NCBI RefSeq assembly: GCF_030704685.1
Contig: NZ_JAUZDX010000002.1
Span: 1 to 64,000 of the forward strand
Source: Acidovorax sp. A1169
Lineage (GTDB): Bacteria > Pseudomonadota > Gammaproteobacteria > Burkholderiales > Burkholderiaceae_C
Length of the DNA: 64,000 nucleotides
Direction: 5' to 3'
Below the pieces are notes generated by a model. It saw nothing but the letters and a program-made list of their open reading frames with translations, was not told the origin of the DNA and did no database searches. Positions 1 to 64,000 of the stretch are shown here, in pieces; positions within the stretch are counted from its first letter, which is position 1; each line of letters starts with the position of its first letter. The position numbers and the translations under genes were made by a program.

Positions 1-162
1 AGGGGTTCGAAATCATGGCTGCTGCAAATGCCGACAGTTCCTGCCATGGCGCCATGGCCGTACGAAATTTCACCCCTGCTGTCGAAATGGCAGTCCATCA
101 TCCGTCGTGCAGACAAACAGAGCCTGGTGCGCTCTGACTTTCCCACCCACGAGGAGATCCCG

Positions 163-603
163 ATGCGATTCATGGTACTGATCAAGGCCGATGCCGACAG
201 CGAAGCCGGCGTGATGCCCAGCGAACAGCTGATGGCCGAGATGGGCCGTTTCAACGAAGAACTGGTCCAGGCGGGCGTGATGCTGAACGGTGACGGGCTG
301 CACCCCAGTTCGAGGGGCGCCCGTGTGCGCTTCTCAGGCGAGGCACGTCAGGTGATCGATGGCCCTTTTGCAGAAACCAAGGAGCTGATTGCCGGCTTCT
401 GGATCTGGAAGTGCGCCTCGCTGCAGGAGGCCATCGATTGGCTCAAGCGTTGCCCGAATCCGATGCTCGGGGAGTCTGAGGTCGAGATCCGGCAGATCTT
501 CGACGCCGAGGACTTCGGCGCCGAATTCACGCCCGAATTGCGCGCGCAGGAAGAGCGCCTGCGCATAGAGATCCAGGAACAACAGCGGCAACAGGACGCC
601 TGA
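163..603 (+). CDS. YCII (DGPF) domain protein
   Basis: Predicted 146-residue cytoplasmic protein of the YCII superfamily, which forms a ferredoxin-like fold related to muconolactone isomerase; the biochemical role of most members is unknown. The DGPF signature lies at residues 66-69, followed by ETKELIAGFWIW, the most conserved stretch of the family. The last 30 residues are a charged, Gln/Glu-rich helix beyond the usual domain. An ATG at 163 is preferred over in-frame codons up to 28 because GAGGAG at 151-156 gives a well placed ribosome binding site and the domain begins at once (MRFMVLIKAD). Such genes often accompany ECF sigma factors, but none is visible here because the window begins just upstream. 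Confidence 0.85.
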   Translation: MRFMVLIKADADSEAGVMPSEQLMAEMGRFNEELVQAGVMLNGDGLHPSSRGARVRFSGEARQVIDGPFAETKELIAGFWIWKCASLQEAIDWLKRCPNPMLGESEVEIRQIFDAEDFGAEFTPELRAQEERLRIEIQEQQRQQDA

Positions 604-630
604 CCGGCCGGTGGCGCCTTTCCTTTCTCT

Positions 631-1749
631 CTAGGCGACGGCGGCGCTGGCCGTCTCTTGCTGCTGCGCAGCGGCAAAGGTCTCTGCCGGTCCGAAGCGA
701 TATACCCCTTCGTCGTCCATCACCCGGTCGAAGCGCCCATCGAGCCACAGCAAGTGCAGATGGGCCAGCGCCTCGCCCAGGGCAAAGGTCATCTGGTGCG
801 GGTCGAGCGGGCGCTTGAACATCACGGGCAACACGTCCGAGGCCGACAGGGGTGTGAAGCGGCTGGCGTCCACGATTTCTTGCAGGCGTTCCTGGTGGTG
901 GCTTTGCAACTGCCCGATGCGCACATGCATGCCGGTAAAGGGCTTGCCGTGCGAAGGCAGGGTCAGCGTATCCGCCGGCAGGTCCAGGTAGCGCGCAATC
1001 GAGCTGAGAAACAGCCGCAGTGGATCGGCTTCGGGCTCGGCCGCATGCACGCTCACATTGGTGGAAATGCGCGGCAGTACCATGTCGCCGCTGATCAGGA
1101 CCGACAGCTTGGGGCAGTGCAGCGCGATGTGTTCGGGCGCATGGCCATAGCCGCTGATGCATTTCCAGGTGCGCCCGCCGATCTCGATGGCATCGCCGTC
1201 CATCATGCGCCGGTACGTTGTGGGCAGGTCCGGCACCAGCGAGTGGTAGTAGGAGCCGCGGCCATGCACGTGGCTGAGGAACGCCTCGTCACGCGCACCA
1301 TGGGAGGTGTAGAAATCGGTCCCGGCCTCGCCACTGAATCCGTCGCGGCTGCCGATCGCTGCGCGGGCAGCGTAGTAGTCGGTGGCGCTGATCCACAGGC
1401 GTGCATTCCAGCGCGCGCACAGCCAGTGCGCCAGGCCGATGTGGTCGGGATGCATGTGGGTCACGATCACGCGCAGGATGGGCAGGCCGTCCAGGCTGGA
1501 GGCAAACACCTGCTCCCACTGTGCACGCGTGAGCGGGTTGTCGATGCAGCAGTCCACCACCGTCCAGCCGTCCACCAGGGTGTTGCCCACACGCTGGCGG
1601 TCGCGAAGCAGCCACAGGTTGATGTGGTCCAGCGCGAACGGCAGGCCCATGCGGATCCAGCGCACCCCAGGCGCCACGTCCATCGCCACCCCGGGTGCAG
1701 GAAGGGTGTCGCCCATGGGGTAGGTGATTTGGTGTTCGAGGGGGTTCAT
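631..1749 (-). CDS. MBL-fold metallo-hydrolase
   Basis: Predicted 372-residue metallo-beta-lactamase-fold hydrolase. The zinc motif THMHPDH is present with His98, His100, Asp102 and His103; a later histidine is in GHAPEH and a metal-bridging aspartate in SGDMVL. The C-terminal 100 residues form a helical extension like that of group-specific hydrolases (thioester or lactone hydrolases), but the substrate cannot be read from sequence. The start is the ATG at 1749, only 22 bp from a LiuR-type palindrome at 1772-1792 that separates it from the divergent regulator gene. That position suggests control by the regulator and a role tied to acyl-CoA or branched-chain catabolism, for example an acyl-CoA thioesterase, which is inference. 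Confidence 0.85.
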   Translation of the reverse strand: MNPLEHQITYPMGDTLPAPGVAMDVAPGVRWIRMGLPFALDHINLWLLRDRQRVGNTLVDGWTVVDCCIDNPLTRAQWEQVFASSLDGLPILRVIVTHMHPDHIGLAHWLCARWNARLWISATDYYAARAAIGSRDGFSGEAGTDFYTSHGARDEAFLSHVHGRGSYYHSLVPDLPTTYRRMMDGDAIEIGGRTWKCISGYGHAPEHIALHCPKLSVLISGDMVLPRISTNVSVHAAEPEADPLRLFLSSIARYLDLPADTLTLPSHGKPFTGMHVRIGQLQSHHQERLQEIVDASRFTPLSASDVLPVMFKRPLDPHQMTFALGEALAHLHLLWLDGRFDRVMDDEGVYRFGPAETFAAAQQQETASAAVA

Positions 1750-1771
1750 GCGGTGCCTGCTTGGGTTAGCA

Positions 1772-1792
1772 TTGACGTTAACGTAAACGTCA
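1772..1792. promoter_or_regulatory. Putative LiuR operator 1 (liuR / MBL hydrolase divergent promoter)
   Basis: Near-perfect palindrome with half sites TTGACGTTAAC and GTAAACGTCA. It matches the perfect palindrome at 2269-2292 except at one central base and the outermost position. It lies between the divergent MBL hydrolase start (1749) and the MerR-type gene start (1867), the usual place for an autoregulatory MerR-family operator. LiuR regulators are known to bind AT-containing palindromes of the ACGTnnACGT kind. Assignment to this regulator is inference from proximity and the repeated motif. Confidence 0.75.
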
Positions 1793-1866
1793 GATTCACT
1801 GCATTGTAGAGACGGTTCGCGAAGCGACTGTCGCCAGTGCGAAACCTGCATTCCCCCGACTGCCCC

Positions 1867-2262
1867 ATGGCCACCTCCTACACCATCAGTGACCTCGCCA
1901 AAGAATTCGATCTCACGACGCGCGCCATGCGCTTCTACGAAGACATGGGCCTGCTGCAGCCCGAGCGCACCGGCCCGGCTGGCCGCAACCGCATCTACAG
2001 CGCGCGCGACCGCACGCGGCTGCGCCTGACCTTGCGCGCCAAGCGCCTGGGCCTTTCGCTGACCGAGGCCAAGGAAATCATCGACCTCTACGACAGCCCG
2101 CGTGACACGGGCGCGCAGTTGCGCAAATTCCTCGAAGTGCTGGGTGTGCACCGCAAGCAGCTGGAGGAGCAGTTGGCGGACCTGCAGGCCAACCTGGAAG
2201 AGGTGGAAGAGCATGAGCAGGAGGCCCGGGCACTGCTCGACAAGGTGGAACAGCAAAAATGA
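1867..2262 (+). CDS. liuR: MerR-family regulator, LiuR type
   Basis: Predicted 131-residue MerR-family regulator. The N-terminal helix-turn-helix is YTISDLAKEFDLTTRAMRFYE (about residues 5-25), followed by a wing with GRNRIYSARD and a long dimerisation coiled coil in the last 50 residues rich in Leu and Glu. There is no cysteine effector-binding tail, so it resembles the acyl-CoA-responsive LiuR subgroup and not metal sensors. ATG 1867 gives MATSYTISD; the upstream in-frame ATG at 1837 would add ten atypical residues. Palindromes flank the gene on both sides, and the isovaleryl-CoA dehydrogenase gene lies just downstream, which together support the LiuR name. It probably represses or activates leucine/isovalerate catabolic genes in this region. 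Confidence 0.85.
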   Translation: MATSYTISDLAKEFDLTTRAMRFYEDMGLLQPERTGPAGRNRIYSARDRTRLRLTLRAKRLGLSLTEAKEIIDLYDSPRDTGAQLRKFLEVLGVHRKQLEEQLADLQANLEEVEEHEQEARALLDKVEQQK

Positions 2263-2268
2263 GCCATA

Positions 2269-2292
2269 ATTGACGTTTACGTAAACGTCAAT
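2269..2292. promoter_or_regulatory. Putative LiuR operator 2 (perfect 24-bp palindrome)
   Basis: A perfect 24-bp palindrome whose half site is ATTGACGTTTAC. It starts 6 bp after the liuR stop codon and ends 24 bp before the thioesterase start, so it most likely overlaps a promoter that drives the thioesterase and the downstream liuA. It shares almost every base with the site at 1772-1792, which makes a common binding protein very likely. Confidence 0.8.
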
Positions 2293-2316
2293 CCAATTTC
2301 CTTCCAGGAACCTGCC

Positions 2317-2778
2317 GTGATCAGCCCAGCTTTCGAGGTGAGAAGCCCGCGCTATGCGGACCGCGTGAGAGACAGCTTTGCGCTGCAGGGCGCCATGCAG
2401 ACGCTGGGTGCGCGCCTGGCCCGCATCGAGCCGGGTGCGGTGGACATCGAGTTCGATTGGGCTGCCAGCCTCACGCAGCAGCATGGTTTCCTGCATGCCG
2501 GCATGGTCGCCACAGCGCTCGATTCCGCCTGCGGCTATGCGGGGTTCACGTTGATGGGCGACGATGCGTCAGTGCTCACCATCGAATTCAAGATCAACCT
2601 GCTGGCCCCCGCGCAGGGCGAGCGCTTTCGCGTGGAAGGCCGGGTGCTCAAGCCCGGCCGCACCATCACCGTGACCGAAGGGCGCGCCTATGCCCTGGGC
2701 GCCCAGGCCGACAAGCTGGTGGCCACCATGGGCTGCACGCTGATGGCCGTGACCGGCCGAGACAACATCCGCGGCTGA
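2317..2778 (+). CDS. PaaI-family hotdog thioesterase
   Basis: Predicted 153-residue hotdog-fold acyl-CoA thioesterase of the PaaI/DUF4442 group. The signature HGFLHAG (residues 56-62) is followed by MVATALDSACGYAG, which carries the likely catalytic Asp69. The start is GTG at 2317, with CCAGGAA upstream; there is no better ATG because the next in-frame ATG falls within the domain. It lies right after the second LiuR operator and ahead of liuA, so it is probably a co-regulated enzyme releasing CoA from branched-chain or dead-end acyl-CoA esters. A copy of the 128-bp hairpin repeat follows 6 bp after its stop codon. Confidence 0.85.
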   Translation: MISPAFEVRSPRYADRVRDSFALQGAMQTLGARLARIEPGAVDIEFDWAASLTQQHGFLHAGMVATALDSACGYAGFTLMGDDASVLTIEFKINLLAPAQGERFRVEGRVLKPGRTITVTEGRAYALGAQADKLVATMGCTLMAVTGRDNIRG

Positions 2779-2784
2779 GATGAA

Positions 2785-2912
2785 GCACCCCCTGAGTCGC
2801 TTCGCGCCTTCACCCCTCTCTCGACTCGCTGCGCGAGTCGGGAGGGGGACGCCCCCAGCGCGGCGGGGCGGCCCTTGCGCGGGGGGCACTGGCCTCGCGC
2901 GCGCCAGTTTCA
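2785..2912 (+). repeat. 128-bp intergenic hairpin repeat, copy 1
   Basis: First of three copies (others at 16930-17057 and 40391-40517) of an intergenic element. It begins GCACCCCCTGAGTCGCTTCG and ends near GCCAGTTTCA. A central stem pairs CGACTCGC (2822-2829) with GCGAGTCG (2833-2840) across a TGC loop, extended by CCCTCTC/GGAGGGG pairing. A second hairpin near the 3' end pairs ACTGGC with GCCAGT. The element starts 6 bp after the thioesterase stop codon. Confidence 0.9.
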
Positions 2913-2995
2913 TGCGTCGCGGGTGACGCGCAGCGCTATGGACAACTGAGATCGAATCCTCACCACCATCTTTACTTCCTACCAGGAGACAAACC

Positions 2996-4186
2996 ATGAG
3001 CATCCCCGCCAACCTGCCAGGCCTGAACTTCCAGCTGGGCGAAGACATCGACGCGCTGCGCGACGCCGTGCGCGATTTCGCGCAGGCCGAGATCGCCCCG
3101 CGCGCCGCCGAGATCGACCACAACGACCAGTTCCCAATGGACCTGTGGCGCAAGATGGGCGAGCTCGGGGTGCTGGGCATCACCGTGCCCGAGCAGTACG
3201 GCGGTGCCGCCATGGGCTACCTGGCCCATATGGTGGCCATGGAAGAAATCTCCCGCGCCAGCGCCTCCGTGGGCCTGTCCTACGGCGCGCACAGCAACCT
3301 GTGCGTGAACCAGATCAACCGCAACGGCAGCGAAGCGCAAAAGGCCAAGTACCTGCCCAAGCTGATCAGCGGCGAGCATGTGGGCGCGTTGGCCATGAGC
3401 GAGCCGGGCGCCGGCTCCGACGTGATCAGCATGAAGCTCAAGGCCGAGGACAAGGGTGGCTACTACCTGCTCAACGGCAGCAAGATGTGGATCACCAACG
3501 GCCCGGACGCCGACACCCTGGTGGTCTATGCCAAGACCGAGCCCGAGCTGGGCGCGCGCGGCGTCACCGCCTTCCTGATCGAAAAGGGCATGCCCGGCTT
3601 CAGCGTGGCGCAAAAGCTCGACAAGCTGGGCATGCGCGGCAGCCACACGGGCGAGCTGGTGTTCAACAACGTCGAGGTGCCGGCCTCGCAGATCCTGGGC
3701 GGCCTGAACCAGGGCGCCAAGGTGCTCATGAGCGGGCTGGACTACGAGCGCGCGGTATTGACCGGAGGCCCTCTGGGGATCATGCAATCGGTGATGGACA
3801 ACGTCATCCCTTACATTCACGACCGCAAGCAGTTCGGCCAGAGCATCGGCGAATTCCAGCTCATCCAGGGCAAGGTGGCCGACATGTACACCGTGCTCCA
3901 GGCGGGGCGCTCGTTTGCCTACACCGTGGCCAAGAACCTGGACATGCTGGGGACCGACCATGTGCGCCAGGTCCGCAAGGACTGCGCCAGCGTCATCCTC
4001 TGGTGTGCCGAGAAGGCCACCTGGATGGCGGGCGAGGGCGTGCAGATCTTTGGCGGCAACGGCTACATCAATGAGTACCCCCTGGGGCGCCTGTGGCGTG
4101 ATGCCAAGCTGTACGAGATCGGCGCGGGTACGAGCGAAATCCGCCGCATGCTGATTGGCCGGGAGCTGTTTGCCGAGACCTGCTGA
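2996..4186 (+). CDS. liuA: Isovaleryl-CoA dehydrogenase
   Basis: Predicted 396-residue FAD-dependent acyl-CoA dehydrogenase that oxidises isovaleryl-CoA to 3-methylcrotonyl-CoA in leucine breakdown, passing electrons to ETF. The family signature [12 protein letters not shown] is at residues 131-142. The catalytic base is Glu251 in [15 protein letters not shown]; this position is diagnostic for isovaleryl-CoA dehydrogenases, since other acyl-CoA dehydrogenases use a C-terminal glutamate. The start ATG has AGGAG upstream. Carbonic anhydrase follows after 40 bp. Its position downstream of liuR and of a LiuR-like operator supports LiuR control. Length and motifs are full for the family. Confidence 0.96.
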
Positions 4187-4226
4187 ACTGCGGGCCGATT
4201 CCACCTATTTTGAGAGCCGAGACCAC

Positions 4227-4886
4227 ATGCCCACATCCATCGAAGACCTGTTTGTCCACAACCGAGCATGGGCGGCCCAGATGGAGCGTGAACGCCCTGG
4301 CTTCTTCACCGGCCTGCTGGCACAGCAAAAGCCCAAGTACATGTGGATCGGCTGCTCCGACAGCCGCGTGCCGGCCAACCAGATCACGGGCCTGGAACCC
4401 GGTGAGGTCTTCGTGCACCGCAACGTGGCCAACGTGGTGGTGCCTACCGACCTGAACTGCCTGTCCACCATCCAGTACGCGGTGGACCAGCTGCACATCG
4501 AGCACCTGATGGTCGTGGGCCATTACGGTTGCGGCGGCGTGCTGGCCGCGTTGGAGGGCACGCGTGTGGGCCTGGCCGACAACTGGATCCGCCACGTGCA
4601 GGACGTGCGCGACCGCCACCGTGAGCTGATTGCCGCCACCGCGCCCGAATGGCGCCACGATGTGCTGTGCGAGCTCAACGCCATCGAGCAGGTGGTCAAC
4701 ATCGCACAGACCACGGTGATGCTCGACGCCTGGGGCCGCGGCGACAAGGTCACCCTGCACGGCTGGTGCTATGGCCTCAAGGACGGGCTCATCAACGACC
4801 TGCACATGACCATCGCCGGCACCGAGGGCCTGGACTCGCTGTACAGGGCCGCCATCGCCGGCGTGGCCGCCACCCGGAGGGGCTGA
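4227..4886 (+). CDS. can: Beta-class carbonic anhydrase
   Basis: Predicted 219-residue beta-carbonic anhydrase, catalysing CO2/bicarbonate interconversion. All zinc and active-site residues are present: Cys43, Asp45 and Arg47 in CSDSR, and His99 and Cys102 in HYGC. The start at 4227 (MPTSIEDLF) is chosen because it matches the usual N-terminus and the longer reading overlaps the end of liuA. It sits between liuA and aceK with short gaps (40 and 35 bp), suggesting one transcript. A plausible role is supply of bicarbonate to the methylcrotonyl-CoA carboxylase encoded about 19 kb away; this link is inference. Confidence 0.95.
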
Positions 4887-4921
4887 GCCCACAGGCCCCC
4901 TGCAGGATCGGTAGGCAGCCC

Positions 4922-6724
4922 ATGTTCCCGCAACGACTCGACTCGCCCCAGGCGTACGACATCGCCAAGGCGATGATGGATGGCTTCAACCGCCACTACC
5001 GCTTGTTCCGCACCGAGTCCGCGCGGGCCAAGCACCGCTTCGAGACCGCTGACTGGCATGGCCAGCAGCGCGCCCAGCGCGAGCGCATCGAGTTCTACGA
5101 CCTGCGCGTCAAGGAGTGCGTGCGCCGGCTCGAAAAGGAGTACGACGCCGGCACCCAGCCCATGGACGTCTGGCACCAGGTCAAGCTGCACTACATTGGC
5201 CTGTTGGTCAACCACCACCAGCCCGAGCTGGCCGAGACCTTCTTCAACTCGGTGACCTGCAAGATCCTGCACCGCACCCACTTCCACAACGACTTCATCT
5301 TCGTGCGGCCTGCGGTCAGCACCGAGTACATCGAGAACGAAGAGCCGGCCGCACGGCCCACCTACCGCGCCTACTACCCCTCGCGCGAGAGCCTGCACGA
5401 CACGCTCACCCGCATCATCGACAACTTCCAGCTGCAGGGCAGCTTCGCCGACCTGCCGCGTGACACCGGCCATGTGCTGCGCGCCATGCAGGGCCGCCTG
5501 GACAAGGTGCGCCTGCGCGCCAATTTCCAGATCCAGGTGCTGGCCAGCCTGTTCTTTCGCAACAAGGGCGCCTACGTAGTGGGCAAGATCATCAACGGCT
5601 TCCAGGAGGTGCCGTTCGCCCTGCCCATCCTGCACGACGACGAGGGCCGCCTGTATATCGACGCGGCCCTGTTCGGGGAGGACGATCTGCAGATGCTGTT
5701 CAGCTTTGCGCGCGCCTACTTCATGGTGGACATGGAGATCCCGAGCGCCTACGTGCAGTTCCTGCGCAGCCTCATGCCGCGCAAGCCGCGCGCCGAAATC
5801 TACAACGCCCTGGGCCTGGCCAAACAGGGCAAGACGCTGTTCTACCGCGACTTCCTCTACCACCTCAAGCATTCGAGCGACCGCTTTCGCATCGCGCCCG
5901 GCATCAAGGGCATGGTCATGCTGGTGTTCGACCTGCCGTCGTTCCCCTTCGTGTTCAAGCTCATCAAGGACTTCTTTCCGCACCAGAAGGAAACCACGCG
6001 CGAGCAGATCAAGGCCAAGTACCTCTTGGTCAAGCAGCACGACCGCGTGGGGCGCATGGCCGATACGCTGGAGTACAGCGAGGTCGCCTTTCCGCGCGAC
6101 CGCTTCGACGACGAGCTGATCGCCGAGATCCAGAAGTTCGCGCCCAGCCAGCTCGAGATCAGCGACCGCGACGGCGATGGCCAGACCGAGGTCATCATCA
6201 AGCACCTGTACATCGAGCGGCGCATGATCCCGCTCAACATCTACCTGCAGGAGGCCTTCGACACCGGCCTGTCGGACAACCGTGCGCGCCAGCAGATGGA
6301 ACACAGCGTCATCGAATACGGCAACGCCATCAAGGACCTGGTGGCGGCCAACATCTTCCCGGGCGACATGCTGTGGAAGAACTTCGGTGTCACGCGCAAC
6401 GGCAAGGTCGTGTTCTACGACTACGACGAGATCGAATACCTCACCGACTGCCACTTCCGCCGTGTGCCCACGCCGCGCAACGAAGAGGAAGAAATGAGCG
6501 GCGAGATCTGGTACGCCGTGGGCCCGCGCGACGTGTTTCCCGAGACCTTCGGCCCCTTCCTGCTGGGCAACGACGCCGTGCGCGCCGTGTTCATGCAGCA
6601 CCACAGCGACCTGCTGGACGCCGCCTTCTGGCAGTCGCACAAGGAGCGCATCCAGGCAGGTCATGTGTACGACGTGTTCCCCTACGACACCGACCGCCGC
6701 TTCACGGGAGCGCCGCGCGACTGA
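4922..6724 (+). CDS. aceK: Isocitrate dehydrogenase kinase/phosphatase
   Basis: Predicted 600-residue bifunctional AceK, which phosphorylates and dephosphorylates isocitrate dehydrogenase and so directs isocitrate into the glyoxylate shunt. The N-terminal half is the regulatory domain (starting near [21 protein letters not shown]) and the C-terminal half the kinase-like domain, with the conserved metal-binding region [20 protein letters not shown]. Length is near the family norm (about 580-600). The ATG at 4922 gives the standard N-terminus. It follows the carbonic anhydrase gene by 35 bp inside the leucine gene region. That placement makes sense if isovalerate or leucine catabolism floods the cell with acetyl-CoA. 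Confidence 0.96.
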
Positions 6725-6802
6725 CGGGACTGCCCGTGCAGCCCGTGGCATCCCACCGCAACCCTAGCGATTCATCCCCCCCACCTTTCAGGAGACAACA
6801 CC

Positions 6803-7987
<1,185 letters not shown>

Positions 7988-8058
7988 TTCCGGCCCAGCA
8001 TATTCGGCCAACAATAGCGCCTTCACTACCACCATATTCCGCACCGGAGCACGCTGCC

Positions 8059-9099
8059 ATGGAATCCAGCACCGCCGCCATCACTGCCTTCTGGCGCGAG
8101 TTCGCCGACACCGAGGCTGCCCTGCATGCCATGCCTTTGCGCGAACGTGTGGAGGAGGGCAATGTGCTGCTGGAGCGGCACCTGGAAGGCCTGGCGCTGG
8201 AGATGTCCGGTGGCGACGGGGATGCGGTGGTGGACATGATCGTCACTGCCCACGGCAGCATCGACTGCTTCCCCCTGCTGATGCAGGTGGTCGCGGCTGC
8301 GCCCAAACTGCAGCACCACACGCTGCGGGCGTTCCGCGAGCGCACGCAGCAGCCGGACTTTCCCATCGGCATGGACGGCTTCGAGCTGTCCACCTCCGAG
8401 GTGCTGATCGTCTGCAGCCAGGACGACGGCCAGGCCGCGCTCGAGATCCGCTTCGGCCGCGAGATCCCGCAGGATTTTCAGGACCATGCGCGCAACATGG
8501 CCTTCATCATGATCGACCATGTGCTGGGCGAGTACGACTTTGCCGTGAAGGTCGGTGCCGTGGACTTCGTGGAGGAGTCTGCGGACCCAGATGCCGAGTG
8601 GACCCCGCTCAGCCTGCTGCCCCCCGTGTTCGACCGCTACTGGAGCGAAACCCTGGGGCGCACCGGCGACTTCCCCAGCGGCGAGCATGTCTGGGGTGGC
8701 ATGACCCTGGCCTTTGGCGGGTCGCACGACGAAGACGCCGGCGAGCCGCAGGACACGGCGCTGGTGATGGTCAACCGCAGCGCCAACCCGGTCGCGATGC
8801 GCGCCGACCTGGCCTATGCCCTCACGCTGGACATGCCCGTCGGTGACCGCGACGAGCTTCAGGCGGCGCAGGACCTGCACGACCAGGCGGCCACCCTGCT
8901 GGAACTGTCGCAGCTGGGCATCCTGGCCTACACCATGACGCGCAGCGGGCGCCGCAAAGCCGTGTACTACGTGGGCGATGAACAACTGGCCAAGCAGGCG
9001 CTGGCGCCGCTGCTGCTGCGCGATGAGGCCGCCTCGCTGGAAACCACCACGAGCTTCGATCCCGCCTGGTCGGGCTATTTCGAGTTCGCCATCCACTGA
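8059..9099 (+). CDS. DUF695-like protein
   Basis: Predicted 346-residue cytoplasmic acidic protein without signal peptide or membrane segment. The last 120 residues resemble DUF695: an aromatic-basic stretch (RRKAVYYVGD) and a terminal SFDPAWSGYFEF block. The N-terminal 200 residues contain no motif I can name. The ATG at 8059 is chosen because earlier in-frame codons overlap the thiolase gene. It sits between the thiolase and an SDR gene in the catabolic cluster, 71 bp after the thiolase. Function is unknown; the family assignment is moderate and the neighbours are the only functional clue. Confidence 0.8.
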   Translation: MESSTAAITAFWREFADTEAALHAMPLRERVEEGNVLLERHLEGLALEMSGGDGDAVVDMIVTAHGSIDCFPLLMQVVAAAPKLQHHTLRAFRERTQQPDFPIGMDGFELSTSEVLIVCSQDDGQAALEIRFGREIPQDFQDHARNMAFIMIDHVLGEYDFAVKVGAVDFVEESADPDAEWTPLSLLPPVFDRYWSETLGRTGDFPSGEHVWGGMTLAFGGSHDEDAGEPQDTALVMVNRSANPVAMRADLAYALTLDMPVGDRDELQAAQDLHDQAATLLELSQLGILAYTMTRSGRRKAVYYVGDEQLAKQALAPLLLRDEAASLETTTSFDPAWSGYFEFAIH

Positions 9100-9132
9100 C
9101 CAGCGCTTTCATCTGACAAGGATTCCCATCCC

Positions 9133-9801
9133 ATGGCAACCATTCTCATCATCGGCGCATCGCGCGGCATTGGCCTGGAGTTGGCGCGCCAGTATGTGGA
9201 GGCCGGCGACCGCGTGATCGCCACCGCGCGCGACGACGCCGGGCGTGAGCGCCTGCAGGCACTGGGGGCCCAACCGCTCACCGTGGACGTGGCCAACCCC
9301 GCCAGCGTGAGCGGCCTGTCCTGGCTGCTCGACGGCGAGAAGATCGACCTGGCGCTGTACGTGGCGGGCGTGATCCGCCGGCCCAACGCGCTCACGCCGC
9401 CCACGCAGCAGGATTTTGACGCCGTCATGCACACCAACGTGCTGGGCGCCATGCAGGCCATTCCCCAGGTTGCGCCCATGGTGGCCGACGCGCAGGGCGT
9501 GTTCGCCTTCGTGTCCAGTTCCATGTCGCAGATCGGCAGCGTGGACGACAGCGAATCCTGGCTCTACCGCACCAGCAAGGCCGCCCTCAACATGGCCGTG
9601 GCCTCGGCCCAGCACGACTACCCGGGCGCCACCCTAGTCACCATCGACCCCGGCTGGGTGCAGACCGAGATGGGCGGCGGCGAGGCACCGCTCACGGTGC
9701 AGGAGAGCGTGCGCGGCATGCGTGCCACCCTGGCCAGCGTGACCGATGCCGATAAGGGGCGCCTGCTGCACCACGACGGCCGGCGCGCTGCGCACTGGTA
9801 G
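9133..9801 (+). CDS. SDR-family oxidoreductase
   Basis: Predicted 222-residue short-chain dehydrogenase/reductase. The cofactor motif GASRGIG is at residues 8-14, and the catalytic Tyr145 and Lys149 are in YRTSK, with a serine near 129. It resembles the csgA/CsgA-like subgroup that lacks a long C-terminal region. It begins 33 bp after the DUF695-like gene and ends 49 bp before the next acyl-CoA dehydrogenase, suggesting co-transcription. The substrate is not determinable; oxidation of a 3-hydroxyacyl or alcohol intermediate is possible from context. Confidence 0.9.
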   Translation: MATILIIGASRGIGLELARQYVEAGDRVIATARDDAGRERLQALGAQPLTVDVANPASVSGLSWLLDGEKIDLALYVAGVIRRPNALTPPTQQDFDAVMHTNVLGAMQAIPQVAPMVADAQGVFAFVSSSMSQIGSVDDSESWLYRTSKAALNMAVASAQHDYPGATLVTIDPGWVQTEMGGGEAPLTVQESVRGMRATLASVTDADKGRLLHHDGRRAAHW

Positions 9802-9850
9802 CCGTGCCCGCCTTTCTTCCTTTCCAACAACAAGTGCTTTCGGAGACCCC

Positions 9851-10981
9851 ATGCTGCTGACCCAAGACCAGGAAATGATCCGCGACGCCGTGCGCGATTT
9901 TGCACAGGCCGAGCTGTGGCCCCACGCGGCACGCTGGGACAGGGAGCACCACTTTCCCAAAGAGGCGCACCAGGGCCTGGCCGCACTGGGTGCCTATGGC
10001 ATCTGCGTTCCCGAAGACCTGGGCGGCGCGAACCTCGACTACGTGACCCTGGCCCTGGTGCTCGAAGAGATCGCTGCGGGCGACGGTGGCACCAGCACTG
10101 CCATCAGCGTGACCAACTGCCCCGTCAACGCCATCCTCATGCGCTATGGCAATGCGCAGCAGAAGAAGGACTGGCTCACGCCGCTGGCCCAGGGCCGCAT
10201 GCTGGGTGCCTTCTGCCTGACCGAGCCGCATGTGGGGTCCGACGCCTCCGCGCTGCGCACCACCGCCGTGCGCCAGGGCGACGACTACGTGATCAACGGC
10301 GTCAAGCAGTTCATCACCAGTGGCAAGAATGGCCACGTGGCCATCGTCATCGCCGTGACCGACAAGGGCGCGGGCAAGAAGGGCATGAGCGCCTTCCTCG
10401 TGCCTACCGACAACCCCGGCTACGTGGTGGCGCGCCTGGAAGACAAGCTGGGCCAGCACAGCAGCGACACGGCGCAGATCAACTTCGACAACTGCCGCAT
10501 TCCGGCCGAGAACTTGATCGGCGCCGAGGGCGAGGGCTACAAGATCGCCCTCGGGGCGCTCGAAGGCGGGCGCATCGGCATCGCCGCGCAGAGCGTGGGC
10601 ATGGCGCGCAGCGCCTTCGATGCGGCGCTGGCCTATTCCAAGGAGCGCGAGAGCTTTGGCACGGCCATCTTCAACCACCAGGCGGTGGGTTTTCGCCTGG
10701 CCGAATGCGCCACGCAGATCGAGGCCGCGCGCCAGCTCATCTGGCATGCCGCCGCGCTGCGCGATGCGGGTCGCCCCTGCCTCAAGGAGGCCGCCATGGC
10801 CAAGCTGTTCGCCAGCGAGATGGCCGAGCGGGTGTGCAGCGCCGCCATCCAGACCCTGGGTGGCTATGGCGTGGTGAATGACTTCCCGGTCGAGCGCATC
10901 TACCGCGATGTGCGCGTGTGCCAGATCTACGAAGGCACGAGCGACGTGCAGAAGATCATCATCCAACGCGCCCTGGCCTGA
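9851..10981 (+). CDS. Acyl-CoA dehydrogenase (short/branched-chain type)
   Basis: Predicted 376-residue FAD-dependent acyl-CoA dehydrogenase. The flavin signature CLTEPHVGSD is present, and the catalytic base is Glu361 in QIYEGTSDVQK, the position used by short, medium and short/branched enzymes. It is thus a different subgroup from liuA, whose base is at residue 251. ATG 9851 matches the family N-terminus (MLLTQDQEMIRDAVRDF). It is the last plus-strand gene of the first catabolic block. Candidate substrates are 2-methylbutyryl-CoA, isobutyryl-CoA or short straight acyl-CoAs; which is not resolved. Confidence 0.93.
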   Translation: MLLTQDQEMIRDAVRDFAQAELWPHAARWDREHHFPKEAHQGLAALGAYGICVPEDLGGANLDYVTLALVLEEIAAGDGGTSTAISVTNCPVNAILMRYGNAQQKKDWLTPLAQGRMLGAFCLTEPHVGSDASALRTTAVRQGDDYVINGVKQFITSGKNGHVAIVIAVTDKGAGKKGMSAFLVPTDNPGYVVARLEDKLGQHSSDTAQINFDNCRIPAENLIGAEGEGYKIALGALEGGRIGIAAQSVGMARSAFDAALAYSKERESFGTAIFNHQAVGFRLAECATQIEAARQLIWHAAALRDAGRPCLKEAAMAKLFASEMAERVCSAAIQTLGGYGVVNDFPVERIYRDVRVCQIYEGTSDVQKIIIQRALA

Positions 10982-10994
10982 GCGCCGCACGCCA

Positions 10995-12776
10995 TCAGTT
11001 GCCTTGCTGCCGCAGCCACTGCGCCAGCAGGGCATGCAGCGTGTCGGCGTCGACCGGCTTGCGCAGCACCAGGTAGCCTTGCGCGTCGGCCTCCTGCAAT
11101 TCAGGCGCATCGAACTCGCCGCTGACCATGGCGCCGTGCGCATCCGGGCAGCGCTCCAGCAGGGCTCGCAGCACCTCGAAGCCGCTTTCCCCCGAGCGCA
11201 GCCGCTGGTCGCACAGAATGGCCTGTGGCGTGAACCCGGCTTCGATGTGGGCGAAGGCCTCGCCCGCGTTGGAGGCCAGGCGCACTTCAACCTCCCAGGT
11301 GCCGAGCAGGGCCGACCAGGCGCCCAGTACCTGCGGGTCATCGTCCAGCACCAGGCAGCGTCCCTGCAGTGGCCCGTGGCGCCCTTGCGCGCCCATCGGC
11401 GCCAACTGGGCGGAAAGCGGCGGCGCCTCGGTGGCTGGCAGCTCGATCCAGAAGCACGACCCCTTTCCTAGCTGGGACCTGAGGCCCTGGCGGGCGCCCA
11501 TCAGCGCCACGCAGCGTGCCACCACGGCCAGCCCCAGGCCATGCCCGCTGCGGTGCAGCTCCCATGCGTGGTGGGGGCGGTAGAAGGCCTGGTAGATCTG
11601 GCCCTGCTCTTCCAAGGCCACCCCCACCCCGGTGTCCCACACCTCGATGCGCCAGTGCTGGCCACGCCGCCGCGCGCCCACCAGCACCCCGCCGTGCGGC
11701 GTGTAGCGCAGCGCGTTGTGAACCAGGTTGGCCAGCGACTGGCGCACCAGCGCCGGGTCGGCCAGCACCGTGGCCTGGGGGGGCGGCCTGTGCAGGCGCA
11801 GGGCCAGGCGCCTGGCCCCCGCTTCCGCGGAGAACTGGGTCTGCAGGTCATCGAACAAGCCGGCCAGTGCCACGGGTGCCGGCCGCAGTTCCACAGCGCC
11901 CGACTCGATGCGCGACAGGTCCAGCAGGGCGTCGAACAAATGGCTCACCGAGCGCATGCTGAGCCGCCACTGCGTGAGCAGCCCTTCGAGCCGCGGCATG
12001 TCCTTGCCATGCAGGGCAATGGCCTCGGCCAGCAGGCCCATCGCATGCACGGGCTGGCGCAGGTCGTGCGCGGCGGTGCTCAGAAAGCGGTTCTTTTCCG
12101 CCAGCGCCGTCTCCGCAGCGGCGCTGGCCTGGCGGTAGCGTTCGGCCAGGTACCGGCTGTGCTCTTCGAGCGCCACCTGGCGCACGAAAAAGCGGTGCGA
12201 GTGGATGGCACTGCGGTAGATCACCGCCATCATCACCAGGGCGATGGGCAGGGTGAAGTACCAGTGGCTCTCGAAGGCCCAGGGCATCATCACGATGCTG
12301 CCCGTCATGCCGAAGAAGAAGGCGCGGTAGATCTGCCACGAGGCCGACATCTGGGCGGCGTGGACGGCTACCGTACCCATCAGGGCGGCATACACCAGCA
12401 GCATGAAATCATAGCTGGCACTGCCCATGGGCAATGCCACGGCCGATGCCAGCGCCACGCCATGGGCCAGTGCCAACCGCTGCACCCGGGGCTGCCAGGT
12501 GGCAAGCAGCTCGGCGGTGGGGCTTTCGAGCTGCTCGCGCCGGTAGCGGCGCAGCAGATGCCATGCGTACCACAGGGCCGGCAGGTACAGCGCGCCCCCG
12601 ATGAAAAAGCCCCAGGGGTTGCCGCCCAGCCAGGCCAGCAGCCCTCCGAACAGAAAGCCCATGGCGGGCATGGCCGCCATGCTCAGGCGCAGGCGGGCAA
12701 AGGCGGCGCTGAGCAGCCGCAAACGGCCTTCGTCGCTGGGCGTGCTGGTTTCCAGCGGGTGTTCTTGCGTGTCCAT
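10995..12776 (-). CDS. Hybrid sensor histidine kinase/response regulator (copy B)
   Basis: Predicted 593-residue hybrid kinase. The N-terminal 200 residues hold several hydrophobic segments with no large extracytoplasmic loop. The HisKA box is STAAHDLRQPVHAMG with His237, then the ATP-binding N box (LVHNALRYT), G1 (DTGVG) and G2 (GHGLGLAV). A C-terminal receiver domain carries LVLDDDPQ and the phosphoacceptor region ILCDQRLRSGESG. The ATG at 12776 is chosen: GAAGG lies about 9 bp upstream, whereas extension to 12782 requires TTG. The gene begins 15 bp after the stop of a paralogous kinase gene, and the two share domain order and motifs. The two kinases and a response regulator form a minus-strand operon. 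Confidence 0.92.
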   Translation of the reverse strand: MDTQEHPLETSTPSDEGRLRLLSAAFARLRLSMAAMPAMGFLFGGLLAWLGGNPWGFFIGGALYLPALWYAWHLLRRYRREQLESPTAELLATWQPRVQRLALAHGVALASAVALPMGSASYDFMLLVYAALMGTVAVHAAQMSASWQIYRAFFFGMTGSIVMMPWAFESHWYFTLPIALVMMAVIYRSAIHSHRFFVRQVALEEHSRYLAERYRQASAAAETALAEKNRFLSTAAHDLRQPVHAMGLLAEAIALHGKDMPRLEGLLTQWRLSMRSVSHLFDALLDLSRIESGAVELRPAPVALAGLFDDLQTQFSAEAGARRLALRLHRPPPQATVLADPALVRQSLANLVHNALRYTPHGGVLVGARRRGQHWRIEVWDTGVGVALEEQGQIYQAFYRPHHAWELHRSGHGLGLAVVARCVALMGARQGLRSQLGKGSCFWIELPATEAPPLSAQLAPMGAQGRHGPLQGRCLVLDDDPQVLGAWSALLGTWEVEVRLASNAGEAFAHIEAGFTPQAILCDQRLRSGESGFEVLRALLERCPDAHGAMVSGEFDAPELQEADAQGYLVLRKPVDADTLHALLAQWLRQQGN

Positions 12777-12791
12777 GCGCAACGGCCTTCG

Positions 12792-14618
12792 TCAGTGGCT
12801 GTACCGGGGCGCCAGCCACTGGGCCAGCACGGCATGCAGCCGGACCACGTCCAGCGGCTTGGACAGCACCAGGTAGCCTTGGTTCTCCGCCTCCTGCAGA
12901 TCGGGCGAATGCAGTTCGCCACTGACCATGGCGCCATAGGCGTCGGGGCAGTGCGCCATCAGCGCACGCAGGATGTTGAAGCCGCTCTCGCCCGAGCGCA
13001 GGCGCTGGTCGCACAGGATGGCGCGGGGGCGAAAGCCGCCGTCCACCAGGTCCCAGGCCTCGCTGGCGCAGCTGGCAAAGCGGGCGTCGATGCCCCAGGC
13101 CTGCAACAGCGCTGACCAGGCTGCGGCCACCTGCGGGTCGTCATCGATGACCAGGCAGGTGCCTGCCAGCGAACTCAGGTCGGGCCGGCCGCTGCCCTCG
13201 CCTGCGTCCCATGCCAGGCCTCTGTAGCGTGCCTGCTGGGGGTCGCTCTCGACCAGGGTGGCACGGGGCAGGTGCAGCCAGAACCGAGACCCCTTGCCCA
13301 GGCGCGAGGCCAGCCCATAGTCGGCGCCCATCAGTTTGGCGCAGCGCGCCACCACGGCCAGGCCGAGGCCGTGGCCGTTGTTGTCGATGTTCCAGGCGTT
13401 CTGCGGGCGGTAGAAGGGCGAGTAGATGCGCAGCTGGTCCTGCAGCGCCACGCCCACGCCGGTGTCCCATACCTCGATCTGCCAGCCCCCGCGGCGCGGG
13501 CGCGCGGTGAGCAGTACGCCGCCGCGCACGGTGTAGCGCAGCGCGTTGTGCACCAGGTTCACGACGGACTGGCGCACCAGGTCCGCATCGGCCAGCACGG
13601 CGGCATGGGGCCCCGGCGGGCGCACGCGCAGCTGCAGCCCACGCGTGCGCGCCTCCTCGCGAAAGAGCGTGAGCACGTCGTCGAAGAGCCCATCCAGCGC
13701 CACGGGCGCGGCATGCGCGGCGACATGGCCGCTTTCGATGCGCGACAGGTCCAGCAGCGAGTTGAACATAAGGTTCACCGAGCGCACGCTGCGCTGCAGG
13801 TCGGCCAAGGGCGCATTCAGGCCGGGATCGCGGTTGCGCCGCGCAATGGCTTCGGCGAGCAGGCCCATGGCGTGCACGGGCTGGCGCAGGTCGTGCGCGG
13901 CAGTGCTCAGGAAGCGGTTCTTCTCCTCCAAGGCGGCCTGGGCTCCGTCGCTGGCTGTCAGGTAGCGTGCGGCCAGTTGCGCACCGCGCTCCTCCAGTCG
14001 GATCTGATGCACGAAGAAGCGGTGCGTCGTGCGTGAGTGGCGGTAGATGATCAGGCTGAGCAGCGCCGCCAGCGGCAGGATGAAATGCCAGTGCTGCGGA
14101 AACACCCAGACCAGGAGGGGCAGCGATGCATTCCAGCCAGCCATGTACAGGCGCATGAACACGCTGAGCACGGGCGTCTGCAGTGTGGCGTTGCCGACGA
14201 CGATGGCGGCGTTGGTCACCAGCAGCAGCAAGGCGAAGTCGTAGCTCGCATGGCCCGCCACGATGGCCATGGGCGCCGTGATGCCCGCGCCGTGCAGCAG
14301 CGCGCATTGCTCGAGCCGGGGCTTCCATTTGCGCACCAGCGCATCGGCGCCCAGGCGCTCGCGGTCGCGCAGATGGATGCGCCGCTGCACGAACATCACC
14401 GTGGCAAACAGGGCGTAAAAGACGCACCACACCCCCATCCATCGCGCGTCGTGCGCCTGCGCATAGAACAGCGTGAGCGTCAGTGACAGCAGCGGCAGCA
14501 CGAAGATACTGGTGAGCAGGAATCCGAAGGTCATCTCCAGCAGGCGGGCCTGTCCCTCCATGCTGATGGGTGCGTCGTCGGACCAATCGGCCGGTGGCGC
14601 TGCCGCAGGCGAGGCCAT
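12792..14618 (-). CDS. Hybrid sensor histidine kinase/response regulator (copy A)
   Basis: Predicted 608-residue paralogue of the downstream kinase. Hydrophobic segments are seen near residues 30-52, 60-76, 117-145, 150-175 and 178-192. Then come HisKA (STAAHDLRQPVHAMG, His242), N box (LVHNALRYT), G1 (DTGVG) and G2 (GHGLGLAV), and a C-terminal receiver with LVIDDDPQ and the phosphoacceptor region ILCDQRLRSGESG. Its ATG overlaps the TGA of the response-regulator gene (ATGA at 14617-14620 read on the minus strand), implying translational coupling. The signal sensed is unknown; the absence of a periplasmic domain suggests sensing within the membrane or cytoplasm. Confidence 0.92.
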   Translation of the reverse strand: MASPAAAPPADWSDDAPISMEGQARLLEMTFGFLLTSIFVLPLLSLTLTLFYAQAHDARWMGVWCVFYALFATVMFVQRRIHLRDRERLGADALVRKWKPRLEQCALLHGAGITAPMAIVAGHASYDFALLLLVTNAAIVVGNATLQTPVLSVFMRLYMAGWNASLPLLVWVFPQHWHFILPLAALLSLIIYRHSRTTHRFFVHQIRLEERGAQLAARYLTASDGAQAALEEKNRFLSTAAHDLRQPVHAMGLLAEAIARRNRDPGLNAPLADLQRSVRSVNLMFNSLLDLSRIESGHVAAHAAPVALDGLFDDVLTLFREEARTRGLQLRVRPPGPHAAVLADADLVRQSVVNLVHNALRYTVRGGVLLTARPRRGGWQIEVWDTGVGVALQDQLRIYSPFYRPQNAWNIDNNGHGLGLAVVARCAKLMGADYGLASRLGKGSRFWLHLPRATLVESDPQQARYRGLAWDAGEGSGRPDLSSLAGTCLVIDDDPQVAAAWSALLQAWGIDARFASCASEAWDLVDGGFRPRAILCDQRLRSGESGFNILRALMAHCPDAYGAMVSGELHSPDLQEAENQGYLVLSKPLDVVRLHAVLAQWLAPRYSH

Positions 14619-15283
14619 CAGCCCACAGGTCCTGCCAGAACCAGCCTGCGCCCGCGCAGTTGCGTAATGGCCTCGATGCGGTTGCGCGCGCCCAGGCGCT
14701 GCAGGATGGCGGTGATGTGTTCCTTCACAGTGCTCTCCGACAATGCCAGGTCCAGCGCGATGCGCTTGTTGGGCTGGCCGAGCAGCACCAGTGCAAGGAT
14801 CTCGCCCTGGCGTGCGGACAGGCCCAGCTCGGCCGGTGTCACCGGCAGCTCGCGGCTGCGCAGCCCGCCGGGCTGCACGCGACCGGCGGGCACAAACCAG
14901 GTCAGCCCGCCCAACAGCGCATGCACGGCCTGGGCAAACGTGCCCGGGCTCTCCTGCTTGTGCACAAAGCCATGTGCTCCGCCTGCGCGGGCGCGTTCGG
15001 CCAGGAGCGGGTCGTCATCGCCGCTCATCACCGCGATGGCGGTGCCGGGGCAACCGGCACGCAGCTGCGAAATGAGGCCCAGGGCCGCCCCTTCCACCAG
15101 CCAGAAATCGATGAGGGCCAGCGCCGGTGCCCCATGCACCGCCACCTGCTGCAGGCAGTCGGTCGCATCGGTGGCCAGCCGCATTTCCATGTCAGGGCGC
15201 AGCGAACGCAGAAACTCTGCAACCCCGCGCGCCACCAGGGGGTGGTCGTCAAGAATGATGGCGTAGGGGGACGTTGGAGGCAT
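14618..15283 (-). CDS. LuxR-type response regulator
   Basis: Predicted 221-residue NarL/FixJ-type response regulator. The receiver domain begins YAIILDDHPLVARGV and has the phosphoacceptor aspartate in ALIDFWLVEG. The C-terminal LuxR HTH is LSARQGEILALVLLGQPNKR through STVKEHITAILQRLGARNR. Start at ATG 15283 (MPPTSPYAII) places the receiver at the N-terminus; the longer reading to 15418 crosses the palindrome at 15350-15369. Its stop overlaps the start of the first hybrid kinase. It is likely the DNA-binding output of the adjacent kinases and may bind the upstream palindrome. Confidence 0.93.
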   Translation of the reverse strand: MPPTSPYAIILDDHPLVARGVAEFLRSLRPDMEMRLATDATDCLQQVAVHGAPALALIDFWLVEGAALGLISQLRAGCPGTAIAVMSGDDDPLLAERARAGGAHGFVHKQESPGTFAQAVHALLGGLTWFVPAGRVQPGGLRSRELPVTPAELGLSARQGEILALVLLGQPNKRIALDLALSESTVKEHITAILQRLGARNRIEAITQLRGRRLVLAGPVG

Positions 15284-15590
15284 TGGGTGGGGGGAGGCCG
15301 CTGTGGCAGGCAAATTCTGCCAAGTGTTCCGCAAGATGGGTGCGGCGCAAACCCTACCGGAGTAGGGTTGCCGCGCACGTGGCCACCGCTGCTGCGCAAA
15401 AAACAAGGTTCGTTGCATCCTGATGGCTTGAGGGCGTGCCTCCGAGGCCGGCGACTGGACACTGGCATCACACCAACCAAGTGGGGCCAGAGAGCCATGC
15501 AGGCGACTTGTCCCGCAGCGGCCAGCCTGGAGCCGGAGATCACTGCCGCGATGGCAAGCGGCAAGTGCTGTACCCCCACTGACGCGTCAA
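15284..15590. other. 307-bp intergenic region upstream of the two-component operon
   Basis: No coding sequence is supported here. It separates the response-regulator start from the stop of the DUF421 gene, so it must hold the promoter of the RR-kinase-kinase operon. The only clear structure is the palindrome at 15350-15369. I see no RNA gene or strong intrinsic terminator. Confidence 0.6.
15350..15369. promoter_or_regulatory. Palindrome upstream of response regulator, possible operator
   Basis: Perfect inverted repeat of AACCCTAC and GTAGGGTT separated by CGGA. It is 67 bp upstream of the response-regulator start, at a position and of a form typical for a NarL/LuxR-type regulator binding as a dimer. 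Autoregulation is inferred and not proven; the hairpin could also act in RNA. Confidence 0.5.
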
Positions 15591-16070
15591 TTAACCGGCG
15601 CTGTCGCGCTTGCGCAGCACCACGGTGATCTGCCCGTTGGTCTCTATGGTGGCACGCTCCACCTCGTGCAGGTGCAGGCAGCCGCTGGCGCGCAGGGCGG
15701 CCTCCAGGTCGTCGGTGGAGAGCAGTTCCTTGTGCATCAGCTCTGTGTGGACCTTGCCCTGGTCCACCAGCACGCGCGGGGTGCCGTCGATCAGGCGCTC
15801 CAGCCAGGCGAAGCGGAAGGTCAGGTTGGCCAGCACCACATGGCAGCCCATCAGCGTGCTGGCCGAGATCAGCCCGCCCACCAGGGAGTTGTCACCCGCG
15901 TTCATCGAGTTCTGCACGGCGTTGAACAGGATCAGCAGCAGCACCAGGTCGAACGGCGCGTACTGCCCCGTCTGGCGCTTGCCCGTGAGCCGCAGGAAGA
16001 CCAGCAGAAACACGTAAACCAGGACGCCGCGCAGCACAAACTCCCACCATGGCACGCTCATTTCCCACAT
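15591..16070 (-). CDS. DUF421 (YetF-like) membrane protein
   Basis: Predicted 159-residue YetF-type protein. The N-terminal third has two to three membrane segments (VLVYVFLLVFLRLTG, YAPFDLVLLLILFNAVQN, LISASTLMGCHVVLANL), with the conserved GKRQTGQ stretch between the first two. The C-terminal cytoplasmic domain contains ELLSTDDLEAALR, typical of DUF421. ATG 16070 has AGGAG at about 8 bp; an ATG at 16061 lacks a good site. YetF-family proteins are of unknown biochemical function and are often stress linked. It is divergent from the DUF4197 gene across a 153-bp gap. Confidence 0.9.
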   Translation of the reverse strand: MWEMSVPWWEFVLRGVLVYVFLLVFLRLTGKRQTGQYAPFDLVLLLILFNAVQNSMNAGDNSLVGGLISASTLMGCHVVLANLTFRFAWLERLIDGTPRVLVDQGKVHTELMHKELLSTDDLEAALRASGCLHLHEVERATIETNGQITVVLRKRDSAG

Positions 16071-16223
16071 GGTTCGACTCCTGGGGTGGTGATATTCATG
16101 CGTGCCAGTCTACGGGGTGCGGCGCGTCGGCGAAAATCGGACACCATCGCGCTTTCACGCAGGCCGGCACGCCGGGATGGAAGACCTGTTTTTGTAAATC
16201 GTGTTTGATCAGAGAGGCCACGC

Positions 16224-16928
16224 ATGCTGCGTCGCGAATTCCACCACGCTGGCGTGGGCGCCCTGGGCGCCTGGCTGCTGGCCACCGCCGGTCATGCCCA
16301 GGCCCTGTCTCTGGGCGATCTGTCGGCCGCCGATGCCTCGGGGGGCCTGAAGGCCGCCTTGTCGCAGGGCGTGCAGGCGGCCGTCACCTCGCTGGGCCGG
16401 CCTGATGGCTTCCTGGGCAACCCGCGCGTGCGCATCGGGTTGCCGGGCACCCTGGACGATGCCGCCAAGGTCATGAAGTCCCTGGGCCAGGGGCGGCGCA
16501 TCGACGAGCTGGTCACCTCCATCAACCGCGCTGCCGAGGCTGCCGTGCCACTGGGCAAGGACCTGCTGGTCCAGGCCGTCAAGAACATCAGCGTAACCGA
16601 CGCCAGGAACATCCTGACCGGTGGCGAGACCTCGGTGACGGCCTTTTTTGCCGAGAAGACGCGCGCTGCGCTGGGCGAGCGCTTCCTGCCCGTGGTGAAC
16701 CAGGCCACCGAGAAGGTCGGCCTCACGCAGAAGTACAACGCCTTTGCCGGCAAGGCGGCCAGCTTCGGCCTGCTCAAGGCCGAGGACGCCAATCTGGCGC
16801 AGTACGTCACCGGGCGCACGCTCGATGGCCTGTACCTCATGATCGGGGAGGAGGAGCGCCGCATTCGCCAGAACCCCGCAGCCGCCGGCAGTTCCTTGGT
16901 CAAGAAGGTCTTCGGCGCAATGAAATGA
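16224..16928 (+). CDS. DUF4197 exported protein
   Basis: Predicted 234-residue protein with an N-terminal signal sequence (basic MLRREF, hydrophobic GALGAWLLATAG, cleavage near HAQA). The rest matches DUF4197: alternating helices with the conserved ALSQGVQAAV near the start and QKYNAFAGKAASFGLL toward the end. Function of the family is not known; periplasmic location is likely. A copy of the hairpin repeat begins 2 bp after the stop codon. It is divergent from DUF421. Confidence 0.9.
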   Translation: MLRREFHHAGVGALGAWLLATAGHAQALSLGDLSAADASGGLKAALSQGVQAAVTSLGRPDGFLGNPRVRIGLPGTLDDAAKVMKSLGQGRRIDELVTSINRAAEAAVPLGKDLLVQAVKNISVTDARNILTGGETSVTAFFAEKTRAALGERFLPVVNQATEKVGLTQKYNAFAGKAASFGLLKAEDANLAQYVTGRTLDGLYLMIGEEERRIRQNPAAAGSSLVKKVFGAMK

Positions 16929-16929
16929 G

Positions 16930-17057
16930 GCACCCCCTGAGTCGCTTCGCGCCCTCACCCCTCTCTCGCATTGCTTCGCAATGCGGGAGGGGGACGCACC
17001 CCAGCGAGGCGGGGCGGCCCTTGCGCGGGGGCACTGGCCTTGGCCGCGCCAGGTTCA
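16930..17057 (+). repeat. 128-bp intergenic hairpin repeat, copy 2
   Basis: Second copy of the element at 2785-2912. The apical stem here pairs CGCATTGC (16967-16974) with GCAATGCG (16978-16985) across a TTC loop. Both arms differ from the other copies by matched substitutions, so pairing is kept. The 3' hairpin ACTGGC/GCCAG is also kept. The element starts 2 bp after the DUF4197 stop. Confidence 0.9.
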
Positions 17058-17096
17058 GGGCGGCGCGACCGATAGTTGATATGGCAATCTAAACCC

Positions 17097-17510
17097 ATGG
17101 CATCCCCTGAACCCACCAATGCCTGCCCCTGTGGCCAGACCAACGCGCGCCATCAACCCCTGGCCTATGCCGCATGCTGCGGCCGCTATGTCGACCATTT
17201 CGAAGCCGCGCCTGCGCCCGATGCGCCCAGCCTCATGCGCTCGCGCTACAGCGCCTTCGTGCTCGAACGGGCAGACTACCTGCAGGCCACCTGGCACCCG
17301 CGCATCCGGCCTGCCCAACTGGACTTCGATCCCGGCGCCCGCTGGCTGGGCCTCACGGTGCGCAGCCAGCGCAGCACGGGCGAGGACACGGCCGAGGTGG
17401 AGTTCGTCGCTCGCTACCGCGTCGGCGGGCGCGCCGTGCGCCTGCACGAGACCAGCCGCTTCGTGCGCGAGGACGGGCGCTGGTTCTATGTCGATGGCGA
17501 CCAGCAATGA
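17097..17510 (+). CDS. YchJ-family (SEC-C/zinc-binding) protein
   Basis: Predicted 137-residue YchJ-like protein. The N-terminal cysteine motif CPCGQ with a later CC (AACCGRYVD) forms the zinc-binding SEC-C-like start, and [11 protein letters not shown] is the classic YchJ signature. The remainder is an NTF2-like domain ending with [17 protein letters not shown] 17097 starts right before the cysteine motif ([13 protein letters not shown]). The role is unknown; possible metal-dependent or protein-protein function. A HAD gene follows after 32 bp. Confidence 0.92.
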
Positions 17511-17542
17511 GCCACTCCTTTCTTTTTTGTGAGCCTTGATCC

Positions 17543-18196
17543 ATGACCTTCGAAGCCATCCTGTTCGACTGTGACGGCGTGCTCGTCGACAGCGAGCACA
17601 TTACCAACGGCGTGCTGCGCACCATGCTCAACGAAGCGGGCTGGGCCATCACGCACGAAGAGTGCATGGACTATTTCATCGGCCGCACGGTGCGCAGTGC
17701 CACGTCCCGCATCGAGGCCGAGACCGGCAAACCCCTGACCGATGAATGGATGGCCAGCTTCTACGCCCGGCGCAATGCCGAGCTGGACCAGCACCTGGTC
17801 GCCATAGCGCACATCCACCCCACCATCGAGCGCGTGCATGCCCACCACGGCGGGCGCATCGCCTGCGCGTCGGGGGCTGACCGCTTCAAGGTGGAGATGC
17901 AGCTGGTCAAGGTGGGGCTCATGCCGTATTTCGAGGGGCGCATCTTCAGCGGCCACGAGGTTCCCCACACCAAGCCCGCGCCCGACGTGTACCTGGCAGC
18001 GGCCGCCGCGCTGCAGGCCGATCCGGCGCGTTGCGCCGTGGTGGAAGACACGACCATTGGCGTGACGGCCGGCGTGGCTGCCGGCGCCACGGTGTTCGCT
18101 TATGCGCCGCTGGGCGACGGTGCGGCACTGCGCGCGGCCGGGGCAACGCAGGTGTTCCGCAGCATGGCCGAGCTGCCCGCCTTGCTGGGCTGCTGA
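17543..18196 (+). CDS. HAD-superfamily hydrolase, CbbY/beta-phosphoglucomutase-like
   Basis: Predicted 217-residue HAD phosphatase. Motif I is FDCDGVLVDSE with nucleophile Asp9 and acid/base Asp11; motif II serine is in CASGAD; motif III Lys is in HTKPAPDVYLAA; motif IV is VVEDTTIGV. The helical cap between motifs I and II places it in subfamily IA near phosphoglycolate phosphatase and beta-phosphoglucomutase. The substrate is probably a small sugar or glycolate phosphate, not determined. Confidence 0.92.
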   Translation: MTFEAILFDCDGVLVDSEHITNGVLRTMLNEAGWAITHEECMDYFIGRTVRSATSRIEAETGKPLTDEWMASFYARRNAELDQHLVAIAHIHPTIERVHAHHGGRIACASGADRFKVEMQLVKVGLMPYFEGRIFSGHEVPHTKPAPDVYLAAAAALQADPARCAVVEDTTIGVTAGVAAGATVFAYAPLGDGAALRAAGATQVFRSMAELPALLGC

Positions 18197-18274
18197 GCCA
18201 GGCAAGCCAGGGCGCCACCGTCTCTTAAACTCCCCCGCAGTGCGCGCGTTCCTGCCGCGCCGGGAGGGGAGCCT

Positions 18275-19666
18275 GTGACACTGCAATCGATGGTGCGTTG
18301 GTTAGGGGCGGTACTGGTGGTCGTGCTGGCCGGGTGCTCGTCCGTGCGGCCCTGGGTCAATGAGCCCATGCCCCTGGAAGAGCAATCGGTCACGCAGCGG
18401 CCTTCGCAGCGCGACCCGACCATCCTGGTCGCGGTCACCCTCTCGGGCGGTGGTGCGCGCGCAGCGGCCTTCGGCTTCGGCGTGCTCACCGAGATGCAGA
18501 ACACGGTGTTCGAGTGGAACGGTCGGCGCACCACGCTGCTCGATGCGACCGATGTGGTCAGCGGCGTCTCGGGCGGCAGCATCGTGGCCGCCTACTATGC
18601 GGCGCATGGCATCGAGGGGCTGCCGCGCTTCGAGCACGAGTTCCTGCGCCAGAACTTCCAGAACAGCCTGATCACCCAGGCCCTGCGCCCGGGCAACCTG
18701 GTGGACCTGACCTCGCCCTGGCTCGGTCGCACCCACCTGCTGGCGCGGCGGCTCGACGAGTTGTATGGCGGGCAGACCTTTGGCGACGTGGAAAAGCGCC
18801 CGCGCCACCCGCAGCTGTTCATCACCGCCACCGACATGTCTCTGGGCACGGGCTTCGAGTTCACCTGGGACCAGTTCGCGCTGATCTGCTCGGACCTGCG
18901 CACCGTGCCGCTGTCCTTCGCGGTGGCCGCCTCGTCGGCCGTGCCGCTGCTGCTCAGCCCCATGACGCTCAAGAACCATGCGGACCAGTGCGCCACCCGC
19001 CCCGCAGGGAGCCACCTGGCGCGCGCCAATGCAGGGGACTATCGTTCGCGGCTGTACCGGGTCAACGAGCAGAGCTACCTTGATGCCAGGCGCAAGCCCT
19101 ACATCCATCTGGTTGATGGTGGGTTGTCTGACAATCTTGGCGTGCAGCGCCTGCTCGACCGCGCCCTGGCAGGCGGCGGCCTGCGCGAGAGCTTCAGCGA
19201 GGTGGGCATTCCGCCGGGCAGTATCCGCAAGCTGGTGCTGATCACAGTAAACGCCGAGCGCGACCCCTCGTTCAACATCGACACCAGCGACAAGGTGCCC
19301 GACATGCTGCAGGTGGTGGATTCCCTTCTGTTCGGCACCGGCGCGCGCGCCACACGTGAGACGCAGGAATACCTGCGCGACATCACCGAGCAGTGGCGCA
19401 AGACCCTGGCCGTAAGTCCGCACAGCGGCGGCGACGTGTTCGCGCCGAACGCCGAGATCCACGTGGTGCCGGTCAACCTGCGCGATTCGCCCGACGACGT
19501 GGCTCGCCCGCGCCTGCTGCAGATCCCCACGGCTTTCTCCATCGAACAGCACGAGGTCACGGACCTGATCGAGGCCGGCGGCAGCGTTTTGCGGCACTCG
19601 CCCGAGTTCCGGGCACTGGTGAATTCGCTGCCGGTGTACCGCGGCGCCGAGGCTTCGCCCCAATAG
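18275..19666 (+). CDS. Patatin-like phospholipase lipoprotein
   Basis: Predicted 463-residue patatin-family lipase anchored as a lipoprotein. The signal peptide ends in the lipobox LAGC with Cys21. The oxyanion motif is SGGGARA, the nucleophile Ser99 lies in GVSGG, and the catalytic aspartate is in VDGGLSDN near residue 280. Start is GTG at 18275; an ATG at 18290 would leave a shorter but still workable signal, so the true start is uncertain. Likely acts at the cell envelope on phospholipids or acyl esters. Confidence 0.92.
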   Translation: MTLQSMVRWLGAVLVVVLAGCSSVRPWVNEPMPLEEQSVTQRPSQRDPTILVAVTLSGGGARAAAFGFGVLTEMQNTVFEWNGRRTTLLDATDVVSGVSGGSIVAAYYAAHGIEGLPRFEHEFLRQNFQNSLITQALRPGNLVDLTSPWLGRTHLLARRLDELYGGQTFGDVEKRPRHPQLFITATDMSLGTGFEFTWDQFALICSDLRTVPLSFAVAASSAVPLLLSPMTLKNHADQCATRPAGSHLARANAGDYRSRLYRVNEQSYLDARRKPYIHLVDGGLSDNLGVQRLLDRALAGGGLRESFSEVGIPPGSIRKLVLITVNAERDPSFNIDTSDKVPDMLQVVDSLLFGTGARATRETQEYLRDITEQWRKTLAVSPHSGGDVFAPNAEIHVVPVNLRDSPDDVARPRLLQIPTAFSIEQHEVTDLIEAGGSVLRHSPEFRALVNSLPVYRGAEASPQ

Positions 19667-19667
19667 C

Positions 19668-20342
19668 TCAGGGCCGTGTATCGGGCGCCGGCGTGGTCGG
19701 CACGTCCTGCTCCTCTGCCGCTTCGAGCTGCGCCGCCATGGCGCGCTGGTAGCCGGGGCGCTGTTGCAGGCGGTGCCAAAACATCAGCGTGCGCTCACCG
19801 AACTCGGGCGATAGGCCCAGGTGCTCGGCCAGCAGCAGCGCATAGCCCACCGAGACATCGGCTGCGGTGAAGCGGCCGGCACACAGGTACTCGCCATGGG
19901 CGAGGGCGGTTTCCACCGCGCGCAGGCGGGCCAGGAACCAGCGGCGGTAGTCCTCCACCACCTGGGGCTGCTGGCGTGCCTTGGGCTCGAAGCGGCCGTA
20001 GCGCAGCACCAGGGTCTGCGGAAAGGTCAGCGTGGCCTCGCCCAGGTGCAGCCAGTTGAGGTAGGCGCCATAGGCCGGGTCCACGGCGCGCACGTCCAGC
20101 CCGGCATCGGGGTGGGCGGCGGCCAGGTACTGGCAGATGGCGGCCGATTCGGTCATGCGCACGGCGTCCTGCACGAACAGGGGCACGGTGCCCAGGGGGT
20201 TGAGCTCCAGGAAGCTGCGCGCCTTCAGCCGTGGAGGAAAGGGCAGCATGTGCAGCGAGTACGGCAGCTGCAGCTCTTCGAGCATCCACAGGGGACGGAA
20301 CGAGCGTGCGCTGACGCAGTGGTACAGGTGGATCATCGGCAT
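19668..20342 (-). CDS. Glutathione S-transferase family protein
   Basis: Predicted 224-residue cytosolic GST. The N-terminal thioredoxin-like domain starts MPMIHLYHCVSARSFRPLWM and includes the glutathione-binding ESAAICQYLA. The C-terminal helical domain ends with a Glu/Pro-rich tail. The YxxxxxRSFRPLW start resembles the GstA/bacterial beta-theta class with a Ser or Cys near the active site. It converges on the patatin gene with only one base between stops. Substrate unknown. Confidence 0.9.
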   Translation of the reverse strand: MPMIHLYHCVSARSFRPLWMLEELQLPYSLHMLPFPPRLKARSFLELNPLGTVPLFVQDAVRMTESAAICQYLAAAHPDAGLDVRAVDPAYGAYLNWLHLGEATLTFPQTLVLRYGRFEPKARQQPQVVEDYRRWFLARLRAVETALAHGEYLCAGRFTAADVSVGYALLLAEHLGLSPEFGERTLMFWHRLQQRPGYQRAMAAQLEAAEEQDVPTTPAPDTRP

Positions 20343-20407
20343 TGGGGTTCAGTGTAGTGCGCGGCCATGGCCGCATGGGTTCCCCACGCTGCCAGTGCGG
20401 TTGCAGA

Positions 20408-21490
20408 TCACGCCGCCGTCCGGGCCAGGCGGCGGTACTCGGCCGGCGAATGCCCGGTCCATCCCTTGAAGGCGCGGATGAAGCTTTTCTCGTTGACGAA
20501 GCCTGCCGCCTCGGCCACTTGCTTGATAGGCCGGTCGCTGCGGTGCAGCAACTCCATGGCGCGGCCCTGCCGCACCTCGTCTTTCAGGCCCTGCAAGGTG
20601 GCGCCTTCCTCCTTGAGCTGGCGGTGCAGCGTGCGCGGTGATACGTGCAGCAGATGGGCCAGCGATTCGGCGCTGTGCGAGGCCAGCGCCTGGCTAGGGT
20701 GGCCCTGCACGGGCGCGCCCAGCAACTGGCGCACGCGGGCCACCAGCAGCCGGTCGCGCCGGTACTGCAGCACCGTGAGCGGCAGCGCATGCTGAAGCAT
20801 CTGGCGCAGCGCAGCCTCGTCGCGCCGCAGGGGCAGGCTGAGGTAGCGGGCGTCGAAGTGGATGGCGGTCTGCGGGGCGTTGAAGCGCACCGATCCCCCG
20901 GGGAACAGCACGCCATAGGCCTCGACATGCGGCGGCGCGGCGAAGGCGAATTCAGCCGCCAGCAGGGGAATGCGCGAATCCACCATCCAGCAACCCAGGC
21001 CATGGGCATTGCGCAGCACCGAGACCAGGCAGAACTCGCGCAGGGAGCCCAGGTCACGGTTCTCCGCGATGGAGAGTGTGGCCGTGGTGTCGGCTTGCGT
21101 GAGGTGCAGGGTGATGTCGTCGGCCAGCAGGCCGTGGTGGCGGCACCAGCGCTTGAGCGCCACGCCCAGGTCGGGCGAGCTGATGGAGGCGCGCGCCAGC
21201 ATGCCGTAGCTGCCCCAGGGCAGGCGCCGGCCGAACCAGCCCAGGGCCTCGTCATCGAGTTCCCGCATGGCGGCACCCGACACCTCTTCCATCTGCCAGG
21301 CCGTGATGCGCGCACTGTCATCGAACAGCAGGCCGGGCGCAATCTGTGCCTGCGCCAGCGCCCAGGCGGGGCTCATGCTGCGGCGCCTGTAAGCGAGTGC
21401 AATCGCCTGCACGAAGGCAATCGGCGTGGCCGCTGGGGCGGTCTTGGGGGCTGGAAGGTCGCTGGGTGCGGTGGAGGCAGGGGATTTCAC
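20408..21490 (-). CDS. AraC-family transcriptional regulator (arabinose-binding-domain type)
   Basis: Predicted 360-residue regulator of the OruR/ArgR-like AraC group. The C-terminal AraC HTH pair is clear: [20 protein letters not shown] and [20 protein letters not shown] followed by [11 protein letters not shown]. The long N-terminal half is a typical ligand-binding module of this group. The start is GTG at 21490 and is not certain; an internal ATG at residue 39 would shorten it. It is divergent from the acyl-CoA synthetase gene across 130 bp, so control of that operon is plausible. Confidence 0.9.
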
Positions 21491-21620
21491 GGGGTACAGT
21501 GTGCATGAGCCGTGGCACGATCTGCAACCTTTGTGTCCACCACGGGCCGCGGTGGGCTTCTATGCTTGGGGTGACATTGCCCATGCCGCGCGGGCAAGCG
21601 ATACGCAAGGAGACAAGACA

Positions 21621-23351
<1,731 letters not shown>

Positions 23352-23365
23352 AAGAGATTCACTGC

Positions 23366-24973
23366 ATGACCATCCTTGACACCCAACTGAACGCCCGCTC
23401 GGCCGACTTCCTGGCCAACGCGGCCGCCATGCGCACCCTGGTCGATGACCTGCGCAGCCATCTCGACAAGGTGGCCCAGGGCGGCGGGGAGGCCGCCCGT
23501 GCCAAGCACACGGCGCGCGGCAAGCTGCTGCCACGCGAGCGCGTGCAGATGCTGCTGGACCCGGGAACGCCCTTCCTGGAGCTGGCGCCGCTGGCCGCGC
23601 TCAACATGTACAACAACGATGCGCCGAGCGCTGGCCTGATCGCCGGCATCGGCCGCGTGAGCGGCGTGGACTGCATGGTCGTGTGCAACGACGCCACGGT
23701 GAAGGGCGGCACCTACTACCCGCTGACCGTCAAGAAGCACCTGCGCGCGCAGGAGGTGGCGCAGCAGAACCACCTGACCTGCATCTACCTGGTGGACTCG
23801 GGCGGCGCCAACCTGCCCAACCAGGATGAGGTCTTCCCGGACCGCGACCACTTCGGCCGCATCTTCTTCAACCAGGCCAACATGAGTGCCCTGGGCATTG
23901 CGCAGATCGCCGTGGTCATGGGCAGTTGCACGGCCGGCGGCGCCTACGTGCCGGCCATGAGCGACGAATCCATCATCGTCAAGAACCAGGGCACCATCTT
24001 CCTGGGCGGCCCGCCGCTGGTGAAGGCTGCCACCGGAGAGGTGGTCACGGCCGAGGACCTGGGCGGTGGCGACGTACACACGCGCCTGTCGGGCGTGGCC
24101 GACCACTTGGCGCAGAACGACCTGCACGCGCTGCAGCTGGCGCGCAATGCGGTGCGCAACCTGAACAAGGCCAAGGCCGCAGCGCCGGCCGACAGCGCGC
24201 CGCTGCCGCCGAAGTTCGCCGGCGAAGAACTCTACGGCGTGATCCCGGTGGACACACGCAAGCCCTTCGACGTGCGCGAGATCATCGCCCGCATCGTCGA
24301 CGGCAGCGAGTTCGACGAGTTCAAGGCGCGCTACGGCACCACGCTGGTCACGGGCTTCGCGCGCATCGAGGGCATGGCCGTGGGCATCATCGCCAACAAC
24401 GGCATCCTGTTCAGCGAGTCGGCCCTGAAGGGCGCGCATTTCATCGAGCTGTGCTGCCAGCGCAAGATCCCGCTGGTGTTCCTGCAGAACATCACCGGCT
24501 TCATGGTCGGCCGCAAGTACGAGAACGAGGGCATTGCGCGCAACGGCGCCAAGATGGTCACGGCAGTGGCCACCGCCGCCGTGCCCAAGTTCACCATCAT
24601 CATCGGCGGCAGCTTCGGCGCCGGCAACTACGGCATGTGCGGCCGCGCCTACAGCCCGCGCTTTTTGTGGATGTGGCCCAACGCGCGCATCAGCGTCATG
24701 GGCGGCGACCAGGCCGCCGGCGTGCTCGCCACCGTCAAGCGCGATGGCATCGAGGGCAAGGGCGGCCAGTGGAGCGCCGAGGAGGAAGAGGCCTTCAAGG
24801 CCCCCATCCGCCGCCAGTACGAGGACCAGGGCCACCCCTACTACGCCACCGCGCGCCTGTGGGACGACGGCGTGATCGACCCGGCCGACACGCGCCGCGT
24901 GCTGGCGCTGGGCCTGGCCGCCACGCGCAACGCGCCCATCGAAGACACCAAGTTCGGTTTGTTCCGGATGTAA
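23366..24973 (+). CDS. liuB: Methylcrotonyl-CoA carboxylase beta (carboxyltransferase) subunit
   Basis: Predicted 535-residue carboxyltransferase. N- and C-terminal crotonase-like domains are both present, with the characteristic [33 protein letters not shown] and [16 protein letters not shown] segments. The length and the tight operon with a biotin-containing alpha subunit mark 3-methylcrotonyl-CoA carboxylase of leucine catabolism, although propionyl-CoA carboxylase beta is a close homologue. The reading frame stays open upstream across the synthetase gene, but ATG 23366, right after its stop, gives the standard N-terminus. It would transfer CO2 from biotin to 3-methylcrotonyl-CoA. Confidence 0.95.
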
Positions 24974-24985
24974 GGACCGATTGCC

Positions 24986-25786
24986 ATGGGAACGAACAAC
25001 CTCGCCATCACCTATGCAGGCGCCGTGGCGCGCATCACGCTCACGCAGCCTGAGATCCGCAACGCCTTCAGCGACGAAGTCATCGCCGAGATCACGGCGG
25101 CCTTCACTGAAGTGGGTGCACGCGCCGAGGTGCGCGCCGTGGTGCTGGCGGCCGAGGGCCCCGCGTTCTGTGCGGGCGCCAACCTCAACTGGATGCGCCG
25201 CATGGCCGACTACACGCGCGACGAGAACGTGGCCGATGCAGGCAAGCTCGCCGAGATGCTGCGCGTGATCTACGAATGCCCCAAACCCACCATTGCCCGT
25301 GTGCAGGGCGATGTGTATGCCGGCGGCGTGGGCCTGGTGGCCGCCTGCGACATGGCGGTGGCGGTGGACACGGCGGGCTTCTGCCTGAGCGAGGTGAAGC
25401 TGGGCCTGATCCCCGCGACGATCAGCCCTTACGTGATCCGCGCCATGGGCGCGCGCGCGGCGCACCGCTACTTTCTCACGGCCGAGCGCTTCAGCGCGGC
25501 CGAGGCGCTGCGCATCGGCTTCGTGCACGAGGTGGTGGCGGCCGACCCGGACTTCGCGGCATTGGACGCCAAGGTGGCCGAGCTGCTCAAGGCGCTGACC
25601 AGTGCCAGCCCGGCGGCCGTGCGCGCCTGCAAGAAGCTGGTGATCAACGTGGCCGAGCGCGAAATCAACGCGCAGCTGATCGACGCCACGGTGCAGGGCA
25701 TCGCCGACATCCGCGCCAGCGAGGAAGGCCGCGAGGGCGTGCAGTCCTTCCTGCAAAAGCGCAAGCCCGCCTGGCTGGCCGTTTGA
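24986..25786 (+). CDS. liuC: Methylglutaconyl-CoA hydratase (enoyl-CoA hydratase family)
   Basis: Predicted 266-residue crotonase-fold hydratase. The oxyanion-hole segments are EGPAFCAGANLNWM and QGDVYAGGVGLVAACDMAV. It lies 12 bp after liuB and belongs to the carboxylase operon, so it should hydrate 3-methylglutaconyl-CoA to HMG-CoA. Other enoyl-CoA hydratases share this fold, but the operon position is the decisive evidence. Length is normal for the family. Confidence 0.93.
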   Translation: MGTNNLAITYAGAVARITLTQPEIRNAFSDEVIAEITAAFTEVGARAEVRAVVLAAEGPAFCAGANLNWMRRMADYTRDENVADAGKLAEMLRVIYECPKPTIARVQGDVYAGGVGLVAACDMAVAVDTAGFCLSEVKLGLIPATISPYVIRAMGARAAHRYFLTAERFSAAEALRIGFVHEVVAADPDFAALDAKVAELLKALTSASPAAVRACKKLVINVAEREINAQLIDATVQGIADIRASEEGREGVQSFLQKRKPAWLAV

Positions 25787-25806
25787 TCTTCTGACTGGAA
25801 ATCCCC

Positions 25807-26526
25807 ATGGACGCACTCTGGCTCAGCATCGTTCAGTGGCTGCACACCATCGGCCTGCATGTGGACGCGGGCACCGCACGCGACGTGGCCGGCGGGGTGG
25901 CCCACGCCACCCAGCAGCTCGACATGCCCGGCCTGCTGGCCCTGGCGGCCGCCCTGGGCTGGGCCAGCGGCGTGCGCCTGTACGCCGTGGTGTTCATGGT
26001 CGGCGCCATGGGCTGGGCCGGCTGGCTGCCGCTGCCGCCGGGCCTCTCGGTGCTGCAAAGCCCGATGGTGCTGGCGGTCAGCGGTTGCATGCTGGTGGTG
26101 GAGTTCTTCGCCGACAAGGTGCCCTGGTTCGACAGCCTCTGGGACGCCGTGCACGCCTTCATCCGGGTGCCTGCCGGGGCGCTGCTGGCGGCCGGGGTGT
26201 TCGGGGCGGACAGCGCCACCATGGGGCTGGTGGGCGGGCTCATGGGCGGCTCGCTCGCCGCCACTTCGCTGGCCACCAAGATGACGGCGCGCGCCGCGGC
26301 CAACACCTCGCCCGAACCGTTTTCCAACTGGGGCCTGTCCTTTCTTGAGGACGGGCTGGTGGTCGGCGTGGTCTGGCTCGCCACGCAGTACCCGGTGACC
26401 TTCGGTGTGGTGCTGGTGGTGATGCTTGTGGTCTCGGTGCTGCTGCTGGTGGTGCTCTTCAAGTTTCTGCGCGCCGTGCTGCGGCGCTTGTCTTCTCTCT
26501 TTTCCGGCCCCGCGAAGGCGGTTTAA
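25807..26526 (+). CDS. DUF4126 membrane protein
   Basis: Predicted 239-residue inner-membrane protein of the DUF4126 family. Hydrophobic segments occur near residues 38-52, 60-75, 80-95, 122-150 and 185-220, the last one very long (VTFGVVLVVMLVVSVLLLVV). The conserved ASGVRLYAVVFMVGAMG and EFFADKVPWFDSLWDAVH regions are characteristic. It sits 20 bp after liuC and 5 bp before liuD, so it is embedded in the carboxylase operon although it has no known link to leucine metabolism. Function unknown. Confidence 0.9.
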   Translation: MDALWLSIVQWLHTIGLHVDAGTARDVAGGVAHATQQLDMPGLLALAAALGWASGVRLYAVVFMVGAMGWAGWLPLPPGLSVLQSPMVLAVSGCMLVVEFFADKVPWFDSLWDAVHAFIRVPAGALLAAGVFGADSATMGLVGGLMGGSLAATSLATKMTARAAANTSPEPFSNWGLSFLEDGLVVGVVWLATQYPVTFGVVLVVMLVVSVLLLVVLFKFLRAVLRRLSSLFSGPAKAV

Positions 26527-26531
26527 TTCCT

Positions 26532-28544
26532 ATGTTTACCAAGATCCTGATTGCCAACCGGGGCGAGATCGCTTGCCGTGTTGCCGCCACTGCCCGCCGC
26601 ATGGGGGTGAAGACCGTGGCGGTGTACTCGGACGCCGATGCGGGCGCCAAGCATGTCGCGGTGTGCGACGAGTCCGTACACATCGGCGGCAGCGCACCCA
26701 AGGAAAGCTACCTGCAGTGGCAGCGCATCATCGCCGCCGCCAAGGCCACGGGTGCGCAGGCCGTGCATCCGGGATACGGCTTCCTGAGCGAGAACGAGGA
26801 ATTCGCCCAGGCCTGCGCCGACGCGGGCCTGGTGTTTATCGGCCCGCCGCCCTCGGCGATCCAGGCCATGGGGCTCAAGGCCGAGTCCAAGCAGCTCATG
26901 GAGAAGGCCGGTGTGCCCCTGGTGCCCGGCTACCACGGTGCCGACCAGGACCCGGCCCTGCTGCAGCGCGAGGCCGACCGCATCGGCTACCCGGTGCTGA
27001 TCAAGGCCAGCGCCGGTGGTGGCGGCAAGGGCATGCGCGCCGTGGAGTCGGCGGCCGAGTTCGCCGATGCCCTGGCCTCGTGCCAGCGCGAGGCCATCAA
27101 CAGCTTCGGCGACGATGCGGTGCTGATCGAAAAGTACGTGCAGCGCCCGCGCCACATCGAGATCCAGGTGTTCGGCGATACCCAGGGCAACTACGTCTAC
27201 CTGTTCGAGCGCGACTGCTCGGTGCAGCGCCGCCACCAGAAGGTGCTGGAGGAAGCCCCGGCCCCGGGCATGACCGAGGCCATGCGCCAGGAAATGGGCA
27301 ACGCCGCCGTGGCCGCCGCCCGCGCCGTGAACTACGTCGGCGCCGGCACGGTGGAATTCATCGTCGAGCAGCGGGCCGACGGCAGCATGAACTTCTTCTT
27401 CATGGAGATGAACACCCGCCTGCAGGTGGAGCACCCCGTGACCGAGGCCATCACCGGCCAGGATCTGGTGGAGTGGCAGCTGCGCGTGGCCTCGGGCGAG
27501 CCGCTGCCGCTGGCGCAGGACCAACTGCGCATCACCGGCCACGCCATCGAGGCGCGCATCTGCGCCGAGAACCCCGACAACAACTTCCTGCCCGCCACGG
27601 GCGCGCTGCACGTGTACGGCCTGCCCGCCCATGTGGCCTTCGAGCGCGGCACGGTGCGCGTGGACTCGGGTGTGCGCCAGGGCGATGCCATCAGCCCCTT
27701 CTACGACTCCATGGTGGCCAAGCTCATCGTGCATGGCGACACGCGCGAGCAGGCCCTGGCCCGCCTGGACGAGGCCCTGGCCCAGACGCACATCGTGGGG
27801 CTGGCCACCAATGTGCAGTTCCTGCGCCGCGTGGCGCGCACCGATTCGTTTGCCCAGGCCCAGCTCGACACCGCGCTGATCCCGCGCGAGCAGGCCGTGC
27901 TGTTCAAGAGAGAGGACGTGGGCCTGCCGCTGGCCGCCGCCAGCGCCGTGGCGCAGACGCTGTTGCGCGAGCGCGCCACCGAGGGCGTGGACCCGTTCAG
28001 CCGCCGCGATGGCTTTCATACGCACGGTGTGGTGCAGCGCCGCTTCGAGTTCGAGTTCGGTGGCGAGCATGCCAAGGCCTGGCTCACCTACGAGCGCGGC
28101 GGCAGCCTGCACCTGGCGGTGGGCGAGGGCGCTGCCCAGGTGGCCGGGCCCCTGGTGTTGGCCCCCGTTGGCGATGCCATCGACCTGCAGTTCGCCGGCC
28201 AGCGCACGCGCGCCGCCGTGTACGCCCAGGGCGAGGTGGACCATGTGTTCACGCCCCAAGGCGCCACGCAGATCGTGGCCATCGACCTGCTGGCCCATTC
28301 CGGCGAAGCGGCGGCCGAGGGCGGGCGCCTCACGGCCCCCATGCCCGGCAAGGTGGTGTCGTTCGCCGTCAAGGCCGGCGACAAGGTCGCCAAGGGCCAG
28401 GCCCTGGCCGTGATGGAGGCGATGAAGATGGAGCACACCATTGCCGCCCCGGTGGATGGTGTGGTGCAGGAGCTGCTCTATGCGCCCGGCGACCAGGTGG
28501 CCGAAGGAGCCGAGCTGCTCAAGCTGGTGACAGTTGCTGCCTGA
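26532..28544 (+). CDS. liuD: Methylcrotonyl-CoA carboxylase alpha (biotin) subunit
   Basis: Predicted 670-residue protein joining a biotin carboxylase (about residues 1-446, starting MFTKILIANRGEIACRV and with GGGGKGMR as ATP grasp loop), a middle linker domain, and a C-terminal biotinyl domain. The biotinylated lysine is Lys632 in EAMKM. It carboxylates biotin using ATP and bicarbonate for the beta subunit. It follows the DUF4126 gene after 5 bp. The acetyl-CoA and propionyl-CoA carboxylases are close relatives, but the operon context favours 3-methylcrotonyl-CoA. Confidence 0.95.
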   Translation: MFTKILIANRGEIACRVAATARRMGVKTVAVYSDADAGAKHVAVCDESVHIGGSAPKESYLQWQRIIAAAKATGAQAVHPGYGFLSENEEFAQACADAGLVFIGPPPSAIQAMGLKAESKQLMEKAGVPLVPGYHGADQDPALLQREADRIGYPVLIKASAGGGGKGMRAVESAAEFADALASCQREAINSFGDDAVLIEKYVQRPRHIEIQVFGDTQGNYVYLFERDCSVQRRHQKVLEEAPAPGMTEAMRQEMGNAAVAAARAVNYVGAGTVEFIVEQRADGSMNFFFMEMNTRLQVEHPVTEAITGQDLVEWQLRVASGEPLPLAQDQLRITGHAIEARICAENPDNNFLPATGALHVYGLPAHVAFERGTVRVDSGVRQGDAISPFYDSMVAKLIVHGDTREQALARLDEALAQTHIVGLATNVQFLRRVARTDSFAQAQLDTALIPREQAVLFKREDVGLPLAAASAVAQTLLRERATEGVDPFSRRDGFHTHGVVQRRFEFEFGGEHAKAWLTYERGGSLHLAVGEGAAQVAGPLVLAPVGDAIDLQFAGQRTRAAVYAQGEVDHVFTPQGATQIVAIDLLAHSGEAAAEGGRLTAPMPGKVVSFAVKAGDKVAKGQALAVMEAMKMEHTIAAPVDGVVQELLYAPGDQVAEGAELLKLVTVAA

Positions 28545-28574
28545 CCCCCTGCAGGCGCGGTACGCTTACGGCCC

Positions 28575-29495
28575 ATGAACATCACTTTTTGCTGTACCGA
28601 TACCAAGGCCGAGCCTTGGCTGCAAGGCCTGCAGGCGGCCCTGCCCGATGCCTCCATATCCGTCTGGCAACGGGGCGCACCCCAGGCCGACTACGCCGTG
28701 GTCTGGGCGCCGCCCCAGCAGTTCATGGACGAGCAGCAGGCCCTGAAGGCGCTGTTCAACATCGGCGCGGGCGTGGATGCGCTGCTCAAGCTGCGCCTGC
28801 CGCCCGGCGTGCGCGTGGTGCGCCTTGACGATGCCGGCATGGCCGTGCAGATGGCCGAGTACGTGTGCCACGCCGTCATCCGCCACTTCCGCGAGTTCGA
28901 TGCCTACGAGGCCGACTTGCAGGCCGGGCGCTGGGGCTACCGCAAGCCGCGCCTGCGCAGCGAGTTCCCGGTCGGCGTGATGGGGCTCGGCGTGCTGGGC
29001 GAGCGCGTGGCCCGGGCGCTGGCGCAGTTCGATTTTCCGGTCAACGGCTGGAGCCGCTCGCCCAAGGCCATCGAGGGCGTGCGCGGGTTCAGCGGTGCCA
29101 AGGGGTTCAATGATTTCCTCGCTGCCAGCCGGGTGCTGGTCAACCTGCTGCCGCTCACGCCCGAGACCGAGAATGTGATGAACCGCGAGACGCTGTCGCG
29201 CCTGCAGCCGGGCGCGTATGTGGTCAACGTGGCGCGCGGAGCGCACCTCGTGGAGGAGGACCTGCTGGCCCTCATCGACAGCGGCCACGTGGCCGGTGCC
29301 ACGCTGGACGTGTTCCGCAAGGAGCCCTTGCCCGCCGGCCACCCGTTCTGGAACCACTCGCGCATCGTGGTCACGCCGCACACCTCGGCACGCACCCTGC
29401 GCGAGGAGAGCATTGCCCAGATCGCGCGCAAGATGGTGGCCCTTGAGCGCGGCGAGGCCGTGGCCGGTGTGGTGGATCCCGGTCGCGGGTACTGA
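28575..29495 (+). CDS. ghrA: Glyoxylate/hydroxypyruvate reductase A-like
   Basis: Predicted 306-residue NAD(P)-dependent D-2-hydroxyacid dehydrogenase of the GhrA branch. Rossmann motif GLGVLGERVA, substrate-binding Arg in VNVARGAHLVEEDLL, and catalytic His in VVTPHTSA are seen. It would reduce glyoxylate or hydroxypyruvate. It begins 30 bp after liuD, so it may be read from the same transcript. A link to glyoxylate made when AceK favours the shunt is suggestive only. Confidence 0.9.
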   Translation: MNITFCCTDTKAEPWLQGLQAALPDASISVWQRGAPQADYAVVWAPPQQFMDEQQALKALFNIGAGVDALLKLRLPPGVRVVRLDDAGMAVQMAEYVCHAVIRHFREFDAYEADLQAGRWGYRKPRLRSEFPVGVMGLGVLGERVARALAQFDFPVNGWSRSPKAIEGVRGFSGAKGFNDFLAASRVLVNLLPLTPETENVMNRETLSRLQPGAYVVNVARGAHLVEEDLLALIDSGHVAGATLDVFRKEPLPAGHPFWNHSRIVVTPHTSARTLREESIAQIARKMVALERGEAVAGVVDPGRGY

Positions 29496-29580
29496 AGCGT
29501 TTCATGGACAGCGGGTGGCGCTTGGGTGCCATGAAAAACGGAGTGGGACAGTCCCTGCGCTTCGGGTAACAATGGCGCCC

Positions 29581-30045
29581 ATGGTTGCCACCCCCGCGTC
29601 TTCACCACCGTCCTCTTTGTGGCGGATCTTGGGCCTGCTGGGCTGGTTTGTCCTGCTGCCTAGCGCGCTCACGGTGCTGGGTGCGGCGTGGCTGCTCGGC
29701 GGTTCGCTGCCCGGGGGCGACATGCGTACCGCCCCGGGCCGGGTGGTGGGGCACGAGACCACCAATCTGCACCGCAGCGTGGGCGAAAAGAGCGTAGTGG
29801 AGTTTGCCGCCCACGACGGCCGCACCTTGCGCGTCGTGGATTCACTGGTGCGCCAGGGCGCGGCGGTGCACAAGGTGGGCGAGGCTGTCACCGTGCGCTA
29901 CCCGGCCCAAGACCCCCTGCAGGCCGAGATCGGTGGGTCTTCCATCGTCAAGCGGGTGCTGGGCTGGGCGTTGCTGCTGTGCGGCGGCCTGGGCATGCTC
30001 GCGGGATGGCTGCTGCTGCGCCTGCGGCCCGTCAGTCCAGCGTGA
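29581..30045 (+). CDS. Small membrane protein (DUF3592-like)
   Basis: Predicted 154-residue protein with two membrane segments: near residues 12-34 (WRILGLLGWFVLLPSALTVL) and at the C-terminus (VLGWALLLCGGLGMLAGWLL). Between them is a small beta-rich domain containing GRVVGHET and VGEAVTVRYPAQDP, as in DUF3592. An in-frame ATG at 29572 also exists but lies in a TAACAAT -10-like sequence, so 29581 is preferred. The last 14 bp overlap the opposite Bug protein gene. Function unknown. Confidence 0.8.
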   Translation: MVATPASSPPSSLWRILGLLGWFVLLPSALTVLGAAWLLGGSLPGGDMRTAPGRVVGHETTNLHRSVGEKSVVEFAAHDGRTLRVVDSLVRQGAAVHKVGEAVTVRYPAQDPLQAEIGGSSIVKRVLGWALLLCGGLGMLAGWLLLRLRPVSPA

Positions 30046-31060
30046 CGCCCGTATCGCGCACCAGCTTGCCCAGGCGCTGCGCATCGCCCTTGATCAGCGC
30101 GCCGAAATCGGCGGCCGTGCCGCCGACCGCAGGCGTGCCGATGGCCTCCCACTTGGTGCGAAACGCCGGGTCCTTGAAGATCGCATTCACCGTGGCATTG
30201 AGCTTGTCCACTGCGGCGGGCGGGGTGCCGGAGCGCACGGCTATGCCATGCCAGCCCGTGATCTGGTAGCCCGCCACGCCGGCCTGCGCCATGGTGGGTA
30301 CGTTGGGCAGCACCTTGCTGCGCTCGGTTGATGTGACTGCCAGCGGGACCAGTCGGCCCGCCTGGATGTGCTGCAGCGAGCTGCCCACGATATCGAACAT
30401 CACGTTGACCTGGCCTCCGATCAGGTCGTTGAGCGCCGGCCCCGCGCCCCGGTAGGGAATGTGGCCGAGCTTCACCTGCTCCAGCGCATTGAACAGCTCA
30501 CCCGCCAGGTGCTGCGGCGTGCCGTTGCCGGCGGAGGCAAAGCTCAGCGGTGTCTTGCCGGCCTTCGCCAGGGCGATGAATTCGGCCACCGTCTTGACTC
30601 CCAGCGAAGGATGCACTTCCAGCACCAGCGGAAAGGCCGACAGCTGCACCACAGGCTCCAGGTCGGTGAGCGGGTTGAAGGGCATGGTCTTGTACAGCGA
30701 CGGGTTCACGGCCATGGGGCCGCTGGCGGCCAGCAGCAGCGTGTGGCCGTCGGCCGGGGCCTGACGAGCCACCTCGGCGCTGCCCAGGTTGCCACCAGCA
30801 CCGCTCTTGTTGTCGATGATCACGCTGACGCCGAGCCGCTGCTGCAGCTCGGGCTGCAGCATGCGTGCCATCAGGTCCGTGGGCCCGCCGGGCGGGTAGG
30901 GCACGACGAAGCGGATGGTCTTGGTGGGGTAGGCAGTCGCCGGTTGCTGCGCAGATGCCGTGGCGGAAATGCCCAGCGCCAGGGGCAGTGCCCAGGTGAG
31001 CGCCGTGAGTGCGGCAAGTGCCCGCCGTGTGTGGCGCGGGTATGGGTGGCGGTGTTGCAT
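30032..31060 (-). CDS. Bug-family (TctC) tripartite tricarboxylate transporter binding protein
   Basis: Predicted 342-residue exported solute-binding protein. The signal sequence has RRALAALTALTWALPLALG and an AQA-like cleavage site (ASAQQP). The mature protein has the Bug hallmark motifs YPTKTIRFVVPYPPGGPTD and IIDNKSGAGG. Bug proteins bind carboxylates for TctAB-type transporters; no TctA or TctB gene is visible in this window. It is the last gene of a minus-strand cluster after BKACE (gap 92 bp). The dehydrogenase and BKACE would act on the imported acid; substrate unknown. Confidence 0.92.
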   Translation of the reverse strand: MQHRHPYPRHTRRALAALTALTWALPLALGISATASAQQPATAYPTKTIRFVVPYPPGGPTDLMARMLQPELQQRLGVSVIIDNKSGAGGNLGSAEVARQAPADGHTLLLAASGPMAVNPSLYKTMPFNPLTDLEPVVQLSAFPLVLEVHPSLGVKTVAEFIALAKAGKTPLSFASAGNGTPQHLAGELFNALEQVKLGHIPYRGAGPALNDLIGGQVNVMFDIVGSSLQHIQAGRLVPLAVTSTERSKVLPNVPTMAQAGVAGYQITGWHGIAVRSGTPPAAVDKLNATVNAIFKDPAFRTKWEAIGTPAVGGTAADFGALIKGDAQRLGKLVRDTGVTLD

Positions 31061-31152
31061 GCGGTGTCTCCTGCAAAGGTGTGGGATGGAAAGCCCGTCT
31101 GGTGCGGGTTGGGGTGCGGAAATGGGGTGGCGCCTGGCCTGGTGCCCGGGGC

Positions 31153-31989
31153 TTAGCGGGCGTCGAACCGCCGTCGAATGTCTGCGGCCGTGGCCAGCGG
31201 CCGGCCGAGTGCGGTGGCAGCCTCCACGGCCTGGCGCACGAGGGCTGCGTTGTCGGGTGCGGGGCTGCCGTCCTTGCACAGCAGGTTGTTCTCGAAGCCC
31301 ACGCGCGCATGCCCGCCCAACGCTGCGGCGGCCGTGATGCAGGTGTTTTCCGTGGCGCCGAAGGCGCACACGGCCCAGGGCTCGGACCCCTCATGTGCCG
31401 CCAGAAACGGCAGCAGGTCGTGCGGGCTGGAGGTCTGGCCTGCGCTGTAGCGCCCCAGCACGAACAGCAGGAACCAGGGGGCGTCGGGCACCACGCCGCT
31501 GGCGCGCAAGGCCTGCCAGCGGCGCAGATCGGCCACGTCGTAGAGGATGACCTGCACCATGGTGTGCTGGAGCGCCAGGCCGGTGAAAAAGCGCTGCAGT
31601 CCCGCCTCGCCGACCTCGGGCTGATCGATCTCGCGCAGCCCGATGGACACGGCCTCGGGCTGTAGCGCTTCGACCATGGCGATCTGTGCCGGGGCACGGT
31701 ACACGCCCGCTGCCTCGCTGGTGATCTGCACCACCATGGCGGTGCCCACGGCCTTGCTCACCGCGCGCTGGGCTTCGCGGTAGCCTTCCACATCGAGGCT
31801 GTGGCGGCCCTGGGCATCGCGGATGTGCATGTGCAGCATGGCCGCGCCAGCATCCAGGCAGGCCCGGGCCGTCGTGGCCAGCGTGTCCGGGGTGATGGGT
31901 ACGGCCGGGTGGTCCGCCCGCTGCTTGTACGCGCCATTGGGCGCCACGGTGATGATGAGCGGCTCGCTCCATTGGGCCGCGGCGCTCAT
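31153..31989 (-). CDS. BKACE (DUF849) beta-keto acid cleavage enzyme
   Basis: Predicted 278-residue TIM-barrel enzyme of the BKACE family. Zinc ligands His53 and His55 are in HMHIRD; the CAFGATENT region and NGAYKQR near the start also fit. BKACEs condense a beta-keto acid with acetyl-CoA and release acetoacetate plus an acyl-CoA; the specific acid varies among members. Its ATG overlaps the TGA of the upstream dehydrogenase (ATGA at 31986-31989), implying coupled synthesis. The dehydrogenase could make the beta-keto acid. The substrate cannot be read from sequence. Confidence 0.92.
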   Translation of the reverse strand: MSAAAQWSEPLIITVAPNGAYKQRADHPAVPITPDTLATTARACLDAGAAMLHMHIRDAQGRHSLDVEGYREAQRAVSKAVGTAMVVQITSEAAGVYRAPAQIAMVEALQPEAVSIGLREIDQPEVGEAGLQRFFTGLALQHTMVQVILYDVADLRRWQALRASGVVPDAPWFLLFVLGRYSAGQTSSPHDLLPFLAAHEGSEPWAVCAFGATENTCITAAAALGGHARVGFENNLLCKDGSPAPDNAALVRQAVEAATALGRPLATAADIRRRFDAR

Positions 31990-32969
31990 GGGACCGCCTT
32001 TGCAGCGGATGGCGCCGCATCGGGCGCTACCACCGGCAGCTCGCTGGCCAGCAGGGCCAGGCCCTGGCGCAGCAGGGCGTCATAGCGGGCGCGCTCCTGG
32101 CGCCGGCGGTCCTCGGGCCAGTCGAAGAATCCCTTGCCGGTCTTCATGCCCAGATCGCCGCGCGCCACCCTGTCGCGCAGCGCCTGCGCGGGGATGTCGG
32201 TGTTGGAGAGCGTGGGGTACATGGTGGCGGCCGCTGCGCAATGCACTTCGATGCCTGCATGGTCGCGCTGCAGTACGGGTCCTGCCGCCAGAAAGCGGAA
32301 GCCGAAGCCGAAGCGCACGGCAGCGTCCACATCCTCGGGCGAGGCGATGCCCTCGTCGATCAGCGCGAACGCCTCGCGCGACAGGGCGTGCTGCATGCGG
32401 TTGGCCAGAAAGCCGGGCTTGTCCTTCTTCACCAGCACCGGCACGCTGCCGCAGCCGCGCATGAAGCCATGCAGCCACTGGCCCAGCGCTGGATCGCTGT
32501 GCTCGCCCAGCACCACCTCCACCAGCGGCACCAGGTGCGCAGGCATGAAGAAGTGCAGGCCGAGCATGCGCTGCGCGGTGGGCAGGCCACCTGCAATCGC
32601 GCTGATCGGAAAGCCCGAGCTGTTGCTGGCCAGTACGGCGTCGGCCGGAGCGTGGTTCACCAACTGGGCAAAAAGCGCCTGCTTGGCGGCCAGTTGCTCG
32701 GTGATGCACTCCACCACCAGCGACGTGCCCTGCCAGGCGACCTCGCCCAGCGCTGCGCACACCGACACCCGGCTTGCACGGTCGGCAAAGCCCGCGGCGG
32801 CCAGTTCTGCGGCGATATGGGGCAGCAGGTGCTCGCGCCGGGCCTGGTGCGGGTCCACCACGGTCACCTGGGCGCCGCCGCGGGCCAGCACCACGGCCAC
32901 ATCGGCACCCATGGTGCCCCCACCCACGACCACTGTGCGCGCGTCGCGCGGTGAACTGCTGCGATCCAT
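31986..32969 (-). CDS. 3-hydroxyacyl-CoA dehydrogenase-family protein
   Basis: Predicted 327-residue NAD-dependent dehydrogenase. The nucleotide-binding motif is VVVGGGTMGADVAVVL near the N-terminus and the catalytic stretch is GLHFFMPAHLVPLVEVV, followed by a C-terminal helical domain with KDKPGFLANRMQ and GMKTGKGFFDW. Family members oxidise 3-hydroxyacyl-CoA or, as in L-carnitine dehydrogenase, a free 3-hydroxy acid. ATG 32969 has AAGGAGACAG ahead. The coupled downstream BKACE suggests a free 3-hydroxy acid substrate. Divergent from a LysR gene across 88 bp. Confidence 0.9.
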   Translation of the reverse strand: MDRSSSPRDARTVVVGGGTMGADVAVVLARGGAQVTVVDPHQARREHLLPHIAAELAAAGFADRASRVSVCAALGEVAWQGTSLVVECITEQLAAKQALFAQLVNHAPADAVLASNSSGFPISAIAGGLPTAQRMLGLHFFMPAHLVPLVEVVLGEHSDPALGQWLHGFMRGCGSVPVLVKKDKPGFLANRMQHALSREAFALIDEGIASPEDVDAAVRFGFGFRFLAAGPVLQRDHAGIEVHCAAAATMYPTLSNTDIPAQALRDRVARGDLGMKTGKGFFDWPEDRRRQERARYDALLRQGLALLASELPVVAPDAAPSAAKAVP

Positions 32970-32985
32970 GCTGTCTCCTTGGTTC

Positions 32986-33045
32986 TATCGAATGCAGCGC
33001 AGTCTAGGGAGCTTGCATTGCGCGGTCCAGCCGTCTTTTTCGATA
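32986..33045. promoter_or_regulatory. Inverted repeat in LysR/dehydrogenase divergent promoter
   Basis: Within the 88-bp divergent gap, TATCGAA (32986-32992) is repeated inverted as TTCGATA (33039-33045), 46 bp apart. The flanks extend the match partly. It is a candidate pair of half sites for the adjacent LysR regulator. The repeat is short, so chance cannot be excluded. Confidence 0.4.
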
Positions 33046-33057
33046 AACTGATCACTT

Positions 33058-33966
33058 ATGAAGATCAATTGGTCCGCCCGCGAGGTCGATGTCTTTCTGG
33101 CTCTGGCCGATACGCTGAGTTTTCGGCGCACGGCGCTGCAGATGCACCTGTCGCAGTCGGCCGTGTCGGGCACGCTCGCACGGCTCGAAGAGATGCTGGG
33201 CGCGCGCCTGTTCGACCGCACCACGCGCACGGTGCAGCTCACGCAGTCGGGGGATGTGTTCGCCGAGCAGGCCCGCTTCCTGCGCCACCAGATGGAGGAG
33301 ACCGTGCGCCGTGTGCAGGCAGTGGCTCAGGTGGAGGTGGGGCGCCTGGCACTGGCTGCGCTGCCTTCGCTGGCGGCGGGCGCCGTGCCCCGGGCCTTTG
33401 CGCGGTTTTCCGCTGACCACCCGGGGGTGCACCTGGAGCTGTTCGACAGTCTGGCCGGACCGGCCTTCGACATGGTGCGCGCGGGGCGGGTGGACTTTGC
33501 GCTCACGGCCGCCAACCCGGCCTATGCCGACCTGGACTACGCGCCGCTGGCGTCGGACCGCTTCGTACTGCTGCTGGGGCAGGCGCACCCGCTGGCCCGG
33601 GGGCGCGGGGCCCTGGCCTGGGCCGATGTGGCCCACCTGCCGCACATCTCCATGCCGGCAGGCACCAGCGTGCGCCAGTATGCCGACGAGGCGCTGCTCA
33701 CCCACCGCATCCGGTTTGCGCCGCAGTACGAGGTGGAGCACCTGGCCACCATTGCGGCGATGGTGGCCGCCAATCTGGGGGTCAGCGCCCTGCCGGAGCT
33801 GGCCGCGCAGGTGGTGCAGCGCCCCGAAGTGGTGGTGCGCCCGCTGAAGCTGCCCTCCCTGCGCCGACCTATCGGCCTGGTGACCTTGCGGGGGCGGCGC
33901 CTGTCACCCGCCGCGCAGCAGATGGTGGAGCTGCTGCGCCGGGAGATGGGCGGCGCAGCGGGCTGA
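33058..33966 (+). CDS. LysR-family transcriptional regulator
   Basis: Predicted 302-residue LysR regulator. The winged HTH is within residues 3-62 (AREVDVFLALADTLSFRRTA then MHLSQSAVSGTLARLEEMLG), followed by a long linker and a periplasmic-binding-like effector domain (GRLALAALPSLAAGAVPRAF). It is divergent from the dehydrogenase-BKACE-Bug cluster, the normal layout for a LysR regulator of that cluster. The effector is likely the imported or cleaved acid. Start ATG 33058 is the first codon of the family N-terminus. Confidence 0.93.
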   Translation: MKINWSAREVDVFLALADTLSFRRTALQMHLSQSAVSGTLARLEEMLGARLFDRTTRTVQLTQSGDVFAEQARFLRHQMEETVRRVQAVAQVEVGRLALAALPSLAAGAVPRAFARFSADHPGVHLELFDSLAGPAFDMVRAGRVDFALTAANPAYADLDYAPLASDRFVLLLGQAHPLARGRGALAWADVAHLPHISMPAGTSVRQYADEALLTHRIRFAPQYEVEHLATIAAMVAANLGVSALPELAAQVVQRPEVVVRPLKLPSLRRPIGLVTLRGRRLSPAAQQMVELLRREMGGAAG

Positions 33967-34107
33967 CCGCCTTGTGGAAGGTGCCCGGCGCCGCACAATG
34001 GCAGGTGCGGAGAATGGTCTGGCAGGATATGGGGTGGCCCGCCGCCAGGGAAGCTCCGACAATGGAGACCCTGGTCTGTTTTTACCCATCTTTCCGGTAG
34101 CCACCCC

Positions 34108-35016
34108 ATGAGCATTCCCTCCCGCGTCAAACTCGTCGACGTCGGCCCGCGCGACGGCCTGCAGAACGAAAAGTCCCCCGTGCCCGCCGAGGTCAAGATC
34201 GGCTTGGTGCATCGCCTGCAGGAGGCGGGCCTCAAGAACATCGAGGTCACGAGCTATGTCTCGCCCAAGTGGGTGCCGCAGATGGCGGACAACCACGAGG
34301 TCATGGAAGGCATCGCGCGCCAGGCGGGCATCGTCTACTCGGTGCTCACACCCAACCTCCAGGGCTACGAGGCCGCCGTGCGCGACCGGCCCGACGAGAT
34401 CGTGGTGTTCGGTTCGGCCAGCGAGGCTTTCAGCCAGAAGAACATCAACTGCTCCATTGCCGAGAGCATCGAGCGCTTCGCCCCCGTGGTGCAGGCTGCG
34501 CGCGCGGCCGGCATCCATGTGCGTGGCGCCATGAGCTGCACGGTGGGCTGCCCCTACGAAGGCGAGATCGCGCCCGAGCGCGTGGCCTATCTGGCGGGCC
34601 TCATGAAGGGCATCGGCGTGCAGCATGTGGGCGTGGCCGACACCATCGGTGTGGGCACGCCGCGCAAGGTGCAGCAGGCCATGGATGCCACCTTGCAGCA
34701 CTACGGCATCGACGATGTCTCGGGCCATTTCCACGATACCTACGGCCAGGCCCTGGCCAACACCCTGGCCACGCTGGAGATGGGCGTCTGGCAGTACGAC
34801 ACTTCCGTCGCGGGCCTGGGCGGCTGCCCCTACGCCAAGGGCGCCACCGGCAACGTGGCCACCGAAGACGTGGTCTACATGCTGCACGGCATGGGCATCG
34901 ACACGGGCATCAATCTGGACAAGCTCATCGATGCGGGCGCCTACATCAGCAGCTTTTTGAACCGCAAGCCCAACTCGCGCGCGGCCAATGCCTTGCTGAC
35001 CAAGCGGGCAGGCTGA
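34108..35016 (+). CDS. liuE: Hydroxymethylglutaryl-CoA lyase
   Basis: Predicted 302-residue HMG-CoA lyase, the last step of leucine breakdown to acetyl-CoA and acetoacetate. Metal and substrate motifs: VDVGPRDGLQNE near the N-terminus, SGHFHDTYG, and the catalytic Cys240 in GGCPYAKGATGNVATED. Length and motifs match the family. It is 5.5 kb from liuD with the BKACE module between, so the leucine pathway is spread over about 35 kb. Confidence 0.95.
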   Translation: MSIPSRVKLVDVGPRDGLQNEKSPVPAEVKIGLVHRLQEAGLKNIEVTSYVSPKWVPQMADNHEVMEGIARQAGIVYSVLTPNLQGYEAAVRDRPDEIVVFGSASEAFSQKNINCSIAESIERFAPVVQAARAAGIHVRGAMSCTVGCPYEGEIAPERVAYLAGLMKGIGVQHVGVADTIGVGTPRKVQQAMDATLQHYGIDDVSGHFHDTYGQALANTLATLEMGVWQYDTSVAGLGGCPYAKGATGNVATEDVVYMLHGMGIDTGINLDKLIDAGAYISSFLNRKPNSRAANALLTKRAG

Positions 35017-35101
35017 GCGCGAGGGTCTGGAAGGCCCGACAATGCTGGACCAGCGGGCGGCACCGTGCCGCCCCACCATGACCAGTGTGGGAACCTTGGA
35101 T

Positions 35102-35629
35102 ATGTGCGGAGCGGAACTGAAGAACTTGCCGGAAGGCGTGCAACGGGTGGCAGCGGCGCTGCAGGCGCAGGGCCATCCCCATATGCCGCAGATGCTCGAC
35201 GATGCGGCGCGCACGGCGCAGCAGGCGGCCGACGCCCTGGGCATCCTCGTCGGCCAGGTGGCCAAGAGCATCATCTTTCGGCGCAAGAGCGACGATGTGG
35301 CGGTGCTCGTGGTGACCTCGGGCGACCGGCGCGTGGACGAAAAAAAGGTCGAGGCCCATGTGGGCAAGGTCGGCCGGGCCGATGCGGAGTTCGTGAAGGC
35401 ACGCACCGGCTTTTCCATCGGCGGCGTGTCGCCGCTGGCGCATGCCACGCCGCCCGTCACGCTGATCGACCGCGATCTGCTGCGCTTTGACGTGGTGTGG
35501 GCTGCGGCCGGGCATCCAAACAGCGTGTTCCCGCTGCACCCGAACGACCTCACGCGCCTGACCGGCGCGCCGGTGGTGGACGTGGTGCAGGAGCCCGTGC
35601 CACCCTCAGCTCCTACTGCCGCGGCATGA
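35102..35629 (+). CDS. YbaK/EbsC-family aminoacyl-tRNA deacylase
   Basis: Predicted 175-residue YbaK-type protein, which removes mischarged amino acids from tRNA. Conserved AKSIIFRR, FSIGGVSPLAH and VFPLHPNDLTRLTGA are seen. The frame opens at 35042 and an ATG at 35078 would add eight residues; 35102 is chosen since the conserved domain starts at LPEGVQRV. Its stop overlaps the DUF1289 start (ATGA at 35626-35629), so translation is coupled. Confidence 0.9.
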   Translation: MCGAELKNLPEGVQRVAAALQAQGHPHMPQMLDDAARTAQQAADALGILVGQVAKSIIFRRKSDDVAVLVVTSGDRRVDEKKVEAHVGKVGRADAEFVKARTGFSIGGVSPLAHATPPVTLIDRDLLRFDVVWAAAGHPNSVFPLHPNDLTRLTGAPVVDVVQEPVPPSAPTAAA

Positions 35630-35892
35630 CCCCGGTCGAGCTGCTGGCCAACCACGCCCGCCAGATCGGCGCGGCCGGGCATTTCGATGCCCGCAGCCAG
35701 GAGCCCATGCCCTCGCCCTGCATCTCGGTGTGCCGCATGTCACCCGACCGCAGCCACTGCGAGGGCTGCTTTCGCACGCTGGACGAGATCCGCATCTGGG
35801 GCAGCGCAGACAGCACCGTGCGCCGAGCCATCTGGGCGCAGTTGCTGCTGCGTGCAGGCATTCCCACCGCTGATACGGAGACACTGCCATGA
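35626..35892 (+). CDS. DUF1289 small cysteine-motif protein
   Basis: Predicted 88-residue protein. Cys32, Cys36, Cys45 and Cys48 in PCISVCRMSP and HCEGCFRTLDEI fit the DUF1289 metal-binding module, usually followed by a Trp near IW. The ATG at 35626 overlaps the YbaK stop. Its own stop overlaps the next gene (ATGA at 35889-35892). Function unknown; the tight coupling suggests one translational unit of three genes. Confidence 0.9.
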   Translation: MTPVELLANHARQIGAAGHFDARSQEPMPSPCISVCRMSPDRSHCEGCFRTLDEIRIWGSADSTVRRAIWAQLLLRAGIPTADTETLP

Positions 35893-36542
35893 AGCGCATC
35901 ACTTTTTACCTGGATTTCATTTCGCCCTATGCCTGGCTGGCCTTCGAGCGCCTGCCCGAGGTGCTGGAGGGGCTGAGCTACAGCGTGGCCTACAAACCCG
36001 TGCTGCTCGGTGCCCTGCTTGCGCAGCACGCCAACCCGGGCCCGGCCGGCATCGCGCCCAAGCGCGACTGGACCTACCGCCATGTGACCTGGCTCGGCCA
36101 TGCCCATGGCATCGGGCTGCAGATGCCGGCGCGCCACCCCTTCAACCCGCTGCCGCTGCTGCGCCAGGCCCTGGCCTGCAGCGACGACGGCCACATCAAC
36201 CGCTACGTGGCCGGGACTGTGCTGCGCCATGTCTGGCAGGGCGGGCAGGACGCGCTCGATGCTGGGCGCATGGCCACGCTGGCCGCGGCCCTGGCCGAGC
36301 AGCTTCGCCCAGGGCAGGACATCGCCAGCGAGGCCCCCAAGGCGCTGCTGCGCGCCAACACCGAGGCCGCGCAGGCCGCCGGCGTGTTCGGCGTGCCTGC
36401 CTTCGAGGTCGATGGCAAGCTGTTCTGGGGGCTCGATAGCCTGCCCATGCTGCGCGCCTACCTCGATGGCGATGCATGGTTTGAGGGGCCGGACTGGGAC
36501 GGCGTGGGCGGGGTTCCTTCGGGACTGGCCCCCAAGGGCTGA
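35889..36542 (+). CDS. 2-hydroxychromene-2-carboxylate isomerase-like (DsbA-fold)
   Basis: Predicted 217-residue protein of the kappa-GST/DsbA-like family. The N-terminal FYLDFISPYAWLAFERL places Ser12-Pro13 at the active-site position of HCCA isomerase, where GSH binds. A cis-Pro motif is in GVFGVPAFEVDGKLFWGLD. No naphthalene-degradation genes are near, so the physiological substrate may differ. Start ATG overlaps the stop of the DUF1289 gene. Confidence 0.9.
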   Translation: MKRITFYLDFISPYAWLAFERLPEVLEGLSYSVAYKPVLLGALLAQHANPGPAGIAPKRDWTYRHVTWLGHAHGIGLQMPARHPFNPLPLLRQALACSDDGHINRYVAGTVLRHVWQGGQDALDAGRMATLAAALAEQLRPGQDIASEAPKALLRANTEAAQAAGVFGVPAFEVDGKLFWGLDSLPMLRAYLDGDAWFEGPDWDGVGGVPSGLAPKG

Positions 36543-36584
36543 AGGAGGCCGGAGGCCAGGCGGGGCAGGTTATTCTTGGCCTCG

Positions 36585-38150
36585 ATGCACATCGCCCTTG
36601 TCAACCCACCCCACACCGCCATCGGCAGCCGCATTCCGCGCGAGCACCTGCCGCCGCTGGGCCTGCTGTGCGTGGGTGGGCCGCTGCTGGATGCCGGCTA
36701 CCGGGTGAAGCTGATCGATGCCGAGCTGGCCCCGCTCACGCTTGAGCAGATCGTGCAGGCGGTGCTGCAGTCGGGGGCCGACACCGTGATGGTCGGGCAC
36801 TCCGGGTCGAGCTCCGTGCATGCCACGGTGCTGCAGCTGTGTCTGCTGCTCAAGCAGGCGCTGCCCGCGCTTCGCACCATCTACGGCGGCGTGCACCCCA
36901 CCTACCACTGGGACGAGATCCTTGAGGAATGTGCCGCCATCGATCTCATCGTGCGCGGCGAGGGGGAGCAGACTACGCTGGACCTGGTTCGGGCGCTGGA
37001 GCGCGGTGCGCCCCTGGCCGGTGTCGATGGCATTGCCTACCGCGATGCATACGGCCGTGCCATGGCCACGGCCAATGCTGCGATGCTGCGCAGGCTCGAT
37101 GACTACCGCGTGGGCTGGGAGCTGATCGACCATGCCGACTACTCCTACTGGGGTGGCAAGCGTGCGGTGTTGGTGCAGTTCGCGCGCGGCTGCCCCTACC
37201 TGTGCAACTACTGCGGCCAGCGCGGTTTCTGGACCCAGTGGCGCCACCGGGACCCGGTGCTGCTCGCCAGGGAGCTGGCCCGGCTGCACCGCGAACACGG
37301 CGTGGAGCTGGTCAACTTTACCGACGAATTGCCAACAGGTTCGCGCAAGGCGTGGCGCGCATTCCTGGAGGCGCTGATTGCCGAGGACGTGCCGCTGCTG
37401 CTCGTGGGGTCCACGCGCGCAGGCGACATCGTGCGCGACGAGGACATCCTGCACCTGTACCGGCAGGCCGGCGTGATCCGCTTCCTGCTGGGCATCGAGA
37501 GCTACGACGAGGCCACCCTCCAGGACATCCGCAAGGGTGGCAGCATGGGCGAGGACCGTCGCGCCATCCAACTGCTGCGCCAGCATGGCATTGTCTCGAT
37601 GGCGACCTACGTTGTGGGTTTCATGGAAGAGTCCGACGCCGACTTCTGGAAGTCCTTCCGGCACCTGCTGCGCTACGACCCTGACCAGGTGCAGTTGCTG
37701 CATGCCACGCCGCACCGCTGGACGCCGTTCTACGCCACGGTGGAAGACCGCAGGGTGATCCAGACCGACACGCGGCGCTGGGACTACAAGCACCAGGTGC
37801 TGGAAGCGCCCGGCGTGCCCGCATGGCGGGTATTTTCCTGGTTCAAGACCCTGGAAGTGCTGATGCAGGTGCGGCCCAAGGTGCTGTGGCGCCACCTGTT
37901 CCACCGCGATGCCGACTACCGCCATGCCATGCGCTGGTACACCCGCATCGGACGGCGCGTGTGGTTCCATGAGGTGGCGGAATTCCTGTTCGATACCCGC
38001 CTGCTCAAGGACGGCCCCACGCTCAAGGCGTTTCTGGGTGGCTCGCTGGCCGAGCGTGAATATGCGCTTGACACGCGCCGCCGGCCTGCCCCCACCTTTT
38101 CCATCCCGGTGGTGCCGGTGCGCGACGAACAGCAGCGGCAGCCGGGCTGA
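36585..38150 (+). CDS. B12-binding radical SAM protein, BchE-like
   Basis: Predicted 521-residue radical SAM enzyme. An N-terminal cobalamin-binding domain starts with MHIALVNPPHTAIG and has HSGSSSVHATVLQ and YGGVHPTY. The [4Fe-4S] motif is CPYLCNYC with Cys203, Cys207 and Cys210, followed by GQRGFWTQWRHRDP, which recalls the segment after the cluster in BchE, the anaerobic Mg-protoporphyrin monomethyl ester cyclase. The remainder also resembles BchE (a DEDILHLYRQAG stretch). No other bacteriochlorophyll gene is seen, so the substrate is uncertain. Start is ATG 36585; a TTG at 36576 is less likely. Confidence 0.9.
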   Translation: MHIALVNPPHTAIGSRIPREHLPPLGLLCVGGPLLDAGYRVKLIDAELAPLTLEQIVQAVLQSGADTVMVGHSGSSSVHATVLQLCLLLKQALPALRTIYGGVHPTYHWDEILEECAAIDLIVRGEGEQTTLDLVRALERGAPLAGVDGIAYRDAYGRAMATANAAMLRRLDDYRVGWELIDHADYSYWGGKRAVLVQFARGCPYLCNYCGQRGFWTQWRHRDPVLLARELARLHREHGVELVNFTDELPTGSRKAWRAFLEALIAEDVPLLLVGSTRAGDIVRDEDILHLYRQAGVIRFLLGIESYDEATLQDIRKGGSMGEDRRAIQLLRQHGIVSMATYVVGFMEESDADFWKSFRHLLRYDPDQVQLLHATPHRWTPFYATVEDRRVIQTDTRRWDYKHQVLEAPGVPAWRVFSWFKTLEVLMQVRPKVLWRHLFHRDADYRHAMRWYTRIGRRVWFHEVAEFLFDTRLLKDGPTLKAFLGGSLAEREYALDTRRRPAPTFSIPVVPVRDEQQRQPG

Positions 38151-38205
38151 GCGTTCAGTGGGCGGCCATCGGCGCTCATTCTTACGGACGCGCCGTCAGC
38201 TTCGA

Positions 38206-38223
38206 GGGGGCGCAGGCGCCCCC
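38206..38223. terminator. GC-rich hairpin after radical SAM gene
   Basis: GGGGGCG (38206-38212) pairs perfectly with CGCCCCC (38217-38223) across CAGG. It is about 55 bp after the radical SAM stop. No T-run follows, so it may be a weak or Rho-assisted terminator. Confidence 0.4.
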
Positions 38224-38277
38224 CAGCCGGGGCTTTCCCGCATGCTGAAAGCGGGTGCAAGGGTTTCACCTTAAGTT

Positions 38278-38381
38278 GTCAGAGCGCGGTCAGTTTGGTG
38301 AAAGGCCCTGTTGGTTTCGCGTCAGAGGGTGGTCAGTGCAATCTCCAAGAATGTGGGCAGCCGCACCAGAGGGCGGTCTGA
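38278..38381. repeat. Three direct repeats upstream of the transporter gene
   Basis: GTCAGAGCGCGGTCAGT (38278-38294) and GTCAGAGGGTGGTCAGT (38321-38337) differ at two positions; a third weaker copy is ACCAGAGGGCGGTCTGA (38365-38381). Spacing is 43 and 44 bp, about four helical turns. They lie in the 254-bp gap ahead of the MHS transporter. Either repeated regulator sites or a solo end of an IS21-family element, whose ends carry internal repeats, could explain them; no transposase is seen. Confidence 0.6.
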
Positions 38382-38404
38382 ATACATCACACAGGAGACA
38401 AACC

Positions 38405-40075
38405 ATGGCAACCCATCCCGCACCGCGGCCGATGACCGCCGAAGAGAAGAAGGTCATCTTCGCTTCGTCGCTCGGCACCGTTTTCGAGTGGTACGACTTT
38501 TATCTGTACGGCTCGCTCGCAGCCATCATTGCCAAGCAGTTCTTCAGCGGTCTGGATGCGGGCGCGGCCTTCATCTTTGCGCTGCTGGCCTTCGCGGCGG
38601 GTTTCCTGGTGCGGCCTTTCGGCGCCATCGTGTTCGGCCGCCTGGGCGACATGATCGGGCGCAAATACACCTTCCTGGTCACCATCCTGATCATGGGTCT
38701 GGCGACCTTCATCGTCGGCCTGCTGCCGAGCTATGCCACCATCGGCGTGGCCGCTCCCATCATCCTGATCGCATTGCGCATGCTGCAAGGCTTGGCGCTC
38801 GGCGGTGAGTACGGCGGTGCCGCCACCTACGTGGCCGAGCATGCCCCGCACGGCAAGCGCGGTGCCTACACCTCGTGGATCCAGACCACGGCCACGCTGG
38901 GCCTGTTCCTGAGCCTGCTGGTGATCCTGGGTGTGCGCCTGAGCCTGGGCGAAGCCGTGTTCCAGGACTGGGGCTGGCGCATTCCGTTCCTGGTGTCTAT
39001 CCTGCTCCTGGGCATCTCGGTGTGGATCCGCCTGTCGCTGTCGGAATCTCCAGCCTTCCAGAAGATGAAGGCCGAGGGCAAGACCTCCAAGGCACCGCTG
39101 TCCGAATCCTTCGGCCAATGGAAGAACCTGAAGATCGTGATCCTGGCGCTGGTGGGCCTGACCGCCGGCCAGGCCGTGGTCTGGTACTCGGGTCAGTTCT
39201 ACGCGCTGTTCTTCCTGACGCAGCAGCTCAAGGTGGACAACACCACCGCCAACCTGCTGATCGCTGCCGCACTGCTGCTGGGCACGCCCTTCTTCGTGGT
39301 GTTCGGTACGCTGTCGGACAAGATCGGCCGCAAGCCCATCATCATGGCCGGTTGCCTGCTGGCCGTGGTGACCTACTTCCCCGTCTTCAAGGCGCTGACC
39401 GAAGCCGCCAACCCTGACCTGGCCAAGGCCCAGGCAACGGCCGGAGTGGTGGTGACGGCCGACCCCGCGTCGTGCTCCTTCCAGGGCAACCCGGTGGCCC
39501 GCGAGATCGACTTCCGCAGCTCTTGCGACATCGCCAAGCGCTACCTGGTGCAGAACTCGGTGAGCTACGACAACGTGGCAGGCCCTGCCGGCTCCAAAGC
39601 CGTGGTCAAGATCGGCACCAAGACCGTTGAGGCGCCGACCGGGACTGTGGTGAACCTCAAGTTCGACGAAGCCTCCGCCAAGTCCATCGCCGCCTTCAAG
39701 AAAGAAGTGGCCGATGAGCTGAAGGTCGCCGGTTACCCGACCAAGGCCGACCCTGCCAAGACCAACAAGGTCCTGACTGTGGTGCTGCTGTTCTGGCTGG
39801 TGCTGCTGGTGACCATGGTGTATGGCCCCATTGCCGCCATGCTGGTGGAAATGTTCCCGACCCGCATCCGCTACACCTCGATGAGCCTGCCCTACCACAT
39901 CGGCAACGGCTGGTTCGGCGGCCTGCTGCCCACCACGGCCTTCGCCATCGTGGCCCAGACCGGCAACATGTACAACGGCCTGTGGTACCCCATCATCATT
40001 GCGGGCATGACCCTGGTGATCGGCACGCTGTTCATCCGCGAAACCAAGGACGTGGACATCTACGCCAACGACTGA
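38405..40075 (+). CDS. MHS-family MFS transporter with large inserted domain
   Basis: Predicted 556-residue inner-membrane transporter of the metabolite:proton symporter family. It starts MATHPAPRPMTAEEKKVIFASSLGTVFEWYDFYLYGSLAAII, typical of MHS proteins, and has the conserved RPFGAIVFGRLGDMIGRK loop and GEYGGAATYVAEHAPHGKRG. Usual members are about 430 residues. Here about 120 extra, mostly hydrophilic, residues lie near residues 333-455, between the segments around LLAVVTYFPVFKAL and VLTVVLLFWLVLLVTM, with cysteines in PASCSF and SSCDIAK. The substrate is probably an organic acid or osmolyte. AGGAGACAAACC precedes the start. Confidence 0.92.
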   Translation: MATHPAPRPMTAEEKKVIFASSLGTVFEWYDFYLYGSLAAIIAKQFFSGLDAGAAFIFALLAFAAGFLVRPFGAIVFGRLGDMIGRKYTFLVTILIMGLATFIVGLLPSYATIGVAAPIILIALRMLQGLALGGEYGGAATYVAEHAPHGKRGAYTSWIQTTATLGLFLSLLVILGVRLSLGEAVFQDWGWRIPFLVSILLLGISVWIRLSLSESPAFQKMKAEGKTSKAPLSESFGQWKNLKIVILALVGLTAGQAVVWYSGQFYALFFLTQQLKVDNTTANLLIAAALLLGTPFFVVFGTLSDKIGRKPIIMAGCLLAVVTYFPVFKALTEAANPDLAKAQATAGVVVTADPASCSFQGNPVAREIDFRSSCDIAKRYLVQNSVSYDNVAGPAGSKAVVKIGTKTVEAPTGTVVNLKFDEASAKSIAAFKKEVADELKVAGYPTKADPAKTNKVLTVVLLFWLVLLVTMVYGPIAAMLVEMFPTRIRYTSMSLPYHIGNGWFGGLLPTTAFAIVAQTGNMYNGLWYPIIIAGMTLVIGTLFIRETKDVDIYAND

Positions 40076-40132
40076 CGATTACGGCAACTGCGACCAGTGC
40101 CCGCCTCCCCCGGGGCGGGTACTGTGTTCCAG

Positions 40133-40175
40133 AAAAGGGCCTCGCACGCACCATGCGGAGCTGCGAGGCCCTTTT
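40133..40175 (+). terminator. Rho-independent terminator after the transporter
   Basis: AAAAGGGCCTCGCA (40133-40146) is complementary over 14 bp to TGCGAGGCCCTTTT (40162-40175). The right arm ends in TTTT. It is 57 bp after the transporter stop and 51 bp before the small ORF at 40227, so it most likely ends the transporter transcript. Confidence 0.85.
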
Positions 40176-40226
40176 GTTGAACAAGCATTCAAGCAACCCC
40201 CTCAAAACATTCAGGAGATATGAGCC

Positions 40227-40385
40227 ATGTGGAAGATCGTTGTCGGATTCGTGCTGTTTGCAGCCCTGTCGCTGTTCGTCATCATGAAGGCAGGTGACAA
40301 GGTGGACATGGGCGGTGAGCAGCACGGCGGCGACTCCCTGCATGTGCCCGCCGCGCCTGCCTCCGGGGCCAGCGCTGCGCATTAA
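40227..40385 (+). CDS. 52-residue single-pass membrane protein
   Basis: Predicted 52-residue peptide starting MWKIVVGFVLFAALSLFVIM, one hydrophobic span, followed by a basic-acidic stretch (KAGDKVDM) and an Ala/Gly/His-rich tail (ASGASAAH). The AGGAG at 40213-40217 is placed 9 bp ahead of the ATG. The frame is short and easily missed. A hairpin repeat starts 5 bp past the stop. Function unknown; strong RBS and codon use support that it is real. Confidence 0.75.
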   Translation: MWKIVVGFVLFAALSLFVIMKAGDKVDMGGEQHGGDSLHVPAAPASGASAAH

Positions 40386-40390
40386 AAAAA

Positions 40391-40517
40391 GCACCCCCTG
40401 AGTCGCTTCGCGCCTTCACCCCTCTCTCGACTCGCCATGCGAGTCGGGAGGGGGACGCCCCCGGTGCGGCGGGGCGGCCCTTGCACGGGGGCACTGGCTT
40501 GGGCAGCGCCAGTTTCA
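40391..40517 (+). repeat. 128-bp intergenic hairpin repeat, copy 3
   Basis: Third copy of the element at 2785-2912. The apical stem CGACTCGC (40428-40435)/GCGAGTCG (40439-40446) spans a CAT loop. The 3' hairpin ACTGGC/GCCAGT is present. It starts 5 bp past the stop of the 52-residue gene, in the same orientation as the other copies. Confidence 0.9.
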
Positions 40518-40590
40518 CAAGCCGTGGGCCTGCGCTGCGGCCCGATGCCAGTCGGAGATGCCCGCTGGACTGATGGCCGTGCAGTTCCCG

Positions 40591-41721
40591 CTACCGTTTA
40601 AACCGGCCGTCCGTTCCGATGATGGAGAGGTCCGAGAAATCCAGGCCCGAGTGGTCGCTGCTGCTGTAGGAGAGGGTGAGCCCGCCCATGTCCCAGTTGC
40701 GGATGCCCTCCAGGCCCGCGTGCAGCTTTGCGCGGTCGGGCTTGGGGCCGGCGCGCTTGAGGCCTTCCACCAGCACCTTGGCGCTGACGAAGCCCTCCAC
40801 CATGGCCGGGGTCAGTTCGCTCACGCCGCCAGCCTTGGCCAGGTCCATGGCCTCCTTGATCAGCGCGTAGTTCACCGACCGCTCGGAGGGGAAGACCTGC
40901 GTCACCACTACGCCGCGCGCGCTTTCGCCCAGGGCCTTCACGAAGCCGCCCGAGGCGTTGTTCGACAGGGTCACGATCTGCCCGGTGACGCCCGCAGCGC
41001 GCAGCGCCTTGATGCCGTCCACCACGGCGGCACCAGTGCCGATGAAGACGACGGCCTGGGGCTGTTTCTGCGCCACGCGTGGGGCGATGGCGGCATAGTC
41101 GGGCTTGGCGCGGTCGAACTTCTCGATGAACAAGGCCTCGATGCCGTTGGCCTTGAAGCCTGCCTGTGCACCGGCCAGCCCGTCGGCCCCGAAGGTGTCG
41201 TCCACGTGCACGACGCCGATCTGCTTGATGCCCAGGGTGTTGAGGTGGGTGATGGCTTTCTCCACCTCGCGCTGGTAGGTGGCGCGCACGTTGAAAACGT
41301 ACTTGAGCACCGGCTTGTGCAGCACCATGGCGCCGGTGGATGGGCCGATGAGCGGCACGCCATGCTGTTCCAGCACCGCAACGATGCCCTGGGTGTGGGG
41401 CGTGCCGCGCGTCATGAAAAGACCGATCACGCCCTTCTGCTCGATGAGCGTACGGGTGTTCTCCAGAGTCAGCTTGGGGTCGAACTTGTCATCGAGCGTG
41501 ATGACCTCGACCTTTTGCCCCGCCACGCCGCCGCGCGCGTTGACATGGTCGATGTAGAGCGACGCGCCCTTCATGGACTCCTGCACCGTGGCGGCGGCCG
41601 AGCCGGTCACGCCCACGGTCTGGCCGATCAGGATCTGCGCATGCGCCACGCCCCCGATGGCCAGCAGGGCGAGGACGGCGCTGGCCGTGAACGGGTGGAT
41701 GGCGGCGGCAACGTTCTTCAT
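40591..41721 (-). CDS. ABC transporter substrate-binding protein (paralogue B)
   Basis: Predicted 376-residue periplasmic binding protein of the branched-chain amino acid (LivJ-like) class. A signal peptide ends near GGVAHAQ. The mature protein begins ILIGQTVGVTGSAAATVQE and has the typical IDHVNARGGVAGQKVEV. ATG 41721. It shares many residues with the downstream-numbered paralogue, including the C-terminal LSIIGTDGRFKR, and is transcribed after it with a 100-bp gap. No permease or ATPase gene is adjacent. Confidence 0.9.
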   Translation of the reverse strand: MKNVAAAIHPFTASAVLALLAIGGVAHAQILIGQTVGVTGSAAATVQESMKGASLYIDHVNARGGVAGQKVEVITLDDKFDPKLTLENTRTLIEQKGVIGLFMTRGTPHTQGIVAVLEQHGVPLIGPSTGAMVLHKPVLKYVFNVRATYQREVEKAITHLNTLGIKQIGVVHVDDTFGADGLAGAQAGFKANGIEALFIEKFDRAKPDYAAIAPRVAQKQPQAVVFIGTGAAVVDGIKALRAAGVTGQIVTLSNNASGGFVKALGESARGVVVTQVFPSERSVNYALIKEAMDLAKAGGVSELTPAMVEGFVSAKVLVEGLKRAGPKPDRAKLHAGLEGIRNWDMGGLTLSYSSSDHSGLDFSDLSIIGTDGRFKR

Positions 41722-41821
41722 GGAGACCCTGTCGGAGGTATGTGGCAGTGTAGGGTGAAGGTGTGACAAATGGTAGCCACAAAAAGGCGATTGGCGCCAC
41801 CCCCATCCACAAGACAGGGGC

Positions 41822-42940
41822 TCAGCGGCGGAACTTGCCGTCCGTGCCGATGATGGACAGGTCGGCAAAGTCCAGGCCGGTGTGGTCGTCGGGGCCGAAA
41901 CTCAGCTCCAGGCCCCCGAGGTCGAACTTGCGGATGCCTTCCAGCGCCGCCTGGATCTTCTCGCGCGTGGGCTTGGGGCCGGCGCGCTTGAGGCCCTCGA
42001 CCAGCACCTTGGCGGCTGCGAAGCCTTCGAGCATGGCGGGGCTGATGTCGCCCACTCCCTTGGCCTTGGCCAGTTCCTGCGCCTCCTTGACCATGCCGTA
42101 GGTCACGGCGCGCTCGTTGGGGTAGACCTGGGTCACGATCACGCCGCGCGCATTGGCGCCCAGGCTCTTGATGAAACCGCCCGAGGCGTTGTTGGACAGG
42201 GTCACGATCTGCGCACCCGAGCCCGCTGCCCGCAGCGCGGTGCCGGCATCCACCACGGCCGAGCCCGAGGCGACCATCAGCACGGCCTGCGCCTGGGCCT
42301 TGGCGACCTTGGCGGCAATGGGTGCAAAGTCCGGCTTGGCGCGGTCGAACTTCTCCAGCACCACGGCGGTCAGCTTGCTGGCGGCCAGGCCCTTCTGGGC
42401 ACCCGTCACGCCATCGGCGCCAAAGCTGTCGTCGGCGTACATCACCGCGATGCGGGTGATGCCCATGGAGGCCAGGTGGGTCATGGCCTTTTCGGCCTCG
42501 CGCTGGTAGGTGGCACGGACGTTGAAGATGTTCTTGCGCACCGGCTGGTGCAGTACCATGGCACCCGTCGAGGGGCCGACCAGCACGACGCCATGCTTGT
42601 CCAGCAGCGGAATCATGGCCTCGGTATGGGGCGTGCCGCGCGTGAGGAACATGGCCAGCACGTTCTTGTCCTCGATCAGCACGCGGGCGTTCTCGGCGGC
42701 CAGCTTGGGGTCGAACTTGTCGTCCATCGAGATCAGCTCGATCTTCTGCCCGTTGACGCCCCCCTTGGCGTTGACCGCATCAATGAACAGCTTCGCGCCG
42801 TCCGAGGTTTCTTTCACGCCCGCCGCGACCTGGCCCGAGTAGCCTGCCGTCTGCCCGATCAGGAGCTGGGCATGGCCCGTGCCGCACAGCGCCGCTGCGA
42901 GGACGGCTGCGGTCCCCCATTGTTTCCATGTGGTGTTCAT
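41822..42940 (-). CDS. ABC transporter substrate-binding protein (paralogue A)
   Basis: Predicted 372-residue periplasmic binding protein paralogous to the neighbour at 40591. Signal sequence MNTTWKQWGTAAVLAAALC ends near GHAQ. The mature start LLIGQTAGYSGQVAAGVKE and the C-terminal LSIIGTDGKFRR match the paralogue closely. The ATG lies just before a gap of 181 bp to uvrA. Ligand is likely an amino acid, amide or aromatic acid, not resolved. Confidence 0.9.
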   Translation of the reverse strand: MNTTWKQWGTAAVLAAALCGTGHAQLLIGQTAGYSGQVAAGVKETSDGAKLFIDAVNAKGGVNGQKIELISMDDKFDPKLAAENARVLIEDKNVLAMFLTRGTPHTEAMIPLLDKHGVVLVGPSTGAMVLHQPVRKNIFNVRATYQREAEKAMTHLASMGITRIAVMYADDSFGADGVTGAQKGLAASKLTAVVLEKFDRAKPDFAPIAAKVAKAQAQAVLMVASGSAVVDAGTALRAAGSGAQIVTLSNNASGGFIKSLGANARGVIVTQVYPNERAVTYGMVKEAQELAKAKGVGDISPAMLEGFAAAKVLVEGLKRAGPKPTREKIQAALEGIRKFDLGGLELSFGPDDHTGLDFADLSIIGTDGKFRR

Positions 42941-43121
42941 GGTTGTCTCCTTGAATTATCTGGTAACTCTAAACAGATGCTCTTCCTTTGCGAACCGGCA
43001 TAACCCGACGCTGTGACAGGACTTGTCAGCAGATGCGATGTCAGGGGCCATTGGAATGCGGCCGGACGGGACGCGCAGCGGTGCCTAGAATGTCCCGCCT
43101 CACCCTCGAAAGACTGCCTCC

Positions 43122-46100
43122 ATGACCCAGGGACTGATACGTATCCGCGGCGCACGCCAGCACAACCTCAAGAACCTGGATCTGGACATCCGCACCGGGG
43201 AGCTCACGGTGGTCACGGGGCCCAGCGGCTCGGGCAAGTCCAGCCTGGTCTTCGACACCCTGTATGCCGAAGGGCAGCGGCGCTATGTGGAGACCTTCAG
43301 CGCCTATGCGCGCCAGTTCCTGGACCGCATGGACAAGCCGGCCGTGGACAAGGTCGAAGGCGTGCCGCCGGCCATCGCCATCGACCAGACCAACCCGGTG
43401 CGCAGCTCGCGCTCCACCGTGGGCACGATGACGGAGCTCAACGACCATCTGAAGCTGCTGTTCGCGCGCGCCGGCCAGCTGTTCGACCGCGCGACCGCCC
43501 AGCCGGTGCGCCACGACAGCCCCGAGACCATTTACGCCGAGCTGCAGCACCGTTGCGCCGCAGGCGGTGATCCGCGCGTCGTGCTCACCTTCCCGGTCGA
43601 ACTGCCTGCCAACACCTCGGCCGAGCAGGTCGAGCAGTGGCTGTCGGCCAGCGGCTTCACCAAGGTGCAGGCCGAGCGCGAGGTGGCCACGCCCACCGGC
43701 CCGCGCAAGCTGCTTGACGTGGTGGCCGACCGCTTTCGCCTGGGCAATGCCGAGAAGGCGCGCGTGATCGAGGCCATCGAGGTGGCCTTGAAGCGCGGCA
43801 CCGGGCGCCTCAATGTCTACCGCCTGGGTGATGCACCTGAGGCCGATCCCGAACTGTGGCGCTTTTCCACCGGGCTGCACTGCCCCGACAGCGATTTGCG
43901 CTACAGCGACCCGATTCCGTCGATGTTCTCGTTCAACTCCGCCGTGGGCGCTTGCGAGACCTGCCGGGGCTTTGGCCGCGTGATCGGGGTGGACTACGGC
44001 CTGGTGATCCCCAACGACAAGCTCACCTTGCGCGCTGGCGCCATCAAGACCATCCAGACCCCGGCATGGAAAGAGGCGCAGGACGACCTCATGCGCCACG
44101 CCGAGGCGGCGGGTGTGCCGCGCGACACGCCTTGGTACAAGCTCACCGAGGACCAGAAGAAATGGGTCATCGGCGGCACGCCCGGCTACAAGGACGGGCA
44201 GTGGAGCAAGCAGTGGTACGGCATCAAGCGCTTTTTCGAGTACCTGGAGAGCAAGGCCTACAAAATGCACATCCGGGTGCTGCTGTCCAAGTACCGCAGC
44301 TACACGCCATGCCCCACCTGCGCCGGCGCGCGCCTCAAGACCGAGAGCCTGCAGTGGCGCATCGGCAGCAAGGACGCGGCCGATGCGGTGCTCGAGCCCG
44401 GCCGGCGCTTCATGCCCGAGGGCGTGCAATGGAGCCGCGCCCAGCTTGAAGCCCTGCCGGGCCTGTGCCTGCACGACCTGATGCTGCTGCCCATCGATCG
44501 GCTGCGGCGCTTCTTCGACCGCATCGACTTCGTGGCCGAAGGCGGGCAGGGCAACGAGGGCGACGCCCAGGCCCTGAAGCTGCTGTTCGAGGAAATCACC
44601 ACGCGCCTCAAATACCTGTGCGACGTGGGCATCGGCTACCTCACGCTGGACCGGCAAAGCCGCACGCTGAGCGGCGGCGAGGTGCAGCGCATCAATCTGA
44701 CCACGGCGCTGGGTACTTCGCTGGTCAACACCCTGTTCGTGCTCGACGAGCCCAGCATCGGCCTGCACCCGCGCGACATGCACCGCATCACCGAGGCCAT
44801 GCTGCGCCTGCGCGATGCAGGCAACACCCTGGTGGTGGTGGAGCACGACCCGGCCGTGATGCTTGCGGCCGACCGCATGATCGACATGGGCCCCGGCCCT
44901 GGCCGCCTGGGCGGGCAGATCGTCTTTGACGGCACCACGGCCGACCTGCGCCATGCCGACACCCTCACAGGTGCCTACCTGAGCGGGCGCAAGCATGTGG
45001 GCTTCGGCTTTAAGCGCATGGTGACCGAGGCCACGCCGCGCCTGGTCCTCGAAGGGGCGCGCGAGCACAACCTGAAGGACGTGTCGGTGGAGTTCCCGCT
45101 GCAGCGCCTGGTCACCGTCACCGGCGTCAGCGGCTCGGGCAAGTCGAGCCTGATCCAGGACGTGCTGGCCCCCGCGCTGCTGCGCCACTTCGGCAAGGCC
45201 ACCGACTCGCCGGGCGCGCACGAGCGCATGCTGGGCGCCGACCACCTGTCTGATGTGGTGTTCGTGGACCAGTCGCCGATCGGCAAGACGGCGCGCTCCA
45301 ACCCCGTGAGCTATGTGGGCGCGTGGGACAGTGTGCGCGAGCTGTTCGCCGTGGCCCCGCTGGCCAAGCAGCGCAGCTACACCGCCGCCAAGTTCAGCTT
45401 CAACAGCGGCGACGGGCGCTGCCCGACCTGCGGCGGATCGGGCTTCGAGCATGTGGAGATGCAGTTCCTGTCCGACGTCTACCTGCGCTGCCCCGATTGC
45501 GACGGCAAGCGCTACCGCCCCGAGATCCTGGAGATCACCATCGAGCGCGGTGGCCGCGCGCTCAACGTGGCCGACGTGCTGGCCCTCACCGTGGCCGAAG
45601 CCGCCGACCTGTTCGCCAGCGACCGCGACGTGATCCGTGCGCTGCAGCCCATCGTCGACGTGGGGCTCGAGTACGTGGCCCTGGGCCAGCCCGTGCCCAC
45701 GCTGTCGGGCGGCGAGGCACAGCGCCTGAAGCTCGCGGGCTTTCTGGCCGAGGCGGCGCGCACGGCGGCCAAGTCGCGCCAGGCCATTGCGCGCAAGGGC
45801 ACGCTGTTCCTGTTCGACGAGCCCACCACGGGCCTGCACTTCGACGACATCGCCAAGCTCATGCGCGCCCTGCGCAAGCTCATCGACGCGGGACATTCGC
45901 TGATCGTGATCGAGCACAACCTGGACGTGATCCGCGCCAGCGACTGGCTCATCGACCTGGGCCCCGAGGGCGGCGACGGCGGCGGCCTGGTGGTGGCCGA
46001 GGGCACGCCCGAGGACGTGCGCCAGCATGCCACCTCCCACACCGGCCAGGCGCTGCGCGACTACGAGCTGACCCTGGGTGCCGGTGGCCATTCGGTGCAC

Positions 46101-48998
46101 GAGAAGGCGGCGGTGCTGCGCAACCAGCAGCGCCTGGCCCATACCGGCCAGGCCAACACCTCCAAGAACGCCATCGAGATCATCAACGCCAAGGAGCACA
46201 ACCTCAAGAACCTGAGCGTGGACATCCCGCGTGGCCGCTTCAACGTGGTGACGGGCGTGAGCGGCTCGGGCAAGTCCACGCTGGCCTTCGACATCCTGTT
46301 CAACGAAGGCCAGCGGCGCTACCTCGAATCGCTCAACGCCTATGCGCGCAGCATCGTGCAGCCTGCGGGCCGGCCCGAGGTGGATGCGGTCTACGGCATT
46401 CCGCCCACGGTGGCCATCGAGCAGCGCCTGTCGCGCGGGGGGCGCAAGTCCACCGTGGGCACGACCACCGAGGTCTGGCACTTCTTGCGCCTGCTGTACG
46501 TCAAGCTGGGCACGCAGCACTGCGTGAAGGACGGTGCCGCCGTGCAGCCTCAGACGCCCGAGAGCATTGCCGCCCAGCTGATGCGCACCTTCCGCGGCCA
46601 GCATATCGGCCTGCTCGCGCCGCTGGTGATGAACCGCAAGGGCGTGTACACCGAGCTGGCCGACTGGGCACGCCCGCGCGGCTTCACGCACCTGCGGGTG
46701 GATGGCAACTTCTTGCCGACCACGGGTTTCCCGCGCATCGACCGCTTCAAGGAGCACACCATCGAGCTGCCCGTGGCCAGCATAGACGTGTCGGCCGAGG
46801 GCGAGGCGCTGCTGCGCGAATCGCTGGCCCAGGCGCTTACGCACGGCAAGGGCGTGGTGCACGTGCTCAGCAGCCTCGAAGGCCTGCGCGCGGCCATGGT
46901 CGCCGGCACGCCCACAGCGGCCATCGGCACGCTGCAGGCGTTCTCGACCAAGCGCGCCTGCCCGGTGTGCGCCACCTCGTATGCCGAGCTCGACCCGCGC
47001 CTGTTCAGCTACAACAGCAAGCACGGCTGGTGCCCCGATTGCGTGGGCACGGGCGTCAAGCTCACCAAGGACCAGCGCAAGGTGTTCGACGACTCGGTGC
47101 AGGACGACAAGGAAAAGGGCCGTGAGCAGACCTTTGCCGAGCCCGAGGTCGAAGACCTGGCCGATACTGCCTGCCCTGGCTGCCAGGGTACGCGCCTGAA
47201 CCCCACGGCGCGCGCCGTGCGGTTTGCGGGCATCGGCATCACCGACATCGCGGCCCTGTCGGTCACCGACGTGCGCCGCTGGGTCGAGACCCTGCAGATC
47301 GAAGGCGGCATGAGCCGGCGCGAGGCCGACATCGCCCGCGACCTGGTGCCCGAGATCAAGAGCCGTCTTGAATTTCTCGAAGAGGTGGGCCTGGGCTACC
47401 TCACGCTGGACCGGGGCGCACCCACGCTCTCGGGCGGCGAGGCGCAGCGCATCCGCCTGGCGGCACAGCTGGGCAGCAACTTGCAGGGCGTGTGCTACGT
47501 GCTCGACGAGCCCACCATCGGCCTGCATGCGCGCGACAACCAGATCCTGCTCAACGCCCTGCACAAGCTCGGCGACAAGGGCAACACGCTGGTGGTGGTG
47601 GAGCATGACGAGGACACCATCCGCCGTGCCGACCACATCATCGACATCGGCCCGAGCGCCGGCAAGCGGGGCGGGCGCCTGGTGGCGCAAGGCAGCGTGG
47701 CCGACATCACGGCCGCCGAAGATTCGCAGACCGGCCGCTACCTGCTGCACGCCATGAAGCACCCGCTGCAATTGCGCCGCAGCATGCTGCCGAGCGAGCT
47801 GAGCGCAGCCGACGCCGCCTTGGGCGATCCCGTGGATGCGCCCAAGGGCCGGCAAAGCGCGGCGGTGAAGAAGCGCGCCGCGCAGGCCGCAGCGCTCACT
47901 GCGCAGGCACTGGACGATGCCAAGGCGCGAGCCGCCATCCGCTGGCTCACCGTGCATGGCGCGCACCTGCACAACCTGCAGAACGTGACGGCCACCGTGC
48001 CGCTGCACCGCCTGGTGGCGGTCACCGGTGTGAGCGGCTCGGGCAAGTCCACGCTGGCGCGCGACGTGCTGCTGACCAATGTGCAGTCCTGGGTGCAGCA
48101 GCGCTCGACCAAGGCCGGGCGCGATGCCATGGACGCGGGCAAGGCCCCGGCCCTGGTGGGTTGCACGGGCCTGGCGGGCTTCGAGTCGGTGGACCGGGTG
48201 CTGGAAGTGGACCAGACTCCCATCGGCAAGACGCCACGCTCCTGCCCCGCGACCTACATCGGCTTCTGGGACACCATCCGCAAGCTGTTTGCCGAGACGC
48301 TGGAGGCCAAGGCGCGCGGCTATGCCGCCGGGCGCTTCAGCTTCAACACCGGCGAGGGCCGCTGCCCGACCTGCGAAGGCCAGGGCATACGCACCATCGC
48401 CATGAGCTTTCTGCCCGATGTGAAGGTGCCTTGCGAGGCCTGCCACGGCGCGCGTTTCAACCCCGAGACGCTGGCCGTGACCTGGCGCGGCAAGAGCATC
48501 GGCGACGTGCTGCAGATGGAGGTCGACGAAGCCGTGGACTTCTTCGCAGCCATGCCCAGCATTGCGCACCCGCTGCAACTGCTCAAGGACGTGGGCCTGG
48601 GCTACCTCACGCTGGGCCAGCCTTCGCCCACGCTTTCGGGTGGCGAGGCGCAGCGCATCAAGCTCGTGACCGAGCTCACCAAGGTGCGCGACGAGGTGGG
48701 CCGCCGCGGCCAGAAGGCGCCGCACACGCTCTACGTGCTCGACGAACCCACCGTGGGCCTGCACATGGCCGACGTGGACAAGCTCATCCGCGTGCTGCAC
48801 CGCCTGGTCGATGGCGGGCACAGCGTGGTGGTGATCGAGCACGATCTGGATGTGATCGCCGAGGCCGACTGGATCATCGATCTAGGGCCCGAAGGGGGCA
48901 AGGAGGGTGGCCGCATCGTGGCCGCCGCGGCGCCGGAAGCGGTGGTGCAACTGGGCACGCACACGGGGGTGGCGCTGGCTCCGGTGCTGGCGCGCTGA
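43122..48998 (+). CDS. uvrA: Double-length UvrA-like ABC ATPase (fused UvrA)
   Basis: Predicted 1958-residue protein made of two UvrA-like halves. Four Walker A loops are present: GPSGSGKSSL near residue 31, GVSGSGKSSL near 666, and GVSGSGKSTL near 1043 and 1633. Matching signature motifs (LSGGE) and Walker B (LDEP or FDEP) lie beyond each. Both halves keep zinc-finger cysteines, including GRCPTCGGSGF with CPDCDGKRY in half 1 and GRCPTCEGQGI with CEACHGARF in half 2. The join is around residues 985-1010. Canonical UvrA is about 940 residues, so this is a tandem fusion as in double-size UvrA homologues. Its role in excision repair versus drug tolerance is uncertain. Confidence 0.93.
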   Translation: MTQGLIRIRGARQHNLKNLDLDIRTGELTVVTGPSGSGKSSLVFDTLYAEGQRRYVETFSAYARQFLDRMDKPAVDKVEGVPPAIAIDQTNPVRSSRSTVGTMTELNDHLKLLFARAGQLFDRATAQPVRHDSPETIYAELQHRCAAGGDPRVVLTFPVELPANTSAEQVEQWLSASGFTKVQAEREVATPTGPRKLLDVVADRFRLGNAEKARVIEAIEVALKRGTGRLNVYRLGDAPEADPELWRFSTGLHCPDSDLRYSDPIPSMFSFNSAVGACETCRGFGRVIGVDYGLVIPNDKLTLRAGAIKTIQTPAWKEAQDDLMRHAEAAGVPRDTPWYKLTEDQKKWVIGGTPGYKDGQWSKQWYGIKRFFEYLESKAYKMHIRVLLSKYRSYTPCPTCAGARLKTESLQWRIGSKDAADAVLEPGRRFMPEGVQWSRAQLEALPGLCLHDLMLLPIDRLRRFFDRIDFVAEGGQGNEGDAQALKLLFEEITTRLKYLCDVGIGYLTLDRQSRTLSGGEVQRINLTTALGTSLVNTLFVLDEPSIGLHPRDMHRITEAMLRLRDAGNTLVVVEHDPAVMLAADRMIDMGPGPGRLGGQIVFDGTTADLRHADTLTGAYLSGRKHVGFGFKRMVTEATPRLVLEGAREHNLKDVSVEFPLQRLVTVTGVSGSGKSSLIQDVLAPALLRHFGKATDSPGAHERMLGADHLSDVVFVDQSPIGKTARSNPVSYVGAWDSVRELFAVAPLAKQRSYTAAKFSFNSGDGRCPTCGGSGFEHVEMQFLSDVYLRCPDCDGKRYRPEILEITIERGGRALNVADVLALTVAEAADLFASDRDVIRALQPIVDVGLEYVALGQPVPTLSGGEAQRLKLAGFLAEAARTAAKSRQAIARKGTLFLFDEPTTGLHFDDIAKLMRALRKLIDAGHSLIVIEHNLDVIRASDWLIDLGPEGGDGGGLVVAEGTPEDVRQHATSHTGQALRDYELTLGAGGHSVHEKAAVLRNQQRLAHTGQANTSKNAIEIINAKEHNLKNLSVDIPRGRFNVVTGVSGSGKSTLAFDILFNEGQRRYLESLNAYARSIVQPAGRPEVDAVYGIPPTVAIEQRLSRGGRKSTVGTTTEVWHFLRLLYVKLGTQHCVKDGAAVQPQTPESIAAQLMRTFRGQHIGLLAPLVMNRKGVYTELADWARPRGFTHLRVDGNFLPTTGFPRIDRFKEHTIELPVASIDVSAEGEALLRESLAQALTHGKGVVHVLSSLEGLRAAMVAGTPTAAIGTLQAFSTKRACPVCATSYAELDPRLFSYNSKHGWCPDCVGTGVKLTKDQRKVFDDSVQDDKEKGREQTFAEPEVEDLADTACPGCQGTRLNPTARAVRFAGIGITDIAALSVTDVRRWVETLQIEGGMSRREADIARDLVPEIKSRLEFLEEVGLGYLTLDRGAPTLSGGEAQRIRLAAQLGSNLQGVCYVLDEPTIGLHARDNQILLNALHKLGDKGNTLVVVEHDEDTIRRADHIIDIGPSAGKRGGRLVAQGSVADITAAEDSQTGRYLLHAMKHPLQLRRSMLPSELSAADAALGDPVDAPKGRQSAAVKKRAAQAAALTAQALDDAKARAAIRWLTVHGAHLHNLQNVTATVPLHRLVAVTGVSGSGKSTLARDVLLTNVQSWVQQRSTKAGRDAMDAGKAPALVGCTGLAGFESVDRVLEVDQTPIGKTPRSCPATYIGFWDTIRKLFAETLEAKARGYAAGRFSFNTGEGRCPTCEGQGIRTIAMSFLPDVKVPCEACHGARFNPETLAVTWRGKSIGDVLQMEVDEAVDFFAAMPSIAHPLQLLKDVGLGYLTLGQPSPTLSGGEAQRIKLVTELTKVRDEVGRRGQKAPHTLYVLDEPTVGLHMADVDKLIRVLHRLVDGGHSVVVIEHDLDVIAEADWIIDLGPEGGKEGGRIVAAAAPEAVVQLGTHTGVALAPVLAR

Positions 48999-49222
48999 AG
49001 GGGTTGAGGGGACAGTGAGGGGGCCTCTGAAGCGGGGGCTGGGATGGGGACAAGAGACAAGGGCAGGGCCCACGCAGGGGTTGGGCGACGTCCTACGGGA
49101 GGCGCGGAACTCGGCGCACGCGGCCGGGGCGGGGAAAAACCTACTCTTCGTTTCATGGGTAACGGCGGATAGGCGCCAAGCCCAAAAGCCCTGACCCACC
49201 CCCTCACTACCCGCCTACTGCC

Positions 49223-49924
49223 ATGACCTCACACACCAAAACCCTGACTGCCCTGGCCCTCGTATCGGTACTGCTCACCGCCTGCGGCGGTGGTGGCGGT
49301 GGCGGTGGTAGCGGCAGTTTCAGCAGCACCAGCAGCAGCGAAGTCGCCCTCGCCGCCGACCCCGATCCCAGCACCGAGCCCGGCGTTCTGACCGTTACCG
49401 ATGCAACCATTCCCAGCCTCAATGGCGTCTACGGCAGCGGGCAGCTCACGCTGACCGAGGTGTACTACCAGCAAGCGATGGGCGTGAAGCCTGCCGTGTG
49501 TGCCTACCAGTTCAAGGGGGCCGACAAGGTGGACGCCAGCGCCAGCGCCGCCACGGGGACGACCGGCACCGCGACGGTCGGCACGACCAGCACGCCTGTA
49601 TCCATCGTCGCTACCTCCACCACGCAGGCCGCTGTGGTGGGCAGCATCACCGCACCCGTCTCGCTCACCGACGCGGCCCCTGCCGTTCCCACCGCCTTCG
49701 GCAAGATCACCTACCGCCCTTCGGCCACCGGTCTGTATTTCGCTTTCCTGACCTTCAACGGCAAGGAATACGCCAGCGGCGACTCCGTGGACACCCTGGT
49801 GGACCGCTCCGGCAACCTGGTGCGTTTCACCAGCAAGACCATGACGGCGACCGATGGATCCACCGATACCCTGAAGCTGACGGCCATCATTCCCCTGCAC
49901 GCCACCCGCAATGCCCATTGCTGA
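49223..49924 (+). CDS. Small lipoprotein A (paralogue of next)
   Basis: Predicted 233-residue lipoprotein. Signal LALVSVLLTAC has a lipobox with Cys21, then a Gly-rich run. The mature region shares with the next gene the pattern PGVLTV...LNGVYG, TEV, YRP.ATGL, GKEY..GD.VDT and a C-terminal Cys (here residue 233). An insertion rich in Thr, Ala and Ser, absent from the paralogue, lies between the VCAYQFKGADK and FGKITYRP blocks. Likely attached to the outer membrane; function unknown. The 224-bp gap before it (48999-49222) shows no feature. Confidence 0.85.
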   Translation: MTSHTKTLTALALVSVLLTACGGGGGGGGSGSFSSTSSSEVALAADPDPSTEPGVLTVTDATIPSLNGVYGSGQLTLTEVYYQQAMGVKPAVCAYQFKGADKVDASASAATGTTGTATVGTTSTPVSIVATSTTQAAVVGSITAPVSLTDAAPAVPTAFGKITYRPSATGLYFAFLTFNGKEYASGDSVDTLVDRSGNLVRFTSKTMTATDGSTDTLKLTAIIPLHATRNAHC

Positions 49925-49989
49925 CCTGGTGGCGCGTATATCGCCTGCCCGCGCCGGGATTTTCGGCGGCCCCCTCTACCGGCTTGTTG

Positions 49990-50020
49990 GCCCGCCTCCC
50001 GATGGGAAGCGGGCTTTTTT
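49990..50020 (+). terminator. Rho-independent terminator after lipoprotein A
   Basis: GCCCGCCTCCC (49990-50000) pairs with GGGAAGCGGGC (50004-50014), one mismatch, with a GAT loop and six T residues after it (50015-50020). It lies 65 bp after the lipoprotein A stop. Confidence 0.85.
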
Positions 50021-50140
50021 GTTGCATGTGCGGCTTGCCTGTAAGCGCAGGTCCTACGCAGGGCAGGGGCATTGGCGCACGCCGCCGGTGGGAACTCGCT
50101 CCTACGATGGCGCTACACACACCAGACAGAGCTGCCCGCC

Positions 50141-50641
50141 ATGAACTCCCTTCTCAAGACCTGTTCTGCCATTGCTGCCGCCAGCGCGCTGCTCGTGGCC
50201 TGCGGCGGCGGCAACAGCGACGACCCCACTCCCAGCAACGAACCTGGCGTGCTCACGGTTGGCAACGCCACTTTGCCTGGGCTCAATGGCGTGTACGGCA
50301 ACGGCTCACTCAACCTGACCGAGGTCGACAAGAAGAATCCCGTGGGCTCGGTGCCGGAGCTGTGCACCTTCCGCTTCGATGGTGCGAACAAGGTGGGCTC
50401 CAGCGAAACCGCCTTCGGCGACGTGCGCTACCGCCCGGATGCCACCGGCCTGCACCAGATCTTTGTGACCTTTGCCGGCAAGGAGTACAGCAATGGCGAC
50501 ACGGTAGACACCACAGTAGCGCGTGACGCCAACCAGGTGCGCCTGACCAGCAAAACGCTTACCGCGACCGACGCTTCGGGCAACACCTTGCAGGTCAGCG
50601 GCGTCATTCCCATGCGCCCCAACCGTCCTTTCGGCTGCTGA
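50141..50641 (+). CDS. Small lipoprotein B (paralogue of previous)
   Basis: Predicted 166-residue lipoprotein with lipobox LLVAC at Cys21. It shares with the previous gene EPGVLTV, LNGVYG, LTEV, YRPDATGL, GKEYSNGDTVDT, VRLTSKTLTATD and IP, and also ends in Cys (residue 166). An internal Cys (ELCTFRFDGANK) is also shared. It lacks the Thr/Ala-rich insertion of lipoprotein A. A separate start at ATG 50141 and an intervening terminator show it is transcribed on its own. Confidence 0.85.
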   Translation: MNSLLKTCSAIAAASALLVACGGGNSDDPTPSNEPGVLTVGNATLPGLNGVYGNGSLNLTEVDKKNPVGSVPELCTFRFDGANKVGSSETAFGDVRYRPDATGLHQIFVTFAGKEYSNGDTVDTTVARDANQVRLTSKTLTATDASGNTLQVSGVIPMRPNRPFGC

Positions 50642-50709
50642 CCCGCGCGCCTTCCTCCTCCAATGTGTTTCCCCCCTCGGCCGGCGAGTCCCCTCCCACC
50701 GGTCATTGG

Positions 50710-50747
50710 CCCCGTTCATCCTGGTGGTGGACGGGGTCTCTTTTTTT
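50710..50747 (+). terminator. Terminator after lipoprotein B
   Basis: CCCCGT (50710-50715) pairs with ACGGGG (50731-50736) around a 15-nt loop, followed by TCTC and seven T residues. It lies 68 bp after the lipoprotein B stop. The stem is short, so strength is moderate. Confidence 0.65.
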
Positions 50748-50790
50748 GGCGGCGCCGTCACAATGGAGTGGCTTTCCCCTTGTCACCACC

Positions 50791-51138
50791 ATGCTGCCCT
50801 CGCCCCCTTCCCCGTCGCCCCAGGTGGTGTGGCTGCACCCCGAGGCGCCGCCCAAGCCGGCACAGGGCGCTCCCTGCAATGGCTGCGGCCTGTGCTGCCT
50901 GGCGGAGCCCTGCCCGCTGGGTGTGCTGGTGTCGCGCCGGCGCACCGGGGCGTGCGCTGCGTTGCGCTGGAGCGATGGCGAGGGCCGCTACCTGTGCGGC
51001 ATGGTGGCCGACCCGGGCGGGGTGACCGGCTTCACCCATCCCTGGCTGGTGCGGGCCATGGCCGCGTGGGCCCGGCGCTCGATTGCCGCCGGGGTGGGCT
51101 GTGACGCGCAACTGGACGCCGAGGCCCCGCCGCGCTGA
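50791..51138 (+). CDS. YkgJ-family cysteine-cluster protein
   Basis: Predicted 115-residue protein. Cys29, Cys32, Cys35, Cys36 and Cys41 in PCNGCGLCCLAEPCP form the CxxCGxCC cluster of YkgJ-like proteins, which bind zinc or iron. A further Cys near CGMVADPGG and CDAQ follow. ATG 50791 is the only start that keeps the gene clear of the upstream terminator. Function unknown; it is convergent with the SMP-30 gene, with 17 bp between stops. Confidence 0.85.
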   Translation: MLPSPPSPSPQVVWLHPEAPPKPAQGAPCNGCGLCCLAEPCPLGVLVSRRRTGACAALRWSDGEGRYLCGMVADPGGVTGFTHPWLVRAMAAWARRSIAAGVGCDAQLDAEAPPR

Positions 51139-51155
51139 AACAGGGCCTGGGTTTG

Positions 51156-52049
51156 CTACCAGCCTGCGCCGGGCACGTCCACCCGCGTGGTCCAGATCGC
51201 GGCTTCGCGGGCGGCCTTGCGCGCATGCTCGGCAAAGTCGGGCGCAGTGCACAGGAACAAGGTTTTGCCATCTGGCCCGCCCAGTGTGCAGGCGTAGACG
51301 CCCATATCGCCGGTGGAAATCTCGGCCAGCACCTTGCCGCCTTCGGCCACGCGCAGCACGCGGTGGCCCAGGGCGTCTGCGGCCCATACGGCGCCTTCGG
51401 CATCCAGCGTCGCGCCATCGGGCGCCACCTTGAGTTGCCCCATCACGGCGGCCAGTTCCTGGCCCTCGGGCGCCGGGGCAAACGTGGCCCAGTCGCGGCG
51501 CGGCCCCAGGCTGCCGTCGGCCGCTATGCTGAAGGCGGAGAGTCGGTTGCCCAGGGTCTCCGCCACGACCAGAGTACCTCCGTCGGGCGTGATCATCGCG
51601 CCATTGGGGAAGAACAGGCCCTCGGCCACCGCGCTCACAGTGCCATCGGGCGCCACCCGCGCCAGGCTTGCGGTGCTCACCGTGGCACCGCTCATCAGGT
51701 CGAAGCCGAAATTGCCCACATAGGCATTGCCGTGGCGGTCCACCACCATGTCGTTGGTATTGGCGGTGGCAATGCCCGACAGATCGGCGTGCTGCACCAG
51801 CGTGCCATCGGGCTCCAGACGCATCAGTTTGCGGTCGCGCATCGACACCACCAGCAGCCGGCCATCGGGCAGCCAGCCCAGGCCCGAGGGCTGCTGGGGT
51901 ACCTCGGTGATCTTCTCCACCCGTCCCGTCATATCGGTGGCAATGACCTGGTGGGTGTAGAAGTCCGACAGCCACAGGCGGCCATCGCGCCAGCGCGGCG
52001 CCTCAAGAAAGCTGTAACCCGATATCAGGGTGGAAAAAGCAGTGGCCAT
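51156..52049 (-). CDS. SMP-30/gluconolactonase-family protein
   Basis: Predicted 297-residue beta-propeller. Key features: LEAPRWRDGRLWLSDFYTHQV near the N-terminus (metal-binding Glu), DLSGIATANTNDMVVDRHG (metal-binding Asn/Asp) and GATLDAEGAVWAADALG. It could hydrolyse lactones such as sugar or homoserine-type lactones. The ATG at 52049 is clear. Operon membership is uncertain, since ctlX is 85 bp upstream on the same strand. Confidence 0.9.
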   Translation of the reverse strand: MATAFSTLISGYSFLEAPRWRDGRLWLSDFYTHQVIATDMTGRVEKITEVPQQPSGLGWLPDGRLLVVSMRDRKLMRLEPDGTLVQHADLSGIATANTNDMVVDRHGNAYVGNFGFDLMSGATVSTASLARVAPDGTVSAVAEGLFFPNGAMITPDGGTLVVAETLGNRLSAFSIAADGSLGPRRDWATFAPAPEGQELAAVMGQLKVAPDGATLDAEGAVWAADALGHRVLRVAEGGKVLAEISTGDMGVYACTLGGPDGKTLFLCTAPDFAEHARKAAREAAIWTTRVDVPGAGW

Positions 52050-52134
52050 GGTGTCGTGTCTCCTGCAGTCGTTGTGGTTGGGGCCGCCGGTCCTGCGGCG
52101 CCGTTCATCCTAGACCGCGTGGGACGGGAAGGTG

Positions 52135-53061
52135 TCACCTGCGCGCCAGATGGATGCCTGCCAGCATGCAGCGCACCGAGCCGCCTGCAAATTCGATGGT
52201 GGGCACGGCCAGGGGTAGCAGGGCGGCGCTGCGCCCGATCACGGCTTTCTGCTCGGTGGTGAGGCTGGCCGCTGCGCGCGCCGACAGCGCCAGCACCCGT
52301 CCCTGCGCACCCGAGAGTTCCAGTGCGTTGCCCGCGAAGTCGCCGATCTGCTGCGCGCTCAGTTCCACGAGCGCGCGGCCCGATTCGGCGAGGCGATCCC
52401 GTACGGCCTGGCGGCGTGCCGGGTCGCTGATCAGGTGGAAGCCACCCAGCGCAAAGTCGGTGCCGATGCACAGCATCACGTTGGTGTGGTAGCAGGGCCG
52501 GCCCTGCGCATCGGCCGTGGCAAAGGCCATGGGCTCGTAGTTGAAGTGGGTGCAAAAGCGCTCCAGCGCCACCGGATCGGCGCGGTTCTGCCGGGCGGTG
52601 TACGCCACGCGCGCGACGTGGTCGAGCACCATGGCACCGGTGCCTTCGAGGAACATGCCGTCCTGCTCCAGGCCCGAGTAGTCGATGACGTCCTGCACAC
52701 GGTACTCGGCCTTGAGCATCTCGATCACGTCGGCGCGCCGCTCGCGCCGGCGGCTCTCGGCACACATCGGGTACAGGGCCACATGCCCGCCCGCATGGGT
52801 TGAAAACCAGTTGTTGGGGAACACCGCATCCGGCGTATCGCGTTCGCCCGCATCCTCGAACAGGTGTACGCGCACGCCGGCCGCCTGCAATTGGGCGGCT
52901 GCGGCCGTTACTTCGGCATGGGCCTGCTGCGCGATGGCGTCGGGCGTTTCCGCTGCGGGGGATTGAAAGGCGTTGTCGGCGCGGGTTTCGGGATTGGGAT
53001 GGAAGCGGTGCGGGCGCACCATCACGACGGCGGCTGGGGCCTGGGCAGAAGGGTGTGGCAT
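52135..53061 (-). CDS. ctlX: CtlX-family amidinotransferase/citrulline-utilisation hydrolase
   Basis: Predicted 308-residue enzyme of the guanidino-modifying (pentein) superfamily. It has VRPHRFHPNPETR near the N-terminus, FPNNWFSTH, MFLEGTGAMVLD and the catalytic Cys298 in GGSVRCMLAGIHL. CtlX proteins act on citrulline or related guanidino/ureido amino acids. The start ATG at 53061 is followed by the standard N-terminus. It is divergent from an Lrp gene and the gap contains an inverted repeat, indicating control by that Lrp protein. Confidence 0.9.
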   Translation of the reverse strand: MPHPSAQAPAAVVMVRPHRFHPNPETRADNAFQSPAAETPDAIAQQAHAEVTAAAAQLQAAGVRVHLFEDAGERDTPDAVFPNNWFSTHAGGHVALYPMCAESRRRERRADVIEMLKAEYRVQDVIDYSGLEQDGMFLEGTGAMVLDHVARVAYTARQNRADPVALERFCTHFNYEPMAFATADAQGRPCYHTNVMLCIGTDFALGGFHLISDPARRQAVRDRLAESGRALVELSAQQIGDFAGNALELSGAQGRVLALSARAAASLTTEQKAVIGRSAALLPLAVPTIEFAGGSVRCMLAGIHLARR

Positions 53062-53095
53062 AGGGCGGTGGGTGGGGAAGACAGGGCAACCCAGG

Positions 53096-53157
53096 AATTT
53101 TCTGCACAGCCATCGCCATTGAAAAGCGGCAGGACCGATCAAAATGTGCTGAAAATT
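53096..53157. promoter_or_regulatory. Inverted repeat in ctlX/Lrp divergent promoter
   Basis: AATTTTCTGCACA (53096-53108) is repeated as its inverted near-copy TGTGCTGAAAATT (53145-53157), 12 of 13 bases matched, 36 bp apart. The spacing and A/T-rich arms suit an Lrp/AsnC dimer pair. It is in the 124-bp gap between ctlX and the Lrp gene. Confidence 0.65.
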
Positions 53158-53185
53158 GGCACTATGGCCAGCTGAATGGATCACT

Positions 53186-53617
53186 ATGAGCAATCTCGAC
53201 GACACCGACCGCGAAATCATCGGCATCCTGCGTACGGATGCCCGCACCCCCGTGGCCGTGCTCGCACAAAAGCTGCGCGTATCGCGCGGCACGGTGCAGA
53301 ACCGCCTGCGCAAGATGGAGGACAGCGGTGTGATCACCGGTTACACCGTGCGCCTGCGCCCCGATTCGGAGCCCCAGCGCATACGGGCCTGGATGAGCAT
53401 CGCCGTGGAGGGCAATGCCGCGCCCGAGGTCATCCGCGCGCTGCGCGGCGAGCCCGCGGTAGGTACCTTGCACAGCACCAATGGCCGCTGGGACATCGTG
53501 GCCGAGGTGCGGGCCGAGAGCCTGGAGGCCTTCGACATGGCGCTCGGGCGCATTCGCCTCACGCCGGGTATCGGCAATACGGAGACCAGCATCCTGCTGT
53601 CTACCTACAAGGCGTGA
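53186..53617 (+). CDS. Lrp/AsnC-family transcriptional regulator
   Basis: Predicted 143-residue regulator. The N-terminal HTH is LDDTDREIIGILRTDARTPV through LRVSRGTVQNRLRKMEDSG; the C-terminal RAM (amino-acid-binding) domain follows. The ATG at 53186 (MSNLDDTDREI) matches the usual N-terminus. Divergence from ctlX suggests it senses arginine, citrulline or a related amino acid; the ligand is not determined. Confidence 0.93.
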   Translation: MSNLDDTDREIIGILRTDARTPVAVLAQKLRVSRGTVQNRLRKMEDSGVITGYTVRLRPDSEPQRIRAWMSIAVEGNAAPEVIRALRGEPAVGTLHSTNGRWDIVAEVRAESLEAFDMALGRIRLTPGIGNTETSILLSTYKA

Positions 53618-53734
53618 CAGCGCCTGCAGAAGGGGAGTGCCTCATTGGTGACAGGAGCTAGGGAGTTTCCTGCATGCCCATGCAGGCGGGAGTGCAGTCC
53701 AATGCAGGGATCTATGTCTTCCAAGGATCCCACC

Positions 53735-54703
53735 ATGCAACGCCGCCGCCAGATCATCCAGTGGGGTGCCGCCGCAGTGGCCGCACCCGCCTCTTTGCTG
53801 GCCCGTGCCCAGAGCTTTCCGAACAAGCCGATCAAGCTCGTGATCGCCTTTCCTGCGGGCGGGCCCACCGACATCACCATGCGCTCCCTGGCTGACAGCG
53901 CCGGCAAGATCCTGGGCCAGCCCGTGATCGTGGAAAACAAGCCCGGTGCCGGTGGCACGCTGCCCGCGCAGCAATTGCAAAGCGCGGCGCCCGATGGCTA
54001 CACCGTGGCGCAGATTCCGCTCGGTGTGTTCCGCCTGCCCTACACCACCAAGATCAACTGGGACCCGGTCAAGGACATCGCCTACGTGCTCAATGTGACG
54101 GGTTACGCCTTCGGCCTGGTGGTGCCCGCCGACTCGCAGCTCAAGACCTGGACGCACTTCGTGGCCTGGGCCAAGGCCAATCCCGGCAAGCTCAGCTACG
54201 GCTCCACCGGCACCATGACCAGCCCTCACCTGACCATGGAGCTCATCGCCCAGCAACTGGGGCTGGAACTGCTGCACGTGCCCTACAAGGGCAGCGCCGA
54301 TCTGATGCAGTCCATCCTGGGCGGGCAGATCATGGCGGCGGCCGACTCCACGGGCTTTGCGCCGCAGGTGGAGGCGGGCAAGCTGCGCGTGCTCAACACC
54401 TGGGGGGCCGAGCGCCTGGCCAAGTTCCCCGATGCGCCCACGCTCAAGGAGCTGGGGCTCAACCTGGTGCAGAACTCGCCGTTCGGCATCGGCGCGCCCA
54501 AGGGCACGCCCGACGCAGTGGTCAAGCGCCTGCACGACGCCTTCAAGAAGGCCATGGAGCAGGAGAGCTACCGCACGGCCCTGGCCCGCTACGACATGGT
54601 GCCCATGTACATGAGTACCTCGGCCTACCAGAAGTTTGCGCAGGAAACCTTCGCGCGCGAGAAGGCGCTGGTCGAGAAGCTGGGTCTGGCCAAGCCCTCC
54701 TGA
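53735..54703 (+). CDS. Bug-family tripartite tricarboxylate transporter binding protein (second)
   Basis: Predicted 322-residue exported binding protein. A basic MQRRRQII start precedes a hydrophobic signal ending near LARAQS. Mature motifs: FPNKPIKLVIAFPAGGPTD and IVENKPGAGG. The ATG at 53735 has AAGGA about 8 bp before it; upstream in-frame codons would add an unlikely leader. It follows the Lrp gene by 117 bp, with no transporter partners visible. Substrate unknown. Confidence 0.9.
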   Translation: MQRRRQIIQWGAAAVAAPASLLARAQSFPNKPIKLVIAFPAGGPTDITMRSLADSAGKILGQPVIVENKPGAGGTLPAQQLQSAAPDGYTVAQIPLGVFRLPYTTKINWDPVKDIAYVLNVTGYAFGLVVPADSQLKTWTHFVAWAKANPGKLSYGSTGTMTSPHLTMELIAQQLGLELLHVPYKGSADLMQSILGGQIMAAADSTGFAPQVEAGKLRVLNTWGAERLAKFPDAPTLKELGLNLVQNSPFGIGAPKGTPDAVVKRLHDAFKKAMEQESYRTALARYDMVPMYMSTSAYQKFAQETFAREKALVEKLGLAKPS

Positions 54704-54704
54704 C

Positions 54705-54723
54705 CCGAAGGCGGCGGCTTCGG
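54705..54723 (+). terminator. Hairpin after the second Bug gene
   Basis: CCGAAG (54705-54710) pairs with CTTCGG (54718-54723), then CCCCTTT follows. It lies right after the Bug gene stop. Together with the next hairpin it fills the 51-bp convergent gap to the corA gene. Confidence 0.6.
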
Positions 54724-54724
54724 C

Positions 54725-54754
54725 CCCTTTCCTGCGCGCTTGGCGCAGAAAGGG
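54725..54754. terminator. Convergent-gap hairpin
   Basis: CCCTTTCCTGCGC pairs with GCGCAGAAAGGG, with one bulged C, around GCTTG. The hairpin ends next to the corA stop. It lacks a T-run on either strand beyond the arm itself, so it could serve both convergent genes or pause transcription. Confidence 0.55.
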
Positions 54755-55732
54755 TCAGAGCCAGCCGGCCTTGCGGAACCGGTAGTACAGGTAGCCGCAG
54801 GCGCTGGCGATGGCGGCCAGGGCCGCCGCATAGCCATAGCGCCACTTGAGCTCGGGCATGTGCTCGAAGTTCATGCCCCAGATGCCGGCGAAGGCCGTGC
54901 ACACCGCGAACAGGCTGGCCCAGGCGGCCAGGCGCTTGACGACCTCGCCGTCCTCGATGGTCACCATCGACAGGTTCACGTGGATGGCTGTGCCGATGGA
55001 GTCGCGGATGGAGTCGATGGAGGCGTTGATGCGGCCCAGGTGGTCCACCACGTCGCGGAAGTAGTCCTGCGAGGCGCTGCACAGCTGCGGTACGCGCCCG
55101 CCGTGCAGCCTGCCCGCGCTCTCCAGCAGCGGTGCCACTACATGCTTGAGCACCGTCAGCCGCTGCTTGAGCGCGTACAGTCGCTGCACGCTGCCGCGCG
55201 CCTCGCCCTGGGACGAGAAGATCTGCTGCTCGATGGTTTCCAGCTCGACTTCGAGCGCGTCAATGACGGGGAAATAGCGGTCCACCACCGCATCCATCAG
55301 AGCGTAGAGCACGAAGCCGGGCCCGGTGGCCAGCAGTTCGGGTTCGCGCTCGCAGCGCTGGCGCACGTCGACAAAACCTTGCTCGCTGCGGTTGCGTACC
55401 GAGATCACGTAGTTCCTGCCCACGAAGACATTGAGCTCGCCGATGCGCGGCGGCGTGGCGTTCAGGCCATCAATCTCCAGCAGGTGCAGCACCACGAAGA
55501 GCGAGTCGCCGTACTCCTCCACCTTGGGCCGCTGGTGGCCATGCTGGGCGTCCTCGATGGCCAGCGGGTGCAGGTGGAAGGCCTGCTGCAGCTCGGCCAG
55601 TTCCTGCTCGGTCGCATCGTGCAGGGCCACCCAGACGAAGCAATTGGGCAAGGCGATGTGCTCGCCGATCTCGCTGACGGGAATGTCGGCAAGCTTGGTT
55701 CCGTTTTCATAGACAACGCAGTTGATCAGCAT
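54755..55732 (-). CDS. CorA-family divalent metal transporter
   Basis: Predicted 325-residue CorA-type channel for Mg2+ (or Co2+/Ni2+). A large cytoplasmic N-terminal domain is followed by two C-terminal membrane segments; the pore motif GMN lies in GIWGMNFEHMPE. The start is ATG 55732 (MLINCVVYENGTKL). The usual C-terminal basic tail RFRKAGWL is present. Proposed as Mg2+ uptake; metal specificity is not known. Confidence 0.92.
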   Translation of the reverse strand: MLINCVVYENGTKLADIPVSEIGEHIALPNCFVWVALHDATEQELAELQQAFHLHPLAIEDAQHGHQRPKVEEYGDSLFVVLHLLEIDGLNATPPRIGELNVFVGRNYVISVRNRSEQGFVDVRQRCEREPELLATGPGFVLYALMDAVVDRYFPVIDALEVELETIEQQIFSSQGEARGSVQRLYALKQRLTVLKHVVAPLLESAGRLHGGRVPQLCSASQDYFRDVVDHLGRINASIDSIRDSIGTAIHVNLSMVTIEDGEVVKRLAAWASLFAVCTAFAGIWGMNFEHMPELKWRYGYAAALAAIASACGYLYYRFRKAGWL

Positions 55733-55916
55733 GTCGGCTCCGGGCGCAGGGGGATGGCAACGATCTTGCCATTGCATCGCATGGCGGTGCGTACGCGCGG
55801 GCGGCTGGGCGGCATTTCTGGCAAAAGCTTTACGCCAGGCACCGAAGTTTTTATGCGGTCTTTATGGGTGACTGCCTACGCTCGAACCCCTGTCCATCTG
55901 CGTTTGATTGCAAGCC

Positions 55917-56624
55917 ATGAAATTTCCCCGCACCCCTTTCGCTGTTGCCCTCCTGGCCGCGTTTCCCCTGCTGGCCAGTGCCCAGCTCACCGGCAACGTC
56001 AGCCTGACCTCGAACTACAAGTTCCGTGGCCAGGACCAGGATGTCTCGAAGGCCCGGGCCATCAAGCCCGCGATCCAGGGCGGCTTCGACTACGCCTTCG
56101 GCGAGTCCGGTTTCTACGTCGGCAACTGGAATTCCAGCGTCGACTGGCTTTCCGGCAACTCCATCGAGTCCGACATCTACGGCGGCTACAAGTTCAAGGC
56201 CGGCGGCGCCGACCTGGACGTGGGCCTGCTGACCTACATCTACCCCGGCAACAGCAACGGCAACACCACCGAAGTCTATGGCGCCGCCACCTTCGGCCCC
56301 GTGACTGCGAAGTACTCGCACACCCTGTCCAAGGACTACTTCGCCTACGCCGGTCCTGGCTTCAAGGGCCGCAACACCGGCTACCTGAACCTGGCGTTCG
56401 CCCAGGAAGTGATGCCCAAGGTCATGCTCAAGGCCGCAGTGGGCTACACGCGCTTCGCTGGCGACATCGTGGCCCCCAACTACATCGACTACAGCGTCGG
56501 CGGTGCCTATGACTTCGGCTCGGGCCTGTCGCTGGGCGCTGCCGTGGTCGGCGCCAACAAGAAGGACTTCTTCGGCCCCGTCAACAAGTCGCGCGTGATC
56601 GTCACGCTGAGCAAAACCCTGTAG
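55917..56624 (+). CDS. TorF-family putative porin
   Basis: Predicted 235-residue outer-membrane protein. Signal peptide FAVALLAAFPLLASA is cleaved before QLTGNVSLTSNYKFRGQDQD, the TorF hallmark. The rest shows beta-barrel-like alternation and ends in VIVTLSKTL with a hydrophobic C-terminal strand, though the terminal residue is not Phe. ATG 55917. It converges on the DUF1566 gene (4-bp gap). Confidence 0.9.
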   Translation: MKFPRTPFAVALLAAFPLLASAQLTGNVSLTSNYKFRGQDQDVSKARAIKPAIQGGFDYAFGESGFYVGNWNSSVDWLSGNSIESDIYGGYKFKAGGADLDVGLLTYIYPGNSNGNTTEVYGAATFGPVTAKYSHTLSKDYFAYAGPGFKGRNTGYLNLAFAQEVMPKVMLKAAVGYTRFAGDIVAPNYIDYSVGGAYDFGSGLSLGAAVVGANKKDFFGPVNKSRVIVTLSKTL

Positions 56625-56628
56625 ATCT

Positions 56629-57111
56629 TCAGCGCCGCACGAGGCGTGCCGGCATGTGGTTCAGCTTGAGTGCCATGTTGGCCCGGCCTTCGCCGAAGTG
56701 CACCAGCCAGGCGTGGGTGATGCGGCTGTTGGCCTGGCTTGCGCTCCAGAACCATGTGGGGGGCGTATCGGGAAACGCTTCGGTGTCGATGGCGGGGTGG
56801 CTGCGCGCTTCGTCCACCAGCGTGTGCAGTTCACGCACCGTGGGCAGGCGCCAGCCTGCCTGCTGAGCGGCGTGTTCCGCCGCTTCGATCTGGGTGAAGG
56901 ACTGGGGCTCGCCCGTGCAGCCTGCGCCGGTCCATGGCATGCCTTCAGGGCAGCGGCGCCAGGTCAGGCCGGTGCTGCGGTCGTGCACCTCCTGGCCGCC
57001 CACGCGCACGGAAAAGCGGGCCGGCGTGTACTGGGTCGTGAGCAGGTAGACGCCCAAGGCGCCTGCCCCCATGGCGAGCCATGCCAAAGCGAAGGTGTTG
57101 CGCCGGGACAT
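56629..57111 (-). CDS. DUF1566 membrane-anchored protein
   Basis: Predicted 160-residue protein with one N-terminal membrane anchor (TFALAWLAMGAGALGVYLL). The DUF1566 region includes DRSTGLTWRRCPEG, WRLPTVRELHTLVD and WFWSASQANS, typical of the Lcl-type domain. Likely periplasmic. Function unknown. The two cysteines at CPEG and CTGE are disulfide candidates. Confidence 0.88.
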   Translation of the reverse strand: MSRRNTFALAWLAMGAGALGVYLLTTQYTPARFSVRVGGQEVHDRSTGLTWRRCPEGMPWTGAGCTGEPQSFTQIEAAEHAAQQAGWRLPTVRELHTLVDEARSHPAIDTEAFPDTPPTWFWSASQANSRITHAWLVHFGEGRANMALKLNHMPARLVRR

Positions 57112-57131
57112 TTGCGCTGCGGCCTGGCCAG

Positions 57132-57941
57132 TCAGGCGGTGGCGGCCATCCCTGCGAGGATGCGTTGCGCCACCTCGGCAAAGCCGGCACCACGTTCGCC
57201 CTCGGTCACGTAGCGCGGCAGGTGGGCCAACTGCGGCACGAAGCGCGCGATGTTGGCCACGCCCACGCTGTGCGCAAAGTGCTGGAACATGAGCTGGTCA
57301 TTGGTCGAATCGCCCACGTAGACCCAGCGGTCCATCTCGGCATCAAGGTCGCGGCCGAACAGTTCGCGCACGATCCAGCGTGCCCCCTCAAGCTTGTTGT
57401 GTGCGCCGAACCAGCCGTTGATGTGGATGCTGCTCACCGTCGCATTCATGCCGGCCGCGCGCATGCGCTGCACGGCGGCGTCGATGGCGCCCTGTGGCAG
57501 CTGGGTGAACTCGCTGTGGTCGATGGCGATGTCGGTCTCGCGGCCCGGGGAGTCGGTAGCGCGGCCTGCACCCGGTACCTCGCGCTCGATCTGCGCCAGC
57601 ACCTCCTGCATGCGGGCGTAGTTGGCCGTGCGGGTGGGCGCGTCCTGCTGGTAGGCCTTGGCCAATTCCGGGCCGTGCAGCCCCTCCATGCGGCGCAGCG
57701 CCACGGCGCCGTTTTCGGCCACGATGGCATCGACGGGCCAGCTCAGCGCAAAGGGTTCGCTCCAGCCCACGGGGCGCCCGGTGATGGGGATAACGTGCAG
57801 GCCAGCGGCGCGCAGCGCGCCCAGCGCCTCCAGCGCATCGGGCGTGATGGCGCCGTCGGTCGTCAGCGTGTCGTCGATGTCGGTGAAGACCCCCAGCAAA
57901 GGGGGTGTGGCTGCAATGTGCCAGTGGGTCAGGGGATGCAT
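57132..57941 (-). CDS. HAD-IIB family hydrolase
   Basis: Predicted 269-residue HAD phosphatase with a C2 cap. Motif I is FTDIDDTLTTDG (Asp21, Asp23). Motif II Thr is in PITGRPVGW, and the C-terminal motif YVGDSTNDQLMF supplies the last aspartates. It resembles mannosyl-3-phosphoglycerate phosphatase and sucrose-phosphate phosphatase; the substrate is probably a sugar phosphate. It is 20 bp upstream of the DUF1566 gene on the same strand. Confidence 0.9.
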   Translation of the reverse strand: MHPLTHWHIAATPPLLGVFTDIDDTLTTDGAITPDALEALGALRAAGLHVIPITGRPVGWSEPFALSWPVDAIVAENGAVALRRMEGLHGPELAKAYQQDAPTRTANYARMQEVLAQIEREVPGAGRATDSPGRETDIAIDHSEFTQLPQGAIDAAVQRMRAAGMNATVSSIHINGWFGAHNKLEGARWIVRELFGRDLDAEMDRWVYVGDSTNDQLMFQHFAHSVGVANIARFVPQLAHLPRYVTEGERGAGFAEVAQRILAGMAATA

Positions 57942-57978
57942 GAAGGCGGGAGCAAAAAATGGGACCGGCTTAGCCCGG

Positions 57979-59418
57979 TCAGAACAGCAGGTCCAGGATG
58001 CGGTTGATCAAGGCGAAGGCGAGGACAGTGACCACGAAGTAGCCGATCGACAGAAGGGTCCGGCGGCGGTCCTGGCGGTTGGTGGCGGTGCGGTAGATCC
58101 AGGCTGCAATGGGCGGCACCACGATGGGAACCAGGATGGCCAGGCCCATCATCGGGATCACGACAAAGCCGCCCCAGTTGTCGGCCGTGTTCATGGTACG
58201 CGCCGATTGGAAGACATGGTAGGCCGGGATGGCCAGCGCAATGAACAGGGCGACCGAGGCGGCCGCTACGCTGATGTAGCGGGCCATGGCGACATACACC
58301 GCAGCACCGGCGAGGAGGGCCCCCCACCATTTCAGGGCGGCCCAGCGCTCGCGTTCGCGGGCCTGGCTTGCGGAGGCCGCCTTGGCCGCGCGCGCCCGGG
58401 CCTCGCGGGCTTGTGCGGCGCAGGTTCCGCGTTGCTCGCACGACGCATTGGCGGCCAGAAAGCTGCGCAGCGCGTCCTGCCGGGGCTGCGCGAGCGCGGT
58501 AACGATCGCGTTGCGCTCGGATTCCCTGTCGAGCGCGTCGGACCGGATGCGCAGCCGCCCCTGCTGCTGGGCGGCGAGGAGCACCGCGCCCGCATCCCCT
58601 GCGGCAGCTTGCAGCGCCGGACCGCGGCACAGGTAGGGCAGGGTCTGGTCGGGCGCCAGGGCGGCTTTGGCTTGGTAGCGGGGAGTCTCGCAGGCCATCG
58701 ACCAGGCGGGTGTGGCGGCTTGGGCCGCAGCCCGCTCCGGCAGCAGTTCGAGTTCGAACGGGCCCACGGCCAGCGCCCTGCTGCCAGTGTTGCGCAGTTC
58801 CACCAGGGCGAAGACGCCGGGTGCTGGTGCCACGCCTGGGGCCGGGCTGGCGGTGGGTACTCTGGCGTTGTCGCGCAGTGCCCAGACGCCGGGGCGCAGG
58901 CTCACCAGGCGCTCCCGCAGGCTGCCGATCTCGTCAGGCAATGGCGCGCTGGCCTCGGGCAGTGCGATGCGCAGCTGTCGAGCCAGCAGGGCGTTCCACC
59001 AGGCCTTGGCATCGCGGGCGCGGGCAGTGCTGTCTGGTGAACCGACGGACTCGATGGCCTGGCCCAGGGTTTCGGTCGCTGGGGCGAAGTTGCCTGCCGG
59101 CTGCAGGCTGGCCAGCCAGCGCAGCAGCAGGGCCTGGCGCAGGGCGGCGGCTTCGCGGGGACGGCTCAATGCCTCCAGCGCCTGGGGCCAGTGCATGGAC
59201 TCGACGGGCGGGTCGCCGACCGGCATGTTCAGAATGTCCTGGACGAGCGGGATTTCCGCGCGTGGCCCAGCGGGCTGCCTGGCGCCGCTGCGGGGAGGGT
59301 CTGCCACGGCCAGGGTGCCGCCCAGTCCCAGTGCGACCAGGAGCATGAACCGCCGCAGCAGGCCTGCCGCCCTCCCTCGGAGCGCAGGCCGTGCTGTCGG
59401 GGGCTGGGCGTGCCGCAT
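57979..59418 (-). CDS. Hypothetical exported/multi-spanning protein
   Basis: Predicted 479-residue protein. A basic N-terminus and FMLLVALGLGGTLAVA suggest a signal sequence; an extracytoplasmic region follows, with cysteines in SMACETP, YLCRGP and ANASCEQRGTCAAQ. The last 160 residues carry membrane segments near WWGALLAGAAVYVAMA, ASVALFIALAIPAYHVF, FVVIPMMGLAILVPIVV and IGYFVVTVLAFALI. I do not recognise the family. ATG 59418 is accepted; the true start may be 25 residues further in. It is encoded next to RF3 (gap 40 bp). Confidence 0.8.
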   Translation of the reverse strand: MRHAQPPTARPALRGRAAGLLRRFMLLVALGLGGTLAVADPPRSGARQPAGPRAEIPLVQDILNMPVGDPPVESMHWPQALEALSRPREAAALRQALLLRWLASLQPAGNFAPATETLGQAIESVGSPDSTARARDAKAWWNALLARQLRIALPEASAPLPDEIGSLRERLVSLRPGVWALRDNARVPTASPAPGVAPAPGVFALVELRNTGSRALAVGPFELELLPERAAAQAATPAWSMACETPRYQAKAALAPDQTLPYLCRGPALQAAAGDAGAVLLAAQQQGRLRIRSDALDRESERNAIVTALAQPRQDALRSFLAANASCEQRGTCAAQAREARARAAKAASASQARERERWAALKWWGALLAGAAVYVAMARYISVAAASVALFIALAIPAYHVFQSARTMNTADNWGGFVVIPMMGLAILVPIVVPPIAAWIYRTATNRQDRRRTLLSIGYFVVTVLAFALINRILDLLF

Positions 59419-59458
59419 GGGAGGGATGATGGCCGGGAGATGGCTGGGAGGAAGAGGC

Positions 59459-61087
59459 TCAGCCCGCGCTGCCCAGGCTCAGCCCGGCGTGTTCGCGCAG
59501 CGGGTGGAAGTGGATCTTGGGAAAGCGCTCCTGCGCCAGCCGCACGTCGTAGGGCGAGGTGCACAGGTAGGCCAGGGCATTGGCAGCATCGTGCGACAGG
59601 CGCATGGGGTAGGCGTCGGTGAAGGCGCGCAGGTCGGCCGGGCTGTCAGCGGTAATCCAGCGGGCGCCGGTGTACTGGCAGCCTTCCAGGCGCACGTCGG
59701 CGTCGTACTCGGCGCGCAGGCGGTGCTGCACCACTTCGAACTGCAGCTGGCCCACGGCGCCCAGCAGCATGGGGCCGCCCACGTCGGGCTTGAAGACCTG
59801 GATGGCGCCTTCCTCGCCCAGCTGGGCCAGGCCTTGCTGGAGCTGCTTGGTGCGCAGCGGGTTCTTGAGGATCACGGTCATGAACAGCTCGGGCGCGAAG
59901 AACGGCAGGCCGGTGAATTGCAGGTTGGCGCCATCGGTGATGGTATCGCCGAGCTGCACGCCACCGTGCGTGGTGAAGCCGATGATGTCGCCCGCGTAGG
60001 CCTCTTCCACCGCCTCGCGGCGCTGGGACATGAAGGTCACGACCGAGGTCGGGCGCAGCTCCTTGGCGGTGCGCTGCACCTTGAGCTTCATGCCCGGGGT
60101 GTACCGGCCCGAGGCCACTCGGACAAAGGCGATGCGGTCGCGGTGGTTGGCGTCCATGTTGGCCTGCACCTTGAAGACCACGCCGGCAAAGCCCTCGTCC
60201 TCGGGCTGGATGGTCTTGACCACGGGCTGCTTGTTCACCTGCAGCGTGCTCACGCGCGGGCCGGGGGGCGGCGCCATGTCCACCAGGGCATCGAGCACCT
60301 CCATCACCCCGAAGTTGTTCACCCCGGAGCCGAAGAACACGGGCGTCAGCTTGCCGGCCAGGAAGGCCTCGTGGTCCCACGCGGGCGATGCGCCCACGGC
60401 CAGCTCCATGCTTTCGAGCGCAGCGTCGAACTCGGCGCCGAAGCGCGCGCGCAGGTTGGTCTCGTCCGACAACGGGATGGCCTCGAAGTCCTGCGGGCGG
60501 CGCTCGCTGCCGGATTCGAACACCGTCATGGTCTTGGTGCGCAGGTTGATGATGCCGCCGAAGGCCTTGCCCTGGCCCACGGGCCAGGTCATGGGGCAGC
60601 AGGGCATGCCCAGCTCGCGCTCGACCTCGTCCATGATGTCCAGCGGGTCGCGCACTTCGCGGTCCATCTTGTTCACGAAGGTGATGATGGGCGTGTCGCG
60701 CTGGCGGCAGACCTCGATCAGGCGGCGCGTCTGCGCTTCCACACCGTTGGCCGCGTCGATCACCATCAGCGCCGAGTCCACGGCGGTGAGCACGCGGTAG
60801 GTGTCTTCCGAGAAGTCCTTGTGGCCGGGGGTGTCGAGCAGGTTGATCACATGCTCGCGGTACAGCATCTGCATGACCGAGGAGGCCACCGAGATGCCGC
60901 GCTGCTTTTCGATCTCCATCCAGTCCGACGTGGCATGGCGGCTGGCCTTGCGGCCCTTGACGGCGCCGGCTATCTGGATGGCGCCCGAGAACAGCAGCAG
61001 CTTTTCGGTCAGCGTGGTCTTGCCCGCGTCGGGGTGGGAAATGATGGCAAAGGTGCGGCGGCGCCGGGTTTCGGGGGCGTAGGACAC
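59459..61087 (-). CDS. prfC: Peptide chain release factor 3
   Basis: Predicted 542-residue GTPase RF3, which recycles RF1 and RF2 after peptide release. G1 is SHPDAGKTTLTEK, G3 is DTPGHKDFSEDTYR and G4 is NKMDRE. Start is taken as GTG 61087 (SYAPETRRRRTF follows), since it matches the usual N-terminus; the ATG at 61132 would add 15 unlikely residues. Length is close to the family (about 530). Confidence 0.93.
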   Translation of the reverse strand: MSYAPETRRRRTFAIISHPDAGKTTLTEKLLLFSGAIQIAGAVKGRKASRHATSDWMEIEKQRGISVASSVMQMLYREHVINLLDTPGHKDFSEDTYRVLTAVDSALMVIDAANGVEAQTRRLIEVCRQRDTPIITFVNKMDREVRDPLDIMDEVERELGMPCCPMTWPVGQGKAFGGIINLRTKTMTVFESGSERRPQDFEAIPLSDETNLRARFGAEFDAALESMELAVGASPAWDHEAFLAGKLTPVFFGSGVNNFGVMEVLDALVDMAPPPGPRVSTLQVNKQPVVKTIQPEDEGFAGVVFKVQANMDANHRDRIAFVRVASGRYTPGMKLKVQRTAKELRPTSVVTFMSQRREAVEEAYAGDIIGFTTHGGVQLGDTITDGANLQFTGLPFFAPELFMTVILKNPLRTKQLQQGLAQLGEEGAIQVFKPDVGGPMLLGAVGQLQFEVVQHRLRAEYDADVRLEGCQYTGARWITADSPADLRAFTDAYPMRLSHDAANALAYLCTSPYDVRLAQERFPKIHFHPLREHAGLSLGSAG

Positions 61088-61208
61088 AGGGGAATTCCAG
61101 GAGAGGGGTGGGCAGCACGCACGCTGCGGCAATCGGTGGGGCGGCCCATGGGGCGCCCGGATCTGCCGATTTTACCGGGCCGGCGCCCCGTCCCCCTGCG
61201 GCCGCCCC

Positions 61209-61985
61209 TCAGGCCACTTGTGCCTGGGTGTGGCGCGCATACATCTTCTGCATGCCGCCCAGCCAGCGCTCGTAGTCCTGGCCCTTGTTGCGGAAGTACT
61301 GCGCCACCTCGGGATGGGGCAGCACCAGGAAGCGCCCGTCCTGCATGGCGGCCAGCACGTCGCCCGCCACCTGTTCGGGCGGCAGGATGCCGTCGTGCGA
61401 GGCCGAGCCGCCATCGCCCGTGACCATGGCGGTCTGCACCGACTGCGGGCACAGGCAGGCGACACCCACGCCCTTGCGGCCGTAGGCGATGCGCAGCCAC
61501 TCGGCAAAGGCCACGGCCGCATGCTTGGTGACGGCATAGGGGGCGGATTCAACGATGGTCAGCAGCCCGGCCGCCGAGGCCGTGATGAGGAAGAAGCCCT
61601 CGCCGCGCTCCACCATCTCGGGCACCACGGCGCGGGCCGCCCAGACATGGGCCATGCCGTGGATGTTCCACATGGCGTCCCACAGCGGGTCTTCGAGCTC
61701 GATGCCGCCCGGGCGGCCCAGGATGCCGGCGTTGGAGATGTAGGCGTCCACGCGGCCGTAGCGTTCGCGCGTGGTAGCCACCAGGGCCTGGATGTCGGCC
61801 TCGCGCGCAACGTCGCAGCGCACCGCCAGGCCCCCGATCTCGTCGGCCACGGCCTGGGCCGCCTCCAGGTGCAGGTCGGCCACGACCACGGCACGGGCGC
61901 CCTCCTGTGCAAAACGCCGCGCAATGCTGCGGCCGATGCCGCTGGCGCCGCCGGTGACGATGATGACCTTGTCCTTCGGGTCCAT
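61209..61985 (-). CDS. SDR-family oxidoreductase
   Basis: Predicted 258-residue short-chain dehydrogenase. Cofactor motif TGGASGIG, catalytic YAVTKHA (Tyr, Lys) and the SDR NAG (SNAGILG) are present. ATG 61985 (MDPKDKVIIV) fits; the reading frame stays open further upstream only as a shadow of the TetR gene. It is 74 bp downstream of the TetR gene on the same strand, so co-expression is possible. Confidence 0.92.
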   Translation of the reverse strand: MDPKDKVIIVTGGASGIGRSIARRFAQEGARAVVVADLHLEAAQAVADEIGGLAVRCDVAREADIQALVATTRERYGRVDAYISNAGILGRPGGIELEDPLWDAMWNIHGMAHVWAARAVVPEMVERGEGFFLITASAAGLLTIVESAPYAVTKHAAVAFAEWLRIAYGRKGVGVACLCPQSVQTAMVTGDGGSASHDGILPPEQVAGDVLAAMQDGRFLVLPHPEVAQYFRNKGQDYERWLGGMQKMYARHTQAQVA

Positions 61986-62059
61986 GGGGTGCTCCTTCTT
62001 CTGTGAGGGCGCCAGTGTGGAGTGCCAGGCCAAGCGCAGCAGCCGCGCAGGTGACAGGT

Positions 62060-62710
62060 TCAGCGCGGCGGATTCGCGGCCTGCAAGATGGCTGCGCAGC
62101 ACAACTGCTCTACGCCATCGGCCCATTGCCGCATGGCCGCCGGATCCAGCTGGAGCAGCAGCACATAGCGCCGCCCGCCCCAGGCCGACAGGTGCAGGGC
62201 CTGCTGGAGGTCGGGGCCCGGTGGGTGGGACAGGTCGGTGCAGGCGGCGAACACACGGCCCCAGGCCGCAGCCAGCTCTTCGTGGGCGCGGCGGTGGTGG
62301 TGCGGCTCGGCCATGGCACCTTCCAGCGCCAGCATGTCGGGGTGGAAGGTGGGCAGCCCGGGCGCATCCACGCCGCAGACCAGGCGCACCAGGTGGTGGA
62401 TGCGTTCCTCCCAGGGCAGGCCGGCGGGCTGCACGGCCTCGCGCTCGATGGCGGCGAGCAGGGCTTCGAGGCAGTGGCGCACATAGCCCGAGAGCAGGGC
62501 GGTCTTGTTGGGGAAGTAGTCGTAGAGCGTGCCCACGGCGATGCCGGTTTCCAGCGCCACGTTGCGCGTGGTGAGCTTGTCCCAGCCGTCGCGCTGCCAA
62601 ATCCGAACAAAGGCGTCGTAGATGGCCTGCACGGTGAAGCGGGCGCGGGCCTGGCGTGGCCTTTTCAACGGCCTGGCAGCCGCTGCGGGGCTGGCGGGCG
62701 GGGCCTTCAT
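62060..62710 (-). CDS. TetR-family transcriptional regulator
   Basis: Predicted 216-residue repressor. HTH region: LTTRNVALETGIAVGTLYDY then FPNKTALLSG. The C-terminal domain is a helical ligand-binding module of unknown specificity. ATG 62710 follows a basic leader (KAPPASPAAAARPLKRPRQA). It is divergent from the DUF2855 gene, whose promoter region it likely controls. Confidence 0.92.
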   Translation of the reverse strand: MKAPPASPAAAARPLKRPRQARARFTVQAIYDAFVRIWQRDGWDKLTTRNVALETGIAVGTLYDYFPNKTALLSGYVRHCLEALLAAIEREAVQPAGLPWEERIHHLVRLVCGVDAPGLPTFHPDMLALEGAMAEPHHHRRAHEELAAAWGRVFAACTDLSHPPGPDLQQALHLSAWGGRRYVLLLQLDPAAMRQWADGVEQLCCAAILQAANPPR

Positions 62711-62788
62711 CGGTTTCCGAACCCGCTGCAGGGCAGGGCGCCATACAGTGACCGCAGCGCATTTTCACACCCGACCCGGAGACACACC

Positions 62789-63880
62789 ATGACCATGCAG
62801 ACCCGCCTGTTGACCGACAAGAATGCATTGAATCACACCCGCGCCGTGCAATCGCCCCTGGCGCCACTGCAGCCCGGCGAGGCCCTGTTGCGCGTGGACC
62901 GCGTGGCCGTCACGACCAACAACATCACCTACGCCGCCTTCGGCGATGCCATGAAATACTGGGACTTCTTTCCCACCGGCGAGGCCGGCTGGGGCCACAT
63001 GCCGGTCTGGGGCTTCGCCGAGGTGGTGGCTTCCGACGTGGAGGGCGTGGCCGTGGGCGAGCGCTTCTACGGCTACTGGCCGATCGCCAGCCACCTGCGC
63101 ATGCAGCCCGTTCGCGTGACGGCGCGGGGCTTCTACGACGGTGCGGAGCACCGCCAGGGCCTGACCTCGGCCTACAACCAGTACACGCGCACCAGCGCCG
63201 ATCCGGCCTACCGGGCCGCCGACGAGCACTACCAGATGCTGGTGCGGCCGCTGTTCATCACCTCGTTCATGCTGGCGGACTTCCTTGCGGACAACGCATT
63301 CTTCGGTGCAGAGCGCCTGGTGTTCTCCAGCGCATCGAGCAAGACGGCCTTCGGCACCGCGTTCTGTCTGCAGGGTCTGGAGGGCATCGAGCGGGTGGCA
63401 CTCACCTCGCCACGCAACAGCGCCTTCGTGCAGGGCCTGGGGTGCTACGACCGCACCGCAGCCTATGGCGAACTGGAGGCGCTGGATACAGCCGTGCCCA
63501 CGCTGTACGTGGACTTTTCGGGTGACGAGGACCTGCGCGCGCGGGTGCACCACCACCTAGGCGATGCGCTGGTCTACGACTGCTACGCTGGCTCGGCCCA
63601 GAACACGCATTTCCTGCGCGATACCGCGCTGGCCGGGCCCGCTCCCGCGTTCTACTTCGCGCCGGTGCAGATCAAGAAGCGCAATGCCGACTGGGGCCCG
63701 GAGGTGGTGAACCAGAAGTTCAACGCCGCGCAGCGCGCCTTCATCGACCGCATCAGCGATGCCCGCCAACCCTGGATGCAGGTGCAGGAGCACCAGGGTT
63801 TTGCGGCGGCGCAGGCGCTGGTGCAAGACCTGCATGCCGGACGCATCGATCCGCAATTGGGCCACGTCGTCGTTCTGTAA
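62789..63880 (+). CDS. DUF2855 family protein
   Basis: Predicted 363-residue protein of the DUF2855 family, whose members look like medium-chain reductase relatives without a clear role. It begins MTMQTRLLTDKNALNHTRAV and includes VTTNNITYAAFGDAMKYWDFF and SSASSKTAFGTAF. ATG 62789 has a GGAG just ahead. The TetR-type regulator gene is 78 bp away on the other strand, suggesting induction by a specific compound. Function unknown. Confidence 0.88.
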   Translation: MTMQTRLLTDKNALNHTRAVQSPLAPLQPGEALLRVDRVAVTTNNITYAAFGDAMKYWDFFPTGEAGWGHMPVWGFAEVVASDVEGVAVGERFYGYWPIASHLRMQPVRVTARGFYDGAEHRQGLTSAYNQYTRTSADPAYRAADEHYQMLVRPLFITSFMLADFLADNAFFGAERLVFSSASSKTAFGTAFCLQGLEGIERVALTSPRNSAFVQGLGCYDRTAAYGELEALDTAVPTLYVDFSGDEDLRARVHHHLGDALVYDCYAGSAQNTHFLRDTALAGPAPAFYFAPVQIKKRNADWGPEVVNQKFNAAQRAFIDRISDARQPWMQVQEHQGFAAAQALVQDLHAGRIDPQLGHVVVL

Positions 63881-63904
63881 GCGCCTGTGCCCGGGCCTTT
63901 TACA

Positions 63905-63910
63905 TATAAT
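63905..63910 (+). promoter_or_regulatory. -10 hexamer of riboswitch transcript
   Basis: A perfect TATAAT lies 7 bp before the riboswitch start. A good -35 match is not obvious. It is the likely promoter for the transcript carrying the riboswitch. Confidence 0.6.
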
Positions 63911-63917
63911 GCGCACA

Positions 63918-63987
63918 TCCGAGGAGCGTTGCAGCGTCCCCAGCATTGGCGGGGCGTGAGGCTCGGAGTCATCTAGCAACGACGCTC
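63918..63987 (+). ncRNA. S-adenosylhomocysteine (SAH) riboswitch
   Basis: The sequence fits the SAH riboswitch consensus. P1 pairs TCCGAG (63918-63923) with CTCGGA (63962-63967). GAGCGTTG (63924-63931) can form the pseudoknot with CAACGACGCTC (63977-63987). The spacer contains the usual GC-rich hairpin (TCCCC...GGGGC). SAH riboswitches normally precede ahcY and methionine-cycle genes, so ahcY is expected just past the window end. The call is by motif recognition and not a covariance search. Confidence 0.9.
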
Positions 63988-64000
63988 ATCCACTTCTCGT

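Follow-up and report, generated by a model that had tools for sequence, protein, structure and literature searches.

Gene and protein at the locus

The gene under study lies at 36585-38150 (+) of the window, by which we mean the whole stretch of 64,000 nucleotides that was analysed, and its open reading frame of 521 aa begins with ATG and has no internal stop. The encoded protein is called P0001 here; P0001 and its close relatives are called the BchE-like family. The features of the protein and of its surroundings are as follows:

35889..36542, + strand: left flank, DSBA-fold gene that adjoins the right flank in relatives (Pfam, alignment)
about 36543..38231, no strand: segment missing in the 11 congeners that were read (flank alignments)
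36585..38150, + strand: BchE-like cobalamin-dependent radical SAM protein, 521 aa, stop included (ORF, NCBIfam, Pfam)
36648..36983, + strand: B12-binding domain PF02310, aa 22-133 (Pfam, 66.6 bits, cut-off 32.1)
36795..36815, + strand: GHSGSSS loop, aa 71-77, behind predicted strand 3; H72 is a candidate residue under cobalt
37176..37664, + strand: radical SAM domain PF04055, aa 198-360 (Pfam, 69.5 bits, cut-off 29.5)
37191..37214, + strand: CxxxCxxC cluster motif CPYLCNYC, aa 203-210 (sequence, pattern count)
37707..37724, + strand: TPHRWT motif, aa 375-380; BchE has TPWPF at the same place
37779..37802, + strand: WDYKHQVL motif, aa 399-406; BchE has YNFVTPI at the same place
38405..40075, + strand: right flank, MFS transporter gene (start codon selected here; listed ORF from 38255)

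With an N-terminal B12-binding Rossmann domain and a radical SAM domain carrying CxxxCxxC, P0001 has the layout of a class 1 cobalamin-dependent radical SAM enzyme. Its cluster motif (C203, C207, and C210) is followed by GQRGFWTQWRHRDP. The best named family in NCBIfam is TIGR02026, BchE (503.9 bits, E 5e-151, cut-off 481.35), the second-best is HpnR (113.6 bits against a cut-off of 650), and P0001 stays under the curated cut-off of all 23 NCBIfam families listed besides BchE, HpnR and HpnJ included. A sequence-only reading of this DNA had remarked that the cobalamin domain, CPYLCNYC, and the segment FW..WRHRDP recall BchE. Since both domains exceed their Pfam cut-offs and TIGR02026 is best by a wide margin, that observation is real: the frame is intact, the BchE cut-off is passed, and the FW..R.RDP stretch matches FWRDYRVRDP of BchE, although other BchE-invariant segments differ.

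Separation from BchE

Our first tree comprised 64 rows: 26 of the BchE-like family; 12 of BchE, including two plasmid bchE-bchJ genes whose hosts are not necessarily phototrophs; and 26 others, B12 radical SAM-type proteins known here solely as matches of the BchE model. Each of the three groups falls on one side of a branch, with support of 100/100 for the BchE-like family, 100/100 for BchE, and 99/97 for the join of both. The second tree, of 36 rows and including two divergent relatives (L120 and L121), places these two and the BchE-like family apart from BchE at 100/100, and support for the join with BchE falls to 88/70. In the first tree P0001 stays apart from the 26 other rows of B12 radical SAM type, and in both trees it lies outside the clade of BchE from phototrophs. 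The join itself is deep and sits between long branches (stems of 2.8 and 3.65, flagged by the program).

Identity to P0001 is 56.3-77.5% within the BchE-like family (25 sequences), 44.4 and 46.0% for the divergent relatives L120 and L121, and 29.3-35.3% for BchE (12 sequences). Pattern counts draw the same line: GHSG[ST][ST] and TPH.WT each occur in 28 of 28 rows (26 of the BchE-like family plus the two divergent relatives), while TPWPF and NY[HR].GGAEIAG each occur in all 12 BchE; the pattern WDY.xQVL, as written, misses two of the 28 rows (L005 and L058). P0001 and BchE are alike in domain order, in CxxxCxxC, and in the segments FW..R.RDP, ADE.PT, and TR..DI.RD, and hhalign aligns them with a probability of 100 over 393 columns at 31% identity. 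They are unlike in that NYHSGGAEIAG, TPWPF, and YNFVTPI of BchE are replaced by NPPHTAIGSR, TPHRWT, and WDYKHQVL in P0001, which also has about 24 additional residues in its C-terminal part; the BchE-invariant NYHSGGAEIAG and TPWPF are thus absent from P0001, and other residues stand at those positions across the BchE-like family. Behind strand 1, BchE has NYHSGGAEIAGNW where the BchE-like family has NPPHTAIGSR. TAITPSIY, which follows strand 3 in BchE, is set against GHSGSSS in an alignment of the strand-3 loop that is gapped and uncertain. Histidine occurs in the strand-3 segment of two of the 12 BchE, in both cases before the strand (HAPD, HQPD) and never in the loop.

From these comparisons we conclude that the BchE-like family is, by its sequences, a distinct sister family of BchE, and that P0001 is intact and misnamed. 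The kinship of the two families is likely but not certain, being based on the join in the trees, the direct profile comparison, and the TIGR02026 scores. Because the join is deep, lies between long branches, and stands at 88/70 with other sampling, the inference of a BchE-like chemistry is soft.

Photosynthesis markers in carrier genomes

As markers of photosynthesis we used PF00124 (PufL/M), TIGR02021 over cut-off (BchM), and TIGR02029 at E 1e-20 (AcsF). Every one of the 30 genomes searched and of the 14 control genomes has matches to the BchM model below its cut-off, which is expected of methyltransferases in general; only matches over cut-off were therefore counted. The six positive controls with BchE proper (G625, G561, G506, G025, G106, and G322) all contain PF00124 and BchM over cut-off. 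In the genome that encodes P0001 (6.8 Mb in 82 contigs, completeness 100), PF00124 has no match, BchM none over its cut-off, and AcsF none at E 1e-20, so that, by these three markers, this genome contains no photosynthesis cluster. Neither PF00124 nor BchM over cut-off was found in 23 of the 24 carrier genomes (the own genome, G593, G386, G726, G597, G509, and those of loci L005-L022). BchM makes the substrate of BchE, Mg-protoporphyrin IX monomethyl ester (MPE), which is therefore not expected in these 23.

The exception is Rhizobium sp. G21 (L019, G779), in which puf genes, BchM, and AcsF are present. They lie at 432-443 kb of contig C2 and the BchE-like gene lies at 650 kb of the same contig, about 213 kb from AcsF; no second BchE-type match was found in this genome at E 1e-30. 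Its nearest relatives in the tree, G777 and G778, possess the BchE-like gene and lack all three markers. We also observed that one puf match of this contig (431840-443077) comes in two overlapping pieces, as if frameshifted.

That P0001 is a true BchE, retained or transferred and acting on a neighbour's porphyrin or on residual Mg-porphyrin, is suggested by its passing the curated TIGR02026 cut-off and by the FW..R.RDP, ADE.PT, and TR..DI.RD segments held in common. We regard this as very improbable, given its place outside the BchE clade, the other residues at BchE-invariant motifs, the 23 carriers that have neither BchM over cut-off nor a reaction centre, and the presence of AcsF in the lone carrier with phototrophy markers.

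Two plasmids, of Skermanella mucosa and of a Rhodobacteraceae strain, bear bchE-bchJ pairs of the true BchE clade (L075 3716-5924 and L080 3713-5957), and no other annotated photosynthesis gene was seen in the 9 kb read. The bchE-bchJ pair alone may be another orphan.

Distribution, selection, and history of the locus

Relatives of P0001 at 58-77% identity are carried by 19 loci of the genome_contigs set, including loci of Pseudomonas otitidis, P. alcaligenes, Fluviicoccus, Rhizobium, Aquabacterium, Ideonella, Ramlibacter, Methylobacter, Povalibacter, Pseudorhodobacter, a Myxococcota MAG, and a Planctomycetota MAG. Plasmids carry further relatives, namely plasmids of Sphingobium and one of 38 kb from the cyanobacterium Allocoleopsis; exact peptide patterns retrieved no viral carriers from IMG/VR. 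A search of 399 genomes of the own taxonomic family returned nine matches: five other carriers, the own genome, and three BchE proper (34-35%). Across 398 genomes of the phylum, 33 have a match at E 1e-40; 13 of these (the own genome included) score above 370 bits and the others at most 265 bits. Outside the own genus the gene appears stable: of 146 genomes in the genus of G822, 109 carry it (seven of the 109 being partial or split matches), as do 4 of 18 in the genus of G766; the former genus would be of rhizobial type, judging from a gene order that it shares with Rhizobium loci. The Planctomycetota MAG contig (L005) holds a copy 75% identical to P0001, with upstream genes that look planctomycete-like by eye, in which case the gene would have been transferred across phyla.

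The BchE-like family is under purifying selection, dN/dS being 0.05-0.15 in all six pairs of relatives. Broken or partial copies exist nonetheless (G932, G889, and the seven matches mentioned for the genus of G822), and the gene is therefore dispensable in places. Three copies appear broken or split, at L122 8669-9826 (-), L123 8626-9807 (+), and G1331 C15:95385-96904, through a stop codon, a frameshift, or an assembly error.

Within its own genus P0001 occurs in one of 47 genomes, and the left neighbour (35889-36542), which we take to be 2-hydroxychromene-2-carboxylate isomerase-like, in 45. We read the best 12 of these 45 left-neighbour matches, one of which is the own genome; in each of the other 11, all relatives, the left and right flanks adjoin: the alignment ends are 5-124 bases apart, and the BchE-like gene has no match. 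The GC content of the gene (0.672, against 0.676 for the window) and its codon score, which is within the range of nine neighbours, do not mark it as foreign, and hence the case for a gain is made by the empty sites. On these counts we read the gene as a local acquisition by this lineage, probably a horizontal one; its loss from all the relatives sampled could also explain the pattern, though less simply. By identity, the nearest proteins to P0001 come from Fluviicoccus and Pseudomonas (76-78%), those of its own family group (G-genomes and A. terrae) being at 73-74%; this order fits a transfer as far as pairwise identities go, the trees giving no resolved nearest neighbour.

The same data bear on a suggestion of the sequence-only reading, that the gene is a relic, here a decaying one, of a phototrophic ancestor of the lineage. 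Its orphan state, its patchy occurrence, and the broken copies elsewhere speak for such a history. It is nevertheless scarcely credible in view of the single carrier among 47 congeners, the empty sites in all 11 relatives, the intact reading frame, the purifying selection in relatives that are not phototrophs, and the place of P0001 outside the BchE clade.

Gene neighbourhood and regulation

Neighbouring proteins were compared all against all, at 28 loci (24 carrier loci, three BchE controls, and the window, with L023 and L063 from the same genome) and, in a second comparison, at 36 loci. Among the 40 and 60 clusters listed for the two sets, no neighbour is shared by more than close relatives, except for widespread protein families that stand at different positions (by eye, LysR-type at seven loci, ABC-type ATPase at seven, and TonB-type receptor at four). 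In the genus of rhizobial type a two-gene pair stands directly beside the BchE-like gene in six of the eight loci read; by eye we presume it to be an Lrp-type regulator next to a phenylalanine-hydroxylase-like gene, and we take the pair as shared ancestry of the site and not as functional evidence.

The consensus of an FNR-type box is TTGAT-N4-ATCAA, and a scan of the 400 bases that precede the conserved start in each of 26 genes revealed no common site of this kind. The best fits have one mismatch in one gene, two mismatches in four genes (two of them close relatives), and three to five in the other 21.

The sole operon-like setting that we saw for the wider BchE-like family is in L120 (4494-9072, -), where the divergent relative is followed in a tight run by SDR/DoxX-like, DUF2269 membrane, and epimerase-type genes; the run could fit the handling of a ketone or alcohol product, as a single case. 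In L126 (10650-11375, -) and L122 (10455-11198, -), two genomes of one genus, an undecaprenyl-diphosphate-synthase-family gene lies beside the BchE-like gene, Pfam having been run on the L126 copy alone.

Structure and the residue under cobalt

The AlphaFold model of P0001 has a mean pLDDT of 70.2, with values below 50 at aa 171-196 and 199-222, a range that spans the cluster motif. Its Foldseek list is led by TsrM, MgmA, OxsB, CysS, and TokK; with VIA these have Z 16-19, tied with AprD4 (19.3), which is not known to bind cobalamin. No BchE entry is among the PDB matches listed, by sequence or by fold. The fold is thus like that of OxsB, TsrM, and TokK, as in class 1, on a model of this mean pLDDT. 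OxsB and AlsB resemble P0001 in fold (Foldseek E 2e-14; Z 18) at 15-18% identity. According to PMC13331322, these two enzymes leave no methyl group in the product and use a common nucleotide as substrate; OxsB acts in a natural-product pathway, where it depends on OxsA to keep a shunt product from forming.

In the class 1 enzymes of solved structure, the loop after strand 3 puts a residue under cobalt: Asn186 in OxsB, Arg69 in TsrM, and Trp76 in TokK (PMC13331322). For BchE a four-coordinate base-off signal is reported (PMC13142503). In our model strand 3 is predicted at aa 67-70, and the profile alignment sets H72, a histidine invariant in the BchE-like family, on Asn186 of OxsB with low per-residue confidence. 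The invariant GHSG[ST][ST] loop therefore hints at H72 as a candidate histidine under cobalt; if H72 does bind cobalt, the family would be unlike the structures treated in PMC13331322.

Methylases such as TsrM and CysS are likewise among the fold matches, and PMC13142503 states that the majority of known class members are presumed to be methylases. P0001 might be a B12 radical SAM methyltransferase that resembles BchE through shared ancestry only, and the deep join with BchE, at only 88/70 in the second tree, leaves room for this. We consider it unlikely, since the methylase models listed by NCBIfam give scores much lower than that of the BchE model and well short of their own cut-offs, and the first tree joins P0001 with BchE at 99/97. 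HpnR and HpnJ, hopanoid B12 radical SAM enzymes, share the domain order of P0001 and reach 114 bits (cut-off 650) and 88 bits (cut-off 578).

Proposed function

Our preferred reading, which we hold with moderate confidence, is that P0001 represents a cobalamin-dependent radical SAM subfamily other than BchE, oxidative and non-methylating, with a substrate other than MPE, and acquired as a single gene. The sequence-only reading had offered a B12-dependent enzyme with another substrate as one of its options, and this option gains support from the separate clade, the altered BchE-invariant motifs, and the 23 of 24 carriers without BchM.

In the mechanism that we propose, Cys203, Cys207, and Cys210 would hold a [4Fe-4S] cluster that cleaves SAM to a 5'-deoxyadenosyl radical, which would take an H atom from the substrate; base-off cobalamin in the N-terminal Rossmann domain would then capture or oxidise the substrate radical, and the product would be oxidised or ring-closed instead of methylated. 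By analogy, on the strength of the kinship with BchE, oxidation or ring closure seems clearly likelier than methylation. The substrate would be a compound of ordinary heterotrophs other than Mg-protoporphyrin IX monomethyl ester, a heme-branch tetrapyrrole being one candidate. As there is no conserved partner gene, it is probably a common metabolite. What the data show are the domains, the cluster motif, the separate clade, the missing phototrophy markers, the selection, and the empty sites; the oxidative, non-methylating chemistry, the role of cobalamin, the position of H72 under cobalt, and the substrate class are all inferred.

A bolder version is that the family forms a His-on subfamily, unlike BchE, OxsB, TsrM, and TokK, in which a single enzyme oxidises or ring-closes a common metabolite; the metabolite may be a heme-branch tetrapyrrole, and the hosts would include rhizobia and pseudomonads among other heterotrophs. 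This we advance tentatively and would not expect to hold in full.

Naming and significance

TIGR02026 is passed by 23 of the 24 carriers (472-554 bits across the 24, with G774 failing at 472.2), and the three BchE proper of the class score 781-841 bits. The cut-off therefore does not separate the two clades, and such proteins are named BchE; plasmid records of the BchE-like family are indeed annotated bchE. We infer that, through this label, anaerobic chlorophyll synthesis can be wrongly claimed for non-phototrophs and for genomes in which bchE is reported outside a photosynthesis cluster. Such a report exists for Myxococcota (PMC10576062), whose bchE sequences are given 60-80% identity to other phyla; they may or may not belong to the BchE-like family.

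A literature search of titles and abstract openings, with subscription journals largely outside its reach, retrieved no account of BchE-like proteins as a family of non-phototrophs. According to PMC13142503 and PMC13331322, few cobalamin radical SAM enzymes that do not methylate are known, and what cobalamin does in them is still to be settled. With another residue beneath cobalt, this widespread sister family would allow a direct comparison with BchE, and its presence in 109 of 146 genomes of one genus, together with selection, points to an unrecognised reaction.

Two further features of the window drew our attention. At 43122-48998 (+) a single reading frame encodes a protein of 1958 aa that is UvrA-like by eye, the usual length of UvrA being about half of this. 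Between it and the MFS transporter gene, at 40591-41868 (-) and 41822-42940 (-), lie neighbouring, similar-looking proteins of the periplasmic substrate-binding type (by eye).
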